From a bacterium (GTDB lineage Bacteria; Verrucomicrobiota; Verrucomicrobiia; Limisphaerales; JAJXZI01), in NCBI GenBank assembly GCA_021780115.1, contig JAJXZI010000330.1, forward strand, positions 1-42,929: a stretch of DNA of 42,929 bases, given 5' to 3'. The translations under genes were made by a program, and so were the position numbers. The notes beneath the pieces are model-generated. The model had not been told where the DNA came from. It did no database searches and saw nothing but the letters and a program-made list of their open reading frames with translations. The number at the start of each line of letters is the position of its first letter. Position 1 is the stretch's first letter. Shown here piece after piece: positions 1-42,929 of the stretch.

Positions 1-1095
1 GAATTCACGCAGATTGACATCGAGATGAGCTTCATTGACCGCGAGGACATCTACGCGCTGGTCGAGGGCTTGCTCAACCGCATCTGGAAAGTCGCGCGGG
101 ACGTGGACATCCCGACGCCCTTCCCGCGCCTGACCTTCGCCGAGGCGATGAACCGCTTTGGCATCGACAAGCCCGACACGCGGTTCGCGATGGAACTGGT
201 GGACCTGACGGACGATTTTCGCGGGAGCAGCTTCCGCGTTTTCGCCGGCGCGGTCGCGGCGGGCGGCGTCGTGAAGGCGCTCAACGCGAAAGGCTTCGCC
301 AACGCGACGCAGGGCCAGATCGACACCATGACCGAACTGGCCAAGAGCTTCGGGATGAAAGGCCTCGCCTACATCAAGGCCGAAAATGGCGAGTGGAAAT
401 CGCCGATCCTGAAATTCCTCAGCGATGCCGAGAAGGCCACGCTCAAGGCCAAGCTCGCGATCGAGGAAGGCGACTTGGTGCTCTTCGCCGCCGATCAGTG
501 GCACAACGCGTGTGAGTTGCTCGGAAAAGTCCGGCTCTACGCCGCCGACGCGCTCAAGGCGCAGGGCAAGCTGACGATTCCGGCGAACCAGTTCAATTTC
601 CTCTGGGTCGTGGACTTCCCGCTGCTGAGCTTCGACAAGGAAATGAACCGCTGGTATTCGAGCCACCATCCGTTCACCGCGCCGGTGGCCGAGGACGTGT
701 CGCTGCTCAAGACCGATCCCCAAAAGGTCCGCGGCCAGCACTACGACATCGTGGTCAACGGCGTCGAGTTGGGCGGCGGCTCGATCCGCATCCACCAGCC
801 GGACGTGCAAAAGATGATCTTCGAGGAGATTCTGGCGATCCCGGCGGACGAGACGAAATTGCGGTTCGGCTACATGCTAGAGGCATTCCGCTACGGCGCG
901 CCGCCGCACGGGGGCATCGCGCTCGGCTTCGACCGGCTTAACGCCATCCTCTGCGGCACCCTGAGCATCCGCGACGTCATCGCCTTCCCCAAGACAGCCA
1001 AAGGCACCTGCCTGATGACCGACTCGCCCGCGCCGGTGGCGGCGCGGCAGTTGAAGGAACTGTATATCGAGGTGAAGGCGGCGAAGAAGGAGTGA
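1..1095 (+). CDS. aspS: Aspartyl-tRNA synthetase, C-terminal part (truncated by window start)
   Basis: Frame open from base 1 (EFTQIDIEMSFIDREDIY...); class II motifs FRVF, GGGSIRIHQPDVQ, PPHGGIALGFDR, IAFPKTAKGTCLMTDSPAPV. Confidence 0.96.
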   Translation, partial: EFTQIDIEMSFIDREDIYALVEGLLNRIWKVARDVDIPTPFPRLTFAEAMNRFGIDKPDTRFAMELVDLTDDFRGSSFRVFAGAVAAGGVVKALNAKGFANATQGQIDTMTELAKSFGMKGLAYIKAENGEWKSPILKFLSDAEKATLKAKLAIEEGDLVLFAADQWHNACELLGKVRLYAADALKAQGKLTIPANQFNFLWVVDFPLLSFDKEMNRWYSSHHPFTAPVAEDVSLLKTDPQKVRGQHYDIVVNGVELGGGSIRIHQPDVQKMIFEEILAIPADETKLRFGYMLEAFRYGAPPHGGIALGFDRLNAILCGTLSIRDVIAFPKTAKGTCLMTDSPAPVAARQLKELYIEVKAAKKE

Positions 1096-1312
1096 CCGAC
1101 GCACCAACGACGATGCTTCATTAACCTAGCCCGCTCAGGTCCCCCCCGTCGGACGCTTGGGTAAAGCGCTACAGCGCGCTGGCCTTTGTGGCGTTCCCCC
1201 CCTTCCCGCCGTCAAAGCGCTGGCGGCCCGGTGGCTCAACATCAAGGCGATAGCTAACGCGGCTTTTACCTTTATTTGCCTCGCCGGGAGAATCCATTCT
1301 CGCGGCGAATTG

Positions 1313-2149
1313 ATGAACGCATACTCGAAACCGCCGGAGAGACCTGCCGTCACTGACACTTCCCCGGCGAGCCGGTCGGTCCACGTGGTCGTCTTCGCGC
1401 TTTTCCTAGTCGGCGCGATTGCCCGCGGGGCTACGCTGCTCCTGGCGCAAGACAACGAGCGTTGGGTCTGGTTGGACGGGCTCGTGCTGTTGCTGGCCGT
1501 CCTCACGACGCTCACCGGTCATGCGCAACGCCTGCCGCTGGAGAAGGTCTTGTTTGCGGGGGGGGGGACCGCGTTCATGGGCGGCGTGGTCATGGCGGTG
1601 GGGGCCGGCACGGGCATCCCGTTCGGCGCGTTCACTTACACGGCGAAGGCCGGCGGCCGGATACTCGGCACCGTGCCGTGGTGGCTGCCGTTAATCTGGG
1701 TGGTCATGATCTTCAACGGGCGCGGGGTGGCCCGGCTCGTATTCCGACCCTGGCGCAAGACGCGCCACTACGGATTCCTGGTCATCGGCCTGACCGGTCT
1801 GCTGGCGATGGCCTTTGCCAGCGGCTTCGACGCATTTGCGAACAAGATCAACCACTACTGGCTGTGGCAGGCGGGTCAAGGGCGGCTGACCTGGTACGGC
1901 GCACCGTGGGTCAATTTTCTTGGCTGGCTCCTGACGACCCTGCTGATCCTGGCGTTCACGACCCCTTTCCTGCTCAACAAAAAGCCGCAGAAAAGTCCGC
2001 CCTTTTACCATCCACTGGCCGTGTGGTTAGCGCTGAACGGGGTGTTCGTTGCCGGCACCACAGCGCACCACTTGTGGGCGGCGGTTGGCGTCACTGCGGC
2101 CGCCAGCCTTGGGGCGCTAGGCTTTGCGCTGAGCGGGGCGAGGGGTTGA
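1313..2149 (+). CDS. Carotenoid biosynthesis protein (DUF422/CruF-like) integral membrane protein
   Basis: Multiple TM segments; motifs 'PWWLPLIWVVMIFNGRGVARL', 'GFDAFANKINHYWLW', 'WYGAPWVNFLGWLLTT' resemble the DUF422 family; in-frame ATG at 1313 preferred over 1157. Confidence 0.7.
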   Translation: MNAYSKPPERPAVTDTSPASRSVHVVVFALFLVGAIARGATLLLAQDNERWVWLDGLVLLLAVLTTLTGHAQRLPLEKVLFAGGGTAFMGGVVMAVGAGTGIPFGAFTYTAKAGGRILGTVPWWLPLIWVVMIFNGRGVARLVFRPWRKTRHYGFLVIGLTGLLAMAFASGFDAFANKINHYWLWQAGQGRLTWYGAPWVNFLGWLLTTLLILAFTTPFLLNKKPQKSPPFYHPLAVWLALNGVFVAGTTAHHLWAAVGVTAAASLGALGFALSGARG

Positions 2150-2291
2150 GGCAGGTTCGAACGCCGAAATCCAAAGCCAGCCTGAATGGCTGATTCCCAA
2201 CGTGCGACAGTCCACCTCTCTGAGTTTGCCCAGATCCTTCGCAGCGGCGTTGACCAGTTTGACGCTTGCCCTGCGGGCGGCGTCCATCACC

Positions 2292-3275
2292 TCAGGCACC
2301 CGCTTGAGCGCGGGCTTCCGCCGCCAGTGGCGTGCTGAGGTATCGCTCACCCGTGGAGCAGGCGATGGTCACGATCAGTTTGCCGCGGTTTTCAGGCCGC
2401 TTGGCGACCTCGATCGCCGCCCAAACGTTGGCCCCGGAGGATATGCCGGCCAGGATGCCTTCCTCCTTGGCCAACCGACGGGCCATCGCAAATGAGTCGT
2501 CGTTGCTTACCTGAATGCATTCCACAATCTGGGCCTTTCCTTGCGAATCCTCGAGATGAAGGTTATTGGGAATAAATCCGGCGCCGGTGCCCTGAATCTT
2601 GTGTGGGCCAGGCTTGAGGGGTTGGCCGGCGAGGGCTTGGGAGATGACAGGTGAATCCTTGGGCTCGACGGCAATGGCCTGAAAGGACGGCTTGCGCGGC
2701 TTGATGACCTCGCAGCACCCGGTGATGGTGCCGCCGGTGCCAACGGCGGCGACCAGAATGTCCACCTGGCCCGCGGTGTCTTCCCAGATTTCCTCGGCGG
2801 TGGTGAGGCGGTGAATTTCGGGATTGGCGGGGTTGTTGAACTGCTGGGGGATCCAGGAGTTCGGCGTCTCCGCGGCGATGTGTTCCGCCTTGGCGATGGC
2901 GCCTTTCATCCCTTCCGTGCCGGGCGTGAGCACCAGTTTGGCCCCCAACATCGCCAGCAACACCCGCCGCTCCAGCGACATGGTTTCCGGCATGGTGAGG
3001 ATGAGTTGGTAGCCCTTGGCGGCAGCGACGAACGCCAGGGCAATGCCCGTGTTGCCGCTCGTCGGCTCAATGATAACCGTCTGTTGGTTGAGGACACCCC
3101 GGCGTTCGGCGTCTTCGATCATCGCCATGCCAATGCGGTCCTTCACGCTGCCGAGCGGGTTGAAGAATTCGCATTTCAAAAGAATGGTGGCGTCCAGACC
3201 GGCGGTGACGCGGTTCAAACGGACCAGCGGGGTGCGCCCCACGGTCTCCACGATGTTGCTGTAAATGCGGCCCAT
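2292..3275 (-). CDS. cysK: Cysteine synthase A (O-acetylserine sulfhydrylase)
   Basis: [11 protein letters not shown]-like start ([11 protein letters not shown]), PLP lysine context [35 protein letters not shown]. Confidence 0.96.
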
Positions 3276-3501
3276 AAAGGAAAAGCGTTGGCAGAATCTC
3301 ACCGGCCAACGCGCGGAGTCTCGTTCGCGGATGCATGCTCAGCAAGTTCTTTCTCGCGCAAACATGGGCGCGACTCCGAGTTGGACCGAAGCGTTCGCAA
3401 GCAGACGCCCGCGAATTGTGATCGGCACTGGAGGCGCCGATCACAATCCGCTCCGTCCCGAACGCGCACTCGCCGGTCAGATTGGGCACCGGTGATTTCG
3501 T

Positions 3502-4362
3502 CAAAACACAAGTCCCCGCCGGATCTTGCGACCCGGCGGGGACAAATGGGGGATGGGAGTGCGCCACGCTCTCTTTCCCGGGCTGGCATTAGGCGCCGCA
3601 GGGGCTGCCAGCTTCCCGACGCCATTCTCCACGGCAAGCGGAGTCTTCGGCCCCATAGCAGGGCCGTCCAGCGGCTTGCGCCCACTGAATTATTGAGTGA
3701 GGCCTCTCAGCCCGCTTGGACTGGTGGTTGCGCCACCGGCTTGCGGACCAGGTCAAGACACGTCTGCGATTTTGACTGCGCGTCTTGACCCCTTGCTCTG
3801 GGTCGGCCACCGCTGCTGGCGGTGCGTTGGCCCAAAGCCACGGGTCTGACCTCTTACCTCTCAGGTTGCCTATCGCTCACAGGCCAGCGGTGCCGTTTGT
3901 AGCATCGCCGGCGTTTCGGGAGGTTTTCACGGATCCTGCCCAGACCTCGTGTCCTCCCCGGAGTGAACGCTCAGTTTGTCCCGCCTTTCGGCGTCTTTCG
4001 TTTGGCGGATTTCGCATTGGCGAAACCGCCAGAGTCACCCGCTCCGTGCTGGACGCAGTAGCAACCGGGTACCCTCTGGGTAACTGCGATTCGCCCAAGC
4101 CCGAAACCAGCCTGGGTTACTTGACCCGGCTCGGGGCGGTTTCTTATCGCTCCTCGCCGCCAAGTTCCTGCTCGCGTTACTGACGGCGCGCGAACGCCGC
4201 CAGAGGAACTGGTGAGTCCTGCCTCCTCCGCCGGACCTTGCGGTCCGGTTTTCCGAGGGGCCAAGCCAACCAGCCTGACTTGGCCGTTCCCCAGTCGCCT
4301 GGGATTATCCTGGAAACGTCCAGCGGCAATCTGTTGACCGCCGCCATCCATTTCCGCTCTCT
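3502..4362 (-). ncRNA. Candidate large structured non-coding RNA (unknown class)
   Basis: No convincing ORF; many strong hairpins (e.g. 3512-3543, 3582-3612, 3751-3790, 4004-4030, 4054-4088, 4100-4135, 4231-4248, 4259-4285, 4290-4303); on the minus strand several are closed by GNRA tetraloops (GCAA, GAAA, GCGA); 3' hairpin followed by T-rich TTGTGTTTT; TATAGT at 4374-4369 as possible -10. Confidence 0.55.
3512..3543 (-). terminator. Terminator-like hairpin at end of the candidate ncRNA
   Basis: Minus: GTCCCCGCCGG-GTC-GCAA-GAT-CCGGCGGGGAC followed by TTGTGTTTT. Confidence 0.5.
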
Positions 4363-4617
4363 CAATGAACTATAGCCAGCTTACCACGATTCTTCTGTCC
4401 GACAACAGATTGTTATGCACACCTTATTAACCGGAGGGGCCATGGAGACAACCGGTGGCAAGACCGTTTAGCACCGTGGTTCCAAGGCATCAGGCGCATT
4501 CTCCGCACCGCGGAAACGCTGCCCGGGCCGGCCCGGCGGAGGGCGGTGAATAACTTCCTGTCGCGCCTCCGCCGCCGATTGCTCCCGGGCTTTCCCCGCC
4601 GGGCGACAAAGCGCAAA

Positions 4618-4638
4618 TGCCGCCCGCGAGGGGCGGCA
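4618..4638 (-). terminator. Terminator-like hairpin after small basic protein
   Basis: Perfect 8-bp arms TGCCGCCC/GGGCGGCA, followed on minus strand by TTTGCGCTTTG. Confidence 0.4.
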
Positions 4639-4661
4639 GATGGTTGGGACGGAGGGGCAGT

Positions 4662-4787
4662 TCAAGCGGCCACAGCGGGCGCGGCGGAAGGTGCCGCGGC
4701 CTTTGGTGTCTTGCCGGCCAGCTTCTTTCGCTTGAGGTAGCGCACCCGGCGTTGCCGCTTCTCAATTTTGTTATATTGCTTGCTCAT
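4662..4787 (-). CDS. Small very basic 41-aa protein (not in ORF track, below its size cutoff)
   Basis: ATG..TGA translating to MSKQYNKIEKRQRRVRYLKRKKLAGKTPKAAAPSAAPAVAA; own downstream hairpin; resembles recalled short basic proteins of PVC bacteria (not verified). Confidence 0.65.
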   Translation of the reverse strand: MSKQYNKIEKRQRRVRYLKRKKLAGKTPKAAAPSAAPAVAA

Positions 4788-4838
4788 AAAGTGTTTTCGG
4801 TTACAACGCGCTCGTTTGTTGATGTTGCTGACGTGAAT

Positions 4839-5378
4839 ATGCGGATTCCATCAAACGGGTTCAAGCTCTGTTTGGCCGCGCTGGCGCTCGGCTTGGGGTT
4901 GTGGTGCGGGTGCCAAACCACGGCCTCGAAGCCCAAGAGCTGGGTTGCCAACCTCCGGTTGTATCTGGAAACAACCCCGGACGCCACGGGCAACAGCATG
5001 TCTGTGCCCGTTTACCGGGGTAGTCCAGTTATGATCAATGTCGAAAAGTCCCCGTTCCTTGACGAGCGGTACGTGACCAACGCGGTAGTGGTCGGGACCA
5101 CGAACATCTTCGCCATCAAAGTGCAGTTCGACAATTTTGGCCGAGGCTTGCTGGAGGAATACTCCACCGCCAACCGCAGCCTGCGCTGCGTCATCTTCAG
5201 TCAGTACGGCGAGAAGAAGAAGTTCCAGCAGCGCTGGCTGGCGGCGCCCATGTTCACGCAGACCATCAAGGACGGCACGCTCGAGTTCACGCCTGATGCC
5301 TCCCGGGAAGAGGCGGACAAAATCGTGCGGGGCCTGATGAATACGACCAAGGAGAATCGAAAGAATAACGCATGGTAG
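4839..5378 (+). CDS. Putative lipoprotein of unknown function
   Basis: MRIPSNGFKLCLAALALGLGLWCGCQTT: signal peptide with lipobox-like Cys. Confidence 0.65.
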   Translation: MRIPSNGFKLCLAALALGLGLWCGCQTTASKPKSWVANLRLYLETTPDATGNSMSVPVYRGSPVMINVEKSPFLDERYVTNAVVVGTTNIFAIKVQFDNFGRGLLEEYSTANRSLRCVIFSQYGEKKKFQQRWLAAPMFTQTIKDGTLEFTPDASREEADKIVRGLMNTTKENRKNNAW

Positions 5379-6541
5379 TACACGCCACCGGGCGAACATG
5401 GAACATCGAACGTCGAACGGGATTCGGTTGGGCGCGGGGAGTGATGGTCGTTGGTTTTCGTTGGCTGAAACGGAGCTGGCTCCGCCCCTGCCACCGCCCC
5501 CGAAGGCTCCCCGCCAGCTTGTCACTCTCCCGCGCAGGCACCGCTTTGTTCGTCTTGGCCGCGTTCAGTTGCGCGTGGCAGCACGCCATCGCCCAACCCT
5601 TCCGTCTGCCAACGGCGAACCGATTTCTCTTCGACCAAGGGGCCGAAGACAAGTTCTTCGCCGCGACGCCAGGCAAGACCTGGACGACCGGGTGTTTCGG
5701 CTGCGTCCGCAGCGACGGCGGGCAGATGCACGAGGGACTCGACATCCGCTCGATGCAGCGCGACAGGCATGGGGAACCCACCGATCCCGTCATGGCCACC
5801 GCCGATGGTACCGTCGCCTACGTCAACGCCCGGCCCTCGCTTTCCAACTACGGCAATTACGTCGTCTTGCGGCACGTAATCGAAGGGGTGGAAGTCTATT
5901 CGCTCTACGCCCACCTTCACAGCGTCCGTGCAGGATTGAAGGCCGGGGAGGCGGTCCGAACCGGTGAAGTCATCGGCGTCATGGGCCGGACGGCCAATAC
6001 CCGTCAAGGCATCGCCAAGGACCGCGCCCACGTGCATTTTGAACTGAACTTGTTCCTCAACGAGCGCTTCGACGCCTGGCATCGGAAGACCTTTCCGGGC
6101 CAGCGCAACGACCACGGCGCCTGGAACGGCCAGAACCTGGCCGGCGTGGATCCGCGGGCGATCTTTCTAGCCGAGCGGAACCAGGGCGCCGCTTTCAGCT
6201 TCCTGAGTTTTCTCCGCGGGCAGACCGATCTCTGCCGCGTGCTTGTGCGCCAGACGGATTTCCCGTGGCTCCGGCGCTACCCCGCACTGATCCGCCGCAA
6301 CCCCGTGGCCGAGCGCGAGGGCGTTGCCGGCTACGAAATCGCCCTCAACTTCAACGGGGTGCCGTTTGCAGCGACGCCCCGCGCCGCCTCGGAGATCCGA
6401 GGCCGGGCGCGTTTTCAATTGCTCTCGGTGAACGAAGCGGAATATCGCCGCAATCCGTGTCGCAAACTCGTCCGCTCTCGGGGCGGGAGATGGGAATTGG
6501 CCAACAATGGCCTGCGTCTGCTCGATCTGCTCACTTATTAA
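5372..6541 (+). CDS. M23 family metallopeptidase (LytM-like)
   Basis: HEGLD, YGNYVVLRH, YAHLHS, HVHFELN zinc-ligand motifs; 5' extent of ORF uncertain. Confidence 0.88.
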   Translation: MVVHATGRTWNIERRTGFGWARGVMVVGFRWLKRSWLRPCHRPRRLPASLSLSRAGTALFVLAAFSCAWQHAIAQPFRLPTANRFLFDQGAEDKFFAATPGKTWTTGCFGCVRSDGGQMHEGLDIRSMQRDRHGEPTDPVMATADGTVAYVNARPSLSNYGNYVVLRHVIEGVEVYSLYAHLHSVRAGLKAGEAVRTGEVIGVMGRTANTRQGIAKDRAHVHFELNLFLNERFDAWHRKTFPGQRNDHGAWNGQNLAGVDPRAIFLAERNQGAAFSFLSFLRGQTDLCRVLVRQTDFPWLRRYPALIRRNPVAEREGVAGYEIALNFNGVPFAATPRAASEIRGRARFQLLSVNEAEYRRNPCRKLVRSRGGRWELANNGLRLLDLLTY

Positions 6542-6667
6542 CGAACGCGGGCGGCTGCGGGCTGGGCGTCCGCTGGAGAACGGGTTCGCCTGGGTCGATC
6601 CGAAGTCTTCCACTCCCCCAGTTCGGTCTGGCAAACAGTCTCGATTGGCCTATCTTCCCACAAATCT

Positions 6668-7540
6668 GTGAGCACTGTGAACGTCAGACGGCTGCATCGT
6701 GCTTGCGGCCCCGGGGACGGCCGACCCGGCTCCGGCGACGCCCCGACCGCCTTCACCTTGATCGAACTGCTGGTCGTTATCGCCATCATCGCTCTCCTGG
6801 CCGCTCTGCTGCTCCCGGCGTTGTCCAAGGCCAAGGAGAAAGGGCTGGCGTTGGCGTGCTTGAACAACCTCAAGCAATTGGAGATCTGCTGGCACCTTTA
6901 CACGCTGGACGCCAACGATATCCTGCCCCCCAACAATTCCGTTTATGTCATCGGCGGAGGCACGCCCACGCCCCACGACCAAGGCGCGTCGTGGTGCATG
7001 GGAAACGCGCGCACCGACACCAATACCGACAATATCGTGAACGGGGTGTTGTTCCCCTACAACCGCTCGGTGGCAATCTATCACTGTCCTTCCGACCACT
7101 CCACAGTGGAAACCGCCGACGGCCAGAAACTGCCGCAACTCCGCACCCGAAGTTACAACATGAGCCAGTCGGTCAACGGCTACCCGGAGTTCGATCCCAC
7201 CGCCTCGAGCATCATCAGCCCCAGCTTCAAGAAGTTCACGTTGATCAAGCAGCCGACGACGGCGCAGCTCTTCGTCTTCATTGACGTGAATGAGGACGAG
7301 ATCATTGACGCCATGTTCGGTATTCCGACCCAAGGCTCGCCCTTCCCCCAGGATTCGTGGTGGGACATTCCAGCCAACCGCCACAACCAGGGCTGCAATC
7401 TCTCCTTCGCCGACGGCCACGCCGAGCACTGGCGCTGGAAGGTGCCCAAAGTCTTTTACCAGTACATCCAACCCGTGCCGCCGGCCGAGATGCCCGACTA
7501 CTGGCGCGTCCAGAACGCCATGAAGCAGACCTTCGACTGA
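6668..7540 (+). CDS. Prepilin-type N-terminal methylation domain protein (type II pseudopilin, H-X9-DG type)
   Basis: [30 protein letters not shown] and C-terminal [21 protein letters not shown]. Confidence 0.9.
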
Positions 7541-7579
7541 GGCCGCCCGCAGGTCACCCTGATTCGTCCTGAGCGCGGT

Positions 7580-8158
7580 TTATCTCCGCAGGCGCCGCGC
7601 CTCCGGCTGCAGACCGAACCACACGGCGCCCGCCACGCACACGGCCGCCACGCCCCACAGGGCCCAGATAACCGTCGGCCGCGCGGCCGCGGCTCGGAAG
7701 ACCACGAGAAAATCGGGACTGTGCCGCACCACTTGCTGCAGGATCACCGCCGCCATCAGCGACAAACCCAGAAGCCCGAAGCCGTCCAGGATGCTGTTCC
7801 AACGTTCGCGCACGACGCGGCGGAGCAGGCCGGCCGATTGCTGCTGGAATTCCGCTTCCAGCGCCCTCTTCCGCTGGGCAACCAGGGCGGGTGCCACGTC
7901 CGCGCTTTCCAGGTCAATCCGATGAAGCAGTTCTCTCTTGAACGATGGCGGCAACTCCGGGCGCGGGAATTCGGCCGCCAGCGCCGCGTCCAAGGCAGCC
8001 AGTTCCGCGGCGAACTGACGGCACGCCGGGCACGCCATCAGATGGGCCTCGGCCCGGCTTCGCGCCGGTTCCGCCAACTGGCCGTGCAGCAGGTCCAGGA
8101 TCCGTTCTTCGTATTCAGCGCAAGGCATCCGCATCCAGCTTTCGTTCAGGTCAGGCAT
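7580..8158 (-). CDS. Anti-sigma factor with zf-HC2-like domain, C-terminal TM segments
   Basis: CAEYEERILDLLHGQ...HLMACPACRQF; overlaps the end of the ECF sigma gene. Confidence 0.82.
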   Translation of the reverse strand: MPDLNESWMRMPCAEYEERILDLLHGQLAEPARSRAEAHLMACPACRQFAAELAALDAALAAEFPRPELPPSFKRELLHRIDLESADVAPALVAQRKRALEAEFQQQSAGLLRRVVRERWNSILDGFGLLGLSLMAAVILQQVVRHSPDFLVVFRAAAARPTVIWALWGVAAVCVAGAVWFGLQPEARRLRR

Positions 8159-8705
8159 AAACATGCTCCCTCCTCCGGCTCAGTTTCAACAGCTCTTTCT
8201 TGGCCCGATAGAGAAACGTCTTTACCGTGCCGAGCGGCAGCCCCAGCAGCGCCCCCACCTCCTCGTAGGAGCGCTGCTCCAGGTAGAAGAGCGTGATGAC
8301 CCGGCGGTATTTCTCGGGCAAGCCCTCCAGCATTGCCTGCACGTCCATTTCCGCGCCGGCTTCGGGATCGTTGGCCTGGAGGGCGGAAATCGAGTCCAGA
8401 GCGTCTTCGACGGCCGGCTCGGAGAGCGACACGGTACGGCGTGCGGCGCGGCGCTTAAGTTCCGTCAGGCAGGTGTTGCGGCTGATCGCATAAATCCAGG
8501 TCGAGAGCGATGCCTCGCCCTGGTATCCGGGCAATGCCTTCCAGATTTTCATGAAAACTTCCTGCGCCAGGTCCTGAGCCAGCGTCTCGTCCCGCACCAG
8601 GCTGAGGGCCAGGCGGAACACCTTGTTTTGGAACCGGTCCACCAATAACTCGAAGGCCTCGCGATAGCGCCGTCCGTCCAGATGCTGTCGGATGTCTGCT
8701 TCCAT
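8151..8705 (-). CDS. ECF-type RNA polymerase sigma factor
   Basis: LAQDLAQEVFMKIWKALPGYQGEASLSTWIYAISRNTCL (region 2) and YRRVITLFYLEQRSYEEVGALLGLPLGTVKTFLYRAKKEL (region 4). Confidence 0.95.
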   Translation of the reverse strand: MEADIRQHLDGRRYREAFELLVDRFQNKVFRLALSLVRDETLAQDLAQEVFMKIWKALPGYQGEASLSTWIYAISRNTCLTELKRRAARRTVSLSEPAVEDALDSISALQANDPEAGAEMDVQAMLEGLPEKYRRVITLFYLEQRSYEEVGALLGLPLGTVKTFLYRAKKELLKLSRRREHVYA

Positions 8706-8889
8706 CAAATGTCGGCTTTCATTTCCGGTCTCGCCGCGGCGGTCGGGTCCACGCGTCGCGGCTGACACGGACCAACGCTCCCTTCGCCCTTCCGGGTTTC
8801 CGAGAATGCTCCGCGACCAAGGCCTCGTCAACCGCCCACTGCTGGCCGGCTCGATCACCGGTCCCGGCCGGCCGCGTCTGGCCGGACGG

Positions 8890-10185
8890 CTAAGGCGCCT
8901 CGGCCGCGAGTTTCTTTACGACGATGTTCCCGGCACTCGTGCGGAGCGTGAACGTTGGGCCGCCGCCGTTGATTTTACCTCGGAGTTCGCCCGCCTTGGG
9001 AGACCCGGTTACTTCGATCGTCACGGGCAACTCCGAGGTGACGCTCCCGCCAGAGGTCCGGGCATCCAGGTTGACGCCGGCGTTCTCCGGCAGGGCGACG
9101 GTGACGCTGCCGCCGGAGACTTCCAACCGCGAGTCCGCCGTGGGCTGGCGGGTGAAACTCGCGCTGAGGGCGCCGGCGGAACTCGTGGCGAGGACGGCCC
9201 CTTGCGCCGCGGCCACCGTGATACTCCCCCCGGAATTCTCCGCCTCGACCTTGCCTTGGATGCGGCCCAACGTGATCCGTCCGGCCGAGGTGCGCGCCAC
9301 GACGTCGCCGCCGCAGTCGTTGATCTCTACGTCCCCGCCGGAACTCTGGACGTCCACGCTGCCCCGCGCTTGCCGCACGCGAACGGCGCCGGCGGATGTT
9401 TTGGCCGAAACGGCCCCGCCACAATTCTCCACCTGGATGCCGCCGCCGGAACTGACGGCGGTTAAATCGCCCCGCACAGCTTGAACGCGAATCGAACCGG
9501 CGGACGTCTGGGCGTTGACCCGGTTGCCGGCGGAGCCGATGCGGATTTCCCCGCCGGAGGTCTTCGCCTCCACCGGCCCGCCGACCCGGCCCAGGACGAT
9601 GCGTCCGGCCGAAGTCTGCGCGGTGACGGCGCCGCCGGCGTCGTCCACGCTGATCTCGCCGCCGGAATCCTTCGCGTGGACCGCGCCGGTGACGGTCCTC
9701 AGCGCGATCTTTCCGGCAGCGGTCTGCACCGTCGCGTCGCCGTCCAGAGCGGGGCCGACTTGGATGCCGCCGCCGGCGGTCTGCAAGTCCACGCTGAATT
9801 TCTGCGGCACCGCGATCTCATAACGGACCTCCAGGTACGGCGCGTTCCCGCCGAGATGCCGCTGGCGGGCCTCCTTGCTCTTGGCCTCGACGCGGATGGT
9901 GCTGCCGTCCTGGCTGAACTTGACCTCGTGGTCGGCAAAGAGCCGGTCGGCGTTCTCCCGCGTGCCGCCTTTCACTTGTCGGAGGACTTGAATGGCGACC
10001 TGATTTTGATCGGTGGTCGTGACGTTGATGGCGCCGCGATCCGCGACGACCACCAGCCGGCCGCCGGGCGCGCCGGGGAAGGTCTTTTCGAGGTTGCTCT
10101 CGAAGTCGGCCCGGACGGTGCCGGCGACTGCCAGGAAGGCGCTGAGCAACAGGGCGGGGTTCACGGGGAATTTGGGGTGGTTCAT
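8890..10185 (-). CDS. DUF4097-type putative adhesin / beta-strand repeat protein
   Basis: Signal peptide; ~12 tandem 18-aa units alternating SGG and SAG (VEAKTSGGEIRIGSAGNR VNAQTSAGSIRVQAVRGD ...). Confidence 0.85.
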   Translation of the reverse strand: MNHPKFPVNPALLLSAFLAVAGTVRADFESNLEKTFPGAPGGRLVVVADRGAINVTTTDQNQVAIQVLRQVKGGTRENADRLFADHEVKFSQDGSTIRVEAKSKEARQRHLGGNAPYLEVRYEIAVPQKFSVDLQTAGGGIQVGPALDGDATVQTAAGKIALRTVTGAVHAKDSGGEISVDDAGGAVTAQTSAGRIVLGRVGGPVEAKTSGGEIRIGSAGNRVNAQTSAGSIRVQAVRGDLTAVSSGGGIQVENCGGAVSAKTSAGAVRVRQARGSVDVQSSGGDVEINDCGGDVVARTSAGRITLGRIQGKVEAENSGGSITVAAAQGAVLATSSAGALSASFTRQPTADSRLEVSGGSVTVALPENAGVNLDARTSGGSVTSELPVTIEVTGSPKAGELRGKINGGGPTFTLRTSAGNIVVKKLAAEAP

Positions 10186-10255
10186 GGTGTCTCCTCAATC
10201 CCGGCACGGATGATTCTTCCCGTGCCGGAAGGCGAGAGGTTTGTTGGCCGTGGGT

Positions 10256-10678
10256 TCACTGGGGCGGCCGGGCCTGTTCGGCTTGCGCTTTGGCCGCCTC
10301 GGCCTCCACGCGCTTGCCTTCCGCAAAGTAGTAAATCAGGTAGGCGAGGCCGACGCCGGCCGGGATGAGGCCGAACAGCCCCTTTCTGTCTGTGTCGTTA
10401 GTCACGCCCAAGGCAATCACAAGGCCCAGGCCGATAAAGAGCCAGACCAAACCGCGCAACAGATAACGCGGACGCCCCTTTCGTCCGTTGCCGAACAGTT
10501 CCGGCGGCAGCGGGGGAAGCTCGATGCCTTTCTCGATGGCCGCCAGCCGTTCCTTGTGGTGAAGCTCGAAGAAACTCCGCCGCTTGGCGTAGTCCGTGAT
10601 GATGACCACGATCGGGATGGACAGGGCCATCACGATGGCGATGATCGGGATCAGGAACGGAAAGATTCCCGTGAGCAT
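10256..10678 (-). CDS. DUF6249-like small membrane protein
   Basis: MLTGIFPFLIPIIAIVMALSIPIVVIITDYAKRRSFFELHHKERLAAIEKGIE... with C-terminal TM segments; alternative start at 10720. Confidence 0.7.
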   Translation of the reverse strand: MLTGIFPFLIPIIAIVMALSIPIVVIITDYAKRRSFFELHHKERLAAIEKGIELPPLPPELFGNGRKGRPRYLLRGLVWLFIGLGLVIALGVTNDTDRKGLFGLIPAGVGLAYLIYYFAEGKRVEAEAAKAQAEQARPPQ

Positions 10679-10887
10679 TAAAGCGAAGGAGGGAGTGGGA
10701 ATGGACAAGAGGCCATGCATAGGTTTGTTCGGTTGTTGGTTTCGGTTTCGTTCTCGTCAGGGCGCCCGTGCGTTTTCGGGCCTGCATAGAGTTCCGACTC
10801 CCTGCGGGGGCCGTTTGTTTCAACAATTTCACCAGAGACCCCAGCGCGCCCTTCCGCCCGGCCGGCGCTCCGGTTAGCCTTCGCCGC

Positions 10888-11646
10888 GTGATCGAGCCGT
10901 GGCAACTGCCGCTCCTGTTCGCGACCGCGTTCGCGGCGGGATTCGTCGATGCTATCGCCGGCGGCGGGGGGCTGATCACCGTGCCGGTGCTGATGAGCCT
11001 GGGCCTCACGCCCCAGGAGGCGCTGGGCACGAACAAGCTCCAGGCCAGCTTCGGCTCCGGCAGCGCGGCCGGGCACTACGCGCGGGCCGGCGTCGTGCCG
11101 CCGTCCGACTGTCGCCGCGGCTTCGCCCTCACCTTCCTGGGCGCGGCGTTCGGCACGGTGGTGGTGCAGCGCCTGGATCCGACGTTCCTCAAACGCGTCA
11201 TCCCGATCCTGCTGCTGGTCGTCGCCGCTTTCGTTTTGCTCAAACCCAGACTGGGCGAAGCGGACATCCATCCGCGCCTGGGCCGTGCCGGCTTTGACTT
11301 GCTGTTCGGCTTGGGAATCGGCTTCTACGACGGCTTCTTTGGTCCGGGCACGGGCACGTTCTGGGCGCTGGCCTATTTGCTGGGGTTGGGCTTCAACCTC
11401 ACCAAGGCCACCGGTTACACCAAGGTCATGAACTTCGCCAGCAACCTCAGTTCGCTGCTCTTCTTCCTGCTCGGCGGCCACGTGCTCTTCCGGGCGGGGC
11501 TGGTGATGGGCGCGGGCCAGTGGTGGGGCGCGCGGCTGGGGGCGACGCTGGTGGTCCGGCGCGGGGCGCGGTTCATCCGGCCGGTGTTCTTCGGCGTCGT
11601 GCTGGCGCTGACGCTGAAACTGCTTTACGACGCGCGGCGGAACTAG
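10888..11646 (+). CDS. TauE/SafE family sulfite exporter-like permease
   Basis: FAAGFVDAIAGGGGLITVPVLMSLGLTPQEALGTNKLQASFGS and FYDGFFGPGTGTFW; GTG start proposed, longer ATG start at 10768 possible. Confidence 0.9.
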   Translation: MIEPWQLPLLFATAFAAGFVDAIAGGGGLITVPVLMSLGLTPQEALGTNKLQASFGSGSAAGHYARAGVVPPSDCRRGFALTFLGAAFGTVVVQRLDPTFLKRVIPILLLVVAAFVLLKPRLGEADIHPRLGRAGFDLLFGLGIGFYDGFFGPGTGTFWALAYLLGLGFNLTKATGYTKVMNFASNLSSLLFFLLGGHVLFRAGLVMGAGQWWGARLGATLVVRRGARFIRPVFFGVVLALTLKLLYDARRN

Positions 11647-11733
11647 CGTAATGACCGCGCCCCGGGCCGCGAAGCGGCGGGATTCGTCCGCCGGACCTCC
11701 GGCGAGAGCCGGGCGATCCGCAGTGCGAAACCT

Positions 11734-13896
11734 ATGAGAACGAGAACGCGTTTTTGGGGCGGCCTCCTGCTGCCGGTGTGCCTCTCCGCCGCCGCGCTCG
11801 CGGCCGAGACGGACCCACCTTTCCGGCAGCCCGTCGCCGTCAAGTTCACCGCCGGGCCGGAACTGGCCGGGGCGCGCTACCGCCGCCTCTGCATCACCCG
11901 TGACGGCATCGTGTACGTGCTGACGGACCGCGGCGTCGCCCGCCTGTTCGACACCCGCGTGGCGCTGGACCGGAGTTTCCGTCCGTTGGCGGCGAAGGTG
12001 GCCCGCGACATCACGCTCGGCGGCGGCGAGTTGTTCTACCTCTACGACGACCAGTTTCTGTCGAACGCCTTCTCCGGCGAGCGGGCCGGCGCCCTGCCGA
12101 AGGGGATTTACCAGCGGTTCGCCGTGGCGGACGACGGCACGGTGTTGCTCGCGAGCCGGACCAACCTGGCGCTCTTCGCGGACGGGAAGCTCACCGCCGT
12201 CCCGTCGTCCGGACGTTGCGCCGGCGCGCGGCTCTGCGTCCGGGGAAATGCCTTCTTCGCGCTCACCGCGGACGCGATCTACCGTGTCGGCGCCAACGGC
12301 GTGGCGCTGTTCCAACAGGGCAGCGACCTGACGGCGCTGGCCTTGGCGGGACCGGATCTCCTGGTAGGCACACGGCGCGGTTATTACGCCGTGAATCCGG
12401 ACACGGGCAACACCACACGGCCTTTGCAAGAGCGGCTGCCGGCGGTCGAGATGACCTGTTTTGCCCCGACCACGAACGGCCTGTGGGCGGGGACGACGCA
12501 CGGCGTGTGGTTCCAGGCGGGGCCGAAGAGCTTCCGCTATTTCGCCGGGCAACGCTGGCTGTCGGATGACGAGGTGGTGGATCTGCAACTCGCCCCCGAC
12601 GGGGAGGTGTTCATTTTGACGAAGGGCGGCCTGGGAAAAATCGGGTTCCTGGAGCTGACCCTGGCACGCAAAGCGGCCTATTTTGAGGCCAAGATTCGCC
12701 AGCGGCACATGCGCTACGGCTTCTGTGCCGAGTTGCGGCTGGCCAACCCCGGCGACATCACGACCGCGGAAATGATCGACACCGACAACGACGGTAGTTG
12801 GAGCAGCCTCTACCTGGCCAGCCAGGCCTTCCGTTACGCCGTCACCGGCGAACCGGAGGCGCGGGCGCACGCCTGGGAAACCTTCGAGACGCTCAAGCGG
12901 CTTCAGACCATCAACGGCTTGGACGGCTTCCCGTCTCGCACCTTCGAGCGCACCGGCTTCAAGGTCTCGGATCCCGATCGTTGGCACACGGCACCCGACA
13001 CCAACTGGGAATGGAAGGCCACCACCAGCAGCGACGAGATCGCGATGCAGACCTTCGCCCTGGCGGTGCTGTACGAAACGGTGGCCCGGACGCCCGCCGA
13101 AAGACAGCGCATCGCGGCGGTCTATGACCCCATCATCGCCCACATCGTCCGCCACAACCTTTACTTGGTGGACGTGGACGGCCAACCCACACTTTGGGGC
13201 CGGTGGAACCCCGAATACGTGAACTGGTATCCACCCACCATCGGCGACCGCCGGCTGAACAGCTCGGAGATCATCGCCTTCCTCCAGTTCGGCTACCGCG
13301 TCACCGGCAACGAACTCTACCAGCAGAAGGCCTCCGAACTGCTCTACCAGCACGGCTACCTGCAAAACATCACCAACTCGCTGCGCAACCTCCGCGTCAC
13401 ACCGGGCTACGTGTTTCGCGACAACGACATGGGCGACGGCTGGAACCATTCGGACGACGAACTGGCCTTCTACAACTACTGGACGCTCTACCGATTCGCC
13501 TTCACCGACCAACTCCGCCGCCTTTACGCCGGCGCCATCAAGGACCACTGGGCCATCGAGAAAGCGGAGCGCAACCCGTCGTGGAATTTCATCTATGCCA
13601 TGACCGGCGCGCGCGACGCGGACCTGGACGGCGCGCTTTGGACGCTGCGTTGCTTCCCGCTTGACCTAATCACGTGGACCGTCCGCAACTCCGACCGGGG
13701 CGACCTCACGCGGCTGCCGCCCAACTTCCGGGACCAGACGACCGTCGAACTGCTGCCGCCGGACGAACGGCCAACCTCACGCTGGAACAACAACCCTTTC
13801 ACGCTGGACGGCGGTGACGGCGGACACGGCGAACTGGCCGGCGACGAGTTCCTGGTGCCGTACTGGATGGGGAGATACCTCGGCCTCATCCGATAA
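11734..13896 (+). CDS. Secreted two-domain protein: beta-propeller-like N-terminus plus six-hairpin glycosidase-like C-terminus
   Basis: Signal peptide; propeller-like 'TNGLWAGTTHGVWF'; C-terminal helical repeats with W/Y-rich motifs (DTDNDGSWSSLYLASQAFRYAVTGE, RRLNSSEIIAFLQFGYRVTG). Confidence 0.55.
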   Translation: MRTRTRFWGGLLLPVCLSAAALAAETDPPFRQPVAVKFTAGPELAGARYRRLCITRDGIVYVLTDRGVARLFDTRVALDRSFRPLAAKVARDITLGGGELFYLYDDQFLSNAFSGERAGALPKGIYQRFAVADDGTVLLASRTNLALFADGKLTAVPSSGRCAGARLCVRGNAFFALTADAIYRVGANGVALFQQGSDLTALALAGPDLLVGTRRGYYAVNPDTGNTTRPLQERLPAVEMTCFAPTTNGLWAGTTHGVWFQAGPKSFRYFAGQRWLSDDEVVDLQLAPDGEVFILTKGGLGKIGFLELTLARKAAYFEAKIRQRHMRYGFCAELRLANPGDITTAEMIDTDNDGSWSSLYLASQAFRYAVTGEPEARAHAWETFETLKRLQTINGLDGFPSRTFERTGFKVSDPDRWHTAPDTNWEWKATTSSDEIAMQTFALAVLYETVARTPAERQRIAAVYDPIIAHIVRHNLYLVDVDGQPTLWGRWNPEYVNWYPPTIGDRRLNSSEIIAFLQFGYRVTGNELYQQKASELLYQHGYLQNITNSLRNLRVTPGYVFRDNDMGDGWNHSDDELAFYNYWTLYRFAFTDQLRRLYAGAIKDHWAIEKAERNPSWNFIYAMTGARDADLDGALWTLRCFPLDLITWTVRNSDRGDLTRLPPNFRDQTTVELLPPDERPTSRWNNNPFTLDGGDGGHGELAGDEFLVPYWMGRYLGLIR

Positions 13897-13951
13897 ACCT
13901 CCGAACTCGCGTCCCTCGGCTGCTTTGCCCGGCACGGCCAGGCGGCCTGCG

Positions 13952-13988
13952 AAAAAAGCGTCTGGCGGCCGCTCGGGCCGCCAGACGC
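13952..13988 (-). terminator. Rho-independent terminator for the 14041-16077 gene
   Basis: 13-bp perfect arms GCGTCTGGCGGCC/GGCCGCCAGACGC, then TTTTTT on the minus strand. Confidence 0.85.
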
Positions 13989-14040
13989 GAAAAATGAGCC
14001 GCGGCTCCGCGGTGCGAATGCCCGCGGGGCACGGAACCCG

Positions 14041-16077
14041 TTACTGGTAAGTGATGACGACGTTCGTACCCGCAAGGGTAATGGTGCCGATGTTCGGGGC
14101 GGGGGGACACTCCCGGAGGCGGTAGAACCGGGTACCGCTCGGTTGCGGGAGGGTGATCGTCTTGGCGCTCGCGTTGACGACGGCGCTCGTTTCCTCGGCG
14201 TAAGGTCCGCCCACGGTGGCCGACGACAGCAGCGCCAAGGGTGACGAGGCGGTGGGCACGAATAGCAGGTAGTTGAGGGACATGACCTGGCTGTCTTTGG
14301 TGGGGGTGCCGTTGATGGTCAACCGCAGGGTGTTTGTGCCGCCCAGGCTGGCCACCACGGGAGCGCCGCTGCAGGTCAAGGGCACGTACGCGTAGTTGAT
14401 GCGCATCAGGTTGTTCGGAATGTCAAACTCCCCGAGCGTGGTCGTCGTCTGGTTGGTGGTCGTCGGATCGCCGCCCACCAGATCGAGCTCGGCTTGGGTG
14501 GGGCTGAAGCTGGCGACGCGCAGAAAGACATGGTAGTTCGTGGACGCGAAGCGGCGCGTGTAGTTCATCCACTCCCCCGGATCGGTATGCACGACTTCGT
14601 ATTCGGGGATGTTCAGCACCGCGTACTTCCGGCGCTGGCCGTCGTTCGGCCGGGTGGGGTACGGGGCGGTGGGAGAATCCGTATGGGTCAAGTCCTGGAT
14701 CTCCTGCCGGCCGCCCTGGGTGGTGCTGACGTCGTCGGCGCGGTAATCAGCCCAGCCGGTTTCCGGGCTGGTGCGGTTGTCGTGATAATCAATCCCCTCG
14801 CTACCCTGCGCCGTATAATACCCCTGCGGAACCGCGTTGACAGGCAGACCGTTGGTGTCCAAGCCCGACACGGTGATGGGATCCAGTTGGAAAGTGCCGT
14901 CCAGACCGCTGTTGACGTCCAAATAGTTGAAGTCCTCCGCCTCAACGCTCTTGACTGGTTCGGTGGAGACGAAGGCGTCACTGAACGTGTCAAACCAGAA
15001 CGTGTTGGTGGAGTGGAGCGCGCCACTCACGTCCTGGAGTTCAATGCGCGCGGCGTAAACCGTGTTGGCTTGAAGTGCGCCGTCAAGGGTCTGGAAGGTC
15101 ACGTTGGTAACCTGGGCTGGATCGTTCGGAATGAGCGGCACCGGCACGTCGTTCAAGTAAAGTCTTGCTGGAAACCCAACGAGATTCGTGCTGAACGTGT
15201 TTACGGTAAAGCTGATCCCGCTGGCCGGTGACCGGAAGTTGGTGAAGCGGGCGGCCGGCGCGCGGGTCACGACCTGGGGGGTGCCCGCAATCGGGTGACG
15301 GATGGCCGGGGCGATGTCGCTGTCGGGATCGGACGCGGCGGCAAAGTAGTTGTCGAAGGTCACATCCGTGGGGGCTTTCGAGTCGCGGGAGTAGGAAAGA
15401 ATCCCGCTGTTGCCGTTGGTATAGGTGGCGTCGTCAGCTTGAATCGTGGCCAGCGGACTGCTCAGATCGAAAGCGTCATAGATACGAGCCGTCAGCAGGC
15501 TGCCGACCCCGGTGAAGACGAGGCGATACGACCGGCCCGGTATCAGGGTTACCTCCGCAGCCGCGAGGGTGTTGATTGACTGGAGATTATCGACGCGGTT
15601 GATCTGGAACTCGCCACCCAAGCGGTCAGTCGCACCCGCCCCGTGCTGGTTCGCGTCGTAGTTGCAGACGTAAGCGGTGGTGCCGAGGACGGTTGGCACG
15701 TTTTGCGCCCGGGCAAGCAATACCACGGCCTGGTCCTCCGTGGCGTCCCAAGCGGCCATGTCCGCAGCGACGTAGAAATCCGTGTAGGACGGGTTCTGGT
15801 AAAAGAAAGCTAGGCCGCCGGTCGCCGCCTGAATGCGCAATCCCTTACCGCTGCCCACCGCGGGGAAGGAAACCGTCGGCGCGGCCGGATACGGCACGAT
15901 GTTCCAGGCCGACGAGAGAGTGCCGCTGTCGAAGTTATCCGACTGGGCGGAGAGGCGGGGCGCTGCGCCGAACAGCGCGAGGGCCAGAGTGGACGCGACA
16001 AGGCCAGGCCGCAGGAACGCCCTGCGGCAGACGGGGCAAGTGGAGGGGGTTTTCATGATGGTTTCATTAATTTGCAT
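14041..16077 (-). CDS. Large secreted protein with carbohydrate-binding/lectin-like regions
   Basis: Signal peptide; 'VEAEDFNYLD...PGEWMNYTRRF...YHVFLRVAS' resembles CBM6-like modules; C-terminus FYRLR...GTNVVITYQ. Confidence 0.6.
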   Translation of the reverse strand: MQINETIMKTPSTCPVCRRAFLRPGLVASTLALALFGAAPRLSAQSDNFDSGTLSSAWNIVPYPAAPTVSFPAVGSGKGLRIQAATGGLAFFYQNPSYTDFYVAADMAAWDATEDQAVVLLARAQNVPTVLGTTAYVCNYDANQHGAGATDRLGGEFQINRVDNLQSINTLAAAEVTLIPGRSYRLVFTGVGSLLTARIYDAFDLSSPLATIQADDATYTNGNSGILSYSRDSKAPTDVTFDNYFAAASDPDSDIAPAIRHPIAGTPQVVTRAPAARFTNFRSPASGISFTVNTFSTNLVGFPARLYLNDVPVPLIPNDPAQVTNVTFQTLDGALQANTVYAARIELQDVSGALHSTNTFWFDTFSDAFVSTEPVKSVEAEDFNYLDVNSGLDGTFQLDPITVSGLDTNGLPVNAVPQGYYTAQGSEGIDYHDNRTSPETGWADYRADDVSTTQGGRQEIQDLTHTDSPTAPYPTRPNDGQRRKYAVLNIPEYEVVHTDPGEWMNYTRRFASTNYHVFLRVASFSPTQAELDLVGGDPTTTNQTTTTLGEFDIPNNLMRINYAYVPLTCSGAPVVASLGGTNTLRLTINGTPTKDSQVMSLNYLLFVPTASSPLALLSSATVGGPYAEETSAVVNASAKTITLPQPSGTRFYRLRECPPAPNIGTITLAGTNVVITYQ

Positions 16078-16336
16078 GGGGACCAGTCAGCCGATGTTGT
16101 TGCTTCCGCCAGGACACTAATCCCAGCTCCCAAGCAGTCTAATCAGAGCCCGCCGTGGCGTCAAGCCATCTTTTGCGCGCCAACGGGCCTCCCCAGGACT
16201 CCATGATCCGGGGGGAAGTGACTTCGCGACCAACGGGTCGCGCGGCTGGGCTGGAGCACGACGGCTGCAGCCCAACCGTGTGTCGGCCGAGATTGCTTCC
16301 TGACCAGTCTTCGGGCATAACGCCTGCGCAACGCCT

Positions 16337-17275
16337 ATGCATGCTCAGTCCAACTTCTCCCGACGGCAGTTCCTGTCGCGGACTGTTCCCCTCGCGGCTG
16401 CCGTCGCTCTCGGCGACCTCGGTTCGCTCCCGCTGCTGGGTGCCGGAGAGTTTGCTCCTCCCGTCGTCGTCTTTAGCAAGATCTACCGTGAACTCCAACT
16501 CAGCCTGGACGACTCGGCCGCGCTCACGGCGGAGGTCGGCCTTGACGGCGTGGATTGCCCGGTGCGCTCCGGCGACCAGATCCGGCCCGAGCGCGTGCGG
16601 GAGGATCTGCCGCGCTACGCCGAACTGCTGCGCCAGCGCCGCCTGCAACTACCGCTTCTCACCACCACCATCGTCGGCCCGGAAACGCCGCACGCCCGCG
16701 ACATCCTGACCACCGCGCGGGCACTGGGGGTCCGCTATTACCGCGTGGGCTACACCAGCCTCAAGCCGGGTGACAACGTGGCCCAGCTCATCGAGCAAAC
16801 CCGGGCGCAACTCCAAGCCCTGGCCGCGCTGAACAAGGAAATCGGCGTTTGCGCCCTCGTGCAGAACCATTCCCCAGGCCGGCCGAACGGCCCGCTGGGC
16901 GGGGATTTGAACGACCTGTTCGCGCTGGTGCGGGACCTGCCACCGGACCAGGTGGGCGTGGCGTTCGACCTTGGCCACGCGATCCTGGTGCATGGTGACC
17001 AGTGGAGCGCGCATTTCGAGCGGCTCCAACCGCACATCCGCGTCGCCTACCTCAAGGATGTCCGACGCGGCCAGGGCTTCGTGCGCTTCGGCGAAGGCGA
17101 ATTCCGTCAGACGGATTTCTTCACACGGCTCAAGCGGATGGGCTACCGCGCGCCGCTCTCGCTGCACATCGAATACCCGTGGACCCAGCCCGGCGAACCA
17201 CCGACGCGCGCGGCGCTGGCCACGGCGCTACAGGACAGCCTGCGGGTGGTGAGGCAGTGGATCGTGGCAGCGTGA
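16337..17275 (+). CDS. Sugar phosphate isomerase/epimerase-like TIM-barrel protein with Tat-type signal
   Basis: SRRQFLSRTVPLAAAVALG twin-Arg signal; TIM-barrel pattern GLDGVDCPVR, VGVAFDLGHAILVHG, RVAYLKDV. Confidence 0.8.
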   Translation: MHAQSNFSRRQFLSRTVPLAAAVALGDLGSLPLLGAGEFAPPVVVFSKIYRELQLSLDDSAALTAEVGLDGVDCPVRSGDQIRPERVREDLPRYAELLRQRRLQLPLLTTTIVGPETPHARDILTTARALGVRYYRVGYTSLKPGDNVAQLIEQTRAQLQALAALNKEIGVCALVQNHSPGRPNGPLGGDLNDLFALVRDLPPDQVGVAFDLGHAILVHGDQWSAHFERLQPHIRVAYLKDVRRGQGFVRFGEGEFRQTDFFTRLKRMGYRAPLSLHIEYPWTQPGEPPTRAALATALQDSLRVVRQWIVAA

Positions 17276-17422
17276 GGAAGCAAGCGGCTGGATTCCCGGA
17301 GACAGGTGGAGGCTGCTGTCGAACAACGCCGACCAGATGCGCGACGGCTTGAAGCGGGGGGGAATCGGTACGCCGCCCTGAAACTGATTGAAAACAGCCT
17401 CTGCACCGGACACATTGCGCCC

Positions 17423-17977
17423 ATGCAATCTGTATTCACCGGCCCGGTTTTTGTGGTGCGCGACAACATCGACACCGACCAGATCATCCCGGCCCAGTAT
17501 TTGAATCTCGTTCCGACGATTCCGGAGGAGTACGAGAAGCTCGGCGCCTACGCCTTGTGCGGGCTGCCGGAGTCGCTCTATCCCACGCGCTTTGTGAAGG
17601 CCGGCCAGATGGACACCGAATATCCGATCGTGGTCGCCGGACGCAATTTCGGGTGCGGCAGTTCGCGGGAGCACGCCCCGATCGCGCTCGGCTCGGCGGG
17701 CTGCAAGGTGGTGCTGGCGGAAAGCTTCGCCCGGATTTTCTTCCGCAACGCCGTCGCCACCGGCGAGCTGTATCCCTGTGAATGCGCGAACCGGTTGTGC
17801 GAAGTGTTGAGAACCGGCGACGCGGTCACGGTGGATCTCGATGCCGGCAGTGTGACCGTCCGGTCCACGGGAAAGATCCACGGCTTCAAACCGCTGGGCG
17901 ACGTGCGGCCGGTGGTGGACGCCGGCGGGCTGTTCAACTACGCGCGCCAAGCTGGAATGATCCCCGCGCGCTCCTGA
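17423..17977 (+). CDS. leuD: 3-isopropylmalate dehydratase small subunit
   Basis: DNIDTDQIIPAQYL, GRNFGCGSSREHAPIAL, ESFARIFFRNAVATGELYP. Confidence 0.93.
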   Translation: MQSVFTGPVFVVRDNIDTDQIIPAQYLNLVPTIPEEYEKLGAYALCGLPESLYPTRFVKAGQMDTEYPIVVAGRNFGCGSSREHAPIALGSAGCKVVLAESFARIFFRNAVATGELYPCECANRLCEVLRTGDAVTVDLDAGSVTVRSTGKIHGFKPLGDVRPVVDAGGLFNYARQAGMIPARS

Positions 17978-18312
17978 CCGGCCACACGGAGACCGGAGTT
18001 CGCCGTCCGGCGTCGGAAGTGGGAGGCTGCCCCTGCGGACCCCCCGCGGGCGAATGCGGGAACTCCGACCTCGAACACCGAACCCGGAAGCGCTGCCTTC
18101 CTCCCCTGCCCTCCCCCACGTTTACGGTGGGAGGCGAGCGGCAGGCCGTCGCGCAACCAAGGGACGACGGCGATGGGGTCAATTTCGAGTGCTGGCGGAA
18201 TGTGGATGGCCGGCTGGGAGTTCCTGCCGGTCCGTCGGAGGGCCGGCCAGCCCATCGCGTCTCGTGAGCGCATGGACAGCCGGCGAAGCTACTGGTATAA
18301 CGACGATAACCT

Positions 18313-19020
18313 ATGTCAATCGCCGACCTGCGAAGAGATTACGGCCTGAGCAGCCTGAGCCGCAAAGACCTGGCACCCGACCCCATTGCGGAGTTCCAGC
18401 GCTGGTTCGCTCAGGCGGCGGCGGCGAAAGCCGGCAGCCGGCTCCGCAAAATCGGCATCGCATTCTACAAGTTCCTCCAGGTGGCATTCGGAGCGGATCC
18501 GGTGGATCCGAACGCGATGGCCCTGGCCACCGTCGGCACGGCCGGCCGGCCCTCGGTCAGAACGGTGCTTCTGAAGGGGGTGGATCGGCGCGGCTTCATT
18601 TTCTACACAAACTACCAGAGTCGCAAGGGAGGCGAGTTGGGCGAGAATCCTCATGCCGCTTTGGCCTTCTACTGGTCGGATTTGGAGCGACAGGTATGCG
18701 TCGCCGGACCGGTAACGAAGCTCCCGCGCGAAGAATCGGAGGCTTATTTCTCGTCGCGTCCGAGGGGCAGCCGCATTGCGGCCTGGGCGTCCAACCAGAG
18801 CGGCGTAGTCGCCAGCCGCAACGCGTTGGAGCAGAGGTGGAAGGAGATCGAGACGCAGTTTTCCAACGCCGACGTGCCGCTGCCGCCGTTTTGGGGCGGC
18901 TATGTCCTGGCTCCCGAGCGGATCGAGTTCTGGCAGGGACGGCCGAGCCGGCTTCACGACCGGTTCTGCTACACGAAGCAGGAGGACGGTTCCTGGGGGC
19001 TGGTGCGGTTGGCGCCATGA
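18313..19020 (+). CDS. pdxH: Pyridoxamine 5'-phosphate oxidase
   Basis: DPNAMALATV, SVRTVLLKG, FYTNYQSRKG, LERQV, WASNQS, VPLPPFWGGY, IEFWQGRPSRLHDRF, LVRLAP. Confidence 0.95.
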   Translation: MSIADLRRDYGLSSLSRKDLAPDPIAEFQRWFAQAAAAKAGSRLRKIGIAFYKFLQVAFGADPVDPNAMALATVGTAGRPSVRTVLLKGVDRRGFIFYTNYQSRKGGELGENPHAALAFYWSDLERQVCVAGPVTKLPREESEAYFSSRPRGSRIAAWASNQSGVVASRNALEQRWKEIETQFSNADVPLPPFWGGYVLAPERIEFWQGRPSRLHDRFCYTKQEDGSWGLVRLAP

Positions 19021-19181
19021 CCGAGCAAGCTCGTCGCTGGAACTTGCCCCGGTGAGTAACTCCTGCTTGATTTTCGCTCAAAAATAGGACATGTCTATAG
19101 CGCGGATTGGAGAGTCCTTCGGAGCCAGGAGGAAGATTGAACCGGCACGGTGGAAGGGCGCTCGCGGCCCGCAGTTGAAGT

Positions 19182-19748
19182 ATGTCGAGTTCTCTTACAG
19201 CCACACCAGAGTCGGCGTCCAAGCAACGCTGGCTGGCCGTCGTCATGTGCGAGGATGAAGCGGCGCATGCCCGGGCACAGTCGATCTGTGAACGGGTGGC
19301 AACGCAGTTCTGGGACGAGATCGAGTTCAAATTCAGTTGGTGGACGTTCACCAGCTTGGCTTACTCGGCGAATGCCGCAGAAGCCGCTCAGGCCGCGGCC
19401 AGCGCGGAGATGGTGTTCTTCGCGGTGCAAAGCCGCGGGGATCTGCCGGCCAGGGTCAAGTCGTGGATCGAAATGTGGGTCAACGCCCGGGCAGATCGCG
19501 GGGGGGCGCTGATCTGCCTGGCCACCGATGAACGTCCGCTGGAAGCCGAGGGTTCCCTCAAGCAGCTCTATCTGCGGCAGATCGCTCATCGCGCCGAGAT
19601 GGATTTCCTCTCCGACATTTCCGAGAATTTTGCGCCCACGATTCCCGAGTCGCCGGAGTGGTTTGCCGATCGGGCCGCCGCGGTGGGACCGGTCATGGAC
19701 GGCATTCTGCGCCAGACCGGCAGCCCGCCACCGTCGGTGTTGCTCTGA
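19182..19748 (+). CDS. Hypothetical cytoplasmic protein (PVC-type, unknown function)
   Basis: Long ORF with coding-like composition, no recognised motif. Confidence 0.5.
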   Translation: MSSSLTATPESASKQRWLAVVMCEDEAAHARAQSICERVATQFWDEIEFKFSWWTFTSLAYSANAAEAAQAAASAEMVFFAVQSRGDLPARVKSWIEMWVNARADRGGALICLATDERPLEAEGSLKQLYLRQIAHRAEMDFLSDISENFAPTIPESPEWFADRAAAVGPVMDGILRQTGSPPPSVLL

Positions 19749-19838
19749 GGTGAATGGCGGTTCGCCAGAGTCAGGTCGCGTCCGCCGCCGGTAGGAAAGC
19801 GGCGGGCGGGGTGGTTCGTTCCGGCGGGGCGGCCCGTT

Positions 19839-22523
19839 TTAACCTTCGTCCGGGCCGGAGTCAGTGACTTCGCGCTCCTCGCTGATCACCGGGGCGATGG
19901 CTTGCAGACGGTCGTTGGCCTCCAGGTTGATGAGCTTCACCCCTTGGGTATTCCGACCGTAGGTGGCGATGTCCTTGACGAAGGTACGCACCATCTGACC
20001 GGCCGCGGTGATGAGCATGATCTCGTCGGCATCCCGCACGGTCAACGCGCCCACGACCACCCCGGTTTTGTCCGTGGTCTTCATCGTAATCAGCCCTTTG
20101 CCGCTGCGGCTCTGGACGCGGTACTCATCAAAAGCGGTGCGTTTACCGACTCCATTTCCTCCCGCCACCAGCAGCGTGGCATCGGGGACGACTACGGCGA
20201 GCGCCACCACTTCATCGCCCGGCTCCAGGGTGATGCCTTTCACGCCGGCCGCCACGCGTCCCATGGAGCGCACGCCCGCTTCGGAGAATCGGATGCTCAT
20301 CCCATCTCGTGTAATCAGCACCACGTCGTCGCCGGGATCCTTGACCTCCTCGTTTTCCACCACGCTGCCGCGCGTCTGTCTCACTTCGATGAGAACGTCG
20401 CCGGGTTCGATGGTAATGGCGATGATCCCCCCCTTGCGCACATTGGCAAATTCGTTGAGCGAAGTCTTCTTGACGGTGCCGAGACGGGTGGCGAAGAACA
20501 ACTCGCCGGTCTGCTGCCAAGTCTGGTCCTCCTTGTTCGGGCCGAGCTTGGAACTGACGCGGATGAGCGCGGCGATCTTCTCGTCGGCCTTTAACTCCAG
20601 CAGGTTGGCGATGCTCCGCCCTTTGGACGCGCGGCCCATGTCCGGCACTTCGTGGACGCGTTCGACATAAACGCGGCCGGTGTTGGTGAAGAACATCAAG
20701 TAGTCGTGCGTGCCGGCGGTGAACAAGTGCTCGATGAAATCCGGCGTCTCGCCTTCGGTGCCGGAGCCTTCGCGCGTTGCCATGCCGATGACCCCCTTGC
20801 CGCCGCGGCGCTGGGCGCGGTAGGAACTGATGTTCGTGCGCTTGATGAGGCCGTTGTGCGTGATGGTGATGATAACAGCCTCGTTGGCGATCAGATCCTC
20901 GATGGCCATCTCGCCTTCGTCCGGCGCCAGTTCCGTCAACCGCGGCGTGGCGCGCTGCTCCTTGATCGCCAGCAACTCGGCCTTGATGATCGCCAGAACC
21001 CGCGCCTCCTTCGCCAGAATGTCGAGTAAATCCTTGATCGTCTGGAGCAGTTGTCGGTACTCGGTCTCGACCTTGCCGATCTCCAGGCCGGTGAGTTGGT
21101 AGAGGCGCAAGTTCAGGACTTCCTCCACTTGCCGCTCAGTCAGCGCGTAACGGCCGTTGACCAGCCGGCCCTCGCCGCGGACCACCACGCCCCACCGTTC
21201 GACCTGTGCCCGCGCCCATTCGAAGGCCAGCAACTTTACCCGGGCCTCGTCCCGGGTCTTGGAACCGCGGATGATGCGGATGAACTCGTCGAGGTTCGCC
21301 AGGGCGATGAGAAAACCCTCCAACGTTTCGGCACGCTCCTCGGCCTTGCGGAGGAGGAAGCGCGTGCGCCGCAGCACGACCTCGCGCCGGTGCTCGATGT
21401 AGCAGTTAATCAGCTCTTTGAGGTTGAGTGTCTTGGGGCGGCCGTGGTCAATCGCCAGCATGTTCACCGCGAAGGAGCTTTCCAGGGCGGTGAGTTTGTA
21501 GAGGTTGTTGATGACGACCTTCGTCGCCGCATCGCGCTTCAACTCGACCACGACCCGAGTGTTCTCGTCCGACTCGTCGCGGATCGCGGTGATGTCGGTA
21601 AGGCCGAGCGTCTTCTCGTTGACCAACTCGGCGATGCGTTCGACGAGCGCGGCACGATTCACACCGAAGGGGATTTCCGTGATGACGAGTTGTTCGCGGT
21701 TGCCCCGGACTTCCTCGAGGCCGATCTTGCCCCGCACCTTGAGACTCCCGCGCCCGGTGCTGAAATACTGGCGGATCGGCTCCAGGCCGCAGACCACACA
21801 GCCGGTGGGGAAGTCCGGCCCCTTCACGAACTGCATGAGTTCCGGAATCGTGATGGCCGGGTCGTCAATCTGCGCGCAGATACCGTCAATGATTTCGCCC
21901 AGGTTATGCGGGGCGATGTTCGTGGCCATGCCGACGGCGATGCCGGTGCCGCCGTTGACGAGCAGGTTGGGGAAGGCCGCCGGGAAGACCACCGGCTCGG
22001 TGAGGCGCTCGTCATAATTTGGGACAAAGTCCACCGTGTCCTTGTCCATGTCTTCCATCAAGGCCCCGCCCAGAGCGGTGAGCCGCGCCTCGGTGTAACG
22101 CATGGCCGCGGGTGGATCGCCTTCAACGGAACCGAAGTTGCCCTGCGGGTCGATGAGGGGATCGCGCATGGCCCAGGGTTGGGCCATGTGAACGAGGGTC
22201 GGGTAGATCACGGCTTCCCCGTGCGGATGGTAATTGCCGGAGGTGTCACCGCAAATCTTGGCGCATTTCATGTGCTTGCGCCCGGGATAGAGCGAGAGCT
22301 CGTGCATCGCGAACAGGATGCGACGCTGAGAGGGCTTGAGTCCGTCCCGCGCGTCCGGCAGGGCGCGAGAGATGATCACAGACATCGAGTAGTCGAGAAA
22401 CGAGTTCTTGATCTCGTCGGCGACGTTGATCTTGGCAATTTTCTCGCCCGCGGCGAAAAGCGGGGTGTTTTCCACGGGGAGGCCGTTCGGCGGCGGCATT
22501 GGAGTGGGGGTGTCGTCAGGCAT
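19839..22523 (-). CDS. gyrA: DNA gyrase subunit A
   Basis: SFLDYSMSVIISRALPDARDGLKPSQRRILF, DTSGNYHPHGE, GFPTGC-like; GyrA box QRRGGKG. Confidence 0.98.
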   Translation of the reverse strand: MPDDTPTPMPPPNGLPVENTPLFAAGEKIAKINVADEIKNSFLDYSMSVIISRALPDARDGLKPSQRRILFAMHELSLYPGRKHMKCAKICGDTSGNYHPHGEAVIYPTLVHMAQPWAMRDPLIDPQGNFGSVEGDPPAAMRYTEARLTALGGALMEDMDKDTVDFVPNYDERLTEPVVFPAAFPNLLVNGGTGIAVGMATNIAPHNLGEIIDGICAQIDDPAITIPELMQFVKGPDFPTGCVVCGLEPIRQYFSTGRGSLKVRGKIGLEEVRGNREQLVITEIPFGVNRAALVERIAELVNEKTLGLTDITAIRDESDENTRVVVELKRDAATKVVINNLYKLTALESSFAVNMLAIDHGRPKTLNLKELINCYIEHRREVVLRRTRFLLRKAEERAETLEGFLIALANLDEFIRIIRGSKTRDEARVKLLAFEWARAQVERWGVVVRGEGRLVNGRYALTERQVEEVLNLRLYQLTGLEIGKVETEYRQLLQTIKDLLDILAKEARVLAIIKAELLAIKEQRATPRLTELAPDEGEMAIEDLIANEAVIITITHNGLIKRTNISSYRAQRRGGKGVIGMATREGSGTEGETPDFIEHLFTAGTHDYLMFFTNTGRVYVERVHEVPDMGRASKGRSIANLLELKADEKIAALIRVSSKLGPNKEDQTWQQTGELFFATRLGTVKKTSLNEFANVRKGGIIAITIEPGDVLIEVRQTRGSVVENEEVKDPGDDVVLITRDGMSIRFSEAGVRSMGRVAAGVKGITLEPGDEVVALAVVVPDATLLVAGGNGVGKRTAFDEYRVQSRSGKGLITMKTTDKTGVVVGALTVRDADEIMLITAAGQMVRTFVKDIATYGRNTQGVKLINLEANDRLQAIAPVISEEREVTDSGPDEG

Positions 22524-22540
22524 GCAAAGCGGGAGGTGAT

Positions 22541-22966
22541 TTAATCTTCAGGCAGCAGGGGGATTCTCAGCAGTCGGGCGGCTTGGCGCAAGCGATCGTC
22601 CGTGGTGCAGAGGGGAAATTCCTGCGTCAAATCGCACGCCGCAAGATGGAGGGCGTCGAGCGTGCGCAAGGCGACCGCCGGGTGACACTGCTCCAGTTGA
22701 TGGTTCGCCTTGCGCAACGCGACGCTGTTGAGGGGGTGCAAGACCAAGGCCCGGGCGTCAATCATCCCGGTAAAAAACCGCCAGGCGCGCTCGCGTTGCG
22801 GCCGGGTGATCTTCGCATTTCGTTCCTTGGCCAACAACGCCGACCAGACTTCCGTCAAGGCCAGTTCGGAAGAGGTCAGCGCGACACCCGTGAGGCGCTC
22901 GACATAGAACCGGGTGTCCGCCTCCGGTGTGATCAACTTCACCAAGATGCAGGAGTCCGCGTACAC
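22541..22966 (-). CDS. PIN domain VapC-like toxin
   Basis: YADSCILVKLITPE, TSSELALTEVWSAL, LRTLDALHLAAC, LCTTDDRLRQAA acidic PIN residues; GTG start directly after the antitoxin TAG. Confidence 0.88.
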   Translation of the reverse strand: MYADSCILVKLITPEADTRFYVERLTGVALTSSELALTEVWSALLAKERNAKITRPQRERAWRFFTGMIDARALVLHPLNSVALRKANHQLEQCHPAVALRTLDALHLAACDLTQEFPLCTTDDRLRQAARLLRIPLLPED

Positions 22967-23299
22967 CTACCACCCCCGCCCATCTCGGTCTGAGCGGATC
23001 AGGTCCTCGGCCAGGGGCGGCTCGGTTTGCACCGGCATGGACTTGAGCAAATCCCAATCGGGCTGGAATCCTCTCCGCTCGGCTGCGGCCGCCATCGGCA
23101 CCACCTTCGCCTTCGGCTTTCCTCCGCTGGTGATCACAACCTCCTGGCCCCGGGACACGACTTCCAGCAGCGCGGACAGCTTGGCCTTGGCGGCTCGAAC
23201 GGGCATCGACAGCCCCCAACCGGGCAAGGCGACTGCTTCCTTCAGTTCCATTGTCTGCGACATGGGCGGCGGATACTTGACTGGCTTTTTCGTCTTCAC
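22967..23299 (-). CDS. Phd/YefM-family antitoxin
   Basis: MPVRAAKAKLSALLEVVSRGQEVVITSGGKPKAKVVPM; start GTG 23299 or ATG 23263. Confidence 0.87.
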   Translation of the reverse strand: MKTKKPVKYPPPMSQTMELKEAVALPGWGLSMPVRAAKAKLSALLEVVSRGQEVVITSGGKPKAKVVPMAAAAERRGFQPDWDLLKSMPVQTEPPLAEDLIRSDRDGRGW

Positions 23300-23308
23300 G
23301 AGGCGAAT

Positions 23309-23326
23309 GTAGTCACATGTGGTTAC
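23309..23326. promoter_or_regulatory. Candidate autoregulatory operator of the toxin-antitoxin pair
   Basis: Imperfect 18-bp palindrome GTAGTCACATGTGGTTAC with core CACATGTG, ~10 bp upstream of antitoxin start. Confidence 0.4.
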
Positions 23327-23342
23327 TCGGTCAACGATCTTT

Positions 23343-26057
<2,715 letters not shown>

Positions 26058-26894
26058 TTACGACTTGATGTCCCGAACCTGGAAGGCGGTGCAGCCGATG
26101 ACCAGAAAAGTCAGGTTGAACCCGGCCAGCACGCTCAGCGACATGCAGACCTTCGCCCCCGGCACGGGCGAGGCGAGCAGGTTCTGCCAGACATTCAGAT
26201 GATAGGTGAAAAACCAGTGCTGCAGGTCCTTGAAGAACGGGATTTGCATCAGCACGAAGCTGACGAACGTGACGGACAGCGCCAGGATGGTCGCGGCGGC
26301 GGGCTTGACGTTGAAGCACGAGAACATGAACGCCAGCCCCAGAATGGTGCCGGCCTTGACCGTCAGCAGCACGTGGGCGGCCAGGTAGTGTTTCAACCCC
26401 GCCGCCGGGTCGAGCACGCTAAACAACTCCCCCGGCACGAAAGCGAACAGCCCGCCCCACGGGAAGAACAGCGAGGCGAACCCCAGGCCGATCAGCCCCA
26501 AGGCGAAAACCAGCAGCGTGGCGAAGATCAAACCGGCCACCCATTTGACCAGCAGCAGACGGAGTCGGGAGATGGGCCGCGACAGGATCATCCGCAGTGT
26601 GCCGTCTTCGGCTTCCTTCGCCACCAGATCACCGCCGACCAGCGCCACGTAGAGCGGGAGCAGGACGTACGCAATCGGGAACAGCATCACCGTGGCGATG
26701 GTCAGGCTGGAGACGAACTGCTGGGCGGGGTAGCCGTTGCGCTCCAGTTGGTCCACCATGCCGTGCGAGGCCCGTGAGTAGCGAAAGACCAGCACAATGA
26801 TGACCTGCGCCACCAGAAACGCGCCGAAGCCGATGTACGTGCGCTTCTTGCCGAAGAGCTTCCAGAGTTCGTTGCGGAGTTGGAGACGGAACAT
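26058..26894 (-). CDS. ABC-2 type transporter permease
   Basis: Six-TM pattern, 'KEAEDGTLRMILSRPISRLRLLLVKW'. Confidence 0.85.
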   Translation of the reverse strand: MFRLQLRNELWKLFGKKRTYIGFGAFLVAQVIIVLVFRYSRASHGMVDQLERNGYPAQQFVSSLTIATVMLFPIAYVLLPLYVALVGGDLVAKEAEDGTLRMILSRPISRLRLLLVKWVAGLIFATLLVFALGLIGLGFASLFFPWGGLFAFVPGELFSVLDPAAGLKHYLAAHVLLTVKAGTILGLAFMFSCFNVKPAAATILALSVTFVSFVLMQIPFFKDLQHWFFTYHLNVWQNLLASPVPGAKVCMSLSVLAGFNLTFLVIGCTAFQVRDIKS

Positions 26895-26907
26895 GGCGGG
26901 GCTTGGG

Positions 26908-27864
26908 CTAAGCTTGGGTGGACGCCGGGGCCAGCCGCGCCGTGTCGCTGGCGGGCCGGTGGACTTCGCCGGCCGGAGGGCCGTGCATCAGCGTCAGGTA
27001 AAAGCCTTCCAGCGTTTCCTCCTCAGGGGCGATTTCAAACACGCGGATCCCCTGCCCTACCAGGAATTCCACGATCCGGTCGGTGCGGACGCCCGGCGCC
27101 AGCGTCACAAACCGGCCGGCGCGCTCGTCTTGGATCAAGGCGGCCTGGCGCAGCCGTGCCGCCGCCAGATCGAACCGGTCCACCACCAACCGGACCGACT
27201 GGTGCCGCCGCTTCGTCTCGGCCAACGCCCCCTCGAACACCTTTCGTCCCCGGTTCAACACGGCGATTTTGGTGCAAAGCTGCTCCACTTCGTTCAGCAA
27301 ATGCGACGAGAGCAGGATCGTCAGACCCAACTCTTGGCGCAGGCGCAGGATCGTCTGCCGCATCTCGGCGATGCCTTCCGGGTCGAGGCCACTGCCCGGT
27401 TCGTCGAGAATGAGCAGCTCCGGTTTCGGGAGCAACGCCTGCGCCAGGGCCAGCCGCGCTCTCATGCCGTGGGAGTAGGTTCTCACCTTGGTCCGTTCGC
27501 GTCCGCTCAGGCCCACCCAATCCACCACTTCGCGCAACCGCTCGGGCGAAGTCGGTCCGGTGAAATGGCTGAGAATCTCCAGGTTCCGCCAGCCGGTGAG
27601 GTCATCGTAGAATGCGGGCGCCTCGAAGATCGCGCCGACCTTTTGCAGCGCAAGCTGCCGGCGCGTCGTCACCTCGTGGCCGCACACCTTCACCGTGCCC
27701 GCCGTCGGCCAGACTTGGCCCAGCATCATGCCGATGCTCGTGCTCTTGCCGGCGCCATTGTGCCCCAGCAGGCCGAAAATCTCGCCCGCCGGCACCGTCA
27801 GCGTGAGATCGTCCACGGCCAGCCGCTGGCCGAACCGTTTGATGACGTGGTCCAGATCGATCAT
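26908..27864 (-). CDS. ABC transporter ATP-binding protein
   Basis: Walker A GHNGAGKST, signature YSHGMRARLALAQALL, Walker B LLILDEPGSGLD. Confidence 0.95.
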   Translation of the reverse strand: MIDLDHVIKRFGQRLAVDDLTLTVPAGEIFGLLGHNGAGKSTSIGMMLGQVWPTAGTVKVCGHEVTTRRQLALQKVGAIFEAPAFYDDLTGWRNLEILSHFTGPTSPERLREVVDWVGLSGRERTKVRTYSHGMRARLALAQALLPKPELLILDEPGSGLDPEGIAEMRQTILRLRQELGLTILLSSHLLNEVEQLCTKIAVLNRGRKVFEGALAETKRRHQSVRLVVDRFDLAAARLRQAALIQDERAGRFVTLAPGVRTDRIVEFLVGQGIRVFEIAPEEETLEGFYLTLMHGPPAGEVHRPASDTARLAPASTQA

Positions 27865-27866
27865 GT

Positions 27867-28484
27867 TCACGGGGGCAGGCTGCCCTCGATGACGAGCAGA
27901 TTCTTGATGTGGCCGTCGGCGTAGAGGTAGTTCACCGCCTTGTTCTTGCCGCGGGCGCTGTGAAACGGCTCCTTGTCGAACATCACCGGAATCTGGTGTG
28001 GGTTGAAGTTCATGCCGAACACCACCAGTTGGTCCGCGTTCTGTCCGTTGAGCAGGCTGTTCCAGGAATAGCTCGAACCGGTCTGCTCGAAGATCTGTTT
28101 CCGATCCGACGGGCAGCGCAGCACCTGCAGGTTGCCCAGAGGAACCGCCAGCACTTGGTCCGGACTGGGCAGGCCGTTCGTCGGGCCCGCCGGCGGCAGG
28201 GGCCGGTCGCGCATCACCGGCAGCTTGTTGTTGTTGTCGGAAACGTAGAGCTGCAGCGCCAAGCCGATCTGGTGGAGATTGCTCAGGCAGGCCGTGCCGC
28301 GCGCCGCCTCCTTGGCGCGCCCCAGCACCGGCAGGAGCAGGCTGGCCAGCAGGCCGATGATCGTGATGACCACCAGCAATTCGACCAGCGTGAACGCACA
28401 CAAGTCCGGCGGACAAAATCGCCCGGCCGACCTCTGAAATCCGTCGGATTTCGGAGGTCGGATTTCAAGTTTCCTCCCGCTCAT
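27867..28484 (-). CDS. Prepilin-type N-terminal methylation domain protein (pseudopilin)
   Basis: [43 protein letters not shown]. Confidence 0.9.
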
Positions 28485-29110
28485 GGGTGGTGCCAGCGTC
28501 CGCCCAGTTCCATCGTGCGCTGCAACTCCTCCAGCAACGGGGCCAACTCCGCCTTGGTCTGCGCCGAGCTGTGGGAGAAGTAAGCGGCCAGGCCGATGGT
28601 GCGGATCTTGTTCTGCAACTCGGGACTGATCGCCGGGGGCGGGGGACCGCCGGGCGTGCCGGCGGACGGCACCTCGCCCGCCTGCAACTGCTGCTGGGAC
28701 TCACGGAGCCGCCGGAGCGAGTCGTCGATGGCCTTGCGCCGTCGCTCTTCGGGCATCTGCTCGAAGGCCGCGATCATCTGCTGGAAGCCGGTCGGAAGCG
28801 TTTTGTCGATGAAGTCGCTTTTCTCCTGTTCGGTCATCTGGTCGAACCACCGCACCCCCAGGCGGTCCAAGCGCGCCCGCTGCCGCTCCTCGTACGGCAA
28901 CGCATTCAGCCGGTCCACCAGACCCTGGATCGCCCGGGCCCGCTCGACGGCGGACAGTTTGCTCAAGTCCACCGACGCCACGTAGGCGCGCACTTTTTCC
29001 GCCGTCATCTTGGAGTTCTCGGCGACGAAATACCCCGCCAACGCCAGGATCCAGATGGCCACCAGCGCCAGACCGGCATACAAGACGGTGCGTTGTCGTT
29101 GAGCCAGCAT
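28481..29110 (-). CDS. Hypothetical membrane-anchored protein
   Basis: One N-terminal TM segment, charged helical region; 4-bp overlap with downstream pseudopilin gene. Confidence 0.7.
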
Positions 29111-29224
29111 GAATGGGATGCTACCCGGCCGGAAAGCGGCGCGCTATGGAAAAAGGGCTTTCGCCGCGGGGCGAATGCTCAGTCGGGCTGGGACAACGCT
29201 GCCCCAATCCCCGCCGACGCTCCC

Positions 29225-31912
29225 TCACCCAAGCAAGTCCTTCCGCAACACCAGCAGCGCGGCGAAGTCCTCCGGCTGGAGCGTCTCGAACTCCTGCTGC
29301 AACACCTTCACGTAGGCCCACGGCGTCCTCGTCAGCCCGCTGGCGTTCTCGCACCACAAATGCGCGGCGCGATCCTTGAAGGCCACGTTCACGTCCTCCA
29401 GCCCCTTCGTCTCGATCAGGTAATGCGCGCCGTCCGTCGTCACCGCCACAAAGTCTGGTTCGTAGTAGCGCAGGTTCCCCACGTTGTCGGTGTATTCGAT
29501 GGTGAAGGCGAACTGCGGCGGCAGTTTCGCAAACCGCTCCACGTCGTCCGACCGCTGGAGGAACCTCGCAAACTCCTTCTCAAATTCATTGTCGCACGGC
29601 ACCAGGTTGAACACGCATTTCCGCGCCGCCAGCGTGGGACGCGACCAGGGGAATGCGGGCATCTCCGAAAGCGGCCGTCCAGCGTTGAGCAACTGCGGCT
29701 CCAGTTCCGACACGACCAGCTTGCGCAGCGCTTCCACAAAGGTTTTCACCGTCACGTATTGCGCCACGTTGCTGCTGATGGCTTTCACCATCGCCGGCTG
29801 CCGCAAGTCCACCGTCTCGCCGAACGCCTTCTCTTGCAGAAAGACGCGCACCTTCGGCGCCAGCGCCGCGAATTGCGACGGCAGCTTCACGTCCTGGGCG
29901 ATCCGCCGGGCGTAGTAGCCGATGACTTCCTCCGCCGTCTGCGGCTCCGGGATGCGGTAATGGCGTTCGATCAGCTTTTGCAGCGTGATGATGTCGTAGC
30001 CCTCGTAACGGAACACTTGGGCTTTCTTGTCATCGCTGCGTTTGGGCAGCACCGGGCACTTGAATCCCATCACGTCCAGGCTGGCGATTTCCTCCGCCAG
30101 TGATTTCTTCCGCGTCAGAATCGGGCTGAGGAACGGCACGGCAATGTCCGCGTCCTGCTTCTTCGGGTCCGGCGCGATGGTGACGATCACCACCCGGTCT
30201 TTGCCGACCTCGAACGTCTCCAGGTTCAACTCCTCTTCGCGTTCCAATTGCTCGACGAACTCGATGAACTTCCCGTTGCCGATCACATCGACGCGCTCGA
30301 CGTAACCGGAGCCGGTCCCGCGAAACATCAGCCGCAACCCGCGCCCGATGGTTTGCTCCGGCAGGATGTTCGCCTTCGCGCTGTAGGGCCGCAGCCCCAC
30401 GATCACGGTCACGTTTTGCACGTCCCAACCCTCGCGCAGCATCAGGACGCTGACGATGCAGTTGACCGGGCAATGCTCATCGTCCACTTCGCGGGCCACC
30501 TTGCGGGCGTCGTCCAAATCCTTCTTCGACACCTCGCCGGATTTGTCGGTGTGAATCACGAGCAGTTTGTCCCCGCCGAATTCGCCCGGATATTTCTTCC
30601 GCAGCCATTCGCCCACGTCGTCAGCCTCCTCGGTGTCGTTCATCATTACGAACAGCACGGGCTTCTTCCCCAGCGGCTTCAACTGCTGCGAGTATTCCCG
30701 CCACCGTTCCACGCCCGCCGTGAGGTAGGCCTGATAGCGCGTGCTGGCGATGTCCGACCGCTGTTCCGTGATGCCTTTGGCCAGGCCCTTCAGCGGGCGC
30801 TTCACCACGTTGTCAATGATGGCCTGCTTGAGCGGATAGTCGAACACCGTCCAGGCGAACAACTGCCCCTTCGTGTGGCGCGGCGTGGCCGTGAAATCAA
30901 ATTGGGCGGCGATGCCAATGCCTTTGTAGCAGCCGACGTGAGGAGGCTCTGACTTCTTGGTTTGGCCGGCGGAAGATGGAGCCTCCTCACGTCGGCTGCT
31001 ACGGGGACAAAGCCGCTCATTCAACCTGCGGATGATCCGGTTCCACTCACTTTCCTCGTCGTGGGTGTGGTGAGCTTCATCATTGATGACCGCCACCGGC
31101 CCGCCCCGAGCCGAGATGCGCTCCGCAAAATTATCCGCCGCCAGCTTCTCCGTCGGCGGCTTTGGCCCCATAACAGCCGTCATCACATCCGGTTCCTCCC
31201 CGCCATTCCCGGCGCGCTCGTAGAACTGCTGGATGTTCGCCAGAAACAGCGCGCCGACGGAACCGCCGCGCTCGCTCTCGCCGCGCATGTAGCACTGAAG
31301 ATTCCAGTAAATCCGCAGTTCATCGGGGATCACCGGGTCGCTGCGGAAGATGCGTCCACCCTCGAAATCCGTCCGCAGCCGCTCGTACACGATCACGTTC
31401 GGCGCGATCACCAGGAACGTCTTCGCAAAGTCGTCGCGGCCTTCCGCCGCCGCGTTGAAGAACTGCCACGCCATGACCAGTGCCATCACTTTCGTCTTGC
31501 CGCTGCCCGTCGCCATCTTCACGCAGTACCGGGCGAACTCGTCATGTTGCAGCAGCCGCAAGTCGCTCCGCTGGGCGTAGGCTTCCACCAGACTGCGATT
31601 GCGCCGCACGCCGGCCACTTCGTAGAGGTAGATGATCGTCTCCACCGCCTCCTGTTGGAAACTATGATAATGAAAAGGGCGGTTGGCGGCGGTGCGATGG
31701 TCGGTGTAGAACCAATGCCGCAGCAGTAATTCGGTCGTGGGAGTAACACCGCGATAACCCCCTTTTGGCCATGCTGGTCTGGTCTGTTCGTTCAGTTCAG
31801 CCCCTCGCCACGCCTTCACCGCCTCGCGGATGGCCGGCACGCAGGGCGCCGTGGAGACGCGGGCTTCCAGGAGGCTGATTTGGTCCGGGGCGTTGTTCTT
31901 CTTTCGTGGCAT
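29225..31912 (-). CDS. Type III restriction enzyme, Res subunit (DEAD/DEAH helicase-nuclease)
   Basis: KMATGSGKTKVMALV, INDEAHHTHDEESEWN, FDFTATPRHTKGQ, GLRPYSAKANILPEQTIGRGLR, C-terminal nuclease-like PDFVAVTTDGAHYLIETKG. Confidence 0.93.
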   Translation of the reverse strand: MPRKKNNAPDQISLLEARVSTAPCVPAIREAVKAWRGAELNEQTRPAWPKGGYRGVTPTTELLLRHWFYTDHRTAANRPFHYHSFQQEAVETIIYLYEVAGVRRNRSLVEAYAQRSDLRLLQHDEFARYCVKMATGSGKTKVMALVMAWQFFNAAAEGRDDFAKTFLVIAPNVIVYERLRTDFEGGRIFRSDPVIPDELRIYWNLQCYMRGESERGGSVGALFLANIQQFYERAGNGGEEPDVMTAVMGPKPPTEKLAADNFAERISARGGPVAVINDEAHHTHDEESEWNRIIRRLNERLCPRSSRREEAPSSAGQTKKSEPPHVGCYKGIGIAAQFDFTATPRHTKGQLFAWTVFDYPLKQAIIDNVVKRPLKGLAKGITEQRSDIASTRYQAYLTAGVERWREYSQQLKPLGKKPVLFVMMNDTEEADDVGEWLRKKYPGEFGGDKLLVIHTDKSGEVSKKDLDDARKVAREVDDEHCPVNCIVSVLMLREGWDVQNVTVIVGLRPYSAKANILPEQTIGRGLRLMFRGTGSGYVERVDVIGNGKFIEFVEQLEREEELNLETFEVGKDRVVIVTIAPDPKKQDADIAVPFLSPILTRKKSLAEEIASLDVMGFKCPVLPKRSDDKKAQVFRYEGYDIITLQKLIERHYRIPEPQTAEEVIGYYARRIAQDVKLPSQFAALAPKVRVFLQEKAFGETVDLRQPAMVKAISSNVAQYVTVKTFVEALRKLVVSELEPQLLNAGRPLSEMPAFPWSRPTLAARKCVFNLVPCDNEFEKEFARFLQRSDDVERFAKLPPQFAFTIEYTDNVGNLRYYEPDFVAVTTDGAHYLIETKGLEDVNVAFKDRAAHLWCENASGLTRTPWAYVKVLQQEFETLQPEDFAALLVLRKDLLG
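30926..31002. repeat. Palindromic element inserted in frame in res
   Basis: Perfect 24-bp inverted arms GTAGCAGCCGACGTGAGGAGGCTC ... GAGCCTCCTCACGTCGGCTGCTAC separated by 29 bp. Confidence 0.9.
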
Positions 31913-31948
31913 GATGGGAAATGACCGCGCGATCAACGGTCGTCGGAC

Positions 31949-32319
31949 AATCCCGCAGGGATTGAAGGTGAATAGCCCCCGGCGGAACGGGGGGAAAATC
32001 GTTGGATCATGACCGCGACCCCGGAAGGGTCGAACCGCGGGCGTTCAACCCCTGCGGGGTTGTTTTCCATTTGTCCGAGATACCCCCGGTTGGACCGGGG
32101 GCTATTCACGTTTGGCCCCTCCGGGGCCGTTCCTGCCGCTGCCAGCCCGGAGGGCGAAAGACAATAGCCCAGCGTTCCAACGCTGGGCGCCAGCGCGGCA
32201 GCCGGTGGAGTCCCGGAGGGACGACAGAACGCAAGCGGTTTGCGGCGTGAGCCAGAGCGCCGTTGTTGGCGGGATTTCTTTCGTCCCTCCGGCGTCCAAC
32301 CCACCGATGAATCGGTGGG
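31949..32319. repeat. Array of unrelated short palindromes between res and mod
   Basis: AATCCC-gca-GGGATT; CGACCC-cggaa-GGGTCG; CAACCCC-tgc-GGGGTTG; CCCCCGGT-tgg-ACCGGGGG; GGCCCC-tcc-GGGGCC; GCCCAGCG-ttccaa-CGCTGGGC; CCCACCGAT-ga-ATCGGTGGG and others. Confidence 0.9.
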
Positions 32320-32364
32320 CGATTCCCGGTCGTCCCTGCAAGACTTCGCCGGGGCGGCGCCTAT

Positions 32365-32420
32365 TTCGGACTTCGGACTTCGGAATTCCTTCGGACTTCG
32401 ACATTCGGATTTCGGACTTC
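32365..32420. repeat. Low-complexity degenerate TTCGGACTTCGGA direct repeats
   Basis: ttcggacttcggacttcggaattccttcggacttcgacattcggatttcggactt. Confidence 0.8.
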
Positions 32421-33843
32421 ACTTCACCCTCACCTTCACCGTCTTCGTCGTGTCGTTGCCGAGGATGTCGATCACCTTCACCACCACCGCGTATTCGCCG
32501 GCCTCCGCGTAGGCGTGGGAGGCTTCCAGCGTCAGGGTTCCGTCCTGGCGGGTGCGGTACGCCTGCCACTCGTTGTGGAACGTGTCGCCCTGGTTGTCCC
32601 AGTCCACGGCCCAGTAATCCACCCACTGGCTCCAATGCTTCACCGCCGCCCGCGCCTCCTCCGGCACGTCGTCCGGCGGGATGACGAACTCCGTCAGCTT
32701 CAACGTGGCCTCGCGCTTCGCCACCTTCACGTCCACGCTCAACGCGCCCAGCTCGAAGAAGTGAATGTCGCCCGACTCCACAGCCCGCTTGTCCATCACG
32801 TCGCGGGGAATGCGGATGAACTTCATCTGGATGTTCGCGGCGGCGGCCTGCTGGCGGGCGACTTCGTTCAACTCGAAGGCGAAATCCCAGCCCAGCACAT
32901 CCACGCCGTTGCGGGCCGGAGCGTCCGCGCCCTGGCCGATGGACTTCTTGAACTCGGCGGCGATCTGCGCCACGTCGCCGGTCGTCACCGGGCCGTCCAC
33001 CGCGCCGACGTGGACCATGCGCCCGGAGCGCAAACCATGCAGCCAGGTGTAGCCCCGCACGGGCTTGGCGTGGTAAAGCTGGAGGAGGAACTCGGTGTAG
33101 GCGCGCTGGGGAGAACACGCCGCTGGCGTGTCGTCTTCGGCGGCGCGCCGAAGACCGCGGGCGTCTGACTCGCTCGGGGGAGAAGTGGGTGGGGTTGGAG
33201 AATCCGGCGGGCCGCCGGATTCGGCACGCGGGCCGCGTGCGCTCCCCGGAAATACCGCCGCCTGCCACATCTGGCGCTCGTATTTGCCGAGGTTCTGGAC
33301 GACGAACGGGCGCACGCCGGGAATGCCCAGCAACCGTTTGCGCGCCGTGTGAATGGCGAACCGGCCCAGGTCGCAGGTGATCCAGCGCCGCTTCAACTTC
33401 TCCGCCACCGCCGCCGTCGTGCCGCTGCCGCAGAAACAGTCGAGCACCAGGTCGCCTTCGTTCGAGGAAGCTTTGAGGATACGGTCGAGCAAGGCTTCGG
33501 GCTTTTGAGTCGGATAATCCACCCGTTCGAGAGCCATTGGGTTAACCGGAGGAATGTCGTTCCAGATGTTGTGGACGACCGATCCTTCCTTTTCGTCCAG
33601 ATACATCTTCACCGCGGGTGTACCTTGCTTCGTGAACCCGATTCGGCCCTGTTTCATCAGTTCGTCGATCTTTTCTTGGCCGAATCTCCAGTGAGTCCCC
33701 GCCGGCGGTTCGAGCAGCTTCTCGCCAAACTTCCTCGCAGGTCCCTGACCTTTTGCAAGGATGTCGGCCATTTTGTACCGGCGCCCGTCCGGGTCTTTGT
33801 TCGTGAAATGGCTTTGGATGTAGGAGTCCTTTAATTGGGACAA
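32419..33843 (-). CDS. Type III DNA methyltransferase (Mod), 3' part, separated by a frameshift
   Basis: DYPTQKPEALLDRIL, DLVLDCFCGSGTTAAVAEKL, RRWITCDLGRFAIHTARKRL; continues the 34561-33542 ORF in another frame. Confidence 0.88.
   Translation of the reverse strand: MSQLKDSYIQSHFTNKDPDGRRYKMADILAKGQGPARKFGEKLLEPPAGTHWRFGQEKIDELMKQGRIGFTKQGTPAVKMYLDEKEGSVVHNIWNDIPPVNPMALERVDYPTQKPEALLDRILKASSNEGDLVLDCFCGSGTTAAVAEKLKRRWITCDLGRFAIHTARKRLLGIPGVRPFVVQNLGKYERQMWQAAVFPGSARGPRAESGGPPDSPTPPTSPPSESDARGLRRAAEDDTPAACSPQRAYTEFLLQLYHAKPVRGYTWLHGLRSGRMVHVGAVDGPVTTGDVAQIAAEFKKSIGQGADAPARNGVDVLGWDFAFELNEVARQQAAAANIQMKFIRIPRDVMDKRAVESGDIHFFELGALSVDVKVAKREATLKLTEFVIPPDDVPEEARAAVKHWSQWVDYWAVDWDNQGDTFHNEWQAYRTRQDGTLTLEASHAYAEAGEYAVVVKVIDILGNDTTKTVKVRVK
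33106..33249. repeat. 144-bp compound palindromic element inserted in frame in mod
   Basis: ACACGCC-gct-GGCGTGT; GTCTTCGGC-ggcgc-GCCGAAGAC; AATCCGGCG-ggc-CGCCGGATT; GCACGCG-ggc-CGCGTGC; ends CTGGGGAG/CTCCCCGG; length divisible by 3. Confidence 0.85.
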
Positions 33844-34561
33844 GCTGAGGGTTCCACACCATGGCGGAGCTTGCGGAATAGAAAAGAATCTCGTCGGTGA
33901 CTATTCCAAATCTGTTGGCGTCTGCATGGAAATTGAATCGTTGCCAGACGATCTGGTTCTTGAAGTTCTCTGCTCCGAAGACTTCATCCAGCACTACTTT
34001 CATGTAGTGCCCAACGTGCCAATCCATGTGAACATAAATGCTCCCGGTATCGCACAGCAATTCACGGAGCAGGACGGCGGTTTCGTAAAACCACTGGAGG
34101 TAGGAGTCGAGTCCGCGTCCCCAAGTGTCGCGATACGCCTTTTGCTCGATGATGCTCGGCTCCTTGGTGAAGGCGAACGAGTCGTCTTCGGGCGTGTCCG
34201 GGTGATCCGGCACGCTGGCGGTGAAGGAGAAATCCGCGCCGGTGTCGAACGGCGGGTCGATGTAAATCAGGTTCACCTTGCCGGCGAACTCCGGCAGGAG
34301 CGAGGGCAGCACGTATTTCTTGTCGCCCCAGATGAGCCGGTTGCGCCACGGCGTCTTTTCCGTGATGCGTCCCGCGAACAGCGCCAGCGCCTCGCGATCC
34401 GCCGCGCTCTCGTTCACCGTCTCGACGGTTTGGAACGGCAATGTGACGCGCACCGGCGGGACGCGCTGGCCGGCGGCATCGTATTTGCCTTCCCAGACCA
34501 GCTCGGTGCGCTTGACGGCGAGGGGATGGGGGGCGTTGGCCGGTCGTCTTTCGTCAGGCAT
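33542..34561 (-). CDS. Type III DNA methyltransferase (Mod), 5' part with DPPF motif; the true coding part ends near 33850
   Basis: RLIWGDKKYVLPSLLPEFAGKVNLIYIDPPFDTGADFSF, GSIYVHMDWHVGHYMKVVLDEVFG. Confidence 0.9.
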   Translation of the reverse strand: MPDERRPANAPHPLAVKRTELVWEGKYDAAGQRVPPVRVTLPFQTVETVNESAADREALALFAGRITEKTPWRNRLIWGDKKYVLPSLLPEFAGKVNLIYIDPPFDTGADFSFTASVPDHPDTPEDDSFAFTKEPSIIEQKAYRDTWGRGLDSYLQWFYETAVLLRELLCDTGSIYVHMDWHVGHYMKVVLDEVFGAENFKNQIVWQRFNFHADANRFGIVTDEILFYSASSAMVWNPQLVPIKGLLHPKPFHEQRPGRAPVQNGRHPCKRSGTCEEVWREAARTAGGDSLEIRPRKDRRTDETGPNRVHEARYTRGEDVSGRKGRIGRPQHLERHSSG

Positions 34562-34584
34562 GGTTTGAATTGCTCGCGGGGGCC

Positions 34585-35526
34585 TCAGTCCGGTCCGGGG
34601 AGGCGCGACGCCGTTCCTGCGGATGGGTCAGTCCACCGCCGCGTCAGGCCGCCATAGGCATCCATCCGCCGGTCGCGGAAGAAGGGCCAGTGCGTGCGGG
34701 TGGTGTCCACGGCCGCCAGGTCCACGGGGACGAGGAGATTGGTTTCCTCGGTGACGCCGGCTTTGGCGAGGATTTCGCCGGACGTGCCGGCGACGAAGCT
34801 CTGGCCCCAGAACTCGAGGCCGTCGCCGCCCAGGCCGGGGAGGACTTCGTGACCGACGCGATTGACGGCGGCGACGTAGCAGCCGTTGGCAATGGCGTGC
34901 GAGCGCTGGATGGTTTCCCACGCGGCGTGCTGGCGTTCGCCGTATTTCGCCTTCTCGCTCGGATGCCAGCCGATGGCGGTGGGGTAGAAGAGAATTTCGG
35001 CGCCTTGCATCGCCGTCAGCCGCGCCGCCTCCGGATACCACTGGTCCCAGCAGATGAGCACGCCGATCTTGGCGTAGCGGGTCGGCCAGGCGCGGAAGCC
35101 GAGGTCGCCGGGCGTGAAATAGAATTTCTCGTAAAAGAGCGGGTCATCCGGGACGTGCATCTTCCGGTAGAGGCCCAGGAGCGAACCGTCGGCGTCAATG
35201 ATGGCGGCGGTGTTGTGGTAGAGGCCGGCGGCGCGTTTCTCGAAGAGCGAGGCGATGACGACGACGCGGTGTTTCTTCGCGAGTTTCTGGAAGGCGTCGG
35301 TGCTGGGGCCGGGGATGGTTTCAGCGAGAGCGAAGTGGGCATGGTCCTCGCTCTGGCAGAAATACTGGGAGCGGAACAGTTCCTGGGTGCAGAGGATCTG
35401 GGCGCCGGCCTGGGTGGCGCGCTCGGCGGCGGCGAGGGTTGTTTTGAGGTTGGCCCGCGGGTCCGGCGAGGCGGCGGTCTGGATCAATCCAAGTGTGACG
35501 CGAGTCGTCGCGGGCGGGCGCTTCAT
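34585..35526 (-). CDS. aguB: Carbon-nitrogen hydrolase, N-carbamoylputrescine amidase-like
   Basis: E-K-C triad contexts CTQELFRSQYF, YRKMHVPDDPLFYEKFYF, GVLICWDQWYPEAARL. Confidence 0.88.
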   Translation of the reverse strand: MKRPPATTRVTLGLIQTAASPDPRANLKTTLAAAERATQAGAQILCTQELFRSQYFCQSEDHAHFALAETIPGPSTDAFQKLAKKHRVVVIASLFEKRAAGLYHNTAAIIDADGSLLGLYRKMHVPDDPLFYEKFYFTPGDLGFRAWPTRYAKIGVLICWDQWYPEAARLTAMQGAEILFYPTAIGWHPSEKAKYGERQHAAWETIQRSHAIANGCYVAAVNRVGHEVLPGLGGDGLEFWGQSFVAGTSGEILAKAGVTEETNLLVPVDLAAVDTTRTHWPFFRDRRMDAYGGLTRRWTDPSAGTASRLPGPD

Positions 35527-35531
35527 GCGGA

Positions 35532-36545
35532 TCAGGCGGGTTGCGCGATGGGGGCGGCGTGTCCGGGCGAGTCGGGGCTGCTGGCGTCCTTCACCGGCAG
35601 GGGAACCTCTCCGGCGAACAACTCGCGCATAAACCGGCCCAGGGTTTCATTCGTCGGGCCGTAGCCCTTGTGGTAGATGTAGTGCTCCAGGTCGTAGAGC
35701 ACCTCGTCGGCCGTCTGGTAGCGCTGGACGAGGTCGCGCGCCAGCAGGCGCTGGAGGATTTCGTTGAGCCGGTCGTCGATGCGGCGGTCCAGGGTGCGGA
35801 AATCGGGGACGGGCAGGGCCAGAATCCGCTGGCGCGACTCGTCCGAGCTATCCGCCTTGAAAACGTTGCGGCCCAGCAGCAGATGCGCGAGCACGACGCC
35901 GGTCGAAAAGAGGTCGGAGCGCTTGTCGGTGACCTGGAAGGCCGCCTGCTCCGGGCTCATGTAATCCGCCTTGCCGGCCACCACGTCGCCTTCATGGTCC
36001 ACCAGAAATCCCCGCGCCTTGGCGATGCCGAAGTCGGTCAGCTTCACGTCGCCCTCGAAGGCGATCAGGATGTTTTTGAAGCTGACGTCGCGATGCACGA
36101 TGCCGAGCAGGCGGCCCGCGCCGTCCCGTTTGGCGTGGGCGTAGGCCAGGCCGCGCGCCACGCGGCTGGCGATGAACACGGCCAGTTCCGTGGGCAGCGG
36201 GCGGTGCCGCTGGGCGAGTTGGGCGATGAACTGCTCCAGGTTGACGCCCCGGATCAGCTCCATGGCGATGAAGTAACTCCCGTTCGCTTCGCCGAGCTGG
36301 TAGGTCTGGACAATATTGGTGTGGATCAAATCGGCGACGAGCTTGGCCTCGCCGATGAAATTCTCGCTGAACGACCTCTGGTGGGCGTAATCCTGGCGGA
36401 TGACCTTGATCGCGACGCGCTTGACAAACTGCCGGGACCCGAGCTGCTCGGCCTCATAGACAATGCCCATCCCACCTTCAAAGATCTTGCGGATGATCTC
36501 GTAGCGGACCGAGGTTTGGACCGTGAACAGCGCCACGGCAAACAT
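35532..36545 (-). CDS. Serine/threonine protein kinase
   Basis: GGMGIVYEAEQ, VAIKVI, IVHRDVSFKNILI, KLTDFGIAKA, YMSPEQ; 5' extent uncertain (ORF opens at 36710). Confidence 0.9.
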   Translation of the reverse strand: MFAVALFTVQTSVRYEIIRKIFEGGMGIVYEAEQLGSRQFVKRVAIKVIRQDYAHQRSFSENFIGEAKLVADLIHTNIVQTYQLGEANGSYFIAMELIRGVNLEQFIAQLAQRHRPLPTELAVFIASRVARGLAYAHAKRDGAGRLLGIVHRDVSFKNILIAFEGDVKLTDFGIAKARGFLVDHEGDVVAGKADYMSPEQAAFQVTDKRSDLFSTGVVLAHLLLGRNVFKADSSDESRQRILALPVPDFRTLDRRIDDRLNEILQRLLARDLVQRYQTADEVLYDLEHYIYHKGYGPTNETLGRFMRELFAGEVPLPVKDASSPDSPGHAAPIAQPA

Positions 36546-36719
36546 CTTCCGGGACACGGCCGGCAAGTCAAGCTTGCGCTGGGCCGGCGCGGTTTTGCTG
36601 AAGATTTCGCCATTTTGTTCTTGCTTGCCGGCCAAGGGTGAGTTTAATACCCGCGAAGACAGGCTGCTTTGACGGCACGAATGAAGAACAAACGAACGAA
36701 ACCAAAACACCTACAGATT

Positions 36720-37007
36720 ATGGCAAAAGCACTCTCGAAGTCCCAAGTGGCGGCCGCGATCGCGGACAAGGCCGGCCTCACCAAGAAGCAGGCGGGCGAA
36801 ATCCTCGAACACATCGCCCAATTGGCCTACAAGAACGCCAAGAACAGTTTCACCCTGCCCGGCCTCGGCAAACTGGTGCTGGTGAACCGGGCGGCGCGCA
36901 TCGGGCGCAACCCCAAGACCGGTGAGCAGATCAATATCCCGGCCAAGCGCGTGGTCAAGTTCCGCGTCGCCAAGGCGGCCAAGGACGCCATCCTCGGCGC
37001 CAAGTAA
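36720..37007 (+). CDS. HU/IHF family DNA-binding protein
   Basis: MAKALSKSQVAAAIADKAGLTKKQAGEILEHIAQLAYKNAKNSFTLPGLGKLVLVNRAARIGRNPKTGEQINIPAKRVVKFRVAKAAKDAI. Confidence 0.95.
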   Translation: MAKALSKSQVAAAIADKAGLTKKQAGEILEHIAQLAYKNAKNSFTLPGLGKLVLVNRAARIGRNPKTGEQINIPAKRVVKFRVAKAAKDAILGAK

Positions 37008-37025
37008 TCGCCGGCCCCTTTCCCG

Positions 37026-37057
37026 AGGCACTCTGACCGGGTCGGAGTGCCTTTTTT
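37026..37057 (+). terminator. Rho-independent terminator after HU gene
   Basis: GGCACTC-n11-GAGTGCC followed by TTTTTT. Confidence 0.9.
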
Positions 37058-37132
37058 ATTGACCCGACGGAACCGTGCGAGCGGGGCGGGCGACTCGCTC
37101 CCCGACGCCAACCTTCTGCTTCGCGCTTTGCC

Positions 37133-38113
37133 ATGAAGATCGCGGTCGTCGGCTGCGGCGCGGTGGGCAGTTACTACGGCGCGCAGTTGTGCCGCGCCGG
37201 ATCGGAGGTCCACTTTCTGCTTCGGACGGACTACGAGGTCGTGCGCCGCCAGGGCGTCCGCATCCGGAGTTTCCAGGGCGACTTCACGGTCCGTCCGCAC
37301 TGCGCGACCGAACCGGAAGCCATCGGTCCCAGCGACATGGTAATGATCGGCCTCAAGACGACGGCCAACGATCAGTTTCCCTGCCTGCTGCCGCCGCTGG
37401 CCGGCCCCCACACCGCCGTGCTCACGCTGCAAAACGGCCTGGGCAACGAAGAGCGCCTGGCGGAATTGTTTCCGGCCGGCCAGATCCTCGGCGGATTGTG
37501 TTTCGTGTGCCTCACCCGGAGCGCCCCGGGCGTGATCCAGCACACCGCCCACGGGCGGATCGTCCTGGGCGAGTTCCTGCCGAGGCCGGGGGAACGCGCC
37601 CGGGACGTCGCGCGGCTGTTTCAGCAGGCCGGCGTGCCGTGCGAGGTGACCGCGGATCTCCGGCGCGCTCATTGGGAGAAACTGGTGTGGAATGTGCCCT
37701 TCAACGGCCTCGGGGTGGCGGGCGCCGCCGGCTACGACGCGGTCCTCAACGGCCAGGTGAACCCAGCGGCGCCCCCGGGACCGTGCCTGGCCACCGACGC
37801 GCTGCTGGGCGAACCGCGCTGGACGGCGCTGGTCCGCGAACTCATGATTGAAGTGATCGCCGCCGCGCGCGTCCTGGGGTTGGACATTCCGGAGACCCTG
37901 GCCGACGAGCAAATCGCGCGGACTCGCACGATGGGCGCCTACAAAGCCTCCACACTGCTGGATTTCGAACGCGGCCAGCCGCTGGAGTTGGCCAGCTTGT
38001 TTCGGGAGCCGCTCCGCCAAGCCCGGACGGCCGGGGTGGCGACGCCGCGCCTGGCCGCATTGTGTGACGCGCTCAACCAACTCGAGGCGGGGGCCAACCG
38101 GCGGGCAGCCTGA
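37133..38113 (+). CDS. panE: 2-dehydropantoate 2-reductase
   Basis: MKIAVVGCGAVGSYYGAQL, KTTANDQ, LQNGLGNEERL, EKLVWNVPFNGL. Confidence 0.9.
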   Translation: MKIAVVGCGAVGSYYGAQLCRAGSEVHFLLRTDYEVVRRQGVRIRSFQGDFTVRPHCATEPEAIGPSDMVMIGLKTTANDQFPCLLPPLAGPHTAVLTLQNGLGNEERLAELFPAGQILGGLCFVCLTRSAPGVIQHTAHGRIVLGEFLPRPGERARDVARLFQQAGVPCEVTADLRRAHWEKLVWNVPFNGLGVAGAAGYDAVLNGQVNPAAPPGPCLATDALLGEPRWTALVRELMIEVIAAARVLGLDIPETLADEQIARTRTMGAYKASTLLDFERGQPLELASLFREPLRQARTAGVATPRLAALCDALNQLEAGANRRAA

Positions 38114-38247
38114 CCGAAAACCAGAATCGGGATGCGCCGGCTGCGACCGCGGAGACCAGCAGGAACCCGCCGATGAGTCGCGCCTGTCAATTCGTCGCCG
38201 GAGGTGACCGGGTTGGCGGCGCTCGGACAATTCCGGCGAAGCGTCGC

Positions 38248-39129
38248 CTACGAACTGGCGCTGGTGTAGTGGCGCAGCGAGAGGCGCCAGACCCATTCGG
38301 ATACCAGTCCGCAGGCCACACCCATCCCGACCAGGAGCAGCGGCAGCCGCGACGAGTCCAGTTTGTCCGCGAGCACCCGCACGGGCACGTTCGACACCAG
38401 CAGCATCGGCAAGGCGAAGGTGAACACCGCCCGGAACACGCCGCGGAACGCCTCGTCCGGGAGGCGGGCGATTTGGAACAGATTGTAGTAGCCCCAGACG
38501 ATGCCCTGAGCGCGGATCGTCCAGAAGCTGGTCGTCGCCAGGAGGAACATGAGCGAGTAGTGGATCCAAACGCCGACCAGGCAGAGCGCGAGAAACGTCA
38601 GCACGTGGCCGGCCGTCAGCACGAGGTGGAGTTGCCGGGCGGCGTAGGCCATCACCGCGATGGCGGTCGCCGCGTTGAGGAACGCGCCCAGATCCACCTG
38701 CCGCAGCGACACGACGAACCGGGTGTTCACCGGCAGGAGCAGGAGGAAGTCGAGTTTGCCGTTGCGCACCAACTCGGAGAGGTTCGTGCAATTGATGAGG
38801 AAGAAGGCCTGGTAGATTTGCTGGATGAAATGGCTGGCGCCAATGAGCAGGACGACCTGCCACTGCGTCCAGGTGCCAATCCGGTTCGTGTGCAGGTAGA
38901 TGACGCCGATGAAGCTGAGCTGGAGCGCGAACCAGAGCAGTTCGACAACGATCCAGAGCAGGAAGTTGCCTTTGAACATCATCTCGCGCGTCACGGAATT
39001 TTTCCAGAGCGCGGCGTAGATGGTCAGATAACGGGCCAGCGTCGCGGGCCGGGGACCGAGCGCGGCAGAGCCGGCACCCTCGGCGTCCGGCTTCGGCGCT
39101 TGGCGATTGGCTCCGGGTATTCCGCTCAT
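38248..39129 (-). CDS. ABC-2 family transporter permease
   Basis: Six-TM pattern; adjacent to second permease with 3-bp spacing. Confidence 0.8.
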   Translation of the reverse strand: MSGIPGANRQAPKPDAEGAGSAALGPRPATLARYLTIYAALWKNSVTREMMFKGNFLLWIVVELLWFALQLSFIGVIYLHTNRIGTWTQWQVVLLIGASHFIQQIYQAFFLINCTNLSELVRNGKLDFLLLLPVNTRFVVSLRQVDLGAFLNAATAIAVMAYAARQLHLVLTAGHVLTFLALCLVGVWIHYSLMFLLATTSFWTIRAQGIVWGYYNLFQIARLPDEAFRGVFRAVFTFALPMLLVSNVPVRVLADKLDSSRLPLLLVGMGVACGLVSEWVWRLSLRHYTSASS

Positions 39130-39132
39130 CGA

Positions 39133-39984
39133 TCAGCCTCCCGCCGCGGAGTATTTCTTGATGCCGCGGCTCCAGACGAACCGCGCCAAGGCGTAGGCGA
39201 TCACCACCCAGCCGACTTGCAGCGCGAACCCGCGCGCCAACTCGCCGCCGGTGGCCTTGCCCATGTAGATGCTGATGGGAAAATAAAGCTGGTACGGAAA
39301 CGGCGTGAACGACAGCACCCCCGCCAGCGCCGGCGGCAGGATGTCCAACGGGAATAGGTGCCCGCTGGCGAGGTATTCGAAGGCGAAGAGAATGAAGATG
39401 AACGTGGACACCTCCAACACCCAGAAGGCCAGCAGCGCCATGGTGTAGGACAGGAAAAACTGGAGCAGCGCCGTCAGGACCGTCGAGCTCAGGAAGAGCA
39501 AGAGCACCGGCCACGACGCCGGAAAGACGAAGTACTTCTTCAGGGCCAGGATGAACAGGGCCAGCGGAATGGCCGTGACGGCCAGATACGCGGTCCGGCC
39601 GGAGAGAAACAGGCAAAGGCGGTACCACAGGTAATCCATGGGCTTGAGCAGGAACTGGCTGATGTTCCCGTCCTTGATGTCGGCGGCGATCTGCCAGTCG
39701 TCTTCGTTCACCGCGGTCAACGCGTCCACCACGGTCACCAGCAGATAGTACGAGATCATCTCCGCCAGCGAGTAGGCGCCGATCCGGGCGCCGGCGCCCT
39801 GCCCCGCGTAGATCGTCTGCCAGACGGAAAGGATCGCCACCAACGGAATCAGCCCGAACAGCGCCCGCGCCAGAAAATTGAACCGGTAGGCCAGGTTGTT
39901 CTGGATGCCGATGTTGATGACGTGCCAGTATTTTCTCATCCGCGCCGGCCGCACCGTGTGCCGCCGGCCCTTGCCATAACGCAT
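39133..39984 (-). CDS. ABC-2 family transporter permease
   Basis: MRKYWHVINIGIQNNLAYRFNFLARALFGLIPLV..., 'ISQFLLKPMDYLWYRL'; start 39984 or 39939. Confidence 0.8.
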   Translation of the reverse strand: MRYGKGRRHTVRPARMRKYWHVINIGIQNNLAYRFNFLARALFGLIPLVAILSVWQTIYAGQGAGARIGAYSLAEMISYYLLVTVVDALTAVNEDDWQIAADIKDGNISQFLLKPMDYLWYRLCLFLSGRTAYLAVTAIPLALFILALKKYFVFPASWPVLLLFLSSTVLTALLQFFLSYTMALLAFWVLEVSTFIFILFAFEYLASGHLFPLDILPPALAGVLSFTPFPYQLYFPISIYMGKATGGELARGFALQVGWVVIAYALARFVWSRGIKKYSAAGG

Positions 39985-40256
39985 TTCGCTCCGTTTGCCA
40001 AATGCTGGGTGCGGTCCGCAGGCCGGACCGCGGCCAGTTTCCCGGGATTCCCCCGCAACTGGGGAGCGAATCCGGCTTGCGGCCAACGACCCGGATCCCT
40101 CCTCTCGGAAGGAAGATGATTCACCCGGCGGCCGGCCGTTCGCGGACGCGGATGACGGCGCGGACGAACCGTTGCTGGGCGAAGGGGGCGCCTGGCGTTC
40201 CGGCCCAAATTCATTTGCGAGCCGACCCCTGGGTGACTACCGTAGTTGCCCGACAC

Positions 40257-40289
40257 CCCTGGCGCGTCGTTCGCGCCGGGGCGTTTTTT
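40257..40289 (+). terminator. Terminator-like hairpin immediately upstream of glgP
   Basis: 10-bp stem CCCTGGCGCG-tcgtt-CGCGCCGGGG, then CGTTTTTT; glgP ATG at 40305. Confidence 0.6.
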
Positions 40290-40304
40290 AGACAATTTGC
40301 GTTT

Positions 40305-42509
40305 ATGCCGAATCTGCCGCTGAGTAAAGCCGAGGTGGACGTGTTGGTGGCCGGATTGCACCGGGTGGCGACGAACCTGTGGTGGACGTGGGACCAGGAG
40401 GCGCAGGAGATCTTTGCGGAGCTTTCGCCCCGGGGTTGGACGAACCTCTACCACAACGCCGTGGCCATCCTGCGCGAGGTTTCGGATTACGAACTGCGCG
40501 TGCGGCTCCAAGACCGCCTCTTCGCCGACCGCGTGCGCCAGGTGGTGCAGGCCTTTGACGCCTACCTGGCGGAGCGCGACACCTGGGGCCGCGAACGGGC
40601 GCCGGCGTTGCGGGAACGGCCGGTGGCCTACTTCTCCGCCGAGTTCGGCTTCCATGAAACCCTGCCCGTCGCCGCGGGCGGCTTGGGCATCCTGGCCGGC
40701 GACCACGCCAAGTCCGCCAGCGACCTCGACGTGGGCCTGGTGGGCGTGAGCCTGTTTTACCGCGAAGGCTACTTCATGCAGGCCGTGGACGCGAACAACT
40801 GGCAGACCGAATACTTCGACCGCCTGAATCCGGCCAACCTGCCCATCGAGCCGGTCCTCAACGCCGCCGGCCAGCCGGTGACGGGCGAGGTGGAGATCGC
40901 CATGAGCCGCGTCAAGTTCACCGCTTGGCGCGTGGCCGTCGGGCGCGTGCCGGTGTACTTGCTCGACACCAACCTGCCGGACAACGAGCAGACCTTCCGG
41001 GACCTAACGCTGCACGTGTACGGCGGCGACAGTTCCACGCGGATCATGCAGGAAATCCTCCTGGGCATCGGCGGGGTGCGGCTGCTGCGCGCGGTGGGAG
41101 TCCAGCCGTCGGTCTTCCACATGAACGAAGGCCACGCGGCGTTTCTGACCCTGGAGTTGCTCCGGGAAAAAATTGCCGCCGGAAATAATCTCACCGAGGC
41201 GCTGGCCCAGACCCGGGCCGAATGCGTCTTCACCACCCACACGCCGGTGGAGGCGGGCCACGACCGGTTCACGCCAGGCCTGATGGATTACGCCTTGCAC
41301 GGGTTCCGGTCGCGACTGCCGGCGCCGTGGGAGGAGATTCTGGGGCTGGGGCGCATCGATCCCCGGAACCACTCGGAGGCGTTTTGCATGACGGTGCTGG
41401 CGCTCAAGAATTCGCGCGCGGCCAACGCCGTCAGCGAGTTGCACGGCCGCGTCAGCCGGCGCATGTGGCATTGCCTGTATCCCGACCGCCCGACGGACCA
41501 GGTGCCGATTGGCCACATTACCAACGGCGTCCACACGCTGGGCTGGCTCAAAGGGCCGGTGCGCCGGTTTTGGCGCCGCAAACTGAACGGCGGCGCCGAG
41601 GAAAAGGAGGCCGCCCCGGTCCTGCGCGAGCTTTTCCGGCTGGTTCGCGGCCAACCCGCGAACCCCTGGAAGCGGCTGCTCGGCGAACCGGATTTCTGGC
41701 GCCGGCTGGCCGACCCCGCCTTTCTCTCCGACGAGGAGATTTGGTGCCTGCGTTACCGGCTGCGGCGCGAGATGATCGAGTTCGCCCGGCGCCGCCTGCT
41801 CTTGCAGCACGAGCGCCTGGCGCGCGGCGATTTCATCCGGTTCGACGCGCTCCTCAATCCTGACGCGCTGACCATCGGCTTCGCGCGCCGCTTCGCCACT
41901 TACAAGCGGGCGCCGCTGATCTTCCAGCAATTTGAAAACATCGTGAAGCTCACCCGCGACCGGCAACGGCCCGTGCAGTTCATCTTCGCGGGCAAGGCCC
42001 ACCCGCGCGACGATGCCGGCAAACGCTACATCCAGCACATCATCCACCTCAGCAAGTACAGCGAGCTGCAGGGCCACCTCGTCTTCATTGAGAACTACGA
42101 CATTCACGTAGCCCGCACGATGACCTCTGGCTGCGACGTGTGGCTCAACACGCCACGCCGGCCGCTGGAGGCCTCGGGCACCAGCGGGATGAAGGCCGCC
42201 TGCAACGGGTGTCTCAACCTCAGCATCCTCGATGGTTGGTGGCGCGAGGCCTACGACGGCACCAATGGCTTCGCCATCGGCGAAGACGCCCACGTGGACC
42301 ACGTGGAGGAGCAGGACCGTCTCGACAGCGCCAACCTCTACAAAGTGCTCACGGAGCAGGTCATTCCCTGCTACTTCGACCGCGATGAGCAAGGGATTCC
42401 GCGCAAGTGGATCCAGAGAATCCGCCGGGCCTTCACCACCATCGTTCCGCAGTTCAACACCGGCCGGATGGTGCAGGAATACACGGAAAAATACTACCTG
42501 ACGAAGTAA
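40305..42509 (+). CDS. glgP: Alpha-glucan (glycogen/maltodextrin) phosphorylase
   Basis: [83 protein letters not shown]. Confidence 0.95.
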
Positions 42510-42602
42510 CCGCACGGTTTGTTGCGCTTCCCCACATCGGGGCTGATTCCTGCCGGGGGGGTCGGTCGCTTTCGCCCCGCGGTGCCGCGCTTGCGGTCCG
42601 GC

Positions 42603-42929
42603 CTATGGCAACGCGATCGCTCGATAGAAGCGGCGAGGGAAATTCGTGGCGGTGGAATCCAGCAGATCGAACAGCCCCGTCGGCGCTACGTTCGTGCTCA
42701 GCGAAGTCCAGTGGGTGAAATCCTCGGTGGCCTGGAAAACGTAACGCTCGCCGGCGACCGCCTGCAGCGAGACGGCGAATTCCCCGTTGGTGAAGACACC
42801 ACCGGGGGCGAACCGGGCGGGTGGCAACGCGTGCGTCGGATAAAGTTGGCTGGTGGAAATGACCTGTTTCTGGGTGGAGGGGCTGCTCCAGGACAATTGC
42901 GCCGAGGCGGACCCGGCGTTTTCGTAATA
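42603..42929 (-). CDS. C-terminal fragment of a secreted PA14-like domain protein (truncated by window end)
   Basis: Frame open to window edge; YENAGSASAQLSWSSPSTQKQVISTSQLYPT resembles PA14 C-terminal strands; FYRAIALP end. Confidence 0.7.
   Translation of the reverse strand, partial: YYENAGSASAQLSWSSPSTQKQVISTSQLYPTHALPPARFAPGGVFTNGEFAVSLQAVAGERYVFQATEDFTHWTSLSTNVAPTGLFDLLDSTATNFPRRFYRAIALP

Follow-up and report, generated by a model that had tools for sequence, protein, structure and literature searches.

The minus strand of positions 4310-3556 carries an MISL RNA (Rfam RF03079), which cmscan aligns over model positions 1-751 of 751, with both ends complete; the score is 582.6 bits (E 1.7e-176), 308 bits in excess of the gathering threshold of 274.6. 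In the window, i.e. the whole stretch of 42,929 nucleotides that was analysed, the only other Rfam model passing is Acido-Lenti-1 (RF01687), found at 32187-32144 on the minus strand with 38.7 bits, a value that barely exceeds its cut-off of 37. The locus is a new member of MISL, unannotated before, of a class that is itself already in Rfam. The preliminary description of this interval, which recognised no known class in it, was wrong on this point, and the Rfam search that it had named as the check on novelty returned a high-scoring MISL match. Its comparison with OLE, GOLLD and ROOL is valid for size, ornateness, the many hairpins with GNRA loops and the presence of an own transcription unit, but none of these models scores above threshold at this locus. 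The papers searched give no biochemical function for MISL.

The interval is a genuine structured non-coding RNA of about 870 nt, read on the minus strand. All the nine inverted repeats listed in the preliminary description are found where it placed them, and its five hairpin loops do read as GNRA on the minus strand, the RNA sense that it proposed and that agrees with the strand of the RF03079 match; one of the repeats, the CCCGA/TCGGG stem at about 4100-4135, is present in the DNA but absent from the Rfam fold. The pairs of this fold were counted in 60 homologues aligned by MAFFT, the alignment not being fitted to the structure. Standard pairs occupy 89.8% of the pair cells, compared to 77.1% after shuffling and 36-42% when the structure is slid, two-sided changes occur at 124 of the 169 Rfam pairs, and the covariation score is 0.396, compared to 0.172 after shuffling and no more than 0.092 after sliding. 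The covariation analysis, already suggested in the preliminary description, strongly supports the Rfam fold and, with it, the claim of a discrete structured RNA in the size range of the ornate classes: in this alignment the MISL consensus secondary structure is kept by compensatory change. Folding of the 873-nt minus strand gives -426.7 kcal/mol, with z = -6.2 relative to 20 shuffles. The longest minus-strand ORF (4351-3971) is open in only one of the 60 homologues; since no other sizeable ORF exists, the RNA is non-coding, and a protein-coding or pseudogene origin was rejected.

The MISL gene model can be extended on both sides of the core (3556-4310): it gains about 60 nt in the 5' direction and, in the 3' direction, reaches as far as a terminator. 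The core itself does not differ from the family found in Verrucomicrobiota, matching it at full length in both sequence and structure, while the additional elements are outside the Rfam model. On the 3' side, a tail conserved in the alignment columns of 30 relatives, CATCCCCCATTT (3555-3544), leads from the Rfam end to a hairpin at 3543-3512 that resembles an intrinsic terminator, with a 14-bp stem, a GCAA loop and the T-rich tail TTGTGTTTT; this is the long GC hairpin already reported at the 3' end. It is the sole terminator-like site found by the terminator scan, in which shuffled sequences yield 1.8 by chance, and a GC hairpin followed by a T-rich tail is kept at the same position in homologues. 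On the 5' side, a leader hairpin (4355-4311), present in the window fold and in the leader folds of relatives, separates the core from a boxA-like element, GTTCATTGAGAGAGC (4370-4356). A hairpin in this position is found in every motif-bearing leader listed, and its sequence diverges freely.

Upstream of the leader, positions conserved in relatives point to a probable -10 hexamer, TAAGCT (4383-4378), and a probable -35 hexamer, TTGTCG (4405-4400), with a 16-nt spacer; neither was called by a strict consensus scan. The TATAGT that had been noticed at the 5' edge is indeed there, but it is probably not a promoter: it runs into the conserved leader element AGTTCATTGA, and it was rejected as -10 in favour of the more conserved -10 position 6-11 nt upstream. 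Further upstream, at 4433-4412 of the minus strand, a DnaA-box-like tandem element is found, GGTTAATAAGGTGTGCATAA, whose 9-mer TGTGCATAA corresponds to TTATGCACA on the other strand. Tandem 9-mers of the type GGTGAAYAA-n2/3-KGTGSATAW occur in 32 of the 85 MISL loci, in most cases at a distance of 61-64 nt upstream from the boxA-like element. An exact 9-mer TGTGnATAA, which corresponds to the DnaA box TTATnCACA when read in the opposite direction, stands in 14 loci (0.2 expected). The tandem pattern is almost confined to MISL in 12 genomes. DnaA may bind these sites upstream of MISL promoters. One further copy of the tandem pattern precedes an apparent mraZ promoter (G337, L277).

The pattern of the boxA-like element, [GT][ACT]TC[ACT]TTGA, lies upstream of the Rfam start in 80 of 85 loci (expected mean 1.5, maximum 5), mostly 55-64 nt ahead of the core and within the consensus GTTCnTTGAnAGAAC, and is absent from the other five. 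The full motif, GTTCHTTGAWAGAAC, is almost confined to MISL in 17 genomes; copies elsewhere are one in G157, where an opposite-strand reading frame contains it, and three in G023, within a repeated intergenic element peculiar to that genome. This three-copy element (L129, L130, L131), where GTTCTTTGATAGAAC is accompanied by conserved downstream text starting with GGATGGATAAAAAACGCCATT, has no Rfam match and is possibly an unrelated small RNA family that shares the MISL leader motif.

A similar motif is found in rRNA leaders. In this genome, TGCTCTTTGAAAATTAA is present 140 nt before 16S, and the GTTCnTTGA core of the MISL motif is comparable to TGCTCTTTGAAAATTGA before 16S and to GTTCTTTGACAA after it. 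Among 14 relatives whose 16S leader could be read, a set that does not include several complete f42 genomes, 11 have a TCnTTGA-type boxA there. Within one organism, the MISL motif and the rRNA boxA are alike in the core and differ in the flanks; unusual spellings are common to the rRNA and MISL leaders of G026 (CATTGA) and of G501 (GATCTTTCACAG and GATCTTTGACAG). As in rRNA operons, the MISL element is located near the probable start of a long untranslated transcript. Conversely, base 5 varies, being usually A or C in MISL and usually T in rRNA, and the MISL element is extended by AGAAC into an inverted repeat. Conservation of this right half also reaches about 95%, and in 69 of 83 loci it pairs with GTTC, a feature that a plain linear boxA would not require and that could hide boxA in a hairpin.

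The same dyad admits a different explanation of the leader, namely that GTTC-n7-GAAC, seen by a regulator or an RNase, serves as an operator or as a hairpin that protects the 5' terminus or directs processing there, and that its likeness to the rRNA boxA is partly fortuitous. Its preservation in 69 of 83 loci is in line with this explanation, as is the single case of a phage-fused MISL piece (L267, see below) that starts exactly at the dyad end, as expected after 5' processing. However, in the 14 broken dyads the left arm, i.e. the boxA half, is more constrained than the right one: most of them keep GTTC and are changed in the right arm alone, the remainder being GATC versions. Moreover, lineages with GATCTTTGACAG do not have the full dyad, yet their motif is similar to their own rRNA leader. 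Since the breaks are mostly of these kinds, a boxA is favoured over a pure dyad, short of proof. The operator or processing hairpin is the less likely explanation. The best reading of the element is a boxA to which Nus factors would bind, as judged from its sequence.

Of 146 genomes from the order, 68 carry MISL; for the class the figure is 92 of 385, and a draw across the whole phylum gives 20 of 241, two of these phylum-wide matches belonging to other classes. Named records with the MISL core motif include Opitutaceae, Lacunisphaera, Opitutus, Pedosphaera and Limisphaerales, and cultured Opitutaceae with complete genomes carry the RNA. There is nearly always one copy per genome; two Opitutaceae-type genomes, G193 and G523, have a second, more divergent copy (L029 and L106, respectively). 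The flanking genes are chromosomal, of varied housekeeping type, and differ from family to family, while within the order a divergent gene of about 200 aa and cysK recur beside MISL. One contig of G477, which shares its genus with MISL carriers, has both flanks about 680 bp apart and no MISL between them. Together with the changing neighbours, this syntenic site indicates an autonomous gene whose loss is tolerated, although a gain in the sister lineage would be an alternative explanation. A dispersed repeat of about 220 bp, with many copies in G459 and G334, is located just downstream of MISL in one locus (L097, query 3650-3872).

These neighbourhoods bear on two other explanations. A riboswitch-like leader acting in cis on cysK would fit the position of this PALP-family gene, which is downstream on the same strand here and in about ten relatives; however, the terminator-like hairpin and about 250 nt intervene before cysK, and in other families the downstream genes are unrelated. 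This proposal has hardly any probability left and was rejected, as the neighbour is not conserved. Size and ornateness, together with the occurrence of MISL on a few viral contigs, could also suggest a phage or prophage RNA that forms a multimeric cage, similar to GOLLD or ROOL. GOLLD and ROOL genes reside in phages or prophages, in many cases close to tRNA arrays; MISL, differently, has no phage or tRNA-array linkage. No MISL was found in phage or plasmid records, so that an origin from such elements was rejected, its neighbours are chromosomal, and the viral contigs carry truncated 5' pieces fused to unrelated genomes. Thus, a cage RNA is very improbable.

These viral contigs were obtained by scanning IMG/VR with three MISL core motifs (fusion contigs IMGVR_UViG_3300034668_001230, 3300034676_001488 and 3300037734_000353). 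Three ssRNA phage (Leviviricetes-like) contigs have MISL pieces at their 5' ends: L250, where positions 1-860 are MISL, full-length nearly to the 3' end, followed by maturation protein and replicase, L251 (a 5' piece at 1-500) and L267 (a 5' piece at 1-330). In L276 (1-170), 165 nt of MISL are joined to an apparent DNA-phage structural gene. In each fusion, a 5' MISL piece with its own breakpoint is attached, in sense orientation, to the 5' side of a different RNA; where the partner is an ssRNA phage, the two sequences share a short G-rich overlap at the junction. They are probably reverse-transcription chimeras, since template switching by reverse transcriptase would give such joins, and the DNA-phage case supports this explanation; a real acquisition of MISL by ssRNA phages at their 5' ends is less likely. 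Sequences of ssRNA phages can come only from RNA libraries; therefore, MISL is transcribed in nature in the predicted direction, and it may be an abundant transcript.

Taken together, MISL is best explained, with a probability of roughly 0.6, as an autonomous gene with a boxA-like leader, rRNA-type Nus antitermination, its own terminator and action in trans. In this scheme, transcription of a single-copy chromosomal gene would start from a sigma70-type promoter close to the boxA-like element, with DnaA-box-like sites just upstream of the promoter in many relatives; the nascent boxA RNA would recruit NusB-S10 and other Nus factors, allowing the polymerase to cross about 870 untranslated nucleotides without being stopped by Rho, in the way known from rRNA operons and from the CRISPR arrays of enterobacteria. 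The RNA would then fold into its covarying multi-helix structure, the transcript would end at the GC-hairpin terminator (3543-3512), and MISL would act in trans, either as a structural RNA or within a ribonucleoprotein, useful yet dispensable. The rRNA antitermination complex also protects CRISPR arrays, which are long untranslated RNAs (PMC12691694), and a published survey of boxA targets, by its own account, did not cover non-coding RNAs (PMC5725501).

The class being already known, what is new here concerns the leader and the proposed mechanism of transcription, outside the Rfam model. The boxA-like leader gives a specific idea of how a long untranslated RNA may escape Rho. More tentatively, MISL could be a non-ribosomal RNA produced across Verrucomicrobiota by the rRNA-type Nus machinery, with a DnaA-linked control in Pedosphaerales-type bacteria. 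If true, this Nus and DnaA reading would couple the level of an abundant ornate RNA to growth rate or cell cycle. The loss of MISL within a genus suggests that a knockout should be viable.
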